Assembly: GCF_020805785.1 (NCBI RefSeq)
Contig: NZ_JAJGZV010000004.1
Coordinates: 1 to 64,000, forward strand
Direction: 5' to 3'
Length of the DNA: 64,000 nucleotides
Origin: Flavobacterium chungbukense
Lineage (GTDB): Bacteria; Bacteroidota; Bacteroidia; Flavobacteriales; Flavobacteriaceae
In this document: piece after piece, positions 1 through 64,000 of the stretch
Position numbering within the stretch: the stretch's first letter is position 1
Layout: each line of letters starts with the position of its first letter
Position numbers and translations under genes: made by a program
Notes under the pieces: generated by a model
What the model was told of the DNA's origin: nothing
Databases searched by the model: none
What the model saw: only the letters and a program-made list of their open reading frames with translations

Positions 1-39
1 GTATTTCTTTTTGTCTTCGCCTGTGTTTCAAAGCGGGTG

Positions 40-70
40 CAAAAGTAGAAAACTTATTTCTAAATGGCAA
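40..70 (-). promoter_or_regulatory. Leftward promoter, likely rRNA operon (nearest of three)
   Basis: On the minus strand there is a TTG (-33) at 70-68, a 20-nt spacer and a -7 element TACTTTTG at 47-40, followed by CACCCGC. This fits the Bacteroidetes promoter pattern TTG / TAnnTTTG. It is the third of three such promoters in tandem, all pointing off the left edge. The gene served is not in the window; an rRNA operon is an inference from the tandem arrangement. Confidence 0.72.
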
Positions 71-164
71 ATGTTTTTTGAAGTTTTTTTTAGAAAAATT
101 TTCATTCTCATTTCTTCTCCAAATCTACCAATCTATCAATGAACTTTCCGTGTTTTGCGGGGTG

Positions 165-195
165 CAAATGTAACATCCATTTTCAAATCTCACAA
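165..195 (-). promoter_or_regulatory. Leftward promoter, likely rRNA operon (middle of three)
   Basis: Minus strand: TTG at 195-193, 20-nt spacer, -7 element TACATTTG at 172-165, followed by CACCCCGC. Same layout and same downstream bases as its two neighbours, about 125 bp away on either side. Confidence 0.72.
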
Positions 196-286
196 GCTTT
201 TTTGAATCTTTTTTGAAAAAAAAATTTTCAGTTTCAATTCGTATGCCTGTCAGTATTTCAGTGAACGTCTTTCGTTGTTGCGGGTG

Positions 287-316
287 CAAAAGTAGCACCT
301 TTATCCAGTTAAACAA
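287..316 (-). promoter_or_regulatory. Leftward promoter, likely rRNA operon (distal of three)
   Basis: Minus strand: TTG at 316-314, 19-nt spacer, -7 element TACTTTTG at 294-287, followed by CACCCGC. The bases after the -7 box are almost the same in all three promoters, which suggests they share initiation or stringent-type control. Confidence 0.72.
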
Positions 317-650
317 GCTTTTCAAGCCTCTTTTTTTGATGTTTTTCCGGATTATTTCTTAACTCCCTGATAACGGATTCTTTACAAAGCAGATTTTTTT
401 GATGTTCCGTAGGTTTTTTCTGAATCGAGGCGCGGTTTTGCCAATTTCAAGGCTTTTTCGGATGCCCGTTTTATGGGATTTCCTGTATTCAGGGCTGTTT
501 TCTGAAGAAAATTCACCTTTAGCAAAGACAGCTTACTGCCGTTTTGATCTCCAAGCGATGCGGAAAAACTGTTTTTTCCCCCTTTCAGGGCTGCTCTTCC
601 TGCCCAAAACGTCTTTTTTTTTTCTGAAACCCCTTCTGAAAACAACTCTC
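317..650. other. Gene-free stretch upstream of the tandem promoters
   Basis: No convincing gene. Overlapping open frames exist on both strands (about 382-785), but they look like chance: no recognisable domain, low-complexity composition, and the plus-strand frame runs through a structured repeat at 651-760. The stretch is richer in G and C than the surrounding intergenic DNA. Confidence 0.4.
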
Positions 651-760
651 CTAGCCCAGATAGAAGCGGAAATCCTTTTTGTGGCGGGGTCCGCCGCAAA
701 AAGATTACTTCGTCAGTTCGCTATCGCTCGTGTGAAGCGGATAGCGGGAAACAGCTCCTT
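651..760 (+). ncRNA. Structured intergenic element, Flavo-1-like (copy 1)
   Basis: Shares a 5' block (CTAGCCCnGATAGnAGnGG then AAATCCTTTTT) and a 3' block (GCGGGAnnAGnTCCT) with a second copy at 10673-10765. Between the blocks the bases differ but still pair: here the stem is CTTTTTGtGGCGG with CCGCCgCAAAAAG. Conserved ends with a compensating stem suggest a structured RNA. It resembles what I remember of the Flavo-1 motif of Bacteroidetes, a name I could not verify here. Confidence 0.5.
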
Positions 761-789
761 ATTATATATAAGAAACATAAGGTAAGCAT

Positions 790-811
790 GAGACGCACTG
801 CAGTGCGTCTC
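790..811. repeat. 22-bp perfect palindrome
   Basis: Reads GAGACGCACTG followed by its exact reverse complement CAGTGCGTCTC, with no loop. It lies in a gene-free stretch between the structured element at 651-760 and the terminator at 859-890. From memory this kind of palindrome is a dispersed REP-like repeat in flavobacteria. Confidence 0.6.
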
Positions 812-858
812 TACCGAAAATTGGGGAATTATTATTCTCTACATATATGTGCAAAAAC

Positions 859-890
859 AAACCCGACAGGTTTTGATAAACTGTCGGGTT
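859..890 (-). terminator. Terminator of the monooxygenase gene
   Basis: Stem AACCCGACAG / CTGTCGGGTT around an 11-nt loop. On the minus strand it is followed by TTGTTTTTG, and it sits 35 bp past the stop codon of the minus-strand gene at 925-1941. Confidence 0.65.
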
Positions 891-924
891 AGTCGAATGA
901 AATTTAATCTTATATATAATATAC

Positions 925-1941
925 TTATATATGTATACTTTGATTTAAGCTATCGATTACTTCTTTTGTGATCTGAATGCTTTTCAATTTTGCTTCATGG
1001 TTGAAAATTGGGCTCGTTACCATAAGTTCGTCGATTTGTGCATAGTTAATAAACTTTCTCAAATCTGTTATTAATTGTTCTTTGTTTCCTGTAATTGTTC
1101 CACCTGTCATTTGATTTACGTGGAAACGTTCTGTCTCATTCATAATATCATCTAATGATGGAACTGGAGGCTGTAATCCTTTACGATCGTTTCTAATTAA
1201 ATTTAAAAACATTTGATACAAGCTTGTAGATAATAATTCTGCTTCTTCATTGGTATCTGCTGCTATAATATTCAGACAAGCCATTGTTTTTGGTTTGTCT
1301 AAAAATTCTGAAGGCTGGAAGTTTTCGCGGTAAAATTCAAATGCCTGAATCATGAGCTTTGGCGCAAAGTGTCCGGCGAAAGCGTAAGGCAATCCATAAG
1401 CGGCAGCCAAAGCGGCACTGTCCATACTCGATCCCAGAATCCATATTGGAACTTTTAAGCCTTCGGCTGGGAAAGCACGTACTTTTCCTGTTGCGTTTTC
1501 ACTTGAAAAATACTCTTGAAGCTTACTCACGTTTTGTGGAAAACGCTGTGCTTGTTCAAAAAAGTCTTTTCTAATAGCTTCGGCAGTTGGCTGATCTGTT
1601 CCTGGTGCTCTTCCTAAACCCAAGTCAATTCTATTTGGATAAAGTGTTTCTAGAGTTCCAAATTGTTCTGCTACTACTAAAGGAGAATGATTTGGCAACA
1701 TAATTCCTCCTGAACCTACGCGAATATTATGGGTTTGACTAGCTATATAACCAATCAAAACAACTGTTGCCGTACTCGCAACATGTGCCATATTGTGATG
1801 TTCTGCCAACCAAATTCTTTTATATTCTAATTTGTCGGCTAATTGCGCAATGTCTTTTGTTTTTTGAAATGTTTTTGTTGCATCACTATCTTGATTGATA
1901 ATGGCAAGTTCTAATATTGAGACTGAAATTGGTTTTTTCAT
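925..1941 (-). CDS. LLM-class flavin-dependent oxidoreductase
   Basis: A 338-residue protein of the bacterial luciferase-like monooxygenase family, single-component MsnO8/YhbW type. Such enzymes are soluble (beta/alpha)8 barrels that use reduced FMN; the substrate cannot be read from the sequence. Visible marks are the N-terminal SILELA strand, the WLAEHHN motif around residue 44, the VGSGGIMLPNHSP segment and DLGLGRAPGTD in the middle, and ILGSSMDSAALAA further on. Length is normal for the family. The ATG at 1941 is preceded by a -7 box only about 20 bp away, so the leader is very short. It stands alone, ending at a hairpin terminator, so context gives no clue to pathway. Confidence 0.9.
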   Translation of the reverse strand: MKKPISVSILELAIINQDSDATKTFQKTKDIAQLADKLEYKRIWLAEHHNMAHVASTATVVLIGYIASQTHNIRVGSGGIMLPNHSPLVVAEQFGTLETLYPNRIDLGLGRAPGTDQPTAEAIRKDFFEQAQRFPQNVSKLQEYFSSENATGKVRAFPAEGLKVPIWILGSSMDSAALAAAYGLPYAFAGHFAPKLMIQAFEFYRENFQPSEFLDKPKTMACLNIIAADTNEEAELLSTSLYQMFLNLIRNDRKGLQPPVPSLDDIMNETERFHVNQMTGGTITGNKEQLITDLRKFINYAQIDELMVTSPIFNHEAKLKSIQITKEVIDSLNQSIHI

Positions 1942-1960
1942 ATAAATTAAGGCTAAAATG

Positions 1961-1968
1961 CAAAATTA
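1961..1968 (-). promoter_or_regulatory. -7 element for the monooxygenase gene
   Basis: TAATTTTG on the minus strand followed by C, matching TAnnTTTG. No clear TTG at the -33 distance. Transcription would start about 13 bases before the ATG at 1941. Confidence 0.5.
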
Positions 1969-2041
1969 AGTCATTTATATGAATGCATTCCACTTTCTTC
2001 TGTTAAGAGATTTATAATATTTGTAACTACAACTATCACCA

Positions 2042-3250
2042 CTACAATTGTATAAAAATCAATTTATGATTCGATTTGCCGTCATCTTTTATTGAAAGTT
2101 CTTTATTCGATTCGATTTCAAATCTAGAAGAGGTTTCAACATTTAATGAAATATCTCGATTTCTAAAAATTTCAGGAATATCAGGAAGCTGAATTGTTAC
2201 GATTACTTCTTTGTTCTTTTGTTTGAAATTGATTTTAATTCGATCTCTCAGCCAAATATATTCATAAACTTCTTGCCATGGCGCCATCCAAATTGAATCG
2301 TTTCCTTTTAATCCATATTTATTTTGAAGTGTAGTCATATAATATTTAAACTCTGGGAAACGCATACTAAGATTCCACAAGTTTCCGTTTCCTGTTCCAT
2401 GTGTAAATTCATTATACCAAATTGGGTTAGGCAATTTTGCAATTGAATCTACGGTTTTTAGAAAACGATCCATGGTCTTAAAAGTCGTTGTATCTTTTGA
2501 ACTCAACACAAAAGTTCGAGCGGTAATCATTTTAGCTAAATCTATTTTTGAATATACTTTTAAAATTGGACCAACACCTGTGTAAGATGCTACAGACAAA
2601 TGACCGTTTGCTAATGCATTTTTCTCATATTCGTAACGGTAATTTGGGTCTCCTTCTCCTCCAGGAACCACAAAATGAGACATAGTAAAATCTAGATTGT
2701 GTTTAATAGAAGCTGTATTTTCGGTTACCTCTGTTAAGAAATTGGTTCCAGGTTTTGTGAAATGATGAAAACTATGATTTAAAATATCCCATCCAGCATT
2801 GTACATTTCTTTTACCTCTGACCAAGAAAGATGCCCTCGATTCTTTGGCAGATCACCAATAGAAGCTCCGTTGATTGCTAATCCTAATTTGAACGGAATT
2901 TTATTCCCCATTCCATCTGAATAAAATAGTCCTTCTGAAATTGTTCCGTCTCCTCCTTGATCGATTTTCCACTCATTAATAGAAGAGCTACTTATCTTAC
3001 CGCCATTCAATAATGGAAATGCAGTCAAATAAGCCGACCTGTACCCATCGTCGAGAGTAAAACTATACGCGAAATGTTTGTTGTACTTTAAAGGAGAAAC
3101 TGCAATTTTGATTTTGTCTGTCGACTTTAGTTTTATTTTGAATGAAATAGTTTTCGATTTGGAAGAATCTTTTTTAATAATTTCGTTTGAAAAACTAGTA
3201 AAACTACCAATTATTACAGCAGTTATTAAAAGGATAATTCGTTTAGACAT
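2042..3250 (-). CDS. Secreted polysaccharide-deacetylase-like protein
   Basis: A 402-residue protein with an N-terminal signal peptide (about residues 1-21, hydrophobic core IILLITAVIIGSF). It carries the marks of a NodB-type carbohydrate esterase: FTLDDG at residues 64-69, supplying the paired aspartates 67-68, and HSFHH at 159-163, supplying two metal-binding histidines. Between these is an insertion larger than in classical NodB domains, and the C-terminal ~60 residues look like a beta-rich add-on. Family knowledge suggests metal-dependent removal of acetyl groups from a polysaccharide in the periplasm or outside the cell; the substrate is unknown. It is transcribed alone, divergently from the regulator gene at 3413. 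Confidence 0.75.
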   Translation of the reverse strand: MSKRIILLITAVIIGSFTSFSNEIIKKDSSKSKTISFKIKLKSTDKIKIAVSPLKYNKHFAYSFTLDDGYRSAYLTAFPLLNGGKISSSSINEWKIDQGGDGTISEGLFYSDGMGNKIPFKLGLAINGASIGDLPKNRGHLSWSEVKEMYNAGWDILNHSFHHFTKPGTNFLTEVTENTASIKHNLDFTMSHFVVPGGEGDPNYRYEYEKNALANGHLSVASYTGVGPILKVYSKIDLAKMITARTFVLSSKDTTTFKTMDRFLKTVDSIAKLPNPIWYNEFTHGTGNGNLWNLSMRFPEFKYYMTTLQNKYGLKGNDSIWMAPWQEVYEYIWLRDRIKINFKQKNKEVIVTIQLPDIPEIFRNRDISLNVETSSRFEIESNKELSIKDDGKSNHKLIFIQL

Positions 3251-3371
3251 AATTTTTAGCGGTTTATTTTCGATTTAAAAATACATTTCTTTTTGAAAAC
3301 AAAATTTTAAAACTGAATATACCATTAAAAATAATTTGTTCCGAATCAAAAAAGCGAACTAATTTAAAACC

Positions 3372-3379
3372 TAAATTTG
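3372..3379 (+). promoter_or_regulatory. -7 element for the NtrC-type regulator
   Basis: TAAATTTG, matching TAnnTTTG, 33 bp before the ATG at 3413. No convincing -33 TTG at the right distance. Confidence 0.45.
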
Positions 3380-3412
3380 TACATCAAATTTGGTTTTAGC
3401 TTAACTGTAAAA

Positions 3413-4762
3413 ATGACACACAAAATTTTAATTATAGACGACGAAGAAAAACTGAGAAGTCTGCTGGCACGCATTATAAAATCGGAAGGATTTGAAGTTA
3501 TCGAAGCAAAAGATTTAAAATCAGGTTTTAAGAAATTAGAACAAACCGAAATTGATGTTGTCTTATGTGATGTTAAACTTCCGGACGGAAATGGTGTTGA
3601 TTTTCTACAAAACATAAAAGGAAGTTTTCCTTTAACAGAAGTTATTCTTTTAACCGCTTTCGGGAATATTCCTGATGGCGTTCAAGCAATGAAAAATGGT
3701 GCTTTTGATTATATTGTAAAAGGTGACGATAACGATAAAATTATTCCGCTTCTTTATAAAGCTGTTGAAAAAGTGCATTTGCAAAAGAAAGTAGAACAAC
3801 TTGAAAAACGCATTAATGACAAATATTCTTTTAGTACCATTATCGGAAAATCAAAAGGAATTGAACAGGTTATTGATTTAGCTCAAAAAGTAGCCCAAAC
3901 CGATTCGACTGTTTTATTGACAGGTGAAACTGGAACTGGAAAAGAAGTTTTTGCGCAGGCTATTCATGAAAACAGCAATCGTGTTGGAAAATCTTTTGTG
4001 GCATTAAACTGCAGCACCTTCAGCAAGGAAATTTTAGAAAGTGAACTTTTTGGTCATAAACAAGGTGCTTTTACCGGAGCTTTAAAAGATAAAAAAGGTT
4101 TTATTGAAGAAGCCAATGGCGGTACTTTATTTCTGGACGAAATTGGAGAAATGCCGATTGATCTTCAGGCGAAATTATTGCGTGTTTTAGAAACTTCAGA
4201 ATATATTCCTGTTGGAGATACGACTCCAAAAAAGTCAAATTTTAGATTAATTGCGGCTACAAATCGAGATTTAAAGGAAGAAAGTGAAGCACACCGTTTT
4301 CGTTCAGATTTATATTTTCGTTTGAATATTTTCGAAATTAAACTGCCTTCATTACGAGAAAGAATTAAAGATATTCCTGTATTGACAAATTATTTCGTTA
4401 AACAGTTTTCTGAAAAAACAAATAAAAAAACATTAACAATCAGCGAAGATTTTCTGCAGAAATTAGAAAACTATTCTTGGCCAGGAAATATCCGTGAACT
4501 TAAAAATATTATCGAAAGATCGGTTATTTTGAGTAATGGAGATACTTTAACTTCAGATGTTTTACCTTATGAAATGCAGCATCAAGTGGAGAAAACTACC
4601 AAATCAATGTCGGCTTTCTCGATGCAGAGTGTTGAAAAACTGCATATCCAGAAAGTTTTAAATTATACAAAAGGAAATAAGGCGGAAACAGCGAGATTAT
4701 TAGAAATTGGAATTGCGACTTTGTATAGAAAGTTGGAAGAATATGGGATTGAAAAAAATTAA
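3413..4762 (+). CDS. NtrC-family sigma-54-dependent response regulator
   Basis: A 449-residue activator with three domains: receiver (Asp9, Asp10, phospho-acceptor Asp53 in LCDVKLPD, Lys103), AAA+ ATPase (Walker A GETGTGKE 171-178, GAFTGA loop 218-223 that contacts sigma-54, Walker B TLFLDE 238-243), and a Fis-type helix-turn-helix at about 410-445. The ATG at 3413 is chosen because homology begins at MTHKILIIDD; upstream codons in frame are not family-like. It points at the kdp genes about 370 bp downstream, and two orphan sensor genes follow kdpC, so it probably controls potassium uptake in place of the OmpR-type KdpE. That role is inferred from position only. Confidence 0.93.
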   Translation: MTHKILIIDDEEKLRSLLARIIKSEGFEVIEAKDLKSGFKKLEQTEIDVVLCDVKLPDGNGVDFLQNIKGSFPLTEVILLTAFGNIPDGVQAMKNGAFDYIVKGDDNDKIIPLLYKAVEKVHLQKKVEQLEKRINDKYSFSTIIGKSKGIEQVIDLAQKVAQTDSTVLLTGETGTGKEVFAQAIHENSNRVGKSFVALNCSTFSKEILESELFGHKQGAFTGALKDKKGFIEEANGGTLFLDEIGEMPIDLQAKLLRVLETSEYIPVGDTTPKKSNFRLIAATNRDLKEESEAHRFRSDLYFRLNIFEIKLPSLRERIKDIPVLTNYFVKQFSEKTNKKTLTISEDFLQKLENYSWPGNIRELKNIIERSVILSNGDTLTSDVLPYEMQHQVEKTTKSMSAFSMQSVEKLHIQKVLNYTKGNKAETARLLEIGIATLYRKLEEYGIEKN

Positions 4763-4800
4763 ATTTCAATTTCAATGGCAATTTCAATATCGATTTTTAA

Positions 4801-4965
4801 AAGCTTCGGAGAAGCGACATATTTATAGAAAAATAATTTAACCGCATTGATTAAAAGCTCCAGCGGAGCGACACCCACACAATCTAAAAAAATATGTCAC
4901 CCCGCTGGGGTTCTGATAACATGGTTTCATTATTTTTCTATAAATATGTCGCTTCTCCGAAGCTT
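4801..4965. repeat. 37-bp perfect inverted repeat cassette
   Basis: Arms at 4801-4837 and 4929-4965 are exact reverse complements (37 of 37), with a 91-bp centre. The arms carry the core GCGACATATTTATAGAAA. The centre holds a second imperfect pair, CTCCAGCGGAG and CCCCGCTGGGG. No protein is encoded. It resembles dispersed flavobacterial repeats known to me by their ATATTTATAGAAA core. It occupies most of the gap between the regulator and the kdp genes. Confidence 0.85.
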
Positions 4966-4985
4966 AAATAACATATCAAAACGAG

Positions 4986-5016
4986 AAAAGCTTATCAAAA
5001 TGATAGGCTTTTTTTA
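4986..5016 (+). terminator. Hairpin with T-run upstream of kdp
   Basis: AAAGCTTATCA, loop AAA, TGATAGGCTTT, then a run of T. It would stop transcripts coming from the regulator gene, so the kdp genes need their own promoter. Confidence 0.6.
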
Positions 5017-5132
5017 TGCTTGATTTTTGGCACAAAACCACATTCCTTTTATTGACAGCACTTTAGCTATAACTTAACTTTTTCGGAACATATTTTGGCA
5101 TAAGGAGGAAGAACATTAAAAATTCATTCCAA

Positions 5133-5414
5133 ATGAAAAATCAAGTAACCTCAATCTACAAACAAGCCGAACGGTTTGCTGAGATAACCAAAAAATCTAT
5201 TATTTCTGGAAACATCGTTCGAGCAAAAAAATGCTTGGCACTTGCTGAACGTCTATTTATAACCGGAAGCATCGAAACTAAAAATGCCATTTCTAATGTG
5301 TATGTTTTTTCGGTTTCTTCTTTTATGGAAGTGCGTCACTGCAATATTTCACATCTTTTTCCACAAACACTTAAAGCGGAATATATCAAGCAGGTTAATG
5401 CTTCGGGAGTCTAA
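5133..5414 (+). CDS. Small conserved-looking protein preceding kdp
   Basis: A 93-residue protein I do not recognise. It is predicted soluble with no signal peptide; the first 55 residues look alpha-helical (QAERFAEITKKSI, AKKCLALAERLF), with a Cys at 49 and another at 71 in VRHCNISHLF. Position, directly before the kdpF-kdpA start and in the same direction, suggests co-transcription and a role linked to Kdp, but no domain supports that. A purine-rich GGAGGAAG lies about 22 bases before the ATG, too far to act as a Shine-Dalgarno. Two TTGGCA boxes sit 38 and 106 bases upstream. Confidence 0.7.
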   Translation: MKNQVTSIYKQAERFAEITKKSIISGNIVRAKKCLALAERLFITGSIETKNAISNVYVFSVSSFMEVRHCNISHLFPQTLKAEYIKQVNASGV

Positions 5415-5509
5415 AAAGTTTAATCGGTTAACTGTTTAATCGTTTAATCGCTCCAAAACAATCTAAAATCTGTCCCGATGCTTCGGGACTAAAATCTAAA
5501 ATAAATCCT

Positions 5510-5593
5510 ATGATCACTTTTCTTTTACTCGGGCTAGCCGTTGTGCTCTTTGCCATTTGTTTTCTCTCTGTTGAATTTTTTGAAAAAATATAA
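5510..5593 (+). CDS. 27-residue membrane peptide before kdpF
   Basis: A very short frame, ATG to TAA, encoding MITFLLLGLAVVLFAICF followed by LSVEFFEKI. It is one hydrophobic helix with a charged C-terminal end, the same plan as KdpF, and ends 3 bases before the kdpF start. KdpF normally ends in a P-E-x-F-like tail, which this peptide lacks. It may be a second KdpF-like subunit or a leader peptide. The tight spacing and lack of other coding signal support translation; the function is inferred. Confidence 0.6.
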   Translation: MITFLLLGLAVVLFAICFLSVEFFEKI

Positions 5594-5596
5594 ATC

Positions 5597-5674
5597 ATGA
5601 CCGCACTATTTATTATTTCAATCGCCGTTTTCGTGTATTTGGTTTATGTACTAATCAAACCCGAAAAATTTTAA
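5597..5674 (+). CDS. kdpF: KdpF, small subunit of the potassium ATPase
   Basis: A 25-residue peptide: MTALFIISIAVFVYLVYVLI then KPEKF. One transmembrane helix followed by the typical KdpF tail (Y-L-V-Y-x-L-x-x-P-E-x-F). In the Kdp complex KdpF lies in the inner membrane and stabilises KdpA. It starts 3 bases after the stop of the previous peptide and lies 74 bp before kdpA, matching the usual kdpFABC order. Confidence 0.82.
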   Translation: MTALFIISIAVFVYLVYVLIKPEKF

Positions 5675-5748
5675 AATATGAATTTTTAGAATTTAAGATT
5701 GTCTCAAAGAAATCTAAAATCTAAAATCAACAATCTAATATTAAATAT

Positions 5749-7470
5749 ATGAACACAGAATTATTAGGCGTCATTGGTATTTTTATCCTAACCATTGTTT
5801 TAGCGATTCCTTTAGGAAAATATATTGCTAAAGTTTATTTGGGAGATAAAACACTTCTTGACCCGATTTTCAATCCAATTGAAAAATTTATCTTTAAAAT
5901 CAGCGGTATTAATTCCACTGAAGAAATGAACTGGAAACAGCACTTAAAAGCACTTTTAAGTATCAATATGGTTTGGTTTTTTCTTTGCTTTTTTGTCTTA
6001 TTGTTTCAAGGATCTTTACCTCTTAACCCGGATAATAATCCCTCTCTGACGCCTGATCTGGCTTTTAATACGGCTATTTCATTTTTAGTCAATTGTAACT
6101 TACAGCATTATTCAGGCGAAAGCGGAGTTTCTTACCTTTCACAAATCGTCTTGATGTTTCTTCAATTTGTTTCTGCTGGTATCGGAATGGCTGCTGCCGC
6201 TATGATTTTTACAGCAATGAAAGAAAGAACAACAGAAAAATTGGGTAATTTTTATAATTATTTCATCAAAAGCTGTACTCGTATTTTATTACCCCTTTCT
6301 GCAATTGTAGCTGTTTCGCTAGTATTTAGCGGAACTCCAATGACTTTTGAAGGTAAAAATGCTATTACAACACTTCAAGGTGATCATGTAGAAGTTTCTC
6401 GCGGGCCAGCCGCAGCATTTATTGCTATCAAACATATTGGTACAAATGGCGGTGGATTTTTTGGAGCCAACTCAGCGCATCCATTAGAAAACCCAACTTA
6501 TTTTACGAATGGAGTTGAACTTTGGGCGCAGATGATTATTCCGTTTGCAATGATTTTTGCTCTTGGATTTTTCCTAAACAAAAGAAAACTGTCGAATATC
6601 ATATTTGGTGTAATGACGGTTGGTTTCTTACTCTTGGTTATTCCAACAGTTATAAGCGAAATCAACGGAAATCCTGCTATCGAAAAAATGGGTATTGCGC
6701 AGGTAACCGGAGCGATGGAAGGAAAAGAAGTTCGGTTTGGCCCAGCAATGTCAGGTTTCTGGAGTATTGCTACAACCGTAATTTCTACAGGTTCTGTAAA
6801 CAGTATGCACGATAGTTCAATGCCAATGTCTGGCGCTATGCAGCTATTATCTATGATGGTAAATGCCTTTTATGGCGGTTGCGGTGTTGGTATTCTAAAC
6901 TATTATATTTTCATTATTCTGGCTGTATTTATCTCCGGTTTAATGGTTGGTCGAACTCCTGAATTTTTAGGAAAGAAAATCGAAGCGCGGGAAGTAAAAA
7001 TTGCTGCTTTTATCGCCATTCTTCATCCTTTATTAATATTAGCCGGAACTGCTTTAGCATCTTATTTTGCTGCGCATGACACTGCAATGGGTTATTGGTT
7101 TAACGGAAATGCAACAGGCTGGTTAAACAATCCCGGTAATCACGGATTTTCAGAAATGTTATACGAATACACTTCCAGTGCTGCCAATAACGGTTCTGGT
7201 TTTGAAGGATTGGGAGATAATAATCCGTTTTGGAATATCACTACGGGAATTGTGTTACTGCTAAGCCGTTTTATTCCAATCATTGGTCCATTGGCAATTG
7301 CAGGTTTATTGGCAGGTAAAAAATACATTCCAGAAAGTGCAGGAACTTTAAAAACAGATACCTCAATTTTCGGAATCATGACTTTTGCCGTAATCGCAAT
7401 TATCGCTGCTTTATCATTCTTCCCAGCGTTGGCTTTAGGTCCATTGGCAGAATTCTTTACTTTAAAATAA
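5749..7470 (+). CDS. kdpA: KdpA, potassium-binding subunit of the K+ ATPase
   Basis: A 573-residue integral membrane protein of the superfamily of K+ transporters, with about ten helices. It forms the selective K+ path of the KdpFABC pump in the inner membrane. The four filter regions are visible: NCNLQHYSGE, GTNGGGFFGANSAHP, GGCGVGILN and AANNGSGFEG. Length agrees with the family (about 560). The first filter has Cys where many KdpA proteins have Thr. Followed by kdpB after a 200-bp spacer that holds an inverted repeat, which is unusually long for a kdp operon. Confidence 0.97.
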   Translation: MNTELLGVIGIFILTIVLAIPLGKYIAKVYLGDKTLLDPIFNPIEKFIFKISGINSTEEMNWKQHLKALLSINMVWFFLCFFVLLFQGSLPLNPDNNPSLTPDLAFNTAISFLVNCNLQHYSGESGVSYLSQIVLMFLQFVSAGIGMAAAAMIFTAMKERTTEKLGNFYNYFIKSCTRILLPLSAIVAVSLVFSGTPMTFEGKNAITTLQGDHVEVSRGPAAAFIAIKHIGTNGGGFFGANSAHPLENPTYFTNGVELWAQMIIPFAMIFALGFFLNKRKLSNIIFGVMTVGFLLLVIPTVISEINGNPAIEKMGIAQVTGAMEGKEVRFGPAMSGFWSIATTVISTGSVNSMHDSSMPMSGAMQLLSMMVNAFYGGCGVGILNYYIFIILAVFISGLMVGRTPEFLGKKIEAREVKIAAFIAILHPLLILAGTALASYFAAHDTAMGYWFNGNATGWLNNPGNHGFSEMLYEYTSSAANNGSGFEGLGDNNPFWNITTGIVLLLSRFIPIIGPLAIAGLLAGKKYIPESAGTLKTDTSIFGIMTFAVIAIIAALSFFPALALGPLAEFFTLK

Positions 7471-7500
7471 CAATTCATTTTTCAATGCTGAAAACATTTT

Positions 7501-7636
7501 AAACACATAGAAACATAGTCTTTTCTTTATCTAAAAAAGAAAATCAAAAGAAACTAGTTTCTAACACATAGCTATGTGAATGTATGCAAGTGAAACGCCT
7601 TTACCACAAAGTAAAAATCTATGTCTCTATGTGTTT
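7501..7636. repeat. Inverted-repeat cassette between kdpA and kdpB
   Basis: Arms at 7501-7518 (AAACACATAGAAACATAG) and 7619-7636 (CTATGTCTCTATGTGTTT) pair at 17 of 18 positions around 100 bp. No coding capacity. If transcribed it would form a long stem inside the kdp message. Confidence 0.7.
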
Positions 7637-7669
7637 AAAAAAAATCAGTTAAACAAAATAATATAAAAA

Positions 7670-9727
7670 ATGACAACTAATAAATCCACATCATTGTTTG
7701 AAAGTAAACAGGTAAAAGAAGCCTTAGCGCAGTCTTTTGTGAAGCTGAACCCAAAAATGATGATCAAAAATCCGGTAATGTTTACCGTAGAAATTGGAAC
7801 TGCCATTATGTTTGCCGTTTGTATTTCCATTTTAATGGGAGCAACTGACCAAGGTAGTTTTATTTATAATTTAATTGTGTTTTTAATTTTACTGGCAACG
7901 CTTTTATTTGCCAATTTCGCCGAAGCAATTGCTGAAGCAAGAGGAAAAGCACAAGCCGATAGTTTGCGAAAAACAAGAGAAGAAACTCCTGCAAGACAAA
8001 TTCTTCCAAACGGAGAAATAAAAAACATTAGTTCTTCGGCATTAAAAAAAGACGATATTTTCGTTTGTGAAGCTGGCGATTTAATTGCTGCCGATGGTGA
8101 AATTATCGAAGGTCTGGCTACAATCGACGAAAGTGCCATTACCGGAGAAAGTGCTCCTGTAATTAGAGAAGCTGGTGGAGATAAATCTTCAGTAACCGGA
8201 GGAACAAAAGTATTATCTGATAAAATTAAAGTAAAAGTAACTTCTGAACCAGGCGAAAGCTTTTTAGATAAAATGATTGCTTTGGTTGAAGGTGCAAGCC
8301 GTCAGAAAACACCAAACGAAATTGCCTTAACCATTTTATTAGCCGCATTTACTTTAATTTTCGTGATTGTGTGCGTTACGCTAAAACCGTTTGCCGACTA
8401 TGCCAACGCACCCATCACGATTGCGGCTTTTATTGCCTTGTTTGTATGTTTAATTCCAACTACAATTGGAGGATTACTTTCTGCTATTGGTATTGCGGGA
8501 ATGGACAGAGCTTTACGAGCTAACGTAATTACAAAATCGGGTAAAGCGGTTGAAACTGCTGGAGATATTGATGTTTTGCTTTTGGATAAAACGGGAACCA
8601 TTACCATTGGAAACAGAAAAGCAACCAATTTTTACCCAACAAAAGGAATCTCTTTTGATGATTTCGTTAAATCGGCTGTTTTGAGTTCGCTTGCTGATGA
8701 TACTCCGGAAGGGAAAAGTATTCTCGAATTAAGTGAAATGTTAGATGTAAAAAATGAAACGAAAGCGAGCTTTTTACAAACTACTTCTGACATCGCGCAT
8801 ACCATCAAATTTACTGCCGAAACCAGAACTTCTGGAGTCGTATTAAAAGACGGAACCAACATTAGAAAAGGAGCACAAGACGCTGCAAAAAACATTGCGC
8901 AGCAAGCCGGAAATTCTTTTCCTGAAGATACTGCGCAACAAGTAATCACAATTTCGTCTAACGGAGGAACTCCATTAGTAGTAATCAAAAACAATGAAGT
9001 TCAAGGTGTTATAGAACTTCAGGATATTATCAAAACCGGAATGAAAGAACGTTTTGAGCGCTTGCGCAGAATGGGAATCAAAACGGTTATGGTTACTGGT
9101 GATAATCCGCTTACTGCAAAATTTATTGCTGAAGCAGCTGGTGTTGATGATTTTATTGCCGAAGCTAAACCTGAGGACAAAATGAATTACATTAGAAAAG
9201 AACAAGCAGAAGGAAGATTGGTTGCTATGATGGGTGACGGAACAAATGATGCTCCTGCCCTTGCCCAAGCTAATGTTGGAGTTGCCATGAACAGCGGAAC
9301 TCAAGCGGCAAAAGAAGCCGGAAACATGGTCGATCTTGACAATGACCCAACCAAACTAATTGAGATTGTTGAAATTGGGAAACAGCTTTTAATGACTCGA
9401 GGTACTTTAACTACTTTTTCTATTGCAAATGACGTTGCGAAATATTTTGCTATTGTTCCTGCTCTTTTTATTACTGCGATTCCTGCGCTTCAAGGTTTAA
9501 ATATTATGCATTTGCATAGTCCTGAAAGTGCGATTTTATCGGCTGTAATTTTCAATGCGATTATCATTCCGATATTGATTCCGCTTGCGCTGAAAGGTGT
9601 TGATTACCGACCAATTGGAGCGAGTGCCATCTTAAAAAGAAATCTTTTAATTTATGGTCTTGGCGGATTAATTGTTCCTTTTATAGGAATAAAAGTTATT
9701 GATTTACTGGTTGCCTTATTTATGTAA
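7670..9727 (+). CDS. kdpB: KdpB, P-type ATPase catalytic subunit
   Basis: A 685-residue P-type ATPase that hydrolyses ATP to power K+ uptake through KdpA. Order of parts: two N-terminal membrane helices, actuator domain with TGES at 158-161, further helices with the [12 protein letters not shown] segment near 261-272, phosphorylation site DKTGT with Asp306, nucleotide-binding domain, [10 protein letters not shown] and [12 protein letters not shown] hinge motifs, and C-terminal helices. Serine 161 corresponds to the serine whose phosphorylation inhibits E. coli KdpB. Length is normal. Confidence 0.98.
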
Positions 9728-9841
9728 AAATCAAACCTGACAGGTTTACAAAAACTCAATAAAAACATAGACTTTAGATTACTAAGCTTCAAAGAAAAAA
9801 CTTAGAACCTTAGCAACTTAGTCCCTTAGAATCTCAAAAAA

Positions 9842-10393
9842 ATGAAAAATCTATTTTCACTATTAAAACTTACCGTATTTACTTTGATTTTGTTTGCGGT
9901 TATTTATCCTTTAGCGATTTACGGAATCGCACAATTGGCTCCGAATCAAGGAAAAGGGGAAATTATTTCGGTTAACGGAAAAGTTGTTGGTTATCAAAAA
10001 ATTGGTCAGAAATTCGATAAGTCGAATTATTTCTGGGGAAGACCTTCGGCTGTTGATTATAATGCTGCCGGAAGTGCCGGCAGCAACAAAGGGCCAAGCA
10101 ACGCCGATTATTTGGCTTTGGTTCAAAAAAGAATTGATACCCTTTTATTGGTTCATCCGTATTTGAAGAAATCTGATATTCCATCCGATATGGTTACGGC
10201 TTCAGGAAGTGGTTTAGACCCGAATATTTCTCCGCAAGGGGCTTTGATTCAGGTGAAACGAATTGCTAAAGAAAGAAATTTAGCTGAAGCTAAAGTAAAA
10301 GCTTTGGTTGAATCTAAAATTAATACGGCTGTTGTTGGGCCTGAAACGGTGAATGTTTTGGAATTGAATGTGGCGCTGGATGCGCTTCGCTAA
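9842..10393 (+). CDS. kdpC: KdpC, subunit of the potassium ATPase
   Basis: A 183-residue protein with one N-terminal membrane helix (about residues 9-30) and a periplasmic domain, as usual for KdpC, which helps couple KdpA and KdpB. Family marks are YFWGRPSAVDYN near 61-72, GSGLDPNISP near 121-130, and the C-terminal NVLELNVALD. A 114-bp spacer with degenerate CTTAG-type repeats separates it from kdpB. Confidence 0.97.
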   Translation: MKNLFSLLKLTVFTLILFAVIYPLAIYGIAQLAPNQGKGEIISVNGKVVGYQKIGQKFDKSNYFWGRPSAVDYNAAGSAGSNKGPSNADYLALVQKRIDTLLLVHPYLKKSDIPSDMVTASGSGLDPNISPQGALIQVKRIAKERNLAEAKVKALVESKINTAVVGPETVNVLELNVALDALR

Positions 10394-10454
10394 GATGCTA
10401 TCCCGAGGCTTTGGGACTAAGATACTGAGATTCTAAGTTTTTCTATGCGCATTC

Positions 10455-10556
10455 TTGTCATTTCGACGAAGGAGAAATCTTCACAAGAAGCTCCACAAAG
10501 AATGTCAAATCTGTGGCGATCTAGCAACGAAGATTTCTCCTTCGTCGAAATGACAA
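10455..10556. repeat. 28-bp perfect inverted repeat after kdpC
   Basis: Arms 10455-10482 and 10529-10556 are exact reverse complements, carrying GTCATTTCGACGAAGGAG. The centre is 46 bp. From memory, GTCATTTCGA-type repeats are widely dispersed in Bacteroidetes. It may also end the kdp message. Confidence 0.8.
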
Positions 10557-10600
10557 ACTATGGCGGGAATTGAAATAGAAAAACTAAACTTACAATAATA

Positions 10601-10627
10601 CCTAACAGGTTTTGGAAACCTGTTAGG
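10601..10627. repeat. Short hairpin
   Basis: CCTAACAGGTTT, GGA, AACCTGTTAGG forms a near-perfect hairpin. It lacks a T-run on the plus strand, so I do not call it a terminator. Similar AACAGGTT hairpins are scattered in this window (for example near 9735 and 865). Confidence 0.5.
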
Positions 10628-10672
10628 ATATGAAAACATTAAAATACAAAACGCCTTTTTACCCCAAATGCC

Positions 10673-10765
10673 CTAGCCCCGATAGTAGTGGAAATCCTTT
10701 TTCTGGCTTCTTTAACCAGGAAAAGATTGAAACGTCCCGAAGCTTCGGGAGCGGGATTAGATCCT
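10673..10765 (+). ncRNA. Structured intergenic element, Flavo-1-like (copy 2)
   Basis: Second copy of the element at 651-760. The 5' block CTAGCCCCGATAGTAGTGG and 3' block GCGGGATTAGATCCT are kept; the inner stem is here CTTTTTCTGG / CCAGGAAAAG, different in sequence but still paired, and a second hairpin reads TCCCGAAGCTTCGGGA. It lies 36 bp before the porin-like gene, so it could sit in that gene's leader. Confidence 0.5.
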
Positions 10766-10801
10766 AAAAAATCTACTAATAAATAATTGAATACCACAAA
10801 A

Positions 10802-11878
10802 ATGAAAAAAATAATACTTACTGCTTTAATCGCTTTTGGTTTTAGCAATTTACACGCACAAGAAGAATCAAAAAGTCCGTTTACGTTTTCAGGATATATA
10901 GACGCTTATTATAGTTATGATTTTGCAAAACCGGAAGATCATATGCGCCCGGGATTTTTTTACAGTTATAATAAAAGCAACGAGGTAAACCTGAATTTAG
11001 GAATGGCAAAAGTGAATTATTCGAAAGAAAATATTCGGGGGAATTTTGCCTTAATGGCGGGAACTTATGCCGAATATAATATGGCTGCCGAGCAAGGTTT
11101 ATTGAAAAATGTTTACGAAGCTAATGTTGGTGTAAAGATTTCAAAAAGTCATAATTTATGGATTGATGCGGGAATCATGCCTTCGCATATTGGTTTTGAA
11201 AGTGCGATTGGAAAAGACTGTCAGACTTTAACGAGAAGTATTCTGGCTGAGAATTCTCCTTATTATGAAACGGGAGTTAAAATTGGTTATACATCTGAAT
11301 CTGGAGAATGGTATTTAGCGGGAATGTACTTAAATGGCTGGCAGAGAATTGAGAAAGTGGAAGGCAATCAAACGCCTGCTTTTGGAACTCAAGTTACCTA
11401 CAAACCATCTGATCGGATTGCTTTGAACTGGAGTACGTATGTTGGAAATGAACAGCCGGATATTGATAAAAAATGGCGTTATTTCAACAACTTTTACGGA
11501 CAATTTAAAGTAACGGAAAAGACAAATATTACTGCTGGTTTTGATATTGGATCTCAGCAATCGGCTAAAGGAAGTGATAAATATGATACTTGGTTTTCGC
11601 CCGTTTTAATTCTGCAATATAAACCAGTTGACAAGATTCAGCTTGGGGTACGAGGTGAATATTATAGTGATGAAAAAGGTGTAATCATCTCAAAAGAAAC
11701 ACCAAACGGTTTTAAAACTTACGGATTTTCAGCTAACTTTGATTACTTAGTTACTGATAATGTTATGTTTAGAATTGAAGCCAGAAATCTTTCGAGTAAA
11801 GATGAAATTTTTACCAAAAACAATTTGCCAACGGACACAAATACATTTGTAACAACAGCATTAGCTATTAGTTTCTAG
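10802..11878 (+). CDS. Outer-membrane beta-barrel protein (BBP2/OmpL-like)
   Basis: A 358-residue protein with a signal peptide (MKKIILTALIAFGFSNLHA, cleavage near residue 19) and alternating beta-strand pattern ending in Phe, as for outer-membrane barrels. The N-terminal FTFSGYIDAYYSYDF is typical of the putative beta-barrel porin 2 family. I take the ATG at 10802, which starts the signal peptide; a TTG 15 bases upstream adds only NTTK. It lies between kdpC and kdpD, so it may pass ions or be regulated with Kdp; its substrate is not known. Confidence 0.88.
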   Translation: MKKIILTALIAFGFSNLHAQEESKSPFTFSGYIDAYYSYDFAKPEDHMRPGFFYSYNKSNEVNLNLGMAKVNYSKENIRGNFALMAGTYAEYNMAAEQGLLKNVYEANVGVKISKSHNLWIDAGIMPSHIGFESAIGKDCQTLTRSILAENSPYYETGVKIGYTSESGEWYLAGMYLNGWQRIEKVEGNQTPAFGTQVTYKPSDRIALNWSTYVGNEQPDIDKKWRYFNNFYGQFKVTEKTNITAGFDIGSQQSAKGSDKYDTWFSPVLILQYKPVDKIQLGVRGEYYSDEKGVIISKETPNGFKTYGFSANFDYLVTDNVMFRIEARNLSSKDEIFTKNNLPTDTNTFVTTALAISF

Positions 11879-11904
11879 AAAAAGATCTTATTGATTAAAA
11901 TTTA

Positions 11905-12000
11905 TTTCACGCAGATTCTACAGATTAAAGCAGATTTAAATGGATTTTTAATTAAATAATCTGCGAATATCTGCTTAAATCTTTTAAAATCTGCGTGAAA
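11905..12000. repeat. Inverted-repeat cassette before kdpD
   Basis: TTTCACGCAGATT at 11905-11917 pairs exactly with AATCTGCGTGAAA at 11988-12000. The centre is A/T-rich with repeated CAGATT words and no coding capacity. Belongs to the same style of spacer cassette seen throughout the window. Confidence 0.65.
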
Positions 12001-12038
12001 CAAAAAACTTGGCGACTTAGCACTTTGTGGCAAAAAAC

Positions 12039-13166
12039 ATGAAAGAAGAAAAAGAAAATAATGCACAGCACTTTCTCGATTTAATTCAGAAATCACGAAA
12101 GGGAAAGTTCAAAATCTACATTGGAATGAGTGCCGGTGTGGGCAAGACTTTTCGTATGCTTCAGGAAGCGCATTCGTTATTGAAAAACGGAATCGATGTA
12201 AAAATTGGCTACATCGAAACGCACATGCGAAAGGAAACGCATGAATTATTAGCAGGTTTGCCTATAATTCCGAGACGGACCATTTTCTATAAAGGAAAAG
12301 AACTTGAAGAATTGGATGTTCAAGCCATAATCAACCTTAGACCAGAAGTGGTTATTGTTGACGAATTGGCGCATACAAATGTTGAAGGAAGTAAAAATGA
12401 AAAACGCTGGCAAGATGTTTTAGAAATTTTGGAAGCTGGAATTAATGTGATTTCGGCGGTGAATATTCAGCATATTGAGAGTTTAAATTCAGCTGTAAAA
12501 CGCATTACAAATATTGATGTTCAGGAAAGAATTCCGGATAATGTTTTGCGATTGGCGGATGAAGTCGTGAATATCGATTTAACATCTGAAGATTTGATTG
12601 CGCGTCTGAAGGAAGGAAAAATTTATACTCCGGATAAAATTCAGACGGCTTTAACGAACTTTTTTAAATCGGAACAGATTTTACAACTTCGAGAATTGGC
12701 TTTGAAAGAAGTAGCGAGTCAGGTCGTTCGAAAAGTTGAAAATGAAGTTCCGAATCTTCATGCTTTACGACATGAAAAATTGTTGGCCTGTATTAGCAGT
12801 AATGATAAAACGGCCAAAATTGTAATTAGAAAAGCGGCACGACTGGCTAGTTATTATAACGGATCGTGGTATGTTTTGTATGTAGAAACACCGCAGGAAA
12901 GCAGTACGAAAATTGCTTTAGATAAACAGAGACATTTAATTAATAACTTTAAAATCGCCGTACAATTAGGTGCCGAAGTTATTAAATTAGAAAACAAAAA
13001 TATTGCCGATGCAATTTTGATTACGGCAGAAGAAAAACAAATTACAACTGTCTGCATAGGAAAACCGCATTTGAATTTATTTAAAGTAATTTTGTCTACA
13101 ACAATTTTTAGGCGTTTGCTAAACAAACTGTCTTTATCAAATGTTGATCTTGTTATTTTGTCTTGA
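12039..13166 (+). CDS. kdpD: KdpD sensor protein without a kinase domain
   Basis: A 375-residue protein equal to only the N-terminal half of KdpD. It has the KdpD domain with a P-loop GVGKT at 33-37 and VDELAHTN near 112-119, then a universal-stress-protein-like domain. The four membrane helices, HisKA and ATPase domains of full KdpD (about 900 residues) are absent; a separate kinase follows at 13429. It is soluble, with no signal peptide. Start: ATG at 12039 is preferred over an in-frame GTG 12 bases earlier. By family it binds ATP and senses K+ or osmotic state; it probably partners with the next kinase. Confidence 0.9.
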   Translation: MKEEKENNAQHFLDLIQKSRKGKFKIYIGMSAGVGKTFRMLQEAHSLLKNGIDVKIGYIETHMRKETHELLAGLPIIPRRTIFYKGKELEELDVQAIINLRPEVVIVDELAHTNVEGSKNEKRWQDVLEILEAGINVISAVNIQHIESLNSAVKRITNIDVQERIPDNVLRLADEVVNIDLTSEDLIARLKEGKIYTPDKIQTALTNFFKSEQILQLRELALKEVASQVVRKVENEVPNLHALRHEKLLACISSNDKTAKIVIRKAARLASYYNGSWYVLYVETPQESSTKIALDKQRHLINNFKIAVQLGAEVIKLENKNIADAILITAEEKQITTVCIGKPHLNLFKVILSTTIFRRLLNKLSLSNVDLVILS

Positions 13167-13221
13167 AAGATTTTTAAACCATATAAGTTATATAAGTTCA
13201 TTTAAATTCGGGGCGTTGAAG

Positions 13222-13363
13222 TTTAACCGCAAAGGCGTTAAGTTTTACGCAAAGTTCACTAGAGTTTTTGATCGCAAAGTCGCAAGGGCGCAAAGTTTTT
13301 TTGTCTGTACTATGAAAAAAATCTTTGCGTGCTTTGCGAAACCTTAGCGTCTTTGCGGTTAAA
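13222..13363. repeat. Inverted-repeat cassette between kdpD and the kinase
   Basis: Arms 13222-13242 (starts TTTAACCGCAAAGGCG) and 13343-13363 (ends GTCTTTGCGGTTAAA) match at 19 of 21 positions. Inner GCAAAG words pair with CTTTGC words, giving a nested stem. No gene. Confidence 0.7.
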
Positions 13364-13428
13364 AAAAGAAACTCTAATATTTCCTTATATCACTTATATG
13401 GTTCAAAAAAAATTAAATGTTTTATAAA

Positions 13429-15147
13429 ATGAGAATTAAAACCAAATTGAATCTGGGAGTTGGATTGTTATTTTTAATGATCATTATACTTTCATTAGTT
13501 AGCGGCTATTCTGTTTTTTTAATAAAAGCAGATACTGAGAATATTCTGAAAGCGAATTATAATACGCTGGAATATTCGCGAAATATGATTTTGTCTTTGG
13601 ATGAAATTAAAGCCAGTCCTGATAGCAAGATTCATGTTTTCAAGGAATATCTTGAAAAACAAACACAAAATGTCACCGAACCTGGAGAAAAAGAAGCGAC
13701 TGCAAATCTGGAAAAAAGTTTTACGCTTTTAGAACAAAATGGTGCCAACGAAGCCATAAAAGCACAGATCAGACAGGATATTTTTGCCATTATGAAATTG
13801 AATCTGGATGCCATAAAACAGAAAAGCGACATTGCAAAACTAACTGCCGAAAATGCTAATTTATGGATTGCCATTGTGGGAAGTTTATGCTTTTTGATTG
13901 CTTTTAATTTACTGGTCAATTTACCTAATAACATTGCCAATCCGATTAAGGAATTAACGCTGAGTATTAAGGAAATTGCCAATAAAAACTATTCAGAACG
14001 TGTTCATTTTACGAGTCATAGCGAATTTGGAGATTTGGCCAAATCGTTTAATACGATGGCGCAGAAACTTCAGGAATATAACGATAGTAATTTGTACAAA
14101 CTCTTTTTTGAAAAGAAACGACTGGAAACTTTAATCAATAATATGAACGATCCTATTATTGGATTAGATAATGAAGGAATTGTATTGTTTGCTAATGATG
14201 AAGCCTTGAAAATTATTGGTCTGAAATTGGAAGATGTTATTGGGAAATCGGCTTCTACTCTAGCCTTGTCGAATGATTTAATTCGTTCTTTGATTTTGAA
14301 AGATGAATCAGATTCTCTTAAAAAGCAACCGCTTAAAATTTATGCGCATGGAAAAGAAAGTTATTTTGAAAAAGAAATTCTGAATATTACCATAATTCCA
14401 ACCGGTGAAGAAAAAGAAATTAATATTGGAGATGTTATTATTCTGAGAAACATTACGCTTTTTAAAGAACTTGATTTTGCGAAAACCAATTTTATTGCAA
14501 CGGTTTCACACGAATTAAAAACTCCTATTGCGTCTATAAAATTAAGTCTTCAATTGCTTGAAAACAATAAAACAGGCGAAATGAACGATGATCAGAAACA
14601 ATTGGTCGAAAGCATAAAAGATGACAGTCAGCGATTGCTTAAAATTACTGGTGAATTGCTTAATTTATCACAATTGGAAACTGGCAATATTCAGCTGAAT
14701 ATGGAAAAAAGCAATCCGCATCAAATTGTAAATTATGCCGTTGAAGCGGTAAAAGTTCAGGCTGATCAAAAGCAAATCAAGCTTTTAATTGATGCTGATG
14801 AAAACCTTCAAGACGTAAAAGCGGACAGCGAAAAAACAGGCTGGGTTTTGATTAATTATTTGTCGAATGCAATAAGATATTCTTCTGAAAAAAGCACGAT
14901 TATCATCAAATTAAAAAAAGAAAAGAATCAAATCGTATTTCAGGTTATCGACACTGGAAAAGGAATTGACACACGATATAAAGACCGAGTTTTTGATAAA
15001 TATTTTCAAGTTCCAGGAAGTCAGAAATCTGGAACTGGATTAGGTTTGGCTATTAGTAAAGAGTTTATTGAAGCACAGAATGGAAGTGTTGGAGTTGAGA
15101 GTAATTTGGGATTGGGAAGTACGTTTTGGTTTTCTTTGAAGGTTTAG
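13429..15147 (+). CDS. Sensor histidine kinase of the Kdp region
   Basis: A 572-residue membrane kinase. Order: membrane helix near 8-30, a short extracytoplasmic helical region, second helix near 145-165, HAMP, PAS (NNMNDPIIGLDNEG), HisKA with the phospho-accepting His in ATVSHELKTPIA, and HATPase with NYLSNAIRYS, DTGKGID and GTGLGLAIS. The ATG at 13429 gives the family-like start MRIKTKLNLGVGLL; an ATG 12 bases earlier is possible. Position after the kinase-less KdpD suggests that the two together replace full KdpD, with the NtrC-type protein at 3413 as the likely phosphate receiver. That pairing is inference. Confidence 0.93.
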   Translation: MRIKTKLNLGVGLLFLMIIILSLVSGYSVFLIKADTENILKANYNTLEYSRNMILSLDEIKASPDSKIHVFKEYLEKQTQNVTEPGEKEATANLEKSFTLLEQNGANEAIKAQIRQDIFAIMKLNLDAIKQKSDIAKLTAENANLWIAIVGSLCFLIAFNLLVNLPNNIANPIKELTLSIKEIANKNYSERVHFTSHSEFGDLAKSFNTMAQKLQEYNDSNLYKLFFEKKRLETLINNMNDPIIGLDNEGIVLFANDEALKIIGLKLEDVIGKSASTLALSNDLIRSLILKDESDSLKKQPLKIYAHGKESYFEKEILNITIIPTGEEKEINIGDVIILRNITLFKELDFAKTNFIATVSHELKTPIASIKLSLQLLENNKTGEMNDDQKQLVESIKDDSQRLLKITGELLNLSQLETGNIQLNMEKSNPHQIVNYAVEAVKVQADQKQIKLLIDADENLQDVKADSEKTGWVLINYLSNAIRYSSEKSTIIIKLKKEKNQIVFQVIDTGKGIDTRYKDRVFDKYFQVPGSQKSGTGLGLAISKEFIEAQNGSVGVESNLGLGSTFWFSLKV

Positions 15148-15201
15148 ATTTTTCTACCACAAATCTTCACGAATTATTGAAAAAGAGCCGTTGGCTCGAA
15201 C

Positions 15202-15311
15202 CATATTGTAGGGCTGGATTTTAATCCAGTTGACAAAGAAATTCCGTAATACAAAAAGAGCCGTTGGCTTAATCATTAATAGACTGGATTGAAATCCAGC
15301 CCTACAATATG
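15202..15311. repeat. Inverted-repeat cassette after the kinase gene
   Basis: Arms 15202-15229 and 15284-15311, carrying TAGGGCTGGATT and AATCCAGCCCTA, match at 27 of 28 positions. Two direct copies of AAAGAGCCGTTGGCT flank the arms (near 15182 and 15254). No gene. I remember this GGGCTGGATT-type repeat as dispersed in Bacteroidetes. Confidence 0.75.
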
Positions 15312-15467
15312 AATCGTCCCTACGGGACTTTAAATCTAGAAATTTTAGCCAATCTTAATTCAACTACCTCATTTAAAACTAACAAATTAAAGTTCGCTTA
15401 AGGTTCAATTAAGAGCAAAATACAAATTTTGAACATTCGTTACTATTGCAAAATATAACTACAAACA

Positions 15468-16226
15468 ATGTTCAGTAAAACGATTTTCCTTGTATTTCTG
15501 TTCGGATTATTTTCTGCGAATGCACAAAATGATTCGATTACAAAAATTGACAGTACTTCACATCATTTAAAATTCAATTACAAACAATTAATTATTCCAT
15601 CAGTTCTAATTGGTTATGGTGTAATTGGTTTAGAAAGTGATCAGCTTTTGAGTTTCAATCATCAAATTAAGGCGGAAGTTACTGAAGACATTGACGAGAA
15701 AGTGACTATTGATGATTTCTCGCAATACGCACCTGCTGCATCTGTCTACGCATTGAATGCTTTTGGCGTAAAAGGCAAAAATAATATGCGAGATCGTTCG
15801 ATAATATTCTTGACTTCGTATGTTATTATGGCTTCAACAGTTTTGGGTTTAAAATCGATTTCACATGTAGAAAGACCTGATGGAAGTTCAAACAATTCTT
15901 TTCCTTCTGGACACACTGCAACTGCATTTATGGGTGCCGAATTTTTATATCAAGAATATAAAGACAAATCGATTTGGTACGGAATTGCTGGTTATGCCAT
16001 TGCCACAGGAACAGGATTATTTAGAATTTACAACAACCGTCATTGGCTTACTGATGTTGCGGCAGGAGCTGGAATCGGAATTCTGAGTACCAAAATTGCT
16101 TATTGGATAAATCCTTATATCACTAAAAAGTTATTCAAATCATCAGCTGAAAGCAAATCAACTTCTATGATAATGCCTTTTTATAATGGGCAGCAATATG
16201 GTTTGGGATTTGCGAAAGTCTTTTAG
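15468..16226 (+). CDS. PAP2-family phosphatase, exported
   Basis: A 252-residue protein with a signal peptide (MFSKTIFLVFLFGLFSANA). It holds the three parts of the acid-phosphatase/PAP2 active site: K-x6-RP in KSISHVERPDG, SFPSGHT with the catalytic His, and R-x5-H-x3-D in RIYNNRHWLTD. Such enzymes remove phosphate from lipid phosphates or undecaprenyl pyrophosphate on the outer side of the inner membrane; the true substrate is unknown. Transcribed alone. Confidence 0.9.
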   Translation: MFSKTIFLVFLFGLFSANAQNDSITKIDSTSHHLKFNYKQLIIPSVLIGYGVIGLESDQLLSFNHQIKAEVTEDIDEKVTIDDFSQYAPAASVYALNAFGVKGKNNMRDRSIIFLTSYVIMASTVLGLKSISHVERPDGSSNNSFPSGHTATAFMGAEFLYQEYKDKSIWYGIAGYAIATGTGLFRIYNNRHWLTDVAAGAGIGILSTKIAYWINPYITKKLFKSSAESKSTSMIMPFYNGQQYGLGFAKVF

Positions 16227-16280
16227 TTTTTTTTTAGCCACAAAGGCGCTAAGTCACAAAGTTTTTTAAGCCACAGATTT

Positions 16281-16460
16281 CACAGATTAAAAGGATTTTA
16301 AATGGTTTTGATTTATCCGCCACGACCCGAGCGATAGCGAACAGGCGAAGCAATTACACAAATTTCCACGAATTATATTTGATAAAAAATTAGTGCAAAT
16401 TTGTGTAATTCGTGGCAAAAAAATAATCCTTTTAATCTGTGCATCCCGATAGCTATCGGG
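16281..16460. repeat. Nested inverted repeats between PAP2 and repressor genes
   Basis: CACAGATTAAAAGGATT (16281-16297) pairs perfectly with AATCCTTTTAATCTGTG (16425-16441). Inside, AATTACACAAATTT pairs with AAATTTGTGTAATT. Next to it CCCGATAGCTATCGGG (16445-16460) is a perfect palindrome. No gene. It lies between convergent genes, so it may help end both transcripts. Confidence 0.7.
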
Positions 16461-16474
16461 AGTGGCCATCTCTT

Positions 16475-17248
16475 TTATGTATTCGACGTATTATTCTTAA
16501 TCTCTCGAACTTCCCTTTTCAATTCCAAAAGCAAATCTTTCATTGCTCCAGTTTCTGTTATTTCTTGTTTTTTATCCGAACGGCCGATATTACATTCGTA
16601 TTCCCAAATCTCTAAAATATCAGAAGCTTTCACTTCATAATTCGGATAAAAACTATTATCTGATTCTAGAACCAAAGCGTTCTTTTTGTTTTTATTGAGA
16701 CGCTTATACACCATTCCTTCATTTTTAGTAATAAGAATATAGGTTTTGCCGTCCATCACCTCTCCTAGTTTTTCCACATAACGACCAATAATAATAGAAC
16801 CGTCTTCGTGTGGAGGCATTGAATCGCCTTCAACGGGAAATCCGCGGTGTTTTCCAGGTCCTAAAAAAGGGAGTGTAATTTGCTGTAAACTTTCAATATA
16901 TTCTGGATCAGCATATCCGTTTAGATAACCTGCTTTTGCTTTTTGAGATACAATTTCAATAAAATTTTCTCCAAAACTATCCACTTGAATGGGTAAAATA
17001 AGTCGGTTACCTTCTAGTTTTATCAAATTTTGCACATCAATTTTACGGATATCGACAGATAATATCAAATCGATACTCATATGAAAATATAATGCAATCT
17101 TCTTTAAAATGTCATACGGTGCTTCCGAAGTTCCGTCTTCGTATTTAACGTATCTTCCTCTTGTAATACTCAGGTTTCCAGCTAATTTCTCTTGTGATAT
17201 TTTATGCTTAACCCTCAATGCTCTGATGTTATCTGAAAATAAGGACAT
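16475..17248 (-). CDS. XRE-type repressor with LexA/CI-like S24 peptidase domain
   Basis: A 257-residue repressor. Residues 5-65 form an XRE helix-turn-helix (ISQEKLAGNLSITRGRYVKY). The C-terminal half is an S24 peptidase domain: candidate cleavage pair Ala106-Gly107, nucleophile Ser143 in VEGDSM, general base Lys182 in MVYKRL. The spacings (37 and 39 residues) are close to LexA (35 and 37). Such proteins cut themselves when bound to RecA filaments and release their operators. The ATG at 17248 starts the helix-turn-helix; an earlier in-frame start would run into the divergent gene. Divergent from dinB across 88 bp, so it most likely represses the polymerase operon and itself. Confidence 0.88.
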   Translation of the reverse strand: MSLFSDNIRALRVKHKISQEKLAGNLSITRGRYVKYEDGTSEAPYDILKKIALYFHMSIDLILSVDIRKIDVQNLIKLEGNRLILPIQVDSFGENFIEIVSQKAKAGYLNGYADPEYIESLQQITLPFLGPGKHRGFPVEGDSMPPHEDGSIIIGRYVEKLGEVMDGKTYILITKNEGMVYKRLNKNKKNALVLESDNSFYPNYEVKASDILEIWEYECNIGRSDKKQEITETGAMKDLLLELKREVREIKNNTSNT

Positions 17249-17267
17249 AATTAATTTGTTATAATTT

Positions 17268-17317
17268 GGAACAGCAAATATACAAAAAAATGTTCTTGTC
17301 TGTGCTAATTTTGTTCC
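17268..17317. promoter_or_regulatory. Divergent promoters with shared TGTTCC operators
   Basis: Plus strand: -7 box TAATTTTG at 17306-17313 overlaps TGTTCC at 17312-17317, ahead of dinB. Minus strand: -7 box TATATTTG at 17282-17275 is followed by TGTTCC at 17273-17268, ahead of the repressor. A third half-site TGTTCT lies at 17291-17296. A repressor bound to these half-sites would cover both start regions. No clear -33 TTG on either side. Confidence 0.6.
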
Positions 17318-17336
17318 ATACAAAAACAAAAGGAAA

Positions 17337-18518
17337 ATGGCACGGGCAATTGTACATATGGATCTGGATACCTTTTTTGTATCCTGCGAAAGACGCACAA
17401 ACTCTGAACTCAACGGAATTCCGCTTATTATAGGTGGCGGAGATCGTGGTGTTGTGGCTTCTTGCTCTTATGAAGCCCGTAAATTTGGAGTACGTTCTGC
17501 CATGCCAATTCGTATGGCATTAAAACTTTGTCCTGACGCAAAAGTGATGAAAGGCGACATGGAATTGTACTCGCAACTCTCTCATGATGTTACCGAAATT
17601 CTTCAGGAAAAAGCACCCGTTTTAGAAAAAGCAAGTGTCGACGAATTTTATCTGGATATTACCGGAATGGATAAATTTCACGGCAGTTATAAATGGACCA
17701 ATGAACTGGCTCAAAAAGTGATTAAAGAAACAGGACTTCCGATTAGTTTTTCATTATCCATCAATAAAACCGTTTCTAAAATTGCGACTGGAGAAGGCAA
17801 ACCTGTCGGAAACCTTCAAATTCCGGAGCAAGGTGTGCAAGATTTTTTAAATCCGTTATCGATTCAGAAAATTCCAATGGTCGGAGCTGTTACTTTTCAG
17901 CTTTTGTCTCGAATTGGTGTTCGTAAAATTCAGACTTTGGCCGAAATGCCTGCTGAAGTTTTACAACAGATGATTGGTAAAAATGGTCTAGAACTTTGGA
18001 AAAAAGCACACGGAATTGATCACACACCTGTTGAACCTTACACAGAAAGAAAATCAATTTCTACCGAAACTACTTTTTCTCAGGACACTATCGATCTTGC
18101 CAAATTGAGAAGAATATTATTAGGAATGGTCGAGAAACTGGCTTTTCAGCTTCGTGCTGAACAATGGTTAACCTCAACCGTTACCGTTAAAATACGTTAC
18201 GCTAATTTTGATACCGAAACCAAACAATGCCGAGTGGCTTATACTTCAGCAGATCATGTTTTGACGAAAAATGTAATAGAGCTTTTTGAAAAAGTCTATC
18301 AGCGTCGTATGCGTCTGCGCTTGATTGGTGTTCGCTTTAGCGGATTGGTTCGAGGTACTTATCAAATTGATCTTTTTGAAGATACTCAGGAAATGTTATC
18401 CCTTTATGAAGCGATGGACAAGATGAAAAGCCGTTATGGTTTTGATGCTGTAATGCGCTGTGCAGGAGCTTCTTTTAAACCCAATACTAAAGACGAAATT
18501 TTAAAACGTAAAAAATAA
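17337..18518 (+). CDS. Y-family DNA polymerase (DinB/ImuB-like)
   Basis: A 393-residue lesion-bypass polymerase. Catalytic acidic residues are in place: MDLDTFF (Asp9) and SVDEFYLD (Asp102, Glu103), so it should be active, unlike ImuB, which usually lacks them. A helix-hairpin-helix region follows near 180-210, then the little-finger domain, and a likely beta-clamp motif QIDLF at 343-347. Its stop codon overlaps the start of dnaE (TAATG), so the two polymerases are made together. Expected to copy past damaged bases with errors. Likely repressed by the divergent S24 protein. Confidence 0.93.
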   Translation: MARAIVHMDLDTFFVSCERRTNSELNGIPLIIGGGDRGVVASCSYEARKFGVRSAMPIRMALKLCPDAKVMKGDMELYSQLSHDVTEILQEKAPVLEKASVDEFYLDITGMDKFHGSYKWTNELAQKVIKETGLPISFSLSINKTVSKIATGEGKPVGNLQIPEQGVQDFLNPLSIQKIPMVGAVTFQLLSRIGVRKIQTLAEMPAEVLQQMIGKNGLELWKKAHGIDHTPVEPYTERKSISTETTFSQDTIDLAKLRRILLGMVEKLAFQLRAEQWLTSTVTVKIRYANFDTETKQCRVAYTSADHVLTKNVIELFEKVYQRRMRLRLIGVRFSGLVRGTYQIDLFEDTQEMLSLYEAMDKMKSRYGFDAVMRCAGASFKPNTKDEILKRKK

Positions 18519-21500
18519 TGTATCTCAATTGTCATTCTTACCATTCATTACGTTACGGCACAATTCCGCTTCAGGAATTGATTGCTGAAGCTGTCTCGTA
18601 TGGTGTAAAAACAATGGCATTGACGGATATTAATACCGTTACCGGAATTTATGATTTTATAAAAGCATGCCAAGAAAAAGAAATTAAACCTCTAATCGGA
18701 ATGGAATTTCGATGCAATCATCAATTTCGATATATTGGTTTGGCTCAAAATGCAGAGGGTTTGGCCGAAATGAATGTTTTTCTAACTGAACATAATTTCA
18801 GTGGAGAAACTTTGCCATTGATTGCTCCCAAATTTAAGTCGGTTTTTGTGATTTATACTTTAGAAAATGCTCCAAAAGTGCTTCGCGAAAATGAATTTAT
18901 CGGCATTCGTCCTGAAGAAGTTTCGAGGCTTTTTACATCGGAACATAAAAATAAAACCTCCCAAATGGTGGTTTTACAGCCTGTAACTTTTAGAACCAAA
19001 ACAGAATACAATCTGCATAAAATTCTTCGAGCTATTGATACCAATATTATTTTATCCAAACTCACAGAATCTGATCACTGCAAGATTTCTGATGTAATGC
19101 AACCTGTAGAGTCTCTTTTGCCTTTTTATGAAAAATATCCTGAAATTATAATCAATACCCAGAAAATCATTGATTCCTGCCATTTTGAATATGAATTTGG
19201 TATTCCAAGAAATAAAAAATTCTATACCGAAAGCCGTCAGGAAGATTTAGAAAAGTTGACCGAATTGGCTTGGGAAGGATTTGAAAAACGTTATGGAAAC
19301 GAAAATCCAGAAGCAAAAGCCCGTGTAGAAAAAGAATTAAAAGTGATTGATGAATTGGAATTCAGCGGTTATTTTTTAATTACTTGGGATATCATTCAAT
19401 ACAGCAACAGTCAAGGATTTATGCACATCGGGCGCGGAAGCGGAGCCAACAGCATTATAGCTTATTGTCTCGGAATTACGGATATCTGTCCAATCGAACT
19501 CGATTTATATTTTGAACGTTTTTTAAACCTCAACCGTAAAACTCCTCCCGATTTTGACATTGACTGGAGCTGGCAGGAGCGCAACGTAATTCTAGAATAT
19601 ATATTTAAAAAATACGGTAAAGATCATGTTGCTTTTTGTGGCACGAATGTCGAGTTCAAGTACCGATCTATTTATAGAGAAGTGGGTAAAGTTTTTGGAC
19701 TTCCAAAAGAAGAATTAGACATTTTAGCCAAAAATCCGCAAGAACTTCATCCTACAAACAAAGTAGTGAGGATGGTTCAACAATACGGAAAAATGATGGA
19801 AAAATATCCAAACCAACGTAGTATGCATGCGTGTGGAATTCTGATTTCTGAAGAACCAATTACCAATTACACGCCTTTAGAAATGCCTCCAAAAGGATTT
19901 CCAATCGTGCTTTTTGACATGCATATTGCAGAAGAAATTGGTTTTGAAAAATTCGATATTCTGAGTCAACGAGGAATCGGTCATATTGATGACAGCGTAA
20001 AACTGATTATGAAAAACCGAGGGATAAAAGTGGATATTCGCAACACTTCGATTTCTAAAGACGAAGCGGTTTGCAATTCTTATTTAGCAAAAGGCCATAC
20101 AATTGGCTGTTTTTATATTGAAAGTCCCGCGATGCGTGGTTTATTACGCCGTTTGAATTGTGATAATTATAAAATTCTAGTGGCTGCTTCGTCGATTATT
20201 CGTCCCGGAGTTGCGCAATCTGGAATGATGAAAGAGTATATCTTTCGCCATAATAATCCAACACAATTTGAGTATTTTCATGAGGTTTTCAAAGAACATC
20301 TGGGAGAAACTTACGGCATTATGGTCTATCAAGAAGATGTGATTAAAATTGCCCAGCATTACGGCGGACTTCCCGCTGCTGACGGTGATATTTTACGTCG
20401 CGCCATGTCTGGAAAAGGAAGATCTCTAGAGGCGCTGCAAAAAGTAAAAGATAATTTCTTTGCCAGCTGTGCTCAAAAAGGGCATCCGTTAGAATTAAGT
20501 CAGGAAATTTACCGTCAGATCGAATCTTTTGCTGGATATTCTTTCTGCAAAGCGCACTCGGCTTCTTATGCGGTTGAGAGTTATCAAAGTTTGTATTTGA
20601 AAGTAAATTTTCCTGTCGAATTTATGACCGCTGTAATCAATAATCAGGGCGGGTTTTATAGAACTGAAGTGTATGTACATGAAGCACGAATGTCTGGCGG
20701 AACAGTTCATAATCCGTGTGTGAATAAAAGCGAATACCAAACTACTTTATACGGTACCGATATTTATCTCGGTTTTATGCACATTCAAAGTCTTGAATCG
20801 AAAACGGCACATTTAATTGAAGAAGACCGAAATAAAAATGGCGATTATATTTCGTTGGAAGATTTTATCAATCGAATTCCAATAGGAATTGAAAGCATTA
20901 AAACTTTGATATTTATGGGTGCTTTCCGTTTTACAGAAAAAACTAAAAATCAGCTTTTGGTTATTGCAAGTTTGCTTTTAAACAATTTTAAACCTGAAAA
21001 TAGAGCCTTAAAACTTTTGCAGGAACCTGTTAAAGAATACAAATTGCCAACCTTGGAACGTTCTGTTTTTGAAGATGCATTTGACGAAATCGAATTGTTA
21101 AGTTTTCCTGTTTCGTGTACTGTTTTTGACATTTTACAAACCAAATATCGCGGTGATGTGATGGCGAAAGATTTAGTAAAACACCATAAAAAACAGGTTA
21201 GAATGCTGGCATATTTAATTTCCAGAAAACATGTTCCGACTAAAAAAGGTACGATGTATTTTGGAACTTGGATCGATCATGAAGGCACTTATTTTGATAC
21301 AGCACACTTTCCAGATAGTTTAGAGCAACATCCTTTTCAAGGTGGCGGCTGTTATCTATTGTTAGGAAATGTCGAAGTCGATTATCATTTTCCAACAATT
21401 ACAATTATTAAAATGGCAAAAATGCCTTTTATTCCAGATCCACGTTATATGGATTCAAAAGATCAATATAGAACACAAAATCAGATTAAAGAAGATATAA

Positions 21501-21571
21501 GCCTAACCCATAGAAAACCTTATCCGTCTGAACATGAGATTAATTTGCCGAGACATAGAATGAAGTTTTAG
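18518..21571 (+). CDS. Second DNA polymerase III alpha subunit (DnaE2-like)
   Basis: A 1017-residue C-family polymerase. It starts with a PHP domain (CHSYHS at 5-10), has GRGSGANSIIAYCLGIT at 305-321 and the catalytic aspartates in PDFDID (344-349), then palm, fingers (FCKAHSASYAVESYQSLYLK region, shown here only in part) and helix-hairpin-helix, ending with a short OB-like region. It is shorter than replicative DnaE (about 1160 or more). Overlap with the DinB-like gene and an SOS-type repressor point to a role in damage-induced DNA synthesis like DnaE2/ImuC. No ImuA-like gene is present. Confidence 0.9.
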   Translation: MYLNCHSYHSLRYGTIPLQELIAEAVSYGVKTMALTDINTVTGIYDFIKACQEKEIKPLIGMEFRCNHQFRYIGLAQNAEGLAEMNVFLTEHNFSGETLPLIAPKFKSVFVIYTLENAPKVLRENEFIGIRPEEVSRLFTSEHKNKTSQMVVLQPVTFRTKTEYNLHKILRAIDTNIILSKLTESDHCKISDVMQPVESLLPFYEKYPEIIINTQKIIDSCHFEYEFGIPRNKKFYTESRQEDLEKLTELAWEGFEKRYGNENPEAKARVEKELKVIDELEFSGYFLITWDIIQYSNSQGFMHIGRGSGANSIIAYCLGITDICPIELDLYFERFLNLNRKTPPDFDIDWSWQERNVILEYIFKKYGKDHVAFCGTNVEFKYRSIYREVGKVFGLPKEELDILAKNPQELHPTNKVVRMVQQYGKMMEKYPNQRSMHACGILISEEPITNYTPLEMPPKGFPIVLFDMHIAEEIGFEKFDILSQRGIGHIDDSVKLIMKNRGIKVDIRNTSISKDEAVCNSYLAKGHTIGCFYIESPAMRGLLRRLNCDNYKILVAASSIIRPGVAQSGMMKEYIFRHNNPTQFEYFHEVFKEHLGETYGIMVYQEDVIKIAQHYGGLPAADGDILRRAMSGKGRSLEALQKVKDNFFASCAQKGHPLELSQEIYRQIESFAGYSFCKAHSASYAVESYQSLYLKVNFPVEFMTAVINNQGGFYRTEVYVHEARMSGGTVHNPCVNKSEYQTTLYGTDIYLGFMHIQSLESKTAHLIEEDRNKNGDYISLEDFINRIPIGIESIKTLIFMGAFRFTEKTKNQLLVIASLLLNNFKPENRALKLLQEPVKEYKLPTLERSVFEDAFDEIELLSFPVSCTVFDILQTKYRGDVMAKDLVKHHKKQVRMLAYLISRKHVPTKKGTMYFGTWIDHEGTYFDTAHFPDSLEQHPFQGGGCYLLLGNVEVDYHFPTITIIKMAKMPFIPDPRYMDSKDQYRTQNQIKEDISLTHRKPYPSEHEINLPRHRMKF

Positions 21572-21574
21572 TGT

Positions 21575-21640
21575 TCAGTCTCAGTCGCAGTATTCAGTAA
21601 AACACTGAGACTGAGAACTGCGACTTAAAACTGAAAACTA
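21575..21640. repeat. Short repeat cassette of CAGT/ACTG words
   Basis: CAGTCTCAGT near 21586 pairs with ACTGAGACTG at 21604-21613, and AGTCGCAGT pairs with ACTGCGACT nearby. A relative of the same words lies at 49520-49570 between rpoB and rpoC. It sits between dnaE and the nuclease gene without a T-run, so read-through is possible. Confidence 0.55.
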
Positions 21641-21677
21641 AAAAAAATAACTAAAGAAGAACCTACGTTATATAAAG

Positions 21678-23057
21678 ATGAAAAATACGGAATATGCTAT
21701 AGTCGATATTGAAACCACAGGCGGAAATGCAAGTGGCAGCCGCATTACAGAAATTGCAATTATTATTCATGATGGCAAAAATGTGCTGGATCGTTATGAA
21801 ACACTTGTAAATCCAGAGAAAGAAATACCACTTTCTATTTTTGGTTTAACAGGCATTAATAACGAAATGGTAGCCAATGCGCCAATTTTTGATGATATTT
21901 CGGAGAAAGTTCTCGAAATGCTGACTGATCGTATTTTTGTTGCGCATAATGTCAATTTCGATTATTCATTTGTCCATCATCAGTTAGAACAAGCCGGCTT
22001 TAAATGGTCTGCCAAAAAACTCTGTACTGTTCGTGCAGCCAGAAAAATCAGACCCGGATTAGGTTCTTACAGCTTAGGAAATCTTTGCAACTCTTTGAAT
22101 ATTTCTTTAGAAAACAGACATCGCGCCGGCGGAGATGCAGATGCGACTGCAATGCTTTTTTCTCTCTTAATGGAATGGGACGATGCAGGAGAAATTGAAA
22201 AAATGATCAAAAAAACGGCACAAGATCAGCGTTTGCCTCCTAACCTGCCTCCTGATGATTTTAATAATTTGCCCGAAAAACCGGGAGTCTATTATTTTTA
22301 TAATCAAGCGAAAAAAGTAATTTACGTTGGAAAAGCGATTAATTTAAAAAAACGTGTCACTTCTCATTTCACTGGAAATAATATTAATCCGCAAAGACAG
22401 CATTTTTTGCGAGATATTCACGGAATCTCTTTTGAAGTCTGTGCAACCGAATTAATGGCGCTTTTACTAGAATGCACCGAAATCAAAAAATTATGGCCGA
22501 CTTACAACAGAGCCTTAAAACGTTTTGAAGCAAAATTCGGTATTTACCAATATGAAGCCCGAAATGGTTATAAATATCTTGCCATTGGAAAAGTAAGTAA
22601 ATTTCAGGTTTGCATTCATGAATTTAGCACTTTATACGAAGGTATCAATTTACTTCGAAGTCTGGCAGAACGATTTGAAATAGATCATCGCTTCTGCAAA
22701 TATTCAAAAACTGAAGAAGGAGAATTATTCTATAATAATGAAGTAAAAAGTCTGCCTGACGTTATATCCCATAATGCACAAGTCGATAACGCAATTGATT
22801 ATTTGTTAAACAACAGACCTTCTTTTGCTATTATCGACAAAGGAAAATCAAAAGAAGAACGCAGTTGTGTCTGGATTGAAAACGGACATTTTTATGGCAT
22901 GGGATATCTGCCTTCTGACATTTCCATTCATGAAGCTTCAGAAGTAAAAAATTATGTTACGCCTTATAAAAGCAATCAGTATATAGAACAGTTGATTTTT
23001 ACCTACGCAGAAAAACATCCTGGAAAAGTATATTTTAAAAAGCATTTCTTAACCTAA
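21678..23057 (+). CDS. DEDDh exonuclease fused to GIY-YIG nuclease domain
   Basis: A 459-residue fusion. Residues 5-165 are a DnaQ-type 3'-5' exonuclease: DIETTG (Asp9, Glu11), HNVNFDYSF, and RHRAGGDADAT with the final His and Asp. Residues about 200-280 are a GIY-YIG domain of UvrC/Cho type: PGVYYFYNQ then IYVGKAINLKKRV. The C-terminal part has no motif I recognise. Related proteins are annotated as DNA polymerase III epsilon/UvrC-like. Its place after the two polymerases suggests proofreading or incision at lesions for this set. Same direction, 106 bp after dnaE. Confidence 0.9.
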   Translation: MKNTEYAIVDIETTGGNASGSRITEIAIIIHDGKNVLDRYETLVNPEKEIPLSIFGLTGINNEMVANAPIFDDISEKVLEMLTDRIFVAHNVNFDYSFVHHQLEQAGFKWSAKKLCTVRAARKIRPGLGSYSLGNLCNSLNISLENRHRAGGDADATAMLFSLLMEWDDAGEIEKMIKKTAQDQRLPPNLPPDDFNNLPEKPGVYYFYNQAKKVIYVGKAINLKKRVTSHFTGNNINPQRQHFLRDIHGISFEVCATELMALLLECTEIKKLWPTYNRALKRFEAKFGIYQYEARNGYKYLAIGKVSKFQVCIHEFSTLYEGINLLRSLAERFEIDHRFCKYSKTEEGELFYNNEVKSLPDVISHNAQVDNAIDYLLNNRPSFAIIDKGKSKEERSCVWIENGHFYGMGYLPSDISIHEASEVKNYVTPYKSNQYIEQLIFTYAEKHPGKVYFKKHFLT

Positions 23058-23098
23058 AATCAAGTTAGAGAAAAATAGAGCTATAAAAAATCAAAATT

Positions 23099-23725
23099 AT
23101 GACACTATTTAGCGACACCGAATTATTTACGACTGGACACGCAGGTAAAAAAATATTTGATCTTCCGGACTGTGACCTGATTCTGATTGATAATTTTTTT
23201 AGCAAAGAAGAATCAGATGCTTTCTATGAAAGAATACTGCGCAAAACTAAATGGAAAGAATATGAAATGGAAGTTTATGATAAAACGTATACTGTTCCCC
23301 GCATGATATCATGGTACGAAGACAAAGATAATCCTGGCGCAGATCCAAACGGACCTGACTGGACGTATGAATTATTAAAAATCAGAAGCCGTGTAGAGAA
23401 AGAAACCAAGCTTGATTTTAATAGTCTGCTGTTAAATTTATACCGAAACGGAAAAGACGGCGTAGGCTGGCACAGCGATAGGGAAGACAAATCTGGCAAA
23501 GACCCAATTATTGCTTCTGTGACTTTTGGAGAAACAAGAATGTTTAAACTTCGTCATAAATTTAGGAAAGATATTCCGTTGGTCGAAATACCGCTTCATC
23601 ATGGTTCTTTCTTACTAATGGCGGGAACTACCAATAGTTTTTGGCAACACCACGTTCCTAAAACGGCACGTAAAGTTTTACCTAGAATTAATTTAACTTT
23701 TAGGCAAACGCAACGTAATACGTAA
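23099..23725 (+). CDS. AlkB-like 2-oxoglutarate/Fe(II) dioxygenase
   Basis: A 208-residue protein of the AlkB family, which removes alkyl groups from DNA or RNA bases by oxidation. Seen: NLYRNGKDGVGWHSD with the iron-binding His and Asp, a second histidine in WQHHVPKT, and the arginine in LPRINLTFR that binds 2-oxoglutarate. Length fits the family. It lies 41 bp after the exonuclease gene and closes the island, consistent with a repair role after alkylation. Confidence 0.93.
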   Translation: MTLFSDTELFTTGHAGKKIFDLPDCDLILIDNFFSKEESDAFYERILRKTKWKEYEMEVYDKTYTVPRMISWYEDKDNPGADPNGPDWTYELLKIRSRVEKETKLDFNSLLLNLYRNGKDGVGWHSDREDKSGKDPIIASVTFGETRMFKLRHKFRKDIPLVEIPLHHGSFLLMAGTTNSFWQHHVPKTARKVLPRINLTFRQTQRNT

Positions 23726-23846
23726 GTCATTAGGAACTAAAAACTAGCTGATTTATTAGCTCAATACCGATGAGGAAAATTCTGTCGAAAAAAGTTAAAA
23801 TACTGATTGTATGAACGTTTTATTAGGCTGAACCCTCCTTTTTTAC

Positions 23847-23854
23847 TATTTTTG
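23847..23854 (+). promoter_or_regulatory. -7 element for the DUF1810 gene
   Basis: TATTTTTG followed by CAACC, matching TAnnTTTG, 28 bp before the ATG at 23883. No clear -33 TTG. Confidence 0.5.
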
Positions 23855-23882
23855 CAACCTTTTAAAAATATATAATACCGTA

Positions 23883-24344
23883 ATGGCTTATTCAAACAAC
23901 GATTTATCGCGTTTTTTAGATGCGCAAAACAAACTTTATCTTACCGCTCTTTCTGAAATCAGTAAAGGGAAAAAAGAAACACATTGGATGTGGTTTATTT
24001 TTCCGCAAATTAAAGGTTTAGGCAAAAGCGATACAGCTAATCTTTATGCCATTAACGATTTAAAAGAAGCTACAGATTACTTGGGACATCCAATTCTTGG
24101 GAAACATTTAATCGAAATTTCAGAGCTTTTATTGACTTTTAAAAGAAAATCGGCTGATGGAATTTTCGGAGATTTAGATGCTCGAAAATTACGTTCGTGC
24201 ATGACTTTATTTTCAGTGGTAGAAAATGCAAATCCGATATTTCAGGAAATTTTAGAAGCTTTCTTTTCGGGAGAAAAAGATCCGTTGACTTTGTCTATTA
24301 TTAATTCAACTATAAAATCATCTACTGAGCCAGTTGTCGTTTAA
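23883..24344 (+). CDS. DUF1810 family protein
   Basis: A 153-residue soluble protein of the DUF1810 family. Typical are RFLDAQ near residue 10, the aromatic motif HWMWFIFPQIKGLG at about 38-51, and DARKLRSCMTLF near 100. The function of the family is not established to my knowledge. It has its own promoter and terminator, so it is a single-gene unit. Confidence 0.9.
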   Translation: MAYSNNDLSRFLDAQNKLYLTALSEISKGKKETHWMWFIFPQIKGLGKSDTANLYAINDLKEATDYLGHPILGKHLIEISELLLTFKRKSADGIFGDLDARKLRSCMTLFSVVENANPIFQEILEAFFSGEKDPLTLSIINSTIKSSTEPVVV

Positions 24345-24374
24345 TCGATACACTCTATTTTTGATTGTTACATC

Positions 24375-24410
24375 AAAAGGCATTGCTTAATTGCAGTGCC
24401 TTTTTTTTTT
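24375..24410 (+). terminator. Terminator of the DUF1810 gene
   Basis: AAGGCATTGC, loop TTAATT, GCAGTGCCTT followed by ten or more T. Confidence 0.85.
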
Positions 24411-24511
24411 GAATTATCGTTTCGTAAATAATCAATGTTTAGTAGAAATTATTCAATTTAAAGGAATTAGTCCTAACTTGCATAAATTCAACCTCAAACC
24501 TAAACCACATT

Positions 24512-24922
24512 ATGACCGAAAAAATCAAAACATTACAAATTATTCATCTTGCTATTTGTGCTGGAACCATTCTTGCGTACTTTTTTGTTGGTGAAATTTC
24601 TCTTGAAAAATTAAAAATTCCTGACGTTAGCACTCTCTCCATTATTTATACTCTAATTCCGATTTTGGCTTATATTATAAGTACTTTTTTATTCCGATCA
24701 CAAATCAAACAAATTGATCCTAAACTAAAACTCGAAGACAAACTACCTTTTTATCAAGCAGCTTCTATCATGCGATGGGCTATTCTTGAAGGTGCCGCTT
24801 TTATTCTTTTATTTTTAAAACCAGACTATATTTTATTTGGTTTTCTTATTATCGTTTATCTTATTTTCTTAAGACCAACTGAAGAAAGAATTAAAAATGA
24901 TTTATCTGACAATAACTTCTAA
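24512..24922 (+). CDS. Small four-helix membrane protein
   Basis: A 136-residue protein I do not recognise by family. Four hydrophobic helices are visible near residues 9-27, 42-61, 85-101 and 106-123, with a charged loop (RSQIKQIDPKLKLEDK) between the second and third. No signal peptide. It ends at a strong bidirectional terminator shared with the convergent permease gene. No function is implied by its neighbours. Confidence 0.75.
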   Translation: MTEKIKTLQIIHLAICAGTILAYFFVGEISLEKLKIPDVSTLSIIYTLIPILAYIISTFLFRSQIKQIDPKLKLEDKLPFYQAASIMRWAILEGAAFILLFLKPDYILFGFLIIVYLIFLRPTEERIKNDLSDNNF

Positions 24923-24941
24923 ATCTTATTAGAATCATAAT

Positions 24942-24978
24942 AAAAAAAGCGTCTTGATAGTTACAAGACGCTTTTTTT
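24942..24978. terminator. Bidirectional terminator between convergent genes
   Basis: AAAAAAAGCGTCTTG, loop ATAGTTA, CAAGACGCTTTTTTT: a perfect stem with A-run and T-run, so it can stop transcripts from both sides. Confidence 0.92.
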
Positions 24979-25011
24979 ATAATTCTTTTTCAACTAAAAC
25001 CTTAGTCAAAT

Positions 25012-26424
25012 TTAGTTTTCTTTCGGTTTCGTTAAATAATAAACTGGAATTCCTGTTAACATAATCAACACACCCCAACCACAAGTTGAGAATTTAGTTA
25101 TCAATAAAGAAATACAAATCGCACTTGCAACAACAATGTACAACATTGGCAGAAATGGATATCCAAAAGCTTTATAAGGTCTTTCAGCATCAGGCATTTT
25201 TTTACGTAAAATAAAAATCCCATAAATTGTAAGGATATAGAAAATCAAAACGATGATGATCACAAAGTCTAGTAAATCGCCGTACTTACCCGTAAGACAA
25301 AGAGCCGATGCCCAGACACATTGCGCCCAAAGTGCCCATGCTGGTACACTTGATTCGTTTAAAACAGCTGCTTTTTTAAAAAACAAACCATCTTTTGCCA
25401 TTGTATAATATACTCGTGCTCCGGCCATAATTAATCCGTTATTACAAGCAAAAGTCGAAATCATAATCATAATTGCAATAATAAGCGTTCCAATATTTCC
25501 AAAAATGTATTGCGATGCTACAACTGCAACACGATCAGACTTGGCTGTTGCAATTTCATCCAATGGAATTACGGCCAGATACATAATATTAGTTAATACA
25601 TAAATAATGGTTACGATAAAAGTTCCCAGAAATAAACTCAAACCAACATTTCGCTGCGGATTCTTAATTTCACCCGCAATAAAAGTAACACCATTCCAGG
25701 CATCACTAGAGAATAATGACCCGACCATTGCGGCTGAAATTCCTGTTATCAACGCCGTTCCGCCAATTGGCAACCATGTTCCGCTTTCTGTATCAAACGC
25801 ACGAGTACTCCAAGCATCTGTCCAGTTAGCATCCCAAACAGAAGCTTTTGCCGCCAATGTTAATCCGAAGACAATCAATCCAAGCAACGATAAAATTTTG
25901 ATAATGGTAAGAACGGTTTGCAGAATCTTTCCGTTTTTTACGCCACGGCTATTTATATAAGTCAATAAAATTATCGTAAAAATCGAAACAAGCTGTGCTG
26001 CATTAAGTTTAAAAAAACCGATTTCATAAAGAATATTTTCATCGCTGAAAGGTTCGTATAAATAAGCAGCAAACTTAGAAAATGCTACACCCACTGCTGC
26101 AATTGTTCCCGTTTGTATTACAGCAAAAAAGCTCCATCCGTATAAAAAAGCAATTAATTTATTATATGCTTCTTTAAGATATACATATTGCCCTCCAGCT
26201 TTTGGAAACATAGAGCTCAATTCGCCATAACTTACGGCAGCGATTATTGTAATCAATCCTGAAATAAGCCAAATCAAGGTGAGCCATCCTGCAGATCCTA
26301 CACGTCTTGCGATATCGGCGCTTACAATAAATATCCCAGATCCTATCATAGAACCTACTACAAGCATAGTTCCGTCTAATAATCCGAGTTCTCTTTTAAA
26401 ATGTTCTTGTTCGTTTTCTTGCAT
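25012..26424 (-). CDS. APC-family amino-acid permease
   Basis: A 470-residue inner-membrane transporter with about twelve helices, of the amino acid-polyamine-organocation superfamily (LAT-like). Helix 1 has the family motif GSMIGSGIFI near residues 22-31, and YGELSSMFPKAGGQYVYL lies near 66-83. It probably moves amino acids by proton symport or exchange; the substrate cannot be told. A single-gene unit that shares its terminator with the convergent small membrane protein gene. Confidence 0.92.
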   Translation of the reverse strand: MQENEQEHFKRELGLLDGTMLVVGSMIGSGIFIVSADIARRVGSAGWLTLIWLISGLITIIAAVSYGELSSMFPKAGGQYVYLKEAYNKLIAFLYGWSFFAVIQTGTIAAVGVAFSKFAAYLYEPFSDENILYEIGFFKLNAAQLVSIFTIILLTYINSRGVKNGKILQTVLTIIKILSLLGLIVFGLTLAAKASVWDANWTDAWSTRAFDTESGTWLPIGGTALITGISAAMVGSLFSSDAWNGVTFIAGEIKNPQRNVGLSLFLGTFIVTIIYVLTNIMYLAVIPLDEIATAKSDRVAVVASQYIFGNIGTLIIAIMIMISTFACNNGLIMAGARVYYTMAKDGLFFKKAAVLNESSVPAWALWAQCVWASALCLTGKYGDLLDFVIIIVLIFYILTIYGIFILRKKMPDAERPYKAFGYPFLPMLYIVVASAICISLLITKFSTCGWGVLIMLTGIPVYYLTKPKEN

Positions 26425-26770
26425 TTTTATTGGTTTTGGGTTAGTTAAAGATATACTTTTTTTGGAAATACAAATCTTTTAATTCTAAATTCGCAATATT
26501 TTGAACCTATCCCTACGAGCCGGGCTTTCGGCTATATCTTTTATTCCAGTTTCCTTACATAAAAGCCCTTATACAAACAATACAATCACCTTTTTAATTC
26601 AATTAGAAAAAGTCAAATCATATAAAAGGGCTGTTATTTTTATCATCATGCAAGCAAATAAAAATCTGTTTTACGTCTTCACGTAAGTTTATACAATTTT
26701 ACCCAGTTACATTTGTAATTATCTAAACCAAAAATTTTCCCATTTAAAGTAAACTTATTTTTAAAGAACT
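26425..26770. other. Intergenic stretch with a candidate -7 element
   Basis: No gene. AAAAGCCCTTATA (near 26562) and TATAAAAGGGCT (26621-26632) form an imperfect inverted repeat. TACATTTG at 26708-26715 fits the -7 pattern and could serve the gene at 26771, 55 bp on. No -33 TTG at the expected distance. Confidence 0.4.
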
Positions 26771-28183
26771 ATGACTAAACAAAATCCTACCACCAAAAAG
26801 CTGTTTTTTCTTTTATTATTTTTTCTCACTGCAATGAAAGCTTCTTCTCAGCAAGATGATGCAAAAAAAATCGAAAAATTAAAAAAGAAATATGAATACG
26901 TTTCAAAACAATCACCTGAAGGAACTTTTTTAACTGCAATCAATGCAAAAACCACAAATCGAGTTACACTAGTTTTTGACAACCTGAAAGTGGTAGATAT
27001 TAATGGAAAAGTGATTAAAGAAAAAGAATTGGCTCCTTATAAATTAGAGCTAACTATGGGAGATAAAAATGAAAACTTCCCTCATATACACTGTTTTGTT
27101 GGAACAAATAACAGAGTAGGATTAATGACTACAAATGGCGACATAATTCTTCCAGCAACTTATGTCCATATAAACGATTTTAATTCAAAAGGGCAAGCCA
27201 TTACTTTTTTTGGAACTGATCTTCAAGTTATCAATACAAAAGGAGAACCTCTGCTAACAGAAAAATACAAATCTAACAGCGACGATATGAATATTTATTA
27301 TGGATATACACCTGATAGAAAATACAAATACAATATTATAAACAATAATGTAATCTGCAGTATTGATGAAAAGCATTATGGTATGGTAAATGTAGTGACG
27401 AATAAAGTTGTTGTTCCCTTTGAATACGATAAAATTGGAGATATACCTTTAATCGATCAGAATGATACAATCGGTTATTTTGTTTCTAAAAATAATCGAG
27501 TAACCATTTTAGATTTTAAAACAAAGAAAGAAATTGCTCCTTTTCCTTTCGAAGAAATTCAAACCGCTTTTATCTTTAACAAATCCGTTTATATAGAAGG
27601 CAAAAATAATTCTAAAACAACTCGCGACAGAAATTATTATGATGTGAAAAATAAAAAAATGGTTTTTCAAAATAACATTTCTTTAGATAAAGCGACTCCC
27701 TTAGATCAAACCTTTTGGAAATATGAAAAAAATAAAATTCAACAGCTTTACAATACTGTAAAAAATGAAATTGTTAAAACTCCAGAAGAAGCAACTAGCA
27801 TTGAGAGGTTAGCAGACAATCTGGCGCTTTATACTAATTATGAAAAAAAATCATCTTTTATCTTCGACCTTGCCCAAAATAAAGTAGTCAAACAATATTC
27901 TTCTGTTGTAGATGCATATAGTTTCCAATTAAAAAATGCTACAACTTCAAAAGAATATTTTTTCATTAAAGAAAGAAAAGTACCAAATGACGGTAGCTCG
28001 GAAGGTACTACCATGTACGACAGAAACTTAAAGACTTATTTTACGGATCTTAGTTTAAGTACGTCATATTATGAAAATGATAGAATCGTAATTAAAGAAC
28101 GAATTGACGGTAATTATCCTCTCACTGCATACGACATTAATGGAAATGTAATTGGAACTGCGAGAGAATACAAAATAAAATAA
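26771..28183 (+). CDS. Exported WG-repeat-like protein
   Basis: A 470-residue protein with a signal peptide (core LFFLLLFFLTAMKASS, cleavage near residue 26). The body contains degenerate WG-type units, such as VGLMTTNGDIILPATYVHI and YGMVNVVTNKVVVPFEYDKI, in which a short beta hairpin is followed by a 'P-x-x-Y/F' strand. Charged lysine-rich start after the signal. Function unknown; WG-repeat proteins are common exported proteins in Bacteroidetes. Has its own terminator. Confidence 0.75.
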   Translation: MTKQNPTTKKLFFLLLFFLTAMKASSQQDDAKKIEKLKKKYEYVSKQSPEGTFLTAINAKTTNRVTLVFDNLKVVDINGKVIKEKELAPYKLELTMGDKNENFPHIHCFVGTNNRVGLMTTNGDIILPATYVHINDFNSKGQAITFFGTDLQVINTKGEPLLTEKYKSNSDDMNIYYGYTPDRKYKYNIINNNVICSIDEKHYGMVNVVTNKVVVPFEYDKIGDIPLIDQNDTIGYFVSKNNRVTILDFKTKKEIAPFPFEEIQTAFIFNKSVYIEGKNNSKTTRDRNYYDVKNKKMVFQNNISLDKATPLDQTFWKYEKNKIQQLYNTVKNEIVKTPEEATSIERLADNLALYTNYEKKSSFIFDLAQNKVVKQYSSVVDAYSFQLKNATTSKEYFFIKERKVPNDGSSEGTTMYDRNLKTYFTDLSLSTSYYENDRIVIKERIDGNYPLTAYDINGNVIGTAREYKIK

Positions 28184-28219
28184 GCTTGATTTTATTCTAA
28201 AAGTTTAAGCGAAATAAAC

Positions 28220-28257
28220 ACAAGACTGCAGATAAAAATTTGCAGTCTTGTATTTTT
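28220..28257 (+). terminator. Terminator of the WG-repeat-like gene
   Basis: ACAAGACTGCA, 10-nt loop, TGCAGTCTTGT, then ATTTTTT. Confidence 0.85.
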
Positions 28258-28351
28258 TATATTCTCTTATAACTTACAGTTACTATGTAAATTTGATAAT
28301 ACAACTAATATAATCTTGTATTTTTCTTATCTTTAAATAAAACAATAGATT

Positions 28352-29110
28352 ATGACTTGGGATCCAAAAAAATACAACGAATTTAAAACAGAGCGTACCA
28401 AACCTTTTGATGATCTAGTAAGTCATATTGTGGCGCTTCCAAATCTAAAAGTTATCGATTTAGGATGCGGAACAGGCGAACTCACCAAAAAACTTTCTGA
28501 AAAACTCCCAAATTCAACTATCTTAGGAATAGATAATTCTGCTGAAATGCTGGCAAAAGCTCCTATTTCTAAAAATTTGACATTTAAAGAATTACCTATT
28601 TTAGATCAATTAAAAGAAGAAACGAAATGGGATGTCATTTTTTCAAATGCCGCATTGCAGTGGATTGATAATCATGGCGAACTATTTCCTAAAATTATCG
28701 ATTGTTTAAATCCAGGTGGTCAATTGGCTGTTCAAATGCCGCAGCAAAATGAAAATATTCTGAACAGAATACTTTTAAACTTAGTTCAAGAAGAACCTTT
28801 TGCTACTTATTTAAATAATTGGACACGTCCTTCTCCTGTTTTAACTTTAGACGAATATGCCAAAATCTTTTTTGAAAATGGAGGAAGAGATCTTATTATC
28901 TATGAAAAAGTATATCCTCAGATTTCATCTTCAAAAAATGATTTTTTTGATTTCATTTCTGGTTCTGCACTTACAGTTTATGAGGAGCGTTTAAAAGAAG
29001 ATGAATTCAAAGAATTAGCTACTGAATTTAAAATCCGAATAAACAAATATTTTCCTATCGTTCCTTCTATTTATGCCTTTAGACGATTAATTCTTTATGC
29101 AAGATTTTAG
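28352..29110 (+). CDS. SAM-dependent methyltransferase, trans-aconitate methyltransferase type
   Basis: A 252-residue class I methyltransferase close to Tam. It begins with MTWDPKKYNEF, has the SAM-binding motif VIDLGCGTGELT at about 36-47, GIDNSAEML for motif II, and FSNAALQWIDNH for motif IV. Tam methylates trans-aconitate, a by-product of aconitase; two aconitases are encoded 4 kb away, but in a separate unit, so a link is only a thought. A -7 box TAAATTTG lies at 28288-28295. Confidence 0.88.
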   Translation: MTWDPKKYNEFKTERTKPFDDLVSHIVALPNLKVIDLGCGTGELTKKLSEKLPNSTILGIDNSAEMLAKAPISKNLTFKELPILDQLKEETKWDVIFSNAALQWIDNHGELFPKIIDCLNPGGQLAVQMPQQNENILNRILLNLVQEEPFATYLNNWTRPSPVLTLDEYAKIFFENGGRDLIIYEKVYPQISSSKNDFFDFISGSALTVYEERLKEDEFKELATEFKIRINKYFPIVPSIYAFRRLILYARF

Positions 29111-29231
29111 TTAAATTCATCATCGTATTCAAAAAAACACATTCAACATTTACTTTATAATAGTTTAAACAAAAAATATACTTTTCAAAATTAACTTCTT
29201 TTTTTTGAAAAATACATAAGGTAATTTTTAC

Positions 29232-29239
29232 TACATTTG
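29232..29239 (+). promoter_or_regulatory. Candidate -7 element before the kinase gene
   Basis: TACATTTG with a TTG at 29205-29207 (24-nt spacer, slightly long). It lies 150 bp before the ATG at 29389, so the leader would be long. Confidence 0.35.
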
Positions 29240-29388
29240 AAAAAATCATTCTAATAACATTTTTATAATCTTAAAATCTTTAACAAGTGTTTAATTAAAA
29301 ACATAAAACAATCTTTCCCCAAAGTTGGTTTACAAATTAATCAAATACGCAAAAGGCACTTTATCATTAACCTACTAATTTTAAATTT

Positions 29389-30813
29389 ATGTCTAAGTTG
29401 CAAGCTTTAAAAAACTTTCGTTTTCCGAATGTTTTTGTTCTTATATTGATCATTTTTATCTCCTGCGCTTTACTGATTTGCATCAATTTCTTCACCATTA
29501 AAATCTTATCTGCAAATAGAGCTTATATAAATGGAGAATCTCATTATTCAAAAAGTCAGAAAGACGCCTCTAGACATCTGATTACTTATCTATATACCAA
29601 AAATCCTAATCAATGGAAATTGTATTGCGAGGAATTGAAAGTTCCTCAAGGCGATGGTATTGCTCGTATTACACTTTTAAAAGCTGGAGATAATGAAATA
29701 GCTCGAAAAGGTCTCCTTACTGGACGAAACCACGAAGAAGATTTAAATGATATTATTTGGCTTTTTGACAACTTCAAAGAGGTTTCTTTTTTATCCAAAG
29801 CAATAGAAGAATGGGGAAAAGGCGACAAACTAATTTTTAAATTATTTGTAATTGGCGAACAAATTAATGCCAAAATCAATCGTAATCTCTTAACTGCAGA
29901 AGATCAAAAGAAATTTTTAAAAGAGATTAGTTCCATCAGTGATAGTTTAACTATTAACGAGCGTAATTTCTCTAATCTTTTAGGTGAAGGAACTAGAAAA
30001 ATAAAAGACCTGCTGATTTTTACAAATGTCTTTTTTGTTCTAGTTATAATCTGCAGCGTTTGCTTGTATTATTCTATTATGGTTAAAAGATTACTTATTT
30101 CTAAAAAAGAAACCGAGGCAAAAAATGAAAACTTAATCATCGTAAATCGCGAATTAGATCGATTTGTTTATAGTGCATCTCACGATTTGAGATCTCCAAT
30201 AACCTCTCTAAAAGGTCTTATCGAAATTACAACTTTAGAAGATGATGTAACTCAAATTCGAAATTATCTCCAAATGATGCAGCATAGTCTGGCGAGACAA
30301 GATCAATTTATCAGTGATATCATAGATTATTCTAAAAATAAAAGGAAAGAAATAATCATGGAACCTGTAAGCCTAAAAGAGCTATTTAATGAAGCTATTC
30401 TTCAATTGATGCACATTGAAAATGCCAGCAGAATAAAATTTACACAAGAACATTTAGTTGATCAAATTGAAAGTGATGGCCTTCGTTTAAAAATCATTAT
30501 TAACAATTTAATTTCGAATGCTATTAAATATTCTGACACAAACAAACAAGAAATGTTTATCTCTATAAAAACCTATTTTAGTGATGGTTTAAACAAAATT
30601 GAAGTTACAGATAACGGAATAGGAATTAATGATAAAGACAAAGAAAACATCTTTGAAATGTACTTTGGAACTAACAAAAATAAAGGATCTGGATTAGGTC
30701 TTTATATTGTAAAAGAAGCCGTAGAAAACATTAAAGGAAATATTTCTGTTATTTCGGAAAGTACTGTCGGAAGTAAATTTATAGTAACAATACCACCTTC
30801 ACATGCCATCTAA
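29389..30813 (+). CDS. Sensor histidine kinase
   Basis: A 474-residue kinase with one membrane helix near residues 14-38, a periplasmic helical sensor region of about 165 residues with no domain I can name, and a second helix near 205-228. The cytoplasmic part has a HisKA domain with the phosphate-accepting His in SASHDLRSPI and a HATPase domain with NLISNAIKYS, DNGIGIN and GSGLGLYIV. There is no HAMP or PAS that I can see. Its end overlaps the response regulator start by 11 bp. Confidence 0.92.
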   Translation: MSKLQALKNFRFPNVFVLILIIFISCALLICINFFTIKILSANRAYINGESHYSKSQKDASRHLITYLYTKNPNQWKLYCEELKVPQGDGIARITLLKAGDNEIARKGLLTGRNHEEDLNDIIWLFDNFKEVSFLSKAIEEWGKGDKLIFKLFVIGEQINAKINRNLLTAEDQKKFLKEISSISDSLTINERNFSNLLGEGTRKIKDLLIFTNVFFVLVIICSVCLYYSIMVKRLLISKKETEAKNENLIIVNRELDRFVYSASHDLRSPITSLKGLIEITTLEDDVTQIRNYLQMMQHSLARQDQFISDIIDYSKNKRKEIIMEPVSLKELFNEAILQLMHIENASRIKFTQEHLVDQIESDGLRLKIIINNLISNAIKYSDTNKQEMFISIKTYFSDGLNKIEVTDNGIGINDKDKENIFEMYFGTNKNKGSGLGLYIVKEAVENIKGNISVISESTVGSKFIVTIPPSHAI

Positions 30814-31186
30814 AACTGACTTTTTACTAATAGAAGATAATTTAATTGATCAATTTGTAACTAAAAAACTGCTTAAAAAAGGATTAAATATTAATCCGCT
30901 GTTTATTGCTAACAATGGTAAAGAAGGAATTGAATGGCTGTTAAAGAATTTAAACCATAGCTCTTTAATTATCCTTTTAGACATTCAGATGCCAATTATG
31001 AATGGATTTGAATTTTTAGATGAATTCGCCAAACTTGCTGAAAAAATAAATGGCAAAGTAGAAATTTTTGTTCTTTCTTCTACACTAGATACAGATGAAA
31101 TTAGAAAAGTGAAAGAAAACAAATATGTAACTGATTTTTGGAGCAAACCTTTTCGATTAGAAATATTAAAAAATACTTTTCTTTAA
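30803..31186 (+). CDS. Single-domain response regulator
   Basis: A 127-residue CheY-like receiver with no output domain. The acidic pair is in LIEDN (Glu11, Asp12), phospho-acceptor Asp in LLDIQMP (about residue 54), Ser/Thr in LSST and Lys in WSKPF. Overlap with the kinase gene by 11 bp indicates translational coupling and a direct pair. Without a DNA-binding domain it must act through a protein partner or pass phosphate on. Confidence 0.93.
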   Translation: MPSKTDFLLIEDNLIDQFVTKKLLKKGLNINPLFIANNGKEGIEWLLKNLNHSSLIILLDIQMPIMNGFEFLDEFAKLAEKINGKVEIFVLSSTLDTDEIRKVKENKYVTDFWSKPFRLEILKNTFL

Positions 31187-31188
31187 TA

Positions 31189-32346
31189 TTATTCTAAAAC
31201 TCGATTTACTTGAGAAAAAGCTCTTGTATAGTATGGCTCTTTTGTAGAAGAAATCATTACGCCACCGTGAGTAGAAGAATGCACAAATTTAATTTCTCCA
31301 TCGACCACCTCAACAATCATCCCAACATGATTAATATGGCGTCTTCCGTTTGTTCTAAAGAATATTAAATCCCCTTTTTGAGCTTCATCTGTAGTTACTT
31401 TTGTTCCAATACGCGATTGTTCTATGGAACTTCTAGGAAGTTTAATATCAAAATTATTAAAAGTACAAATCATTAAACCTGAGCAATCAAAACCTGCTTT
31501 TGTTGTTCCTCCCGATCGATATCTAATTCCGATATTCTCGGTCGCATTTGCAATTAGCTGGTCTATTAATTCTGAATGGCTTCCTGTTGCCATTTTTACA
31601 AATGTAGAATCTCTTTTAATCTCCGCCGCTTCTGCAATTTGCACTGGTGCATTTACTACTGCTTTTTGCGATTCTTCAAGTACTTTAGCTGATTGAATTG
31701 CATCTGCTTTTTCTTTTGGAACTCGAATTTTAAGAAGATAACCAACTGGAACTTTCCCTTTTATGGATGGATTTTGACGTTCTAATTCTGCAACTGTAAT
31801 TCCATATTCTTTCGAAATACCGTATTTAGTTTCTTTCGCTTTAACTTCTCTGAAAAGTTCTACCTCCGAAGATGCAATTTCTTGTATAACTGGTTTGTCG
31901 TTTGGCAATGAATTAGCCGAAGGAATTACTATTTTCTGGCCGATTTTTAAACCTTCCGTTTCCAAAAGCGGATTTGCTTTCTTCAATTCATCAACCGTTA
32001 CATTGTATTTTTTTGAAATTCCCCAAAGTGTTTCTTTTGACAGAACTTCGTGAGAACCAGAATTATCCTTTACAATTGCTTCGGATTTTGATTCCGTTTT
32101 AGCTTCTGATTTATTTTTCCCTTTGGCAATCTCTTTGTTTTTAGAAGGAATTAAAAGTATTGAATTTAATTTTAGAATCTTAGGAGCATTTGGGTTTGCA
32201 TCGTTAATATCCTTTACTTTTACCCCATATTTTTTAGCTATAATAGAAAGGTTTTCACCTTGCGAAATTTTATGTTTGGTGAAATTGTCTTGTGCAAAAG
32301 CTCCAACACTACAAAAAATCAAAACTATTATAAATCTAAAAACCAT
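31189..32346 (-). CDS. LysM and NlpC/P60 cell-wall hydrolase
   Basis: A 385-residue exported protein: signal peptide to about residue 18 (ending GAFA), three LysM domains near 24-68, 98-143 and 164-210 that bind peptidoglycan, then an NlpC/P60 (C40) peptidase domain from about 255. Catalytic residues seen are Cys288 in AGFDCSG, His340 in INHVGM and His356 in FVHSS. It should cut peptide cross-bridges in peptidoglycan in the periplasm. The ATG at 32346 is used; a GTG two codons upstream would add MI. Ends 2 bp from the convergent response regulator stop, without a separate terminator. Confidence 0.93.
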   Translation of the reverse strand: MVFRFIIVLIFCSVGAFAQDNFTKHKISQGENLSIIAKKYGVKVKDINDANPNAPKILKLNSILLIPSKNKEIAKGKNKSEAKTESKSEAIVKDNSGSHEVLSKETLWGISKKYNVTVDELKKANPLLETEGLKIGQKIVIPSANSLPNDKPVIQEIASSEVELFREVKAKETKYGISKEYGITVAELERQNPSIKGKVPVGYLLKIRVPKEKADAIQSAKVLEESQKAVVNAPVQIAEAAEIKRDSTFVKMATGSHSELIDQLIANATENIGIRYRSGGTTKAGFDCSGLMICTFNNFDIKLPRSSIEQSRIGTKVTTDEAQKGDLIFFRTNGRRHINHVGMIVEVVDGEIKFVHSSTHGGVMISSTKEPYYTRAFSQVNRVLE

Positions 32347-32680
32347 AATCACTTCTTAAGTTAGTATCCCTTTTTTTTTAAGTTTAGTTACATAATTAAA
32401 CTTAAAAATTATAAATATATTACCTCAAAGGCGAATTTAACTCTAAAAACAATAAAATCCATAATTTTTAACAATTAATTTCATCTAAATTAAGACTTTG
32501 AGAATAAAAATCGATCCAACTTTTTGAAATGCAGTTTTTTAAACAATTACCGTAAATTAAGATTTAATGTTGATTTAACTTTCAAAAAAAACATTCATTT
32601 ATTCTATTTTTCAATTACTCAAAATATATAAGATAAATTTTCAGCTGTAGCAAATATTTATAAAAATGCTAGATCATAAA
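32347..32680. other. A/T-rich intergenic stretch
   Basis: Very A/T-rich, no gene, no clear repeat. It contains the upstream region of the minus-strand LysM gene but no clean TAnnTTTG box that I trust. Confidence 0.4.
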
Positions 32681-32713
32681 AAAAATGCCCTGAAAAAACA
32701 ACAGGGCATTTTT
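32681..32713. terminator. Terminator of the acnA-type gene
   Basis: AAAAATGCCCTG, loop of 9, CAGGGCATTTTT. On the minus strand it follows the aconitase gene by 26 bp and is followed by T-rich DNA. Confidence 0.88.
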
Positions 32714-32738
32714 GATTTGAATATATAAAATCTTACTA

Positions 32739-35003
32739 TTAAGCTTTTCCGGCTGCAATTAAGTTTAATGCAGAACCTGCAACAAACCAGCCTATCTGAC
32801 CAGCGTTGTAAGTATGATTTGCTAAGATTATATCTTTTGTTCCATCCGCATGAACAAATTCTAATGTCAATGGTTTACCTGGAGCAAATTCAGTTAAATC
32901 TAAAAAGTTGATAGTATCATCTTCCTGAATTTTATCATAATCAGCTTCATTCGCAAAAGTCAACCCTAAAAGACCTTGTTTTTTAAGGTTAGTTTCATGG
33001 ATACGTGCGAAAGATTTCACCAAAACCGCTTTAACACCTAAGAAACGTGGCTCCATTGCAGCGTGCTCACGAGAGGAACCTTCACCATAGTTATGATCAC
33101 CGACAACAATAGACGGAACACCAGCTGCTTTATATGCACGAGCAACAGCAGGAACAGCATCATACTCTCCAGTTAATTGATTTTTAACAGAATTTGTTTT
33201 TTGGTTGTAAGCATTTACCGCACCAATCAGCATATTATTAGAAATATTATCTAAATGTCCACGGAAACGCAACCATGGTCCAGCCATAGAAATATGATCG
33301 GTAGTACATTTTCCAAATGCTTTAATTAACAATTTAGCACCAGTGATATTTTTACCATCCCAAGCAATAAATGGAGCCAATAATTGTAAACGTTCTGATG
33401 TAGGACTAACTACAACCTGAACTCCTGATCCATCTGCTGCTGGAGCTTGAAATCCTGGATCTTCTGCGTAGAAACCTTTAGCAGGAAGTTCATCTCCCGT
33501 TGGAGCATCTAATCTTACTTCTTCCCCATCTTCATTGATCAATGTATCTGTTAATGGATTAAAACTTAAATCACCCGCGATAGCCAAAGCCGTTACTAAT
33601 TCTGGAGAACCAACAAAAGCCAAAGTATTTGGATTACCATCTGCTCTTTTTGAGAAGTTACGGTTGAAAGAGTGTACAATAGTATTTCTTTCTTCTTTTT
33701 CTGCTCCTTCTCTATCCCACATACCAATACATGGTCCGCAGGCATTGGCAAAAACCGTTGCTCCAATTTTATGGAAAGTATCAATAAAACCATCTCTTTC
33801 AATTGTAGAACGAACTACTTCAGAACCTGGTGTAATCGTAAATTGAGATTTAGTTTTTAAGTTTTTATCTGCAACTTGTCTTGCTAAAGATGCTGCACGA
33901 GATATATCTTCATAAGAAGAGTTTGTACAAGAACCAATTAAACCAACTTGAATTTGTAATGGCCAATTATTTTTAATTGCCTCTTCTTTCATTTTAGAAA
34001 TCGGAGTTGCTAAATCTGGCGTAAAAGGACCATTTAAATGAGGTTCTAAAGTTGATAAGTTAATTTCAATTACTTGATCAAAATATTGTTCTGGATTTGC
34101 ATATACTTCTGGATCTCCTGTTAAATAAGAAGCTACCTTATCTGCCGCGTCAGCAACATCTGCTCTATTTGTAGAGCGCAGGTAACGACTCATAGAATCA
34201 TCATACCCAAAAGTTGAAGTTGTAGCTCCAATTTCAGCTCCCATGTTACAAATTGTTCCTTTACCCGTACATGACATAGCCGTTGCACCTTCACCAAAAT
34301 ACTCAACAATTGCACCAGTACCACCTTTTACAGTAAGAATACCAGCAACTTTTAGAATAACATCTTTAGGAGCTGTCCATCCTGATAATTTTCCAGTTAA
34401 TTTCACTCCAATTAGTTTAGGAAATTTCAATTCCCAAGCCATACCAGACATAACATCTACAGCATCTGCACCACCAACACCAATGGCAACCATTCCTAAA
34501 CCACCTGCATTTACAGTGTGCGAATCGGTACCAATCATCATTCCACCAGGGAAAGCATAATTCTCCAATACTACTTGGTGAATAATTCCTGCTCCAGGTT
34601 TCCAGAAGCCGATTCCATATTTATTAGAAACAGACGACAAAAAGTCAAAAACTTCATTACTTTGAGTTTTTGCTCTGGCCAAATCAGTTACGGCATCTAC
34701 TTTTGCTTGAATCAAGTGATCACAGTGAACCGTTGTAGGTACCGCCACTTTAGATTTTCCCGCATGCATAAACTGTAATAACGCCATTTGCGCCGTTGCA
34801 TCTTGACAAGCAACGCGATCTGGTGCGAAGTCAACGTAATCAACTCCTCTTCCAAACGCCTTAGTTGGATTTCCATCCCAAAGGTGATTGTATAAAATTT
34901 TCTCTGTTAAAGTAAGTGGACGACCAACAATTTCGCGCGCTTTATCAACACGCGCAGGCATATTCTCGTACACTTTTTTAATCATTTCGATATCAAAAGC
35001 CAT
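32739..35003 (-). CDS. Aconitate hydratase, mitochondrial type
   Basis: A 754-residue aconitase that converts citrate to isocitrate in the TCA cycle. It resembles the mitochondrial enzyme in length and motifs: HCDHLIQA near 95, [13 protein letters not shown] near 159-171, and the three iron-sulfur cysteines in GSCTNSS and ACGPCIG; the swivelling C-terminal domain has [10 protein letters not shown]. AcnB lies next upstream but a strong terminator separates them, so this gene has its own promoter. Confidence 0.96.
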
Positions 35004-35070
35004 AGATTTTTTGTTTTTATTATTCTTTTTTGAACATCACAAGTTACAAAAAATAGAGCAATTATTACAA

Positions 35071-35098
35071 AAAAAGCCCGAGTATTATGACTCGGGCT
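35071..35098 (-). terminator. Terminator of acnB
   Basis: On the minus strand: AGCCCGAG, 8-nt loop, CTCGGGCT followed by seven T. It sits between the two aconitase genes. Confidence 0.88.
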
Positions 35099-35127
35099 CT
35101 TGAATTATATTGAAAAAAATCTATTGA

Positions 35128-37899
35128 TTACATAACCAACTGTTTGTTAGATGGCGCAAACTTAGTTAAGTTGATACCTTCTACTGCAGCTGTATATTCA
35201 TCCATAGTAGGAGTTCTTCCTAAAATAGTAGAAAGAACCACAACTGGCGTAGACGAAAGCAATGATTCTCCTTTTTTACCTTCTGTATCTTCTACAACTC
35301 TTCCTTGAAAAAGACGCGTTGAAGTTGCCATTACAGTATCTCCTTTTGCAGCCTTTTCTTGGTTACCCATACAAAGGTTACATCCTGGACGTTCTAAGTA
35401 CAACATGTTTTCATATTCAGTACGAGCTGCACCTTTTGGAGCATTATCGTCAAATTCAAAACCTGAGTATTTTTGTAAAACTTCCCAGTCACCTTCTGCT
35501 TTCAATTCATCTACGATATTGTAAGTTGGAGGAGCAACTACAAGAGGAGCATTAAACTCAACTTTTCCTTTTTGCGCTTCAACATTTTTCAACATCTGAG
35601 CAAGGATTTTCATATCTCCTTTATGAACCATACAAGAACCAATAAATCCAAGATCTACTTTTTTCTCTCCACCATAGAAAGATAAAGGTCTGATTGTATC
35701 ATGAGTATAACGTTTAGAAACATCTTTATTATTTACGTCTGGGTCAGCAATCATTGGTTCTGCAATAAGATCCAAATCTACTACCACTTCAGCATAATAT
35801 TTAGCGTTTGCATCTGGAGTAAGAGCTGGTTTTTCAGCAGATTTAATTTCTGCGATTCTCTTATCTGCCTTATTGATCAATCCTTGAAGAACTTGTTTTT
35901 CGTTGTCCATTCCTTTATCGATCATAATCTGGATTCTTCCTTTTGCAATTTCCAATGATTCGATTAAAGTATCATCTTCAGAAATACAGATAGAAGCCTT
36001 CGCTTTCATTTCTGCAGTCCAATCCGTAAATGTAAAGGCTTGGTCAGCAGTTAATGTTCCAATATGAACCTCAATGATTCTTCCTTGGAATACATTTTCA
36101 CCACCAAATTTTTGAAGCATTTGCGCTTGAGTTGCATGAACCACATCACGGAAATCCATATACCCTTTCATATCTCCTACGAAAGTAACTTTTACAGATT
36201 CTGGAATTGGCATAGAAGCCTCACCTGTAGCCAATGCAAGAGCAACTGTTCCAGAGTCAGCACCAAAAGCAACACCTTTAGACATTCTTGTATGAGAGTC
36301 ACCACCGATAATGATTGCCCATTCGTCAATTGTTATATCGTTAAGTACTTTATGAATAACGTCTGTCATTGAATGATAAACTCCTTTTGGGTCACGAGCT
36401 GTGATCAATCCGAAATTGTTCATAAATTTCATTAATTTAGGAATATTAGCCTGAGCTTTTTTATCCCAAACAGAAGCTGTATGACAACCTGATTGATAAG
36501 CACCGTCAACGATCGGAGAAATCACTGTAGCCGCCATAGATTCTAATTCTTGAGCAGTCATAAGACCTGTAGTATCTTGAGAACCTACAATATTTACTTC
36601 TACACGAACATCTGAACCAGCATGTAAAACTTTACCTGGAGCGATACCTACAGCATTTTTGTTGAAGATTTTTTCAACCGCAGTAAGACCTTGACCTTCA
36701 TTAGAAATTTCTTTAGATGGAGCAAACACATTCGGAGCTTCAACATCTAATACTTTAGCTGCAAAAGTCTGTAATTTTTTACCGAATACAATTGCATACG
36801 ATCCTCCAGCTCTAATGAACTCTTTTTTCTGAGGCGTAAATGATCTAGAAATATCAATTAATTCTTGATCACCATTATATAACTTTTTAGTCTGTGTATT
36901 AATCGTAAGAACAGTTCCTGTTGCAACAGAATATGCTTCTTCAAGAATTGGTTCGTTATTTTCGTTACGAAGAATATTTCCGTCTGCGTCTACTTTTTTA
37001 ACCCAGTTTTTAAGGTCAATTCCAATACCTCCAGTAACATCAACTGTAGTTAAGAAAATAGGAGAAATACCATTTGTTCCTCCAACAATTGGAGCAATAT
37101 TTACGAATGGAACATATGGACTTGCCTGTTTTCCTGTCCAAAGTGCCACGTTATTTACACCTGACATTCTAGAAGAACCAACACCCATTGTTCCTTTTTC
37201 TGCAATTAACATCACACTTGCATCTGGATGTTTTGCCTGAAGCGCTTGAATTTCTTTTTGAGCTTCTGGAGTAATCATACATTTTCCGTGAAGTTCACGG
37301 TCAGAACGAGAGTGTGCTTGGTTTCCTGGAGAAAGCAAATCCGTAGAAATATCTCCTTCACCAGCAATATAAGTAACAACCTTAATTTCTTCAGCTATTT
37401 CTGGAAGTTTAGTAAAAAATTCCGCTTGTGCATAGCTTTCAAGAATTTCTTTTGCAACTGCATTATCATTTTTAAATGCCTCTTTTAAACGATCAGTATC
37501 AGCTTCGTAAAGAAAAACTTGTGTCTTAAGAACATCTGCTGCCTGTTTTGCGATTGCAACATCATTTCCTAAAGCTAAATCAAGTAACACTTCAATAGAA
37601 GGTCCTCCTTTCATGTGTGACAATAATTCGAAAGCAAAAACTGGAGTGATTTCTTTTACTTCAGATTGACCTAAAATAATCTCTTTTAAGAACTTTGCTT
37701 TTTCACCTGCAGCACTTGTTGTACCAGGTAAAGTATTGTAAATAAAAAACTTAAGAGAATCTTCGCGATGCGCGTTATCAACATCTTTAATTTGAGCAAT
37801 GATTTCGCTTAATAATTCAGCTCCATCAATTGGTTTAGGGTGTAACCCTTGATTTTTTCTTTCTTCAATTTCTTGAATGTAATCCTGATAAATATTCAT
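35128..37899 (-). CDS. acnB: Bifunctional aconitase / 2-methylisocitrate dehydratase AcnB
   Basis: A 923-residue AcnB: N-terminal HEAT-like region (YQDYIQEIEERKNQG), swivel domain (GTMGVGSSRMSGVN) and the catalytic iron-sulfur part with GGDSHTRMSKG, LGFIGSCMVHKGD and RPGCNLCMGNQ. AcnB-type enzymes act in the TCA cycle and in methylcitrate degradation. The ATG at 37899 is used; an in-frame TTG 30 bases upstream overlaps the -7 box and is unlikely. Slightly longer than the E. coli protein (865). Confidence 0.95.
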   Translation of the reverse strand: MNIYQDYIQEIEERKNQGLHPKPIDGAELLSEIIAQIKDVDNAHREDSLKFFIYNTLPGTTSAAGEKAKFLKEIILGQSEVKEITPVFAFELLSHMKGGPSIEVLLDLALGNDVAIAKQAADVLKTQVFLYEADTDRLKEAFKNDNAVAKEILESYAQAEFFTKLPEIAEEIKVVTYIAGEGDISTDLLSPGNQAHSRSDRELHGKCMITPEAQKEIQALQAKHPDASVMLIAEKGTMGVGSSRMSGVNNVALWTGKQASPYVPFVNIAPIVGGTNGISPIFLTTVDVTGGIGIDLKNWVKKVDADGNILRNENNEPILEEAYSVATGTVLTINTQTKKLYNGDQELIDISRSFTPQKKEFIRAGGSYAIVFGKKLQTFAAKVLDVEAPNVFAPSKEISNEGQGLTAVEKIFNKNAVGIAPGKVLHAGSDVRVEVNIVGSQDTTGLMTAQELESMAATVISPIVDGAYQSGCHTASVWDKKAQANIPKLMKFMNNFGLITARDPKGVYHSMTDVIHKVLNDITIDEWAIIIGGDSHTRMSKGVAFGADSGTVALALATGEASMPIPESVKVTFVGDMKGYMDFRDVVHATQAQMLQKFGGENVFQGRIIEVHIGTLTADQAFTFTDWTAEMKAKASICISEDDTLIESLEIAKGRIQIMIDKGMDNEKQVLQGLINKADKRIAEIKSAEKPALTPDANAKYYAEVVVDLDLIAEPMIADPDVNNKDVSKRYTHDTIRPLSFYGGEKKVDLGFIGSCMVHKGDMKILAQMLKNVEAQKGKVEFNAPLVVAPPTYNIVDELKAEGDWEVLQKYSGFEFDDNAPKGAARTEYENMLYLERPGCNLCMGNQEKAAKGDTVMATSTRLFQGRVVEDTEGKKGESLLSSTPVVVLSTILGRTPTMDEYTAAVEGINLTKFAPSNKQLVM

Positions 37900-37926
37900 A
37901 ATAAAAGCGGATTTATTTTTTTGAGG

Positions 37927-37934
37927 CAAATTTA
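37927..37934 (-). promoter_or_regulatory. -7 element for acnB
   Basis: TAAATTTG on the minus strand, followed by CC, 28 bp before the ATG at 37899. It rules out the earlier TTG as start. No -33 TTG seen. Confidence 0.5.
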
Positions 37935-38225
37935 AGCATTAAACCCGATAATTAAAAAAAATATAATAGAAGTAGCCTTTTCAAAAATTATTATTGCTAA
38001 AAAACGATTTTCACTGCTTGTTTTTGTCAAAAAATCAATTTTAAATTAAAATAATGAATTATTAATATTTAAAAATCTTTTCTTTAACAAAGTCGAAATT
38101 CAATGTTATAAAGTAAGTGAGATTTTACCTCTATTTTCACTAAGAACATTTCTAAATAAGCAATTATAACGTTATAGTTGAAATATCAAACGTCATTTCT
38201 ACAAGATTATCTAACGTATAAAAAA

Positions 38226-38254
38226 CAAAAATCCTGATAATAACTTATCAGGAT
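38226..38254 (-). terminator. Terminator of the moxR gene
   Basis: On the minus strand ATCCTGATAA, loop GTTA, TTATCAGGAT followed by TTTTG and more T. It lies about 25 bp past the moxR stop. The remaining DNA from 37935 to 38225 is A/T-rich with no gene. Confidence 0.85.
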
Positions 38255-38277
38255 CTTTATCAATATAATAGTATTTT

Positions 38278-39231
38278 TTACAACAGTTTTTGAATTATAA
38301 CTTCTTCTGTTATACCTTCGGCATCTGCTTTATAGTTTTTAATAATTCTATGTCTTAAAATTCCAGTTGCTACAGCTTTAACATCTTCAATATCTGGAGA
38401 AAACTTACCATTGAATGCTGCATGAGCTTTGGCTGCTAAAATCAAATTCTGCGAAGCTCTTGGTCCTGCTCCCCAATCTAAATAGTTTTTCACAAAATCA
38501 TTTGATAATGAATTATCTGGTCTTGTTTTACTAACCAAAGTTACCGCATATTCAATAACGTTATCTGCAACAGGAATTCTACGAATTAAATGCTGAAAAT
38601 CGATAATTTCCTGTGCGCTAAACAAAGGATTAATCACCGTTTTCTCATCAGAAGTAGTTCGTTTTACAACTTGAACTTCTTCTTCAAAAGTTGGATATTC
38701 TAATTTAACCGCAAACATAAAACGGTCTAATTGCGCTTCTGGTAAAGGATAAGTTCCTTCTTGTTCAATTGGGTTTTGAGTTGCTAAAACAAAATAAGGC
38801 AAATCTAATTTGTGATGCTGACCTGCAATAGTTACCGATCTTTCCTGCATAGCTTCAAGTAAAGCAGCCTGCGTTTTAGGTGGCGTTCTATTAATCTCGT
38901 CTGCAAGGATAATATTAGAAAAAATTGGACCTTTTATGAATTTGAAATTCCTGTTTTCATCCAAAATTTCACTTCCTAAAATATCAGAAGGCATCAAATC
39001 TGGCGTAAACTGAATTCTTTTAAAATCTAAACCTAAAGCCTGAGACAATGTATTTATCATTAAGGTTTTTGCCAAACCTGGAACCCCTATTAAAAGAGCA
39101 TGTCCTCCAGAAAATATGCAAAGTAAAATTTGATCTACAACGGCGTCCTGCCCTACAATGATTTTCGCTATTTCTTTTTTTAGTTCATTTCTTTTTTGAA
39201 CTAAATTGTGAATTGCTGTTACGTCAGACAT
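38278..39231 (-). CDS. MoxR-type AAA+ ATPase
   Basis: A 317-residue AAA+ ATPase. Walker A is seen as GVPGLAKT near residue 59 and Walker B as IILADEINRTPPKTQAALLEAMQE, described here by its ADEINR core near 109-114; ATQNPIEQEGTYPLPEAQ is the sensor region. MoxR proteins work as chaperones, usually beside genes for von Willebrand-A-domain proteins (DUF58, BatA). None of those follow here: a terminator ends the unit. It lies 77 bp after the SurA-like gene, with a terminator in between. Confidence 0.93.
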   Translation of the reverse strand: MSDVTAIHNLVQKRNELKKEIAKIIVGQDAVVDQILLCIFSGGHALLIGVPGLAKTLMINTLSQALGLDFKRIQFTPDLMPSDILGSEILDENRNFKFIKGPIFSNIILADEINRTPPKTQAALLEAMQERSVTIAGQHHKLDLPYFVLATQNPIEQEGTYPLPEAQLDRFMFAVKLEYPTFEEEVQVVKRTTSDEKTVINPLFSAQEIIDFQHLIRRIPVADNVIEYAVTLVSKTRPDNSLSNDFVKNYLDWGAGPRASQNLILAAKAHAAFNGKFSPDIEDVKAVATGILRHRIIKNYKADAEGITEEVIIQKLL

Positions 39232-39250
39232 TTATGAATATATTTAAATT

Positions 39251-39292
39251 AAAAAGAGTTAGTTCTACGAATTCATAAAACTAACTCTTTTT
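39251..39292 (-). terminator. Terminator of the SurA-like gene
   Basis: AAAAAGAGTTAGTT, 14-nt loop, AACTAACTCTTTTT, a perfect 14-bp stem with a T-run on either strand. Confidence 0.88.
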
Positions 39293-39307
39293 ATTATTTA
39301 ATAAAAA

Positions 39308-40741
39308 TTATTTTTTTAACCAGTTGTTTGCGAAAGCACATTCTTTATACTCTCCAATAATTTTGATGTAAGTATCTTTAATCTTTGTATCAAACCATTT
39401 TGCAATGGCATTAATCTGCTTTTCTTTTAATGCTAATTCTTTAATTTTTGTGTAATCTTTAGCGTAGTCAGCCGTGTGATCTTCGATTCTATTGGTAACT
39501 GTAATTAACTTATAAGTCTTTTTTCCTTTATCATCTGTATTTAAAAGTGGCTGAGAAACTTCGTTTCCTTTTAAATTAGAAACTTGGCTATATAACGTTG
39601 GATCCATTTTTGTCAATTCAAAACGAGTATCTTGAGTTGTAGGATTCATTAAAGTTCCTCCATTTGCTCTGGTTTCTTTCTCATCAGATTCTGTTCTAGC
39701 AGCGTCAGCAAATGAAACTTCATTTCCAACAATTTTATTTCTGATATTGGTAATTCTTTCCTTAGCTTCCTTTAAAGCTGCGTCTGAAACAGTTGGAGAA
39801 ATTAAAATGTGACGAAGCTCTACTTCTTGTCCTTTTATCTTTTCTACCATTATAATATGGTAACCAAAATTAGTTTCAAACGGCGCAGAAATCTCTCCAG
39901 CTTGTAAACTAAAAGCAACATCTTTAAATTCTTTTACAAAAGGTGTTTTTCTTGTCATTTTGTAATACCCTCCATTTGGGGCAGAACCTGGATCTTGAGA
40001 ATATAAAACCGCTTTAGTTGCAAAGCTAGAACCTTCCAAAACATCTTGTCTTATAGCATTTAGCCTATCAATAACTTTTTGTTTGTCTTCTTTAGAAACC
40101 TTAGGCTCAACAACAATTTGTGCAACTTCCATTTCTGCACCAAAAGTTGGTAATTCATCTTTTGGAATTTTCTTAAAGAAATTACGAACTTCCTCTGGAG
40201 TAATTTCAACATCTTTAACGATTTTATCTCTCATCTCCGATGCTAATTTTTGCTCTTTTAATATATCCGCAAAATAAGTTTTGAATTCTTCAACAGAGCT
40301 CTTTTTATAGTATTCAACAACTTTATTGATGTCTCCACCAACTTGCTGTGTCATATAGTTTAAACGCTCCTCCATCATACTTCTAACTTCAGCATCACTT
40401 ACAATAATACTATCTTGTATGGCTTGGTGGGCATATAATTTATCTTCTAGAAGTTTTCCAAGCATTTGGCATCTTGTAATATCTTTAACAGATCCTCCTT
40501 GGGCAGTAATTTCTAAAAATCCTTTATCAATATCCGAATCTAATACAATATAATCTCCTACTGTGGCGATAATACCATCGATTTTCAATTTACCTCCCGA
40601 AGGTTTCTCAGCAGGTTTTTCAGCAACAACATCAGGAATTATTTCTTGTGCTGCAACAATTGGAGCAAAAAAAAGAAAAAAACAAACTGTTAGAACAAAC
40701 TTGTAATCAATTGTTTTTAGCTGTAATTTTTTTAATAACAT
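39308..40741 (-). CDS. SurA-like peptidylprolyl isomerase
   Basis: A 477-residue periplasmic chaperone. N-terminal hydrophobic signal (VLTVCFFLFFAPIVAA) near residues 16-31, then a SurA-like helical domain (DGIIATVGDYIVLDSDID), and two parvulin domains, near 185-290 (GGYYKMTRKTPFVKEF, FGYHIIMVE) and 300-410 (ELRHILISP, NGGTLMNP). Such proteins help outer-membrane barrels to fold. Length and order fit flavobacterial SurA homologues. Confidence 0.92.
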   Translation of the reverse strand: MLLKKLQLKTIDYKFVLTVCFFLFFAPIVAAQEIIPDVVAEKPAEKPSGGKLKIDGIIATVGDYIVLDSDIDKGFLEITAQGGSVKDITRCQMLGKLLEDKLYAHQAIQDSIIVSDAEVRSMMEERLNYMTQQVGGDINKVVEYYKKSSVEEFKTYFADILKEQKLASEMRDKIVKDVEITPEEVRNFFKKIPKDELPTFGAEMEVAQIVVEPKVSKEDKQKVIDRLNAIRQDVLEGSSFATKAVLYSQDPGSAPNGGYYKMTRKTPFVKEFKDVAFSLQAGEISAPFETNFGYHIIMVEKIKGQEVELRHILISPTVSDAALKEAKERITNIRNKIVGNEVSFADAARTESDEKETRANGGTLMNPTTQDTRFELTKMDPTLYSQVSNLKGNEVSQPLLNTDDKGKKTYKLITVTNRIEDHTADYAKDYTKIKELALKEKQINAIAKWFDTKIKDTYIKIIGEYKECAFANNWLKK

Positions 40742-41238
40742 TATTTTAAATTTTATTTGAATGTAAAGCCTGCTTTAGATAACTCGCCAAAGTTATTTAT
40801 ATTTTTTAAAATACTTACTGAAACATAAATAATTAGTAAAGCTCTTATATAACTTATAACGAACAAAAATAACAATTCAATTACATAATACAACTATCCG
40901 ATATACTATTAACAAAAAATTATAGGATAGCTTTTTTCAATCTCTTTTAAAGATTATTTTCTTCTCTCTTTCCATATTATTAATAAAGACCAGAAAATCG
41001 CTTCAATCATTACATTTTGAGCGTTAATTAAAAGCTTATAATTAGCTAAATAAAAAAAGTTCTTAACACTATAACGTTTTCGTGATAATATATTTTCTTA
41101 CAAAATACAATTAAATCAAAAAAAACATACTTTAGATGCGTAATTGATAATTTACCTATACCTATAAAAACAATATTTCAATTTTATTGGCATTAAATCA
41201 ACAATTACAAAAAACTATTTAACTCAACCACATCTATT
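40742..41238. other. A/T-rich intergenic stretch between divergent genes
   Basis: About 500 bp between the SurA-like gene (minus) and the amylase gene (plus). Very A/T-rich, no gene. Candidate promoter words are present but none has both elements at correct spacing. Confidence 0.4.
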
Positions 41239-42681
41239 ATGAAAAAACCTATTTTAAAAATCTTCTGTATTACTGCGTTTACAGGATTATTATTTTCCTG
41301 TTCAACAAACGAAATCAACGAACTCGATTCAAAAGCAGAAAGTGAGCAATTTAAAATTATTGAAGTCACTCATCACGACGGAAAACCTTTTAGCACAGGA
41401 ACTTCTAGTTCTTCTTCGACCGCTAAATATGTAGACAATCCTGGCGGTGGTGTTATGATGCAAGCTTTTTATTGGGATGTTCCTGCTGGAGGAAACTGGT
41501 GGAATACAATTAGCAATAAAGTAACTGCCTGGGGAAATGCTGGAATTGGATCAATCTGGCTTCCACCAGCTTCTAAAGCACAGAATGGAGCATTTTCAAT
41601 GGGTTATGACCCTACCGATTATTTTGATTTTGGAGATTACAATCAGAATGGAACTACCGAAACAAGATTTGGATCAAAAAGTGAATTAGTAAGTCTGATC
41701 ACAAATGCACATACTCAAAATATTAAAGTATACGCTGATATTGTAATTAACCACAACAGTGGAGGACAATCTGAAGCAAATCCGTTTACAGGAACAAATA
41801 CCTGGACTAATTTTAATGGAATTGCTTCGGGAAAATTTAAGAGAACTTATGCTAACTTTTATAAAAATAGTTTTGGCAATAATGATGAAGGCTCTTTTGG
41901 AGGATTTCCGGATTTATGTCATGCAGATCCTTATGTAAAAGATTGGTTGTGGCTTCGTGCTGATGGAGTTGGTAAATACTACAAAAACACCATGAAATTT
42001 GACGGGTGGAGATTTGACTATGTAAAAGGTTTTGGCGCTTGGGTTGTAAATGCATGGAATGCCAATGTTGGAGGATTTTCGGTTGGAGAATTATGGGATT
42101 CGAATGTAAATGTTTTAAATGATTGGGCAAACGCAGCTAATAGTTCTGTATTTGATTTTGCTTGCTATTATAAAATGAACGATGCATTTGACGGAAACAA
42201 TCTAGCTTTATTGAATGATGACATGATGTGGAAAAGAAATCCGTACAAAGCGGTAACTTTTGTAACCAATCATGATACTGACGAAATTTGGAGCAAAATG
42301 CTGGCTTACTCCTACATATTAACTCACGAAGGTTATCCAACAATTTTTTACAGAGATTACGAAGAATGGTTAGATAAAAATAAATTGAATAATCTGATCT
42401 GGATTCACAACAATAAAGCAACTGGAACAACTTCGATATTATATGCTGACAATGATGAATATTTGGCAAGAAGAAATGGATATAACGGAAATCCAGGCTT
42501 AGTGGTTTATATAAATAATTCTGATGTTTGGCAGGAAAGATGGATACAAACTAACTGGGCAAATACGCAGATTAAAGATTTTACAGGAAACTCAACATGG
42601 TATCCAACAACTCAAGCGGATAAATGGGTAAAAATACAATGTCCTCCTAAAGGATATTCGATTTGGTCAATTAATCAGTAA
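41239..42681 (+). CDS. Alpha-amylase, GH13 family, lipoprotein
   Basis: A 480-residue glycoside hydrolase that cuts alpha-1,4 links in starch or glycogen. A lipoprotein signal is seen (LLFS-C, lipidated Cys21), then a serine/threonine-rich linker near 50-62, then the GH13 barrel: DIVINHN near 167-173, nucleophile Asp260 in DGWRFD, acid Glu284 in GELWD, and Asp346 in NHDTD. Closest in style to the plant/archaeal-type alpha-amylases. It is likely anchored to a membrane, perhaps exposed at the surface. Alone, not in a starch-utilisation (susCD) locus. Own terminator. Confidence 0.94.
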   Translation: MKKPILKIFCITAFTGLLFSCSTNEINELDSKAESEQFKIIEVTHHDGKPFSTGTSSSSSTAKYVDNPGGGVMMQAFYWDVPAGGNWWNTISNKVTAWGNAGIGSIWLPPASKAQNGAFSMGYDPTDYFDFGDYNQNGTTETRFGSKSELVSLITNAHTQNIKVYADIVINHNSGGQSEANPFTGTNTWTNFNGIASGKFKRTYANFYKNSFGNNDEGSFGGFPDLCHADPYVKDWLWLRADGVGKYYKNTMKFDGWRFDYVKGFGAWVVNAWNANVGGFSVGELWDSNVNVLNDWANAANSSVFDFACYYKMNDAFDGNNLALLNDDMMWKRNPYKAVTFVTNHDTDEIWSKMLAYSYILTHEGYPTIFYRDYEEWLDKNKLNNLIWIHNNKATGTTSILYADNDEYLARRNGYNGNPGLVVYINNSDVWQERWIQTNWANTQIKDFTGNSTWYPTTQADKWVKIQCPPKGYSIWSINQ

Positions 42682-42698
42682 TTTAAAATGACTATGAT

Positions 42699-42727
42699 AA
42701 GGCTGTTGTATAACAGCCTTATTCTTT
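42699..42727 (+). terminator. Terminator of the amylase gene
   Basis: AAGGCTGTT, loop GTAT, AACAGCCTT followed by ATTCTTTT. Confidence 0.8.
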
Positions 42728-42800
42728 TATAAAAGTATCGCACGAAAATTATCTCTTTCAAATTAAGAAGTGAATATTTTTATTAAGCCGTAATTAATAG

Positions 42801-42808
42801 TATTTTTG
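42801..42808 (+). promoter_or_regulatory. -7 element for prfC
   Basis: TATTTTTG followed by CAACC, 19 bp before the ATG at 42828. The -33 TTG is not evident. Confidence 0.5.
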
Positions 42809-42827
42809 CAACCTATTTATACGAAAT

Positions 42828-44420
42828 ATGAGCTTTTTAAAAGAAATACAACGCAGAAGAACATTCGGAATTATATCGCATCCCGATGCTGGTAAAACTA
42901 CATTAACAGAGAAATTATTATTATTTGGAGGTGCTATTCAAGAAGCCGGTGCTGTAAAGAATAACAAAATTAAAAAAGGAGCAACGAGTGACTTCATGGA
43001 AATCGAACGCCAAAGAGGTATTTCGGTTTCGACTTCTGTGCTTGCTTTTAATTATAAAGATAAAAAAATCAATATCCTTGATACTCCAGGACACAAGGAT
43101 TTTGCTGAAGATACATTTAGAACTTTAACTGCGGTTGATAGCGTAATTGTAGTAATTGACGTTGCAAAAGGGGTTGAGGAACAAACTGAAAAATTAGTAT
43201 CTGTTTGTAGAATGCGCAACATTCCGATGATTGTTTTCATCAACAAGTTAGACCGTGAAGGTAAAGATGCTTTCGATTTGATGGATGAAGTGGAACAAAA
43301 ATTAGGATTAAAAGTTACGCCACTAAGTTTCCCTATTGGAATGGGTTACGATTTCCAAGGAATTTACAATTTATGGGAAGAAAACATCAATCTTTTCAGC
43401 GGAGACAGCCGTAAAAATATCGAAGAAACTATTGCTTTTTCTGATGTACAAAATAATCCTGAATTAGATAAAATTGTTGGCCAGAAAGCGGCAGAAAAAC
43501 TTCGTGAAGAATTAGAATTAATTGATGAAGTGTATCCTAAATTTGAACGTCAAGATTATTTGGATGGAAAAATTCAGCCTGTATTTTTTGGTTCAGCTTT
43601 AAATAACTTTGGAGTTCGTGAATTATTAGATTGTTTCGTTACTATCGCTCCGTCTCCAAGACCTAAAGATTCTGAAACTCGTTTGGTTGATCCAGCAGAA
43701 GAAAAAATGTCTGGTTTTGTTTTTAAAATTCATGCTAACATGGATCCAAAACACCGTGACCGTTTGGCTTTTATCAAAATTGTTTCTGGAACTTTTGAAA
43801 GAAACAAACCCTATTACCACGTTCGCCAAAAGAAAAATTTAAAATTTTCTAGTCCGAATGCCTTTTTTGCGGAGAAAAAAGAAATCGTTGATATTTCTTA
43901 TCCGGGAGATATTGTTGGTTTACACGATACTGGAAACTTTAAAATTGGAGATACTTTAACTGAAGGTGAAGTAATGAGTTTCAAAGGAATTCCAAGTTTC
44001 TCTCCAGAGCACTTTAGATACATCAATAATGCTGATCCGATGAAAGCTAAGCAATTAGAAAAAGGTGTTGACCAATTGATGGATGAAGGTGTTGCGCAGT
44101 TGTTTACTTTAGAAATGAATAATCGTAAAGTAATTGGAACGGTTGGAGCACTTCAATACGAGGTAATTCAATACCGTTTAGAACACGAATATGGAGCAAA
44201 ATGTACTTATGAAAATTTCCCTGTACATAAAGCTTGTTGGGTAAAACCTGATGATGCTAAAAATGAGGAATTCAAAGAATTTAAGCGTATCAAACAAAAA
44301 TTCTTGGCTCATGATAAGTACGGTCAGTTAGTATTTCTTGCTGACTCTGATTTTACAATTCAAATGACTCAAAGTAAATATCCAACTGTAAAATTATACT
44401 TTACATCTGAGTTCGACTAA
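42828..44420 (+). CDS. prfC: Peptide chain release factor 3
   Basis: A 530-residue translational GTPase that recycles RF1/RF2 from the ribosome. GTP-binding motifs are SHPDAGKTTL near 17-26, DTPGHKDF near 84-91 and FINKLDRE near 138-145; switch segment RQRGISVSTS is present. Length fits RF3 (about 530), not EF-G. Own -7 box and terminator, so a single-gene unit. Confidence 0.96.
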   Translation: MSFLKEIQRRRTFGIISHPDAGKTTLTEKLLLFGGAIQEAGAVKNNKIKKGATSDFMEIERQRGISVSTSVLAFNYKDKKINILDTPGHKDFAEDTFRTLTAVDSVIVVIDVAKGVEEQTEKLVSVCRMRNIPMIVFINKLDREGKDAFDLMDEVEQKLGLKVTPLSFPIGMGYDFQGIYNLWEENINLFSGDSRKNIEETIAFSDVQNNPELDKIVGQKAAEKLREELELIDEVYPKFERQDYLDGKIQPVFFGSALNNFGVRELLDCFVTIAPSPRPKDSETRLVDPAEEKMSGFVFKIHANMDPKHRDRLAFIKIVSGTFERNKPYYHVRQKKNLKFSSPNAFFAEKKEIVDISYPGDIVGLHDTGNFKIGDTLTEGEVMSFKGIPSFSPEHFRYINNADPMKAKQLEKGVDQLMDEGVAQLFTLEMNNRKVIGTVGALQYEVIQYRLEHEYGAKCTYENFPVHKACWVKPDDAKNEEFKEFKRIKQKFLAHDKYGQLVFLADSDFTIQMTQSKYPTVKLYFTSEFD

Positions 44421-44437
44421 GTAAAAAACTTAAATAT

Positions 44438-44475
44438 AAAAAAAAGCGCTAATATAAAATTAGCGCTTTTTTTTT
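44438..44475. terminator. Terminator of prfC
   Basis: AAAAGCGCTAAT, loop ATAAA, ATTAGCGCTTTT with more T following. Strong, with A-run upstream, so it may act both ways. Confidence 0.92.
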
Positions 44476-44634
44476 ATTCGAATTAATTCAACCTTACTAA
44501 ATCATATATTTATTCTGGAAACTTCTATTATTAAGAACAGCTACTAAAGTATATCAATATCTGTCCAAAGAAAAAAATAGCCGATGAAAGTAAAGCTAAA
44601 TCTGTTTAACTACACTTTAAAAAAATATAGTCAT

Positions 44635-44662
44635 AAAAAAAGCCCCTTAAAAAGGGGCTTTA
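44635..44662 (-). terminator. Terminator of the rpoBC unit
   Basis: On the minus strand: AAAGCCCCTT, loop, AAGGGGCTTT followed by TTTTATG. It closes the unit that ends with the DUF3467 gene. Confidence 0.9.
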
Positions 44663-44666
44663 AAAT

Positions 44667-44978
44667 TTATGCTTGTCCTGTTGGACCAAAATTAAGCGGA
44701 ATTGGCGCCTGTTCCGTTTCTTTGATTTCGCCATGAGCTGCCTCAAATCTATGGATGTTTTCACCTATTGCCTTCAATAATCTTTTAGCATGTTGTGGTG
44801 TCAAGACAATTCTTGACTTTACCTTGGCTTTAGGAATACCGGGCATAATGCTCACAAAATCTAAAACAAACTCTGATGATGAGTGATTAATAATCGCAAG
44901 ATTAGAATAAATTCCCTCTGCAATAGTTTCGTCTAACTCAATATTAATTTGCTCTTGTTGTTGTTTCGGATTACTCAT
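44667..44978 (-). CDS. DUF3467 family protein
   Basis: A 103-residue protein of the DUF3467 family, regularly found just after rpoC in Bacteroidetes. It has the family core EGIYSNLAIINHSSSEFVLD and ends with a flexible tail. Function unknown. It starts 10 bp after rpoC and precedes the terminator, so it is made from the rpoBC message. Confidence 0.92.
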   Translation of the reverse strand: MSNPKQQQEQINIELDETIAEGIYSNLAIINHSSSEFVLDFVSIMPGIPKAKVKSRIVLTPQHAKRLLKAIGENIHRFEAAHGEIKETEQAPIPLNFGPTGQA

Positions 44979-44988
44979 AGTTTCCTAA

Positions 44989-47900
44989 TTAATAAATATA
45001 TTCTTCTTTATTAGCCATCATTTCATTGTAATCGTCTTTAGATCCTACGATAGTATGATCGTACTCTCTCATACCAGTTCCCGCAGGAATTCTGTGTCCA
45101 ACAATTACATTTTCTTTCAATCCTTCTAAATCATCTACTTTACCAGCTACTGCTGCTTCGTTAAGTACTTTCGTCGTCTCCTGGAATGAAGCCGCAGAAA
45201 TGAATGATTTAGTTTGTAACGAAGCTCTTGTAATACCTTGTAAAACTGGCGTTGCAGTTGCAGTGATTACATCTCTTGCTACAACAAGATTTTTATCTGT
45301 ACGTTTCAATAATGAATTTTCATCACGTAACTCACGAGGTGTAATGATCTGACCTGGTTTCAATACTGAAGAATCTCCAGCATCTTCAACCACTTTCATA
45401 CCGTATAATTTATCGTTTTGAACGATGAAATCTTTAGTGTGAATTAATTGGTCTTCTAAGAATAAAGTATCACCTGGATCCTGAACTCTTACTTTACGCA
45501 TCATTTGACGAATAACTACCTCAAAGTGCTTATCATTAATTTTTACCCCTTGTAAACGGTAAACCTCTTGAATTTCATTTACCAAGTACTGTTGAACAGC
45601 AGCTGGCCCTTGAATTCTTAAGATATCATCTGGTGTAATTGCACCGTCAGACAATGGAACTCCCGCTCTTACGAAGTCATTTTCTTGTACTAAGATTTGG
45701 CTAGAAAGTTTAACTAAATACTTTTTAATCTCTCCAAATTTAGACTCGATAACGATCTCACGGTTACCTCTCTTAATTTTTCCAAAAGATACAACACCAT
45801 CAATTTCAGATACAACTGCTGGGTTTGAAGGGTTACGAGCCTCAAGCAACTCAGTAATTCTTGGTAAACCTCCCGTGATATCGCCTGCTTTAGAAGAACG
45901 ACGTGGGATTTTCACTAATACTTTACCTGCTTTAATTTTCTCACCATTTTCAACCATTAAGTGTGCACCTACTGGTAAGTTGTAAGAACGAATCAATTCA
46001 CCTTCTTTACCATAAACTAATAAAGTTGGGATTAATTTTTTGTTTCTAGCCTCAGAAATTACTTTTTCTTGGAAACCAGTCTGCTCATCGATCTCAACCA
46101 TGAACGATTGTCCTTGCTCTAAATCCTCGTAAGCAATTTTACCAGTAAACTCAGAAACAATTACACCGTTATATGGATCCCATTTACAGATTACAGTTCC
46201 TTTAGCAACAGTATCTCCATCATTAACAAAAATACTAGATCCGTAAGGAATGTTATGTGTATTTAAAACAATTCCAGTTTTCTCGTCAACTAATTTCAAC
46301 TCAGTTGAACGTGAAACTACGATATCAACAGAGTTACCTTCTCCGTCTTCTCCTTTAACTGTTTTTAAATCTTCAATTTCAAGTCTACCTGCGAATCTTG
46401 TAACAATGCTAGACTCTTCAGAAATACCTCCAGCAACCCCTCCAACGTGGAACGTACGAAGTGTTAACTGTGTACCTGGCTCTCCAATAGACTGAGCTGC
46501 AATAACTCCGACAGCTTCACCTCTTTGTGTCATCTTACCAGTAGCTAAGTTTCTACCGTAACATTTAGCACAAATACCTTTTAAAGCCTCACAAGTTAAT
46601 GGAGATCTAACCTCTACTTTTTCAATTGGAGAAGCTTCGATAGTTCTCATAATTGCTTCAGTAATTTGTTGGCCAGATTGAACCATTACTTCATTAGTAA
46701 GTGGGTTTATAACATCTTGCAATGCAACACGTCCTAAAATTCTTTCTCCTAATGATTCAACGATTTCCTCATTTTTCTTCAATGCAGAAACTTCAACACC
46801 TCTTAAAGTTCCACAATCTTCGATGTTAACAATAACATCTTGAGAAACGTCATGAAGCCTTCTTGTCAAGTAACCGGCATCGGCCGTTTTAAGAGCCGTA
46901 TCCGCAAGACCTTTACGAGCACCGTGAGTAGAAATGAAGTACTCAAGAATCGAAAGACCTTCCTTAAAGTTAGAAAGAATCGGGTTTTCAATAATCTCAC
47001 CACCACCAGCAGTAGATTTTTTAGGCTTAGCCATCAAACCACGCATACCAGTTAACTGACGAATCTGTTCTTTAGAACCCCTCGCCCCAGAGTCAAGCAT
47101 CATATATACAGAGTTGAAACCTTGTTGGTCTTCTCTAATATTTTTCATTGCTAATTCTGTTAACTGAGCATTTGCTGAAGTCCATACGTCAATAACTTGG
47201 TTGTAACGCTCGTTATTTGTAATAAGACCCATATTATAGTTAGTTGAGATACCTTCAACTTGCTCTCTAGCATCTGCAATTAACTTCGTTTTTTGTTCTG
47301 GGATTCTAATATCACCTAAAGAGAACGATAAACCTCCTCTAAATGCGAATTTATAACCCATATCTTTCATATTGTCCAAGAAAGCTGCCGTTGTAGGTAC
47401 ATCAGTCACACTTAAAATGTGTCCGATAATATCTCTAAGGTTTTTCTTAGTCAATACGTCATTGATATATCCAGCTGCTTCAGGTACTACTTCGTTAAAT
47501 AATACACGTCCTGCAGTTGTTTGAATAATTTTGTACACTAATTCTCCAGCATCATTAAAATCTTTTGCTCTAATTTTCACACGAGCATTCAATTCTAATC
47601 TTCCTTCGTTTAATGCAATGTTTACTTCTTCAGCAGAATAGAAAGTCAAATCCTGACCTAAAATAATGTGATCTTCTGTAGAAATACGCTCTTTGGTCAT
47701 ATAATATAGACCCAAGACCATGTCTTGAGAAGGTACAGTAATTGGAGCACCATTTGCAGGGTTCAAGATATTGTGAGAAGCCAACATTAATAATTGTGCC
47801 TCTAAAATAGCTTCTGGTCCTAATGGTAAATGAACCGCCATCTGGTCACCATCGAAATCGGCGTTGAAAGCCGTACATACTAATGGGTGTAACTGGATCG

Positions 47901-49296
47901 CTTTTCCTTCAATTAATTTTGGTTGGAAAGCCTGAATACCAAGTCTGTGCAAAGTAGGAGCACGGTTCAGTAATACTGGGTGTCCTTTAATTACATTTTC
48001 TAAAATATCCCAAACTACCGGCTCTTTTTTGTCTATGATTTTCTTAGCGGATTTTACTGTTTTCACAATACCTCTTTCAATCAATTTACGGATAACGAAA
48101 GGTTTGTATAATTCAGAAGCCATATCTTTTGGCAATCCACATTCGAATAATTTTAACTCAGGACCAACAACAATTACCGAACGAGCAGAATAATCCACAC
48201 GTTTTCCAAGTAAGTTTTGACGGAAACGTCCTTGTTTACCTTTTAATGAGTCAGATAATGATTTTAATGGTCTGTTAGATTCTGTTTTAACAGCAGAAGC
48301 TTTACGAGTGTTATCAAATAACGAATCTACAGATTCTTGTAACATACGTTTCTCGTTTCTTAAGATAACTTCTGGAGCTTTAATCTCCATTAATCTTTTC
48401 AAACGGTTGTTACGGATGATTACACGACGGTATAGGTCGTTCAAATCTGAAGTTGCAAAACGACCTCCATCAAGTGGCACAAGAGGACGTAATTCTGGTG
48501 GGATAACTGGAACCACTTTCATGATCATCCATTCTGGACGGTTTTCGCGGTTTTCGTTAGACTCACGGAAAGACTCAACAACTTGTAATCTTTTTAAAGC
48601 TTCAGTTTTACGTTGTTTAGATGTTTCGTTGTTAGCGCTGTGTCTTAATTCATAAGATAAAGCATCTAAGTCAATACGAGCTAATAAATCCATAATACAC
48701 TCTGCTCCCATTTTGGCAACAAATTTATTAGGATCTAAATCATCTAAATATTGATTTTCTTGCGGAAGAGTATCTAAAATGTTTAAGTATTCTTCTTCAG
48801 TTAAGAAATCTAATCTTTGTAATGATTCTCCATCTGCATTTTTAGCAATACCAGCTTGGATTACTACGTATCTTTCGTAGTAAATAATCATATCTAATTT
48901 CTTAGATGGAAGACCAAGGATATAACCAATTTTGTTTGGAAGAGAACGGAAGTACCAGATATGAGCAATTGGCACAACAAGGTTGATGTGTCCTACTCTA
49001 TCACGACGTACTTTTTTCTCAGTAACTTCAACACCACAACGGTCACAGATGATACCTTTGTAACGAATTCTTTTATACTTACCGCAAGCACATTCGAAAT
49101 CTTTTACTGGTCCGAAAATTCTTTCGCAGAAAAGTCCGTCACGTTCTGGTTTGTGCGTTCTATAGTTAATAGTTTCTGGCTTTAAAACCTCTCCTCTTGA
49201 TTCTTTCAAGATAGATTCTGGCGAAGCCAATCCAATAGAAATTTTGTTAAATCTTTTTACAGGATTTTTATCTTTATTGTTTCTGTTATTCATCAT
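44989..49296 (-). CDS. rpoC: RNA polymerase beta' subunit
   Basis: A 1435-residue RpoC. The catalytic NADFDGDQM motif, the N-terminal zinc site (ECACGKYKR and CDRCGVE), and the second cysteine cluster ([13 protein letters not shown]) are all present. Length is normal for Bacteroidetes. Two ATG codons stand side by side at the start; either may be used. Follows rpoB after 280 bp. Confidence 0.99.
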
Positions 49297-49519
49297 AGTT
49301 TTTACTATTGATTTATTTGCAATTAAAAAATTGAATTTAGATTTATAATCTACTCTCTAAAAACTAAAGAGTTAATCATTCAGCTACTACCTCGGATTAC
49401 TTCTCTAAACCTCAAAATTAAATTTGAAGTGCTAGTTATAAAATGCATTGCATTGTTATAAAAAATCGGAACGGGTTACGGGTATAAATCTTTAAAAACT
49501 TGTAACATTTAGTAAACAA

Positions 49520-49560
49520 TCTCAGTCCCAGTTTTCAGTGCTAAACTGAATACTGAGACT
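49520..49560. repeat. Hairpin of CAGT/ACTG words between rpoB and rpoC
   Basis: CTCAGT...TTTTCAGT pairs with AACTGAATACTGAG. Same words as the cassette at 21575-21640. It interrupts the rpoB-rpoC spacer (282 bp). Confidence 0.5.
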
Positions 49561-49578
49561 GTGACTGAAATTTTTTAT

Positions 49579-52500
49579 TTATTCTTCCAAACGAAGATCT
49601 AATCCTAGACCTTTCAATTCGTGCATTAATACATTGAATGATTCTGGTAAACCTGGTTCTGGCATAGTTTCTCCCTTAACGATAGCTTCGTAAGTTTTAG
49701 CTCTACCAATAACGTCATCAGACTTAACAGTTAAGATTTCACGTAGTGTACTAGAAGCTCCATAAGCCTCAAGTGCCCAAACCTCCATCTCTCCAAAACG
49801 CTGACCTCCAAATTGAGCCTTACCTCCAAGTGGTTGCTGCGTAATCAATGAGTATGGTCCGATAGAACGTGCGTGCATCTTATCATCAACCATGTGTCCT
49901 AATTTAAGCATGTAAATTACACCCACAGTTGCCTTTTGTGCAAAACGCTCTCCAGTTCCACCATCATAAAGATAAGTATGTCCGAAACGTGGCACGTTAG
50001 CTTCATCAGTCAAAGCGTTGATCTCGTCTAGAGAAGCACCGTCGAAGATTGGAGTAGCAAATTTTCTACCCAAGTTCATACCAGCCCATCCAAGAACAGT
50101 TTCATAAATCTGACCAATGTTCATACGTGAAGGTACCCCAAGTGGATTCAATACGATATCTACCGGTGTTCCATCTTCTAAGAAAGGCATATCTTCATGA
50201 CGAACGATTCTAGCAACAATACCTTTGTTACCGTGACGTCCCGCCATTTTATCACCAACTTTTAACTTACGTTTTTTAGCGATATAGATTTTAGCCAATT
50301 TCAAGATTCCAGATGGTAATTCATCTCCAACTGTAATAGTGAATTTTTCTCTTCTTAAAGATCCTTGTAAGTCGTTCAGCTTAATTTTATAGTTATGAAT
50401 TAAATCATTAACCATTTTATTAGTAGCATCATCAGCAACCCATTGACCTTTGCTTAAGTGAGCAAAATCTTCTACTGCGTAAAGCATCTTTTGAGTATAT
50501 TTTTTACCTTTTGGTAAAACTTCTTCACCCAAATCATTCATTACACCTTGAGATGTTTTTCCGTTAACGATTAAGAATAATTTCTCTACTAATCTGTCTT
50601 TTAATTCAACAAATTTAGTTTCGAATTCCATTTCTAAAGCGCCCAAAGCATCTTTATCTTGAGTACGTTTACGTTTATCTTTTACGGCTCTTGCAAATAA
50701 TTTTTTGTCAAGAACTACACCATGTAAAGATGGAGAAGCTTTTAATGAAGCATCTTTTACATCACCTGCTTTATCCCCGAAGATTGCACGAAGCAATTTC
50801 TCCTCTGGAGTAGGATCTGATTCTCCTTTTGGTGTAATTTTTCCGATCAAAATGTCGCCAGGTTTAACCTCTGCTCCAATTCTAATCATACCGTTTTCAT
50901 CTAAATCTTTAGTAGCTTCTTCAGAAACGTTAGGAATATCGTTTGTTAACTCTTCATTTCCTAACTTAGTATCTCTAACCTCTAATGAATAATCATCAAC
51001 GTGGATAGATGTAAAAATATCATCACGAACTACTTTTTCAGAAATTACAATCGCATCCTCGAAGTTGTACCCTTTCCATGGCATGAACGCAACTTTTAAG
51101 TTTCTACCTAAAGCTAATTCTCCATTTTGAGTAGCATATCCTTCTGATAATACTTGTCCAGGAATAACTCTATCACCTTTTCTTACGATTGGTTTCAAGT
51201 TAATACTTGTACCTTGATTGGTTTTTCTAAATTTAATAAGGTTGTATGTTTTCTCATCAGCATCAAAACTAACCATTCTCTCGTCTTCTGTACGATCGTA
51301 TTTAATAGTAATGATATTTGCATCAACATATTCAACAGTTCCATGCCCTTCAGCATTGATTAATACTCTTGAATCTGAAGCTACCTGACGTTCTAAACCT
51401 GTACCTACAATTGGTGCTTCAGGACGGATCAAAGGAACTGCCTGACGCATCATGTTTGATCCCATCAACGCACGGTTCGCATCATCATGTTCCAAGAAAG
51501 GAATCAATGAAGCAGAAATCGATGCAATCTGGTTAGGTGCAACGTCTGTATAATGAACTACAGATGGTTCAACAACTGGGAAGTCACCTTCCTCACGAGC
51601 AATAACATTGCTAGCTGTAATTTTACCAGTTTCGTCCATTTCAATGTTTGCCTGAGCAATCATTTTACCTTCTTCTTCTTCAGCACTTAAGTAAATTGGA
51701 GTACTTTCTAAATCAACTACACCATTAGTTACTTTACGGTATGGAGTTTCGATGAATCCCATTCCGTTTACTTTTGCATAAACACCAAGAGATGAAATCA
51801 AACCAATGTTTGGTCCCTCAGGAGTTTCAATCGGACATAAACGACCATAGTGCGTATAGTGAACGTCACGAACCTCGAAACCAGCTCTCTCTCTCGAAAG
51901 TCCACCTGGTCCAAGTGCAGAAAGTCTTCTTTTGTGTGTAATCTCAGCTAATGGATTCGTTTGATCCATAAATTGAGATAACTGGTTAGTTCCAAAGAAA
52001 GAGTTGATAACTGATGACAATGTTTTAGCATTGATCAAATCAATTGGTGTAAACACCTCGTTATCTCTAACGTTCATACGCTCTCTAATAGTTCTAGCCA
52101 TACGTGCTAAACCTACACCGAATTGTTGAGACAATTGTTCACCAACTGTTCTAACACGACGGTTTGATAAGTGATCAATATCATCAATCTCTGCTTTAGA
52201 GTTGATCAACTCGATCAAATATTTTACGATTGTAATGATATCTTCTTTGGTAAGCACTTGCTTATCCATAGGGATATCTAAATCTAATTTTTTGTTCATT
52301 CTGTAACGACCAACTTCACCTAAGTTATAACGTTGATCAGAGAAGAACAATTTATCTATAATACCACGAGCAGTTTCCTCATCAGGCGGTTCAGCGTTAC
52401 GCAACTGACGGTAAATGTGCTCTACAGCTTCTTTTTCAGAGTTTGTTGGATCTTTTTGTAACGTGTTGTGGATAATAGCATAATCTGCTTGATTGTTATC

Positions 52501-53391
52501 CTCTTTGTGTAACAAAATAGATTTAACGTTAGAATCGATGATCTCTTCAACATTATCTTTGTCGATAATAGTGTCACGATCAAGGATGATTTCGTTACGT
52601 TCGATAGAAACTACCTCTCCAGTATCTTCATCAACGAAATCCTCGTGCCATGTGTTCAATACACGTGCAGCAAGTCTTCTTCCAATATATTTTTTAATTC
52701 CTGTTTTAGAAACTTTAATTTCTTCAGCTAAGTCGAAAATTTCAAGGATATCCTTATCTCTTTCGAAACCAATAGCACGGAATAAAGTTGTTACAGGTAA
52801 TTTTTTCTTTCTATCGATATAAGCGTACATTACGCTGTTGATATCGGTAGAGAATTCTATCCAAGATCCTTTAAAAGGAATTACTCTTGCAGAATAAAGT
52901 TTGGTTCCATTTGCGTGGAATGACTGTCCAAAGAAAACCCCAGGAGAACGGTGTAATTGTGATACTACAACACGCTCGGCACCATTGATTACAAAAGTAC
53001 CACTTGGAGTCATGTAAGGTATTGTTCCAAGATAAACATCTTGTACAATTGTTTCAAAATCTTCGTGTTCTGGATCTGTACAGTATAGTTTTAACCTAGC
53101 TTTTAAAGGCACACTATAAGTAAGACCTCTCTCTATACATTCTTGAATTGTATAACGTGGCGGATCAACAAAATAATCTAGGAATTCCAATACAAAGTTG
53201 TTTCTTGTATCTGTAATTGGGAAGTTTTCCATGAAGGTGTTGTATAACCCTTCGTTGCCTCTTTCGTCAGATTTCGTTTCTAATTGAAAGAAATCTTTAA
53301 AAGATTTAACCTGAACATCTAGAAAATCTGGATAATCAGGGATATTTTTTGTAGAGGCAAAATTCAATCTTTCAGTCTGATTTGTTATCAT
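49579..53391 (-). CDS. rpoB: RNA polymerase beta subunit
   Basis: A 1270-residue RpoB. Seen are the rifampicin-region motif [20 protein letters not shown] (about 480-500), GLIRE-like [10 protein letters not shown], and the C-terminal [14 protein letters not shown] at 53391 is used; the TTG before it is not needed. Preceded by rplL with a 260-bp spacer containing a stem-loop. Confidence 0.99.
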
Positions 53392-53595
53392 CAATGGACA
53401 AAATTTTGATTAAAAAAAAGTAATTTTTTTGTGTAAGACACACTGTTTAATCTATACTTTCTTATTATAATCAATACATCTTTAAAAATAAACCGTAAAT
53501 GAAGTTCAATTTTTTTTCTTCGTATTGATCAAAAACTTTTTCGTATTTTAAACTATTTGATAATAAAACTTGATATATTTTATTATACGAAAAAT

Positions 53596-53634
53596 GGTTT
53601 AGACCCTTGGATGGTTACATCCAAGGTCTAAACC
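53596..53634 (-). terminator. Stem-loop between rplL and rpoB (possible attenuator)
   Basis: GGTTTAGACC and TTGGATG pair with CATCCAA and GGTCTAAACC around loop of 4, with a single bulged base. On the minus strand it is followed by ATTTTTCG, a short T-run. It could stop part of the transcripts or be a processing site, as happens in the same place in E. coli. Confidence 0.65.
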
Positions 53635-53654
53635 TAGTTCTAAACTGTGTTTTG

Positions 53655-54026
53655 TTATTTTAACTCAACAACAGCTCCAGCTTCTTCTAATGATTTTTTA
53701 AGACCTTCAGCCTCTTCTTTAGAAACACCTTCTTTAACAGTACTTGGAGCACCATCAACTACATCTTTAGCTTCTTTAAGACCTAAACCTGTAAGTTCTT
53801 TAACTAATTTTACAACTGCTAATTTAGAAGCACCAGCTTCTTTTAATACAACTGTAAATTCAGTTTGTGCTTCTTCAGCAGCACCTTCTCCACCACCAGC
53901 AGCAACTACTACAGCTGCAGCAGCAGGCTCGATACCATACTCGTCTTTTAATATTGTTGCTAATTCGTTAACTTCTTTAACTGTTAAGTTAACTAATTGT
54001 TCTGCGAATTGTTTCAAATCTGCCAT
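53655..54026 (-). CDS. rplL: Ribosomal protein bL12 (L7/L12)
   Basis: A 123-residue stalk protein: N-terminal dimerisation domain, alanine/glycine-rich hinge near 36-52, and C-terminal domain that recruits GTPase factors ([20 protein letters not shown], near 70-90). In the usual order after rplJ. Confidence 0.98.
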
Positions 54027-54119
54027 TTTCTCTATCGTTTAAAATGATTTGTAAAAAATATAATTTATTTATTGTGCGCTAATTAAGCAACAAGGAAGCA
54101 AGCTTCCCTGCTTCGATTA

Positions 54120-54623
54120 TTATGCTTCCGTTTCTTCTTCGCTACCTGCGAATTTGTTTTGTAAAGCAGAAATAATTCTTTGAGCTGGAGATTGTAATAA
54201 TCCAATAAGTTCTCCAAGTAACTCTTCTTTAGATTTAATAGTTGCTAATGCATCTAATTGATTATCTCCAATGTAGATTTCATTATTAATGAAAGCACCT
54301 TTTAAAACTGGTTTATCAGATTTCTTACGGAAATCTTTAATAATTTTTCCAGGAGCGTTAGCTACATCAGAAATGAAGATAGCACTATTACCAGTTAAAA
54401 CTGTAGGTAAATCACCATAATCATTTGCAGAAGCTTCCATTGCTTTTGCAAGCAAAGTGTTCTTTACAACTTCTAATTTGATACCTGCTTTAAAACAAGC
54501 TCTACGTAAGTTTGAAGTTGTTTCTGCGTTTAAACCAGAAATATCAGATACATAAATGATATTTGTACCAGCTAACTGCGCAGTTAAATTTTCAATCGCG
54601 ATTGATTTTTCTTCTCTAGTCAT
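54120..54623 (-). CDS. rplJ: Ribosomal protein uL10
   Basis: A 167-residue protein that anchors L12 dimers to the ribosome. N-terminal TREEK start, RNA-binding part with LRRACFKAGIKLEVVKNTL, and a C-terminal helix for L12 (LLGELIGLLQSPAQRIISAL). 22 bp after rplA. Confidence 0.98.
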   Translation of the reverse strand: MTREEKSIAIENLTAQLAGTNIIYVSDISGLNAETTSNLRRACFKAGIKLEVVKNTLLAKAMEASANDYGDLPTVLTGNSAIFISDVANAPGKIIKDFRKKSDKPVLKGAFINNEIYIGDNQLDALATIKSKEELLGELIGLLQSPAQRIISALQNKFAGSEEETEA

Positions 54624-54645
54624 ACTAAAAATTTTTAACTACCAA

Positions 54646-55335
54646 TTATACTGCTTTTGGGTCTAATGCAATAGCAGGACTCATAGTGCTTGTAAGGTGA
54701 ATACCTTTAATGTATGTACCTTTAGCAGCAGTTGGTTTAAGTTTTATTAATGTTTGAATAATTTCGTGTGCGTTGTCAACAATTTGCTCAGCTCCAAAAG
54801 AAACTTTACCAATTCCTGCGTGTACGATACCAGTTTTATCAACTTTAAAGTCAATTTTACCAGCTTTAACCTCTGCAACAGCTTTTGCAACATCCATAGT
54901 TACAGTACCTGTTTTAGGGTTTGGCATTAAACCTCTAGGTCCTAAAATACGACCTAATGGACCTAATTTACCCATAACAGCTGGCATAGTGATGATAACA
55001 TCAACATCTGTCCAACCATCTTTAATTTTTTGTAAATAATCGTCAAGACCTACATAGTCTGCACCAGCTTCTTTAGCTTCCGCTTCTTTATCTGGAGTAA
55101 CTAATGCTAATACTTTAACATCTTTACCAGTTCCGTGAGGTAATGTAACTACACCTCTTACCATTTGATTCGCTTTTCTTGGATCAACACCCAAACGAAC
55201 TGCGATATCAACAGACTCGTCAAATTTTGCAGAAGCAACAACTTTCAATAATGCCGCAGCATCTTTTAGAGAGTATAATTTGTTCTTTTCAATTTTTGAA
55301 GCAGCCTCTTTTTGCTTTTTTGTTAATTTTGCCAT
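54646..55335 (-). CDS. rplA: Ribosomal protein uL1
   Basis: A 229-residue L1, which binds 23S rRNA at the L1 stalk and in many bacteria also its own message. Motifs: [13 protein letters not shown] and the signature [14 protein letters not shown]. 13 bp after rplK. Confidence 0.98.
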
Positions 55336-55348
55336 TTCTTTTTCTTAA

Positions 55349-55786
55349 TTAAAAAGGAGCATCTCCTGATACAGTTATACCCATAGATCTAGCTGTTCCA
55401 GCAACCATACTCATAGCTTTCTCAATAGTGAAAGCATTTAAGTCCGGCATTTTGTCTTCAGCAATAGTTCTAATTTGTTCCCAAGTAACGCTAGCTACTT
55501 TTTTACGATTAGGCTCACCAGAACCAGATTTTAGCTTTGCAGCTTCCATTAACTGAACTGCTGCTGGAGGAGTCTTAACAACAAAATCAAATGATTTGTC
55601 TTTGTACACAGTGATTTGCACTGGACAAATTTTGCCAGGTTTATCCTGAGTTCTAGCATTAAATTGCTTACAAAACTCCATGATATTAACCCCAGCAGCT
55701 CCTAAAGCAGGTCCAACCGGTGGCGACGGATTCGCAGCACCTCCCTTAACTTGTAGTTTAACTACCTTACTAATTTCTTTAGCCAT
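55349..55786 (-). CDS. rplK: Ribosomal protein uL11
   Basis: A 145-residue L11, part of the GTPase centre. N-terminal [15 protein letters not shown] and C-terminal RNA-binding part with [13 protein letters not shown] at 55786 (MAKEISKVV) is used; an in-frame start 27 bases upstream is not family-like. Confidence 0.98.
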
Positions 55787-55853
55787 TTTTAAAAAATTTA
55801 ACACTGCAATCAATGGAAGCGATTACAATGGTTTATTATAGTGTAACAAAAAA

Positions 55854-56405
55854 TTATACTTTTTCTACTTGCATAAAACTTAATTCTAATGGAGTCTTTC
55901 TTCCGAAAATCTTAACCATAACCTCAAGTTTACGCTTTTCTTCATTGATTTTTTCAACCGAACCATTAAATCCGTTGAAAGGACCATCAATAACCTTAAC
56001 AGTCTCTCCAATACTAAATGGTATCGACCTAGTATCTGTATTTACAGCAAGTTCATCAACTTTACCTAACATACGGTTTACTTCTGAAAGCCTTAAAGGA
56101 ACAGGTTCTCCGCCTTTAATCTCTCCTAAAAATCCAATAACACTAGTAATTGACTTAATAATATGAGGGATTTCACCAACTAAGTTAGCTTCAATCATAA
56201 CATATCCAGGAAAGTAAACTTTATCCTTAGACGATTTTTTCCCATCTTTTACAGTAACTACTTTTTCAGTAGGAACCAAAACCTGAGAAACATAATCCTC
56301 CATACCTAGTCTAGCAATCTCAGTCTCGATATAAGCTTTCACTTTATTCTCTTGACCACTAACCGCTCTAACTACGTACCATTTTTTCACATTATTATCT
56401 GCCAT
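55854..56405 (-). CDS. nusG: Transcription factor NusG
   Basis: A 183-residue NusG: NGN domain at the start (KWYVVRAVSGQENKVKAYIE region) which binds RNA polymerase, and KOW domain near 130-160 (GETVKVIDGPFNGFNG) which binds uS10 or Rho. ATG at 56405 is used; a GTG precedes it. 10 bp after secE. Confidence 0.98.
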   Translation of the reverse strand: MADNNVKKWYVVRAVSGQENKVKAYIETEIARLGMEDYVSQVLVPTEKVVTVKDGKKSSKDKVYFPGYVMIEANLVGEIPHIIKSITSVIGFLGEIKGGEPVPLRLSEVNRMLGKVDELAVNTDTRSIPFSIGETVKVIDGPFNGFNGSVEKINEEKRKLEVMVKIFGRKTPLELSFMQVEKV

Positions 56406-56415
56406 CACAAAAAAA

Positions 56416-56613
56416 TTATCCTTTTAACCAGTTAAAAAATCCAGCCAAAGCTTTTGCAAAAAATTCGTCTACTCCCCAAGTTGCCAAAGCGAATAAAATC
56501 GAAAATACAGCCACGACAATTGTCAATTTTTGAACCTCAGCCCAAGCTGGCCAAGTAACATTTGACTTTAACTCCTCGAAAGCCTCTGATAAATAATTAG
56601 TAACTTTTGTCAT
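56416..56613 (-). CDS. secE: Preprotein translocase subunit SecE
   Basis: A 65-residue protein with one membrane helix near 30-50 (LTIVVAVFSILFALATW) and the family motif NVTWPAWAEVQK. It forms the SecYEG channel. Its usual neighbour nusG follows. Confidence 0.97.
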   Translation of the reverse strand: MTKVTNYLSEAFEELKSNVTWPAWAEVQKLTIVVAVFSILFALATWGVDEFFAKALAGFFNWLKG

Positions 56614-56631
56614 TTGATATATTTTTTATTG

Positions 56632-56702
56632 CACGGGCGGAGGGATTCGAACCCCCATCAACGGTTTTGGAGACCGCTATTCTACCCTTGAACTACGCCC
56701 GT
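56632..56702 (-). tRNA. tRNA-Trp (CCA)
   Basis: A 71-nt cloverleaf on the minus strand. Acceptor ACGGGCG / CGCCCGT, anticodon loop CTCCAAA with CCA, T loop TTCGAAT, discriminator G. The 3' CCA is not encoded. Sits between tuf and secE, as in many bacteria. Confidence 0.97.
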
Positions 56703-56707
56703 AATTA

Positions 56708-56740
56708 AAGCCAGTGATAATTAAATATCAACTGGCTTTT
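56708..56740 (-). terminator. Hairpin between tuf and tRNA-Trp
   Basis: AAGCCAG TGATA pairs with TATCA (bulged A) CTGGCTT. A long T-run is found on the plus strand but only a short one on the minus strand, so termination in the tuf direction may be partial. Confidence 0.55.
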
Positions 56741-56758
56741 TTATTTATTTTGATAGAA

Positions 56759-57946
56759 TTACTCTACGATTTCAGTAACCTGACCAGCACCAACTGTTCT
56801 ACCACCTTCACGGATAGCAAAACGTAAACCTACGTTCATAGCGATTGGGCTTAATAAAGCAACTTCAATAGTTAAGTTATCACCTGGCATTACCATCTCT
56901 ACACCTGCTGGTAAAGAAATAACTCCTGTTACATCAGTTGTACGTACGTAGAACTGTGGACGGTAGTTATTGTGGAATGGAGTATGACGTCCACCTTCTT
57001 CTTTTTTCAAGATATAAACCTCAGCTTTGAATTTAGCGTGTGGTTTTACTGAACCTGGCTTAATAATAACCATACCTCTTTTGATATCAGCTTTATCAAT
57101 ACCTCTTAACAATAAACCTACGTTATCTCCAGCTTCACCTCTATCAAGGATTTTACGGAACATCTCAACTCCTGTAATAGTAGAAGTTAATTTTTCAGCT
57201 CCCATACCAATGATTTCAACAGGATCTCCAGTGTTAGCAACTCCAGTTTCGATACGACCTGTAGCAACAGTTCCACGACCTGTAATTGTAAATACGTCCT
57301 CAACTGGCATCAAGAATGGTTTAGCAACGTCACGCACTGGCTCTTCAATCCAAGCATCAACAGCTTCCATTAATTCGATAATTTTAGGCACCCAGTTTGG
57401 ATCATTGTTTAACCCTCCTAAAGCAGAACCTTGAACTACAGGACCATTATCTCCATCATATTCGTAGAAAGATAATAAATCTCTAATTTCCATTTCAACA
57501 AGCTCTAATAACTCAGCATCATCAACCATATCCACTTTGTTCATGAAAACAACGATTCTTGGAATACCAACCTGACGACCTAAAAGGATGTGCTCACGAG
57601 TTTGTGGCATTGGACCATCTGTAGCAGCAACTACTAAGATAGCTCCGTCCATTTGAGCAGCTCCAGTAACCATGTTCTTTACGTAATCCGCGTGACCTGG
57701 ACAGTCAACGTGAGCGTAGTGACGGTTAGCTGTTTCATACTCTACGTGTGATGTATTAATAGTAATACCTCTTTCTTTCTCCTCTGGAGCGTTATCGATT
57801 TGATCAAACGACTTTGCTTGACAGTAACCAGCATCTGACAATACTTTTGTAATTGCAGCAGTTAATGTAGTTTTTCCGTGATCTACGTGTCCAATTGTAC
57901 CTATGTTTAAGTGCGGTTTGGAACGATTAAAATTCTCCTTTGCCAT
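56759..57946 (-). CDS. tuf: Elongation factor Tu
   Basis: A 395-residue EF-Tu, which brings aminoacyl-tRNA to the ribosome. Motifs: [10 protein letters not shown] at about 18-27, DCPGHADYV near 80-88, and MNKVDMVDD near 134-142; domains 2 and 3 complete. Starts 56 bp after tRNA-Thr, so tRNAs and tuf are probably in one transcript. Confidence 0.99.
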
Positions 57947-58001
57947 TTTACTTAATTTTTAATCTTAGTTATATATTAATTTTCAATTTCCTACTTACTT
58001 G

Positions 58002-58073
58002 AGCCAATGTCGGGATTTGAACCCGAGACCTCTTCCTTACCAAGGAAGCACTCTACCCCTGAGCTACACCGGC
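58002..58073 (-). tRNA. tRNA-Thr (GGT)
   Basis: A 72-nt cloverleaf on the minus strand. Acceptor GCCGGTG / CATTGGC, anticodon loop TTGGTAA with GGT, T loop TTCAAAT. 55 bp before tuf. Confidence 0.97.
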
Positions 58074-58151
58074 AGAGAGTTCTGATTTTAGATTTTTGAA
58101 TTCAGATTTTAGATTTAATCTAAAACTCCAAATCTCAACCTCTTTTTTTTG

Positions 58152-58232
58152 TGGGGAGAGCAGGATTCGAACCTGCGAAGTTCACACAGCAGATTTACAG
58201 TCTGCCCTCGTTGGCCGCTTGAGTATCTCCCC
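58152..58232 (-). tRNA. tRNA-Tyr (GTA)
   Basis: An 81-nt class II tRNA on the minus strand with a long variable arm. Acceptor GGGGAGA / TCTCCCC, anticodon loop CTGTAAA with GTA, T loop TTCGAAT, discriminator A. Confidence 0.97.
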
Positions 58233-58290
58233 TAGTTTTAAAATCTCATTATTTTAATGAACAAATTCAAATCGCATTTGAATTATTTTG

Positions 58291-58364
58291 AGCCGATAGA
58301 GGGACTCGAACCCACGACCTGCTGATTACAAATCAGCTGCTCTAGCCAGCTGAGCTACATCGGC
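58291..58364 (-). tRNA. tRNA-Thr (TGT)
   Basis: A 74-nt cloverleaf on the minus strand. Acceptor GCCGATG / TATCGGC, anticodon loop TTTGTAA with TGT, T loop TTCGAGT. First gene of the tRNA-tuf transcript. Confidence 0.97.
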
Positions 58365-58372
58365 GAATGCAA

Positions 58373-58401
58373 TAAAAAAGTCCGCTATTTCTAACGGACT
58401 G
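58373..58401 (-). terminator. Terminator of hpf, overlapping the tRNA start site
   Basis: On the minus strand AGTCCG, 10-nt loop, CGGACT followed by TTTTTATT. It lies just past hpf, and its first arm begins right after the -7 box at 58409-58402. A transcript started there (around 58396) would lack most of the first arm and escape termination. Confidence 0.8.
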
Positions 58402-58430
58402 CAAATGTAGGTATTTTATCTTTTAATCAA
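58402..58430 (-). promoter_or_regulatory. Promoter of the tRNA-tuf transcript
   Basis: Minus strand: TTG at 58430-58428, 18-nt spacer, TACATTTG at 58409-58402. Both elements match the Bacteroidetes pattern well. It lies in the short gap after hpf. Confidence 0.78.
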
Positions 58431-58454
58431 AACATTTTTTAAAAAAAATTTCAA

Positions 58455-58757
58455 TTAAATGTGTGCTCTTATTTTTTCTTTCCTTTTTACAAGTAAACGT
58501 TCTAAAGATTCTGCCGAAAGCTCAACCGCCTCTTCAAATGTCTTACACTGTTTTTTAACCAAAAAATCATCCCCAGGAACATTAATCTTAATCTCGACCG
58601 CCTTATTTTCTTTATCACTTGTTCTTTCAACTTTCAAAAAAACATCTGACGAAACTACGCGATCGTAGTATTTTTCTAACTTATCCATTCTTTCCTGAAT
58701 AAAATCGACCAATTTTCTGTCAACAGTAAAGTTAACTGCATGAACATCTACCTTCAT
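58455..58757 (-). CDS. hpf: Ribosome hibernation promoting factor (short form)
   Basis: A 100-residue HPF/RaiA protein that binds the small ribosomal subunit and stops translation in resting cells. The beta-alpha-beta-beta-beta-alpha layout is visible (VHAVNFTVDRKLVDFI, KLEKYYDRV, AVEIKINVPG, SLERLLVKRKEKI). It lacks the C-terminal dimerisation domain of the long form. 33 bp after the recombinase gene, so probably co-transcribed with it. Confidence 0.94.
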   Translation of the reverse strand: MKVDVHAVNFTVDRKLVDFIQERMDKLEKYYDRVVSSDVFLKVERTSDKENKAVEIKINVPGDDFLVKKQCKTFEEAVELSAESLERLLVKRKEKIRAHI

Positions 58758-58790
58758 AATAAAAATTTTAGGATTAACATTTTAGAATTA

Positions 58791-59684
58791 TTATTTATTC
58801 CTTGGATGCGCACCTATATATACCTTTTTAAGCTCCGCCAAACTATTATGAGTATAAACCTGTGTAGACGCCAAACTAGAATGCCCTAATAACTCCTTAA
58901 CTGAATTCAAATCTGCCCCATTATTTAACAAGTGAGTTGCAAAAGTATGACGAAGCACATGCGGACTTTTTTTCACCTTTTCTGAGACTCTACTAAAGTA
59001 TGAATTTATTAAACGATAAACAAAAGATTCACTCAATTTTAACCCTTTTTTCGAAACAAAAAAATACTCCGAATCAATATCTTTTTCCAAATCATCACGC
59101 TCCTTAATATATGAAGCTATCTGATCAGCTATAATTGGCAATATAGGAATAAGACGCTCTTTATTTCTTTTCCCCAAAACCTTTATCAAACCTGCCGAAC
59201 GATCTACATTTTTCAACATTAAATGAATCAACTCCGCACGACGCATTCCAGTAACATAAAACATCTCAACAATCAACTTATCCCGAACCTCCTCAAAACC
59301 GACAGGTACATCAATTTGCACCAACACTTCTTCCATCTCTTTTTCAGAAAAAGGAATCTGAACTATTTTCGGCGTTTTCAAAGACTTGTGCTTTAACATT
59401 GGATTAATTTCAATCTGTTTTATTTTTAAAAGAAATTTATAAAAAGCTTTTAACGAAGCCATTTTCCTATTGACCGAAACATTTGAAACATTGTAATCAA
59501 CCAAAGAAACAATCCAACTTCTTATCTGACCATAATTTACCAAATCAATACCATCCTGCCCAAACTCTTCTTTAAGAAAAACCTCAAAAGCAGTCAAATC
59601 ACTCAAATAAGCAGTAACAGTATGAGAAGAATACTTTTTCTCTAACATCAAATAATCACAAAAAGCCTCTTTATTCGTTTTCAT
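58791..59684 (-). CDS. xerC: Tyrosine recombinase, XerC-like
   Basis: A 297-residue recombinase. N-terminal core-binding domain (SSHTVTAYLSDL), catalytic residues Arg148 (TGMRR), Lys172, His242 and Arg245 (PHVLRHTFATH), His268 (LGHSS) and nucleophile Tyr277 (TQVYTH). Length equals that of XerC/XerD, which resolve chromosome dimers at dif. The place beside rpsU, hpf and tuf marks it as a housekeeping gene rather than an integrase. Confidence 0.92.
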   Translation of the reverse strand: MKTNKEAFCDYLMLEKKYSSHTVTAYLSDLTAFEVFLKEEFGQDGIDLVNYGQIRSWIVSLVDYNVSNVSVNRKMASLKAFYKFLLKIKQIEINPMLKHKSLKTPKIVQIPFSEKEMEEVLVQIDVPVGFEEVRDKLIVEMFYVTGMRRAELIHLMLKNVDRSAGLIKVLGKRNKERLIPILPIIADQIASYIKERDDLEKDIDSEYFFVSKKGLKLSESFVYRLINSYFSRVSEKVKKSPHVLRHTFATHLLNNGADLNSVKELLGHSSLASTQVYTHNSLAELKKVYIGAHPRNK

Positions 59685-59717
59685 AAAAATTTAAATATCT
59701 CAAAATTATCCATAAAA

Positions 59718-59760
59718 AAACCGTTAGCATCAAAATTATAACATTTTGACCACTAACGGT
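59718..59760 (-). terminator. Terminator of rpsU
   Basis: On the minus strand CCGTTAG and TCAAAAT pair with ATTTTGA and CTAACGG, followed by seven T. Strong, separating rpsU from xerC. Confidence 0.9.
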
Positions 59761-59783
59761 AATTATTTTTGAAAAGCTAAATA

Positions 59784-59978
59784 TTAACTTTCTAAGCTAT
59801 CTTTCAAACCTTGAATATAAGCAGCTTTTTGAATTTGAGCTCTTTTGACAACAGAAGGCTTAATAAAAGCAGTACGTGCTCTTAATTGACGAACAGTTCC
59901 TGTTTTATCAAATTTTCTTTTATAGCGCTTTAATGCTCTATCGATATTTTCTCCGTCTTTAATTGGTATAATTAACAT
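59784..59978 (-). CDS. rpsU: Ribosomal protein bS21
   Basis: A 64-residue bS21, the small-subunit protein next to the 3' end of 16S rRNA. Starts MLIIPIKDGENIDRALKRY and is rich in basic residues. In Flavobacterium bS21 helps to hide the anti-Shine-Dalgarno sequence. This gene itself has a perfect Shine-Dalgarno (see 59987-59994), very unlike other genes in the window. Single-gene unit with own promoter and terminator. Confidence 0.97.
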   Translation of the reverse strand: MLIIPIKDGENIDRALKRYKRKFDKTGTVRQLRARTAFIKPSVVKRAQIQKAAYIQGLKDSLES

Positions 59979-59986
59979 AATATAGA

Positions 59987-59994
59987 CACCTCCT
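59987..59994 (-). promoter_or_regulatory. Strong Shine-Dalgarno of rpsU
   Basis: AGGAGGTG on the minus strand, 8 bases before the ATG at 59978. It matches the 3' end of 16S rRNA at all eight bases. None of the other starts I checked here has such a site at a working distance. Confidence 0.9.
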
Positions 59995-60007
59995 CTCGTT
60001 AAGGCTG

Positions 60008-60015
60008 CAAATGTA
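60008..60015 (-). promoter_or_regulatory. -7 element for rpsU
   Basis: TACATTTG on the minus strand followed by C. The transcript would begin near 60001, giving a leader of only about 24 bases with the Shine-Dalgarno inside it. No TTG at the -33 position; that position falls in the 7-bp repeat at 60023-60057. Confidence 0.65.
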
Positions 60016-60022
60016 TATATTA

Positions 60023-60057
60023 ATTATGAATTATGAATTATAAATTTTGAATTATTT
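60023..60057. repeat. 7-bp repeat array, ATTATGA type (5 units)
   Basis: ATTATGA, ATTATGA, ATTATAA, ATTTTGA, ATTATTT in a row, partly degenerate. It covers the region where the rpsU -33 element should be. Confidence 0.75.
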
Positions 60058-60065
60058 TTAAAAAA

Positions 60066-60089
60066 GAGGAAAGAGGAAAGAGGAAAGAG
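60066..60089. repeat. 7-bp repeat array, GAGGAAA type (3 units)
   Basis: Three exact GAGGAAA units (60066-60086) plus GAG. All-purine strand, which could adopt an unusual helix. Confidence 0.8.
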
Positions 60090-60113
60090 TATAGAGAAGA
60101 GATAATAGATATA

Positions 60114-60239
60114 ATTCTTTATTCTTTATTCTTTATTCTTTATTCTTTATTCTTTATTCTTTATTCTTTATTCTTTATTCTTTATTCTTTATTCTTTATT
60201 CTTTATTCTTTATTCTTTATTCTTTATTCTTTATTCTTT
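60114..60239. repeat. 7-bp repeat array, 18 exact copies of ATTCTTT
   Basis: Eighteen identical units in 126 bp with no change. The array starts within the last codons of the acyl-CoA dehydrogenase gene: on the minus strand AAA GAA TAA encodes Lys-Glu-stop, so changing the copy number would not alter the protein. Perfect identity suggests recent expansion and likely length variation. Confidence 0.95.
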
Positions 60240-61373
60240 CAACAAATTCCTAGAAATAACTAATTTTTGAATCTCAGTTGTCCCTTCTCCTATTGTACAT
60301 AATTTAGAATCTCTATAGAATTTTTCTACTGGAAAGTCTTTAGTGTAACCATATCCTCCATGAATTTGAACTGCATCATTTGCAACTTTCACACACGCTT
60401 CAGATGCATACATTTTTGCCATTGCTCCTGATGTTGTAACTTCTCTATGTTTTTGTTTTAAAAAAGCCGCTTTATGCAACAATAGCTCAGAAGCTTCTAT
60501 TTCTGTAGCCATATCTGCCAACTTAAAAGAAATTCCTTGAAAACTACTAATTGGCTGCCCAAATTGATATCTTTCTTTTGAATACTTCAATGCGGCCTCA
60601 TATGCTCCTTTTGCAATTCCTAAGGAAAGAGCACCAATTGATATCCTTCCTCCATCTAAGATTTTCATCGCTTGGATAAACCCTTGCCCTACTTCCCCTA
60701 ATCTGTTTGCATCCGGAACTCGGCAATTATCAAAAACTAATTCAGCTGTTTCACTCGCTCTCATTCCTAGCTTATTTTCTTTTTTACCAGATGAAAAACC
60801 TTCCATTCCTTTTTCAAAAACAAAAGCTGTCATTCCTTTAGAATCTCCTTTTTCCCCAGTACGTACAATAACTACAGCAATATCTCCAGAAATAGCATGC
60901 GTAATAAAGTTTTTAGCACCATTAACGATCCAATAATCTCCATCTTTTACAGCGGTTGTACTCATTCCTCCCGCATCTGAACCTGTATTATGTTCCGTTA
61001 AACCCCAAGCACCAATATATTCTGCTGTAGCTAATTTTGGAAGCCATTTCTTCTTCTGTTCTTCGTTTCCAAAAGTTAAAATATGATTGGTACACAAAGA
61101 ATTATGAGCCGCAACAGACAACCCTATTGACGGATCCACTTTTGAAATTTCTTCAATTATAGTTACATATTCATGATACCCTAAGCCTGATCCTCCGTAC
61201 TCTTCGGGAACTAAAACCCCCATAAATCCCATTTCTCCAAGCTGTTTAAACAAAGGGACTGGAAAAATTTGAGCTTCATCCCATTCCATTATATGTGGCT
61301 TGATATTTTTTTCTGCAAAGTCTTTTATAGACTGAGCAATCATTATTTGCGTTTCGTTGTAATCAAAGTTCAT
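60231..61373 (-). CDS. Acyl-CoA dehydrogenase
   Basis: A 380-residue FAD enzyme that makes the first double bond in beta-oxidation or amino-acid acyl-CoA breakdown. Motifs: GAWGLTEHNTGSDAGG near 125-140, WIVNGAKNFITHA near 149-161, RYQFGQPISSFQG, and the catalytic Glu in CTIGEGTTEIQ near 364. The chain length of the substrate cannot be fixed. Its stop lies in the heptamer array. 14 bp after the helix-hairpin-helix gene, so likely co-transcribed. Confidence 0.95.
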   Translation of the reverse strand: MNFDYNETQIMIAQSIKDFAEKNIKPHIMEWDEAQIFPVPLFKQLGEMGFMGVLVPEEYGGSGLGYHEYVTIIEEISKVDPSIGLSVAAHNSLCTNHILTFGNEEQKKKWLPKLATAEYIGAWGLTEHNTGSDAGGMSTTAVKDGDYWIVNGAKNFITHAISGDIAVVIVRTGEKGDSKGMTAFVFEKGMEGFSSGKKENKLGMRASETAELVFDNCRVPDANRLGEVGQGFIQAMKILDGGRISIGALSLGIAKGAYEAALKYSKERYQFGQPISSFQGISFKLADMATEIEASELLLHKAAFLKQKHREVTTSGAMAKMYASEACVKVANDAVQIHGGYGYTKDFPVEKFYRDSKLCTIGEGTTEIQKLVISRNLLKE

Positions 61374-61387
61374 TAGTTATGTTCTTT

Positions 61388-62275
61388 TTAGAACTCCAAA
61401 TATAAACTAATTATTTTTGCTTTTTCTACAGGAAAATCTTTAATTTTTGCTAAATCCTCAATATTATTAAAATTTCCATTCATACTTCTATAAGTAACAA
61501 TCTGTTTTGCTAAGGCATATTTGAAATAGAAAAATTGCGAAAGCTCCTTTAATGACGCATCGTTGACATTTATTTTTTTGAGGGACGGAGGAACTACAGC
61601 TTTAAAATGACTATTTAATTCCACTATAACTTCAGGAGAAAGTCCCCAGATATCTTTCATTTGTTCCATTGAAACAAAACAGCCCAAGACTTCTTTTTGT
61701 CTTAGTATTCTGCCTGATAATCCTTCACCAATTCCATACAATTTCATTAAATCTTCCTGACTTGCTTGATTAATATCTAATACTGCTATCTTTTCTTTCT
61801 TTGGAAAATCCTTTTTAAAAAAATCTATTTGTTTGGATTTGTAATCAGCTTTTTGCTGTACCCAACTGGGAAATTTAAAAAGAGGAGCCATTTTATTTAA
61901 TAATGAATCTGAAATACCTGTAACTTTTTGAAACTCATCAGCCGAGTTTATATATTTATTTTCTTTACGAAATTTCATTAAACGATCAATTTCTTCAACA
62001 GTCATTCCTAATTTATAACCTTTATAATCAGAAATAAAATTAGGATTAAATAGATAATTGATAATTTTCTCACTCTTGCTCTCCGTTTTCTGCTGATCAA
62101 TTTCAGACTGATAGGCCATCCATTTTTCTTTGTTTGCATCTTCTTTATCTAAAACATCAAAATCCGCTAATAGATAAAAAATCTGTAATGCAATCATTAA
62201 GACGAAAAGAATAAAAATGCCTTTTCGCTGTTGTTTCGAGAAGCGGAAGTGCTTATTAAAATGTGTAAAATTCAT
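61388..62275 (-). CDS. Helix-hairpin-helix (ComEA-like) protein
   Basis: A 295-residue protein with one membrane helix near residues 17-40 (GIFILFVLMIALQIFYLL) and three helix-hairpin-helix units after it: near 95-130 (ISDSLLNKMAPLF), near 168-215 (DINQASQEDLMKLYGIG) and near 230-290 (INVNDASLKELSQF). ComEA-like domains bind DNA and serve in DNA uptake, but many flavobacterial members have no proven role. Topology puts the repeats outside the cytoplasm. Confidence 0.85.
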   Translation of the reverse strand: MNFTHFNKHFRFSKQQRKGIFILFVLMIALQIFYLLADFDVLDKEDANKEKWMAYQSEIDQQKTESKSEKIINYLFNPNFISDYKGYKLGMTVEEIDRLMKFRKENKYINSADEFQKVTGISDSLLNKMAPLFKFPSWVQQKADYKSKQIDFFKKDFPKKEKIAVLDINQASQEDLMKLYGIGEGLSGRILRQKEVLGCFVSMEQMKDIWGLSPEVIVELNSHFKAVVPPSLKKINVNDASLKELSQFFYFKYALAKQIVTYRSMNGNFNNIEDLAKIKDFPVEKAKIISLYLEF

Positions 62276-62511
62276 AATCTAAAATAAACTCCAATTTTAA
62301 AATCAAATCAAAAAGAAAGAAAAATCCTTCAAATTTATTGATTAAATTAGTAAGAAAAGTAGTTTTTAAAAAATTATTGAATATTTTATAAATAAGCAAT
62401 TAATTTAATGAATATCAATAGTTAAAGAAACATCCTTGAGAGTACTGTAAAAAAATTAAAGTTTTTATAACTTAAAACATGATAAATGTTTTTATTTTTT
62501 ACAAAAAACAA

Positions 62512-62519
62512 TACATTTG
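62512..62519 (+). promoter_or_regulatory. -7 element for the transporter gene
   Basis: TACATTTG, matching TAnnTTTG, 32 bp before the ATG at 62552. No clear -33 TTG. Confidence 0.5.
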
Positions 62520-62551
62520 GCACTTAATAACAAATAAACCAATAAAATAGT

Positions 62552-64000
62552 ATGTCAATCTGGAGAGTTAAACCGATATCTGCCTTTGAGGCCGATATGA
62601 AAAAAAGTGATTTAAAGAGAGTTCTAGGAAAATGGAGTCTTACTGCCATTGGCGTTGGTGCCATTATCGGTGGTGGAATTTTTGTACTTACAGGTACTGG
62701 AGCTTATTATCATGCAGGTCCAGCATTAGCAATTTCGTTTATTATTGCAGGTATTGCCTGTGTATTTGCGGCTCTTTGCTATTCTGAATTTGCTTCGATC
62801 TTACCTGTTGAGGGATCTGCTTACGCATATGCTTATGGTACTATTGGAGAAATTTTTGCCTGGATAATTGGCTGGGGACTTATTCTAGAATATGCAATGG
62901 GCTCTATGACCGTCGCCGTTTCCTGGTCAGGATATTTTAATAAATTACTTAAAATATTTCATATCCAACTCCCTGAATGGCTTACCACAGACCCTGCAAG
63001 TTATACTGGAGAAGGATTCTCAATGAATCTTCCAGCTTTCCTAATTGTTATATTAGTTATTTCATTACTTATAAAAGGAACAAAAAGTGCTGCAAAAGCA
63101 AATAACGCTATTGTTATTCTTAAAGTTTCTGCTGTAATTTTTGTAATTGTTGCTGGTCTTTTCTTCATTAATACAGCAAACTGGAGTCCGTTTATTCCTG
63201 AAGCTACACAAATTATCGAAAAAGAAACAACACACAATGCTTACGGAATCGGAGGTATCGTTTCTGGAGCTGCGGCAATTTTCTTTGCTTATGTTGGTTT
63301 CGATGCCGTTTCTACACAGGCTGGAGAAGCTATCAATCCTAAAAAAGATGTTCCTTTTGCTATTATTGCTTCATTATTGGTTTGTACAACTTTATACATT
63401 CTTGTTTCTTTAGTATTGACAGGAATGATGAATTATCAAGATTTTAATCCACTAGGAAAATATCCAGAAGCAATTAAAGCTCCTGTTGCATATGCTTTTG
63501 ATATTGCAGGACAAGGCTGGGCTGGATTTATTATTACTATTGCTGCTACAATTGGTTTAGTATCTGTATTAATGGTTATGATTATGGGGCAATCAAGAAT
63601 TTTCCTTGGAATGTCTAAAGACGGCTTAATTCCACCTGTTTTCTCTAAAGTAAATCCTATTTCTGGAACTCCAAAAACTAACTTAATGATTTTAGGAGGT
63701 ATTATCGCAACAGTTGCTGCTTTTACTCCAATCAATAAATTAGCCGATATGACAAGTTTCGGTACTTTATTTGCCTTTACAATGGTTTGTATCGCGGTTT
63801 GGATTTTAAGAGTTAAACAGCCTGGTTTAAACAGAACTTTTAAAGTTCCTGCTTTACCTGTTATTGCTGTTTTAGGAATTGCAATCAACACTTATTTAAT
63901 TATTAATTTGAGTATTGATGCTCAATTGTTATCACTTGGGTGGCTTGCAATTGGTATTTTGGTTTACTTCGGATATAGTAAACAAAGATCAAAATTGAAC
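62552..64000 (+). CDS. Amino-acid transporter, CAT-type APC family (cut by window edge)
   Basis: Open from ATG 62552 to the end of the window (483 codons, no stop), so the C-terminus is missing. Starts MSIWRVKPISAFEADMKKSD. Helix 1 has GVGAIIGGGIFVLTGTGA; SEFASILPVEGSAYAYAYG and GWGLILEYAMG follow; FFAYVGFDAVSTQAGEAINP is typical of cationic amino-acid transporters (YfnA/CAT). About twelve or more helices. Probably imports amino acids; specificity unknown. Short leader after the -7 box at 62512. Confidence 0.92.
   Translation, partial: MSIWRVKPISAFEADMKKSDLKRVLGKWSLTAIGVGAIIGGGIFVLTGTGAYYHAGPALAISFIIAGIACVFAALCYSEFASILPVEGSAYAYAYGTIGEIFAWIIGWGLILEYAMGSMTVAVSWSGYFNKLLKIFHIQLPEWLTTDPASYTGEGFSMNLPAFLIVILVISLLIKGTKSAAKANNAIVILKVSAVIFVIVAGLFFINTANWSPFIPEATQIIEKETTHNAYGIGGIVSGAAAIFFAYVGFDAVSTQAGEAINPKKDVPFAIIASLLVCTTLYILVSLVLTGMMNYQDFNPLGKYPEAIKAPVAYAFDIAGQGWAGFIITIAATIGLVSVLMVMIMGQSRIFLGMSKDGLIPPVFSKVNPISGTPKTNLMILGGIIATVAAFTPINKLADMTSFGTLFAFTMVCIAVWILRVKQPGLNRTFKVPALPVIAVLGIAINTYLIINLSIDAQLLSLGWLAIGILVYFGYSKQRSKLN

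Follow-up and report, generated by a model that had tools for sequence, protein, structure and literature searches.

A probable SOS control locus of Flavobacterium chungbukense with a CI-like repressor, PolY-DnaE2, a DEDDh/GIY-YIG nuclease and AlkB

The locus described here raises the question of whether a CI-like repressor and the mutagenesis and repair genes beside it form an SOS operon of their host. The window, meaning the whole stretch of Flavobacterium chungbukense DNA that was analysed, is 64,000 nucleotides long, and the locus occupies positions 16475-23725 of it. The ORF list and profile searches confirmed the five-gene set proposed in an initial annotation: all five genes are intact and possess the domains assigned to them (Table 1). 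Catalytic motifs were found in 5/5 proteins. Judged from its sequence, the region is very probably a genuine SOS operon. We consider it highly likely that a Flavobacterium controls its SOS response from this locus, by the mechanism proposed below. Most of the SOS-operon interpretation is already in the literature; the regular pairing with AlkB is its less familiar part.

Table 1. Genes, motifs and regulatory elements of the locus, in window coordinates.
Feature	Position	Strand	Remarks
S24/HTH repressor, 257 aa	16475..17248	-	PF12844/PF01381 HTH, PF00717 S24
Operator O1 (putative), TGTTATAATTTGGAACA	17257..17273	.	between repressor promoter and repressor start codon
-7 element TATATTTG of repressor promoter	17275..17282	-	from sequence
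Operator-like O2, TGTTCTTGTCTGTGCTA	17291..17307	+	overlaps polY promoter; dyad less marked, identified by eye
-7 element TAATTTTG of polY operon promoter	17306..17313	+	from sequence, compared with other polY promoters
Y-family polymerase PolY, 393 aa, intact catalytic motifs	17337..18518	+	PF00817, PF11799
Clamp-binding-like motif QIDLF of PolY, residues 343-347	18363..18377	+	sequence motif
RecA-NT-like motif of PolY, residues 348-374	18378..18458	+	aligns with N-terminus of the genome's own RecA
Short C-family polymerase DnaE2, 1017 aa	18518..21571	+	PF07733, PF17657, PF14579, PF02811
Long hairpin at dnaE2-exonuclease junction	21566..21643	.	-33.5 kcal/mol, z -5.3 for 21560-21680
DEDDh 3'-5' exonuclease/GIY-YIG fusion, 459 aa	21678..23057	+	PF00929, PF01541
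AlkB-type 2OG-Fe(II) dioxygenase, 208 aa	23099..23725	+	PF13532; phrog_21963 alkylated DNA repair

The end of polY and the start of dnaE2 have one base in common (18518), an overlap already noted in the initial annotation. The two spacers that follow (106 bp between dnaE2 and the exonuclease gene, 41 bp between the exonuclease gene and alkB) are both longer than this junction. The likeliest start of the repressor is the ATG at 17248 (MSLFSDN..., 257 aa), as against the TTG at 17413 in the mechanical ORF list; of the nine other orthologues aligned, eight start similarly, and the tenth alignment row is incomplete. The repressor therefore does not overlap PolY, and 88 bp separate the two starts. 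Matches to the repressor, PolY and DnaE2 occur together in 50 of the 80 loci found with a DnaE2 alignment, so the gene arrangement is not a product of chance. Across 52 Flavobacterium genomes, DnaE2 is present in 24/27 of those with the repressor versus 1/25 of those without it. The earlier expectation that the genes are conserved jointly thus held for these three, while the exonuclease and AlkB proved optional but linked. A defence system was also considered and rejected: PADLOC matched only single domains (the HTH, a 2OG domain, and DEDDh domains, among them that of PDC-S48).

The repressor has a CI-type HTH (PF12844/PF01381), and the winged HTH of canonical LexA (PF01726) had no match in it at E 0.01. 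The catalytic residues of its S24 domain are Ala106-Gly107, Ser143 and Lys182; across 10 orthologues Gly107, Ser143 and Lys182 are invariant and Ala106 is found in 8. It is the sole S24-domain gene that a PF00717 search found in the F. chungbukense genome. We infer that this protein is a non-canonical LexA of Bacteroidetes, a family described together with its SOS regulon by Sanchez-Osuna 2021 (PMC8565304), where groups with CTAA-N5-TTAG and GGA-N5-TCC sites are reported. In common with that family, the repressor possesses a CI-like HTH and an S24 domain with Ala-Gly and Ser-Lys, its gene adjoins a Y-family polymerase gene, and the operators are dyad-N5-dyad elements, often repeated within one promoter. 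The predicted regulons given in PMC8565304 include dinB-dnaE, GIY-YIG exonuclease and topoisomerase genes, as here. AlkB, in contrast, is not named in that paper's main text and is part of the locus here, and the site before uvrA seen here was not found in the portions of the paper compared.

Predicted operators of the dyad-N5-dyad type lie in the promoter of the repressor itself and upstream of further SOS genes. The position of O1 is the same in close relatives, and three loci (L055, L058, L062) contain exact TGTTAC-AAATT-GTAACA. The core TTAC-AAATT-GTAA of several relatives is the site of the E. anophelis regulator that was bound in EMSA, as reported in PMC8565304. Compared with the non-canonical LexA dyad described there, the window O1 is a drifted, imperfect form (4/6 arm positions); some relatives have perfect dyads. 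An O2-like element is found in other polY promoters as well. For both promoters the -7 consensus was assumed to be TAnnTTTG.

The predicted operator TGTTMY-N5-RKAACA occurs at 11 sites in the genome versus 8 for a reversed-pattern control, and because this count is barely above the control the operator argument rests on the positions of the sites. Five of the 11 lie outside ORFs (before repressor/polY, polY-2, polY-3, uvrA and a GyrB/ParE gene), with a caveat that three of these five were used to define the pattern. The uvrA and gyrB/parE sites are also present in genome G052 and the gyrB/parE site in G041, where a 149-aa ORF (L112) of unknown function is likewise preceded by an operator site. 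Among polY copies with no repressor in the fetched stretch, 7/8 possess an exact operator and the eighth has one mismatch. The repressor, described earlier as CI-like, is probably not a private local switch: it fits the published non-canonical LexA family, operator sites lie before uvrA and the type II topoisomerase gene, and no second S24 gene was found.

The recA gene has an imperfect, one-mismatch operator site, identical in 5/12 relatives read; in 5/12 the recA promoter has two-mismatch sites only, or none (the survey covered 13/17 promoters). A looser pattern, TGTTNYN5RNAACA, gave at least 88 sites versus 54 in the control and was rejected as too weak. Generic 17-bp palindrome scoring did not separate signal from shuffles, with at least 5/6 arms in 74% of shuffled promoters. 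A palindrome score of at least 5 was found at position -25 in 10/35 promoters and in equally many at -77, so palindromy alone is no evidence; L061, L074 and L080 had been omitted from this count beforehand, as their upstream stretch did not fit.

In the proposed mechanism the S24 protein would be the non-canonical LexA of the species, and a dimer on O1/O2 would close both divergent promoters. From the sites found, its targets in trans would be the two additional polY-dnaE2-alkB copies, uvrA and the GyrB/ParE gene, each bound upstream. RecA filaments on damaged DNA would cause the repressor to cleave itself at Ala106-Gly107, as its intact residues suggest, and the genes would be turned on. By analogy with published modules, PolY would then dock to RecA via its RecA-NT-like motif and to the clamp via QIDLF and insert opposite the lesion, after which DnaE2 would extend. 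Going by its family, the DEDDh/GIY-YIG nuclease probably acts on stalled or flapped ends by trimming or nicking them; AlkB, on the same ground, would directly reverse alkylated bases in single-stranded regions.

The functional unit may be limited to repressor-polY-dnaE2, the exonuclease and alkB being bystanders; this we consider unlikely. In its favour, a close exonuclease orthologue is present in 16/52 genomes and the AlkB clade in 14/52, versus 25/52 for DnaE2, and a hairpin lies within the dnaE2-exonuclease spacer. The 106-bp spacer and this strong hairpin count against taking one transcript for exonuclease and alkB as given. An intrinsic terminator there was nonetheless rejected: A's come after the hairpin, not T's, and a terminator scan lists none in the spacer. 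At the same junction some relatives have unrelated hairpins and others none. Against the bystander reading, all close AlkB genes (18/18, one a fragment) adjoin the repressor or DnaE2, and three of them (L054, L056, L065) stand alone, divergent from the repressor. Two stand-alone exonuclease genes have the operator, L223 exactly and L224 with one mismatch; no operator within one mismatch was found at the separated exonuclease genes of L225 and L226 or at the alkB gene of L065.

The exonuclease contains DIETTG, HNVNFD and H148/D153 (DEDDh) and GVY/YVGKA/E265 (GIY-YIG). Its best NCBIfam match is a PRK07883-type DEDD exonuclease, under the cut-off. With its structure model (mean pLDDT 76.8, pTM 0.49), Foldseek found exonucleases and DEDDh-containing proteins only, among the 50 matches listed, and residues 285-459 received no assignment. 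As a close copy is missing from 11/25 genomes carrying DnaE2, the exonuclease is not obligatory, and its earlier description as the cassette's own proofreading/incision enzyme was a guess. AlkB possesses the motifs HSD (HxD) and RINLTFR (RxNxTxR).

That the repressor is not a host SOS regulator but a CI switch of prophage or mobile-element type, accompanied by captured repair genes, is very improbable. Its N-terminus is CI-like, all five proteins have PHROGs matches, the repressor is missing from 25/52 genomes of the genus, and polY-dnaE2 is duplicated within genomes. However, no phage structural genes were seen by eye among the ORFs listed at 12-28 kb (eight of them domain-scanned), and the eight fetched loci whose repressor shows at least 91% identity (L046-L053) all have PAP2 and DUF1810 genes on their flanks. 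The operator sites before uvrA and gyrB/parE, and the publication of the repressor family as a chromosomal SOS regulator (PMC8565304), likewise argue for a host SOS regulator.

The catalytic motifs of PolY (MDLDTFF and SVDEF) are intact. Its QIDLF is presumably a clamp-binding motif; the alignment of the adjacent RecA-NT-like motif was equalled in score by 5/1000 shuffles. Neither ImuA nor a catalytically dead ImuB is encoded in the operon, which bears out the earlier claim of a seemingly active Y-family polymerase in place of ImuB and no ImuA (PF00154 RecA had one match in the whole genome, a weak test for ImuA elsewhere). DnaE2 has the catalytic Asp motif PDFDID, and a profile search gave no OB-domain match in it. 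The genome contains three polY-dnaE2 copies, each with alkB after it, directly in two and behind the exonuclease in the window; the DnaE2 paralogues on contigs C1 and C14 are 76-77% identical. By published description the short DnaE would be DnaE2B. That it is instead a second replicative or gap-filling polymerase, not error-prone, with the DEDDh protein as proofreader, fits the intact Asp motif and the NCBIfam scores (551 bits for the DnaE1 model versus 477 for the error-prone one, neither above cut-off), but is hardly credible given a separate long DnaE1 (open frame of 1537 aa, own exonuclease region by eye) as in PMC3919608, no full-length short gene found in 27/52 Flavobacterium genomes, the DnaE2/DnaE2B groups of Bacteroidetes in published trees (PMC3919608, PMC12926913), and the 11 DnaE2 genomes with no close exonuclease.

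The domains and motifs fit a Bacteroidetes version of the mutagenesis cassette, as first proposed, but such a version is not new: papers of 2019 and 2026 already reported PolY and DnaE2 without ImuA/ImuB in Bacteroidetes (PMC6511836, PMC12926913). The Fig. 8 legend of PMC6511836 gives a DnaE2B-PolY-RecA module for Cellulophaga algicola, and the complex is known from AlphaFold models only (PMC12926913). As in that module, a seemingly active PolY with a RecA-NT-like motif adjoins a short DnaE2 in an operon without ImuA/ImuB; the three copies, each followed by alkB, are the difference. Like the imuA-imuB-dnaE2 cassette, the operon combines a Y-family polymerase gene with that of a second DnaE, presumably under the control of an SOS repressor, but it has no ImuA gene and its Y-family member has intact catalytic motifs.

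The locus is a compact test case for damage-induced mutagenesis in bacteria without classical LexA. It is possible, though we hold this only tentatively, that the SOS promoter of Flavobacterium works as a plug-in slot, with one LexA-type repressor, a portable two-operator promoter and exchangeable lesion-handling tools (PolY-DnaE2, UmuDC, AlkB, DEDDh/GIY-YIG nuclease). In this view a dedicated SOS clade of AlkB, whose members found in the 52 genomes all adjoin the repressor or a DnaE2, would link translesion synthesis with the direct reversal of alkylation. If the AlkB clade is indeed tied to the SOS repressor, base-damage reversal would be added to the tolerance/mutagenesis response. E. coli Pol V (umuDC) is likewise an SOS-controlled error-prone polymerase but is made of different proteins. 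In three relatives (G008, G056, G051), whose repressor is 92-98% identical, umuDC occupies the slot that polY-dnaE2 has in F. chungbukense, the repressor on one side and the downstream genes on the other being the same. From this natural swap it seems that either error-prone system can take the place of the other functionally.

All five genes at the locus are intact and keep intact catalytic motifs, confirming the content given in the initial annotation; judged from sequence, the five-gene locus is by all signs real and functional. A repressor start at 17413, from a mechanical ORF list, was rejected as too early, since 17248 is the start common to relatives. The DnaE2 proteins of named Flavobacterium species are 85-94% identical to that of the window.

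Genes of the locus and putative operators of its divergent promoter
Feature	Positions	Orientation	Sequence	Remark
Repressor (HTH + S24)	16475-17248	minus
PolY	17337-18518	divergent from repressor
Short DnaE (DnaE2)	18518-21571	divergent from repressor
DEDDh/GIY-YIG fusion	21678-23057	divergent from repressor
AlkB-type oxygenase	23099-23725	divergent from repressor
O1, putative operator			TGTTATAATTTGGAACA	8 bp from repressor start
O2, putative operator, weaker			TGTTCTTGTCTGTGCTA	over polY -7 element

The locus belongs to a published kind, and the parts worth following are the AlkB link and the exchange between umuDC and polY-dnaE2. Since Bacteroidetes PolY-DnaE2 modules and S24 SOS regulators are both published, the core of the finding was already known. 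Passages of PMC6511836 (2019) describe a Bacteroidetes operon (Cellulophaga algicola) with PolY and DnaE2, both apparently active, and without ImuB-C or ImuA. Parts of PMC12926913 (2026) list a DnaE2B-PolY-RecA group for Bacteroidetes, with AlphaFold support for all module types, and sections of PMC3919608 already count genomes with DnaE1 and three DnaE2, some of them Bacteroidetes. In parts of PMC8565304 (2021), CI-like S24 proteins are shown by EMSA and RT-qPCR to serve as SOS regulators of Bacteroidetes, TTAC-AAATT-GTAA is bound in Elizabethkingia anophelis, and the predicted regulons include dinB-dnaE and a GIY-YIG exonuclease. AlkB is absent from the main text of that paper, and no link of AlkB to DnaE2 in Flavobacterium or to SOS/LexA in Bacteroidetes was evident among the papers listed in a literature search (for the first link a Caulobacter repair survey; for the second, judged by titles and abstract openings).

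Co-occurrence was counted in 52 of the 61 Flavobacterium genomes searched, those with at least 90% completeness and at most 5% contamination; the nine outside these limits were left out. Repressor orthologues (E <= 1e-80) are present in 27 and near-full-length DnaE2 in 25. DnaE2 occurs in 24/27 genomes with the repressor versus 1/25 without (Fisher p 1.6e-10, kinship ignored), and this single genome (G043) retains a broken repressor piece. The exonuclease (at least 66% identity; 16/52) is found in 15/27 and 1/25, respectively (p 5e-5), and the AlkB clade (at least 64%, full length; 14/52) in 13/27 and 1/25 (p 4e-4). Remoter homologues of both, about 33-45% identical, are found in most genomes and were excluded. 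All 18 genes of the close AlkB clade in the 52 genomes adjoin the repressor or DnaE2, one being a fragment in G055. Twelve of the 16 exonuclease genes lie within the repressor locus; in the L060 locus the gene is beyond the repressor on its far side. The G016 repressor, one of the 27, has lost its N-terminal start and the genome contains only a DnaE2 fragment; this locus is apparently in decay. A transposase-like ORF was seen by eye directly before the start-less repressor (L061, 8710-10235).

The initial annotation treated the genes as one island. Of these, the repressor, PolY and DnaE2 were matched together in 50 of the best 80 of 590 loci from a DnaE2 search of genome contigs (some cut at contig ends); all five genes were found in 10 of these 80, all Flavobacterium. 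The others among the best 80 have PolY and DnaE2 only (15), DnaE2 only (14) or repressor and DnaE2 (1). In three Chryseobacterium loci (L142, L148, L155) the repressor has as its neighbour, in the same orientation, a different AlkB homologue of 37-40% identity; this pairing may have arisen independently. In Sphingobacterium pedocola (L137) DnaE2 is 71% identical to that of the window and the repressor match just 38%, which suggests transfer between families.

In three genomes (G008, G056, G051) umuD-umuC stands in place of polY-dnaE2, with repressors 92-98% identical to that of the window. The repressor and AlkB are retained in all three loci and the exonuclease in two, and tblastn found umuD and umuC matches in each. 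In L052 UmuD is named by NCBIfam above the cut-off, while UmuC is the best match below it; the umuD match in L050 begins at residue 2, with no ATG read. G008 keeps three polY-dnaE2 copies elsewhere, so its exchange is one of place, not of content.

A profile search of the whole genome gave a single PF00717 match. The pattern TGTTMY-N5-RKAACA, derived from the genome's three polY promoters, has 11 sites in 5.35 Mb versus 8 for a reversed control. Six are inside ORFs of at least 70 aa; one of these sites (L103) also directly precedes another ORF, for which NCBIfam gave no match at 1e-10. The remaining five, clear of ORFs, belong to repressor/polY, polY-2, polY-3, uvrA and a GyrB/ParE gene; only the uvrA and GyrB/ParE sites, each about 67 bp upstream of the gene, are independent of the pattern's making. 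The first 478 aa of the topoisomerase score somewhat higher in NCBIfam as GyrB than as ParE. At the same distance, both sites recur in G052 and the GyrB/ParE site in G041, where a further site precedes a 149-aa ORF without assigned function; part of the sites in these two genomes was placed in a locus and inspected. A site with one mismatch, TGTGACAATTTGGAACA, starts 152 bp upstream of recA. The recA promoters of 12 relatives have the identical site (5), a different one-mismatch site (2), or only two-mismatch sites or none (5).

Eight polY copies have no repressor in the fetched stretch: seven carry an exact operator (L005, L006, L228-L232) and one an operator with one mismatch (L227), a count that is not independent because the copies are paralogues. 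The polY of L233 was left out, its upstream region being cut by the contig end. Where AlkB by itself is divergent from the repressor, the operator is exact (L054), has one mismatch (L056) or is not of this form (L065). For exonuclease genes outside the repressor locus it is exact in L223, has one mismatch in L224 and was not found in L225 and L226; a different operator is possible in the last two, as the L225 repressor is 53% identical and the L226 genome has no repressor orthologue. By eye, the presumed operator of the repressor promoter shifts in sequence as the repressor diverges (L063, L065, L066, L070, L071) and keeps its place directly behind the -7 element; in L070, for example, it reads TGTGAATTAAATTCACA.

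From the observed gene content, motifs, operator positions and linkage we infer the following steps. RecA would trigger self-cleavage of the repressor, leading to derepression. PolY would be held by RecA via a RecA-NT-like motif (5/1000 shuffles score as well) and by the clamp via QIDLF, and its insertion would be followed by extension by DnaE2. The DEDDh/GIY-YIG nuclease would process ends, and AlkB would repair alkylated single-stranded DNA. The nuclease had been proposed as the island's own proofreading/incision enzyme; an obligatory proofreading role for DnaE2 finds no support in its distribution, since 11 of the 25 DnaE2-bearing genomes have no close orthologue.

Long hairpins of unrelated sequence are found in the dnaE2-exonuclease spacer of the window (21566-21643) and of the close relatives L046, L048 and L049; no such hairpin was found there in L053, L059 and L063. 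A repeat related to the window hairpin lies at 49517-49567. A motif like ACGTTATATA, perhaps an additional regulatory element, is conserved directly ahead of the exonuclease start in the window (about 21664-21677), L046, L048, L050, L051, L053 and L062; in L050 it follows umuC.
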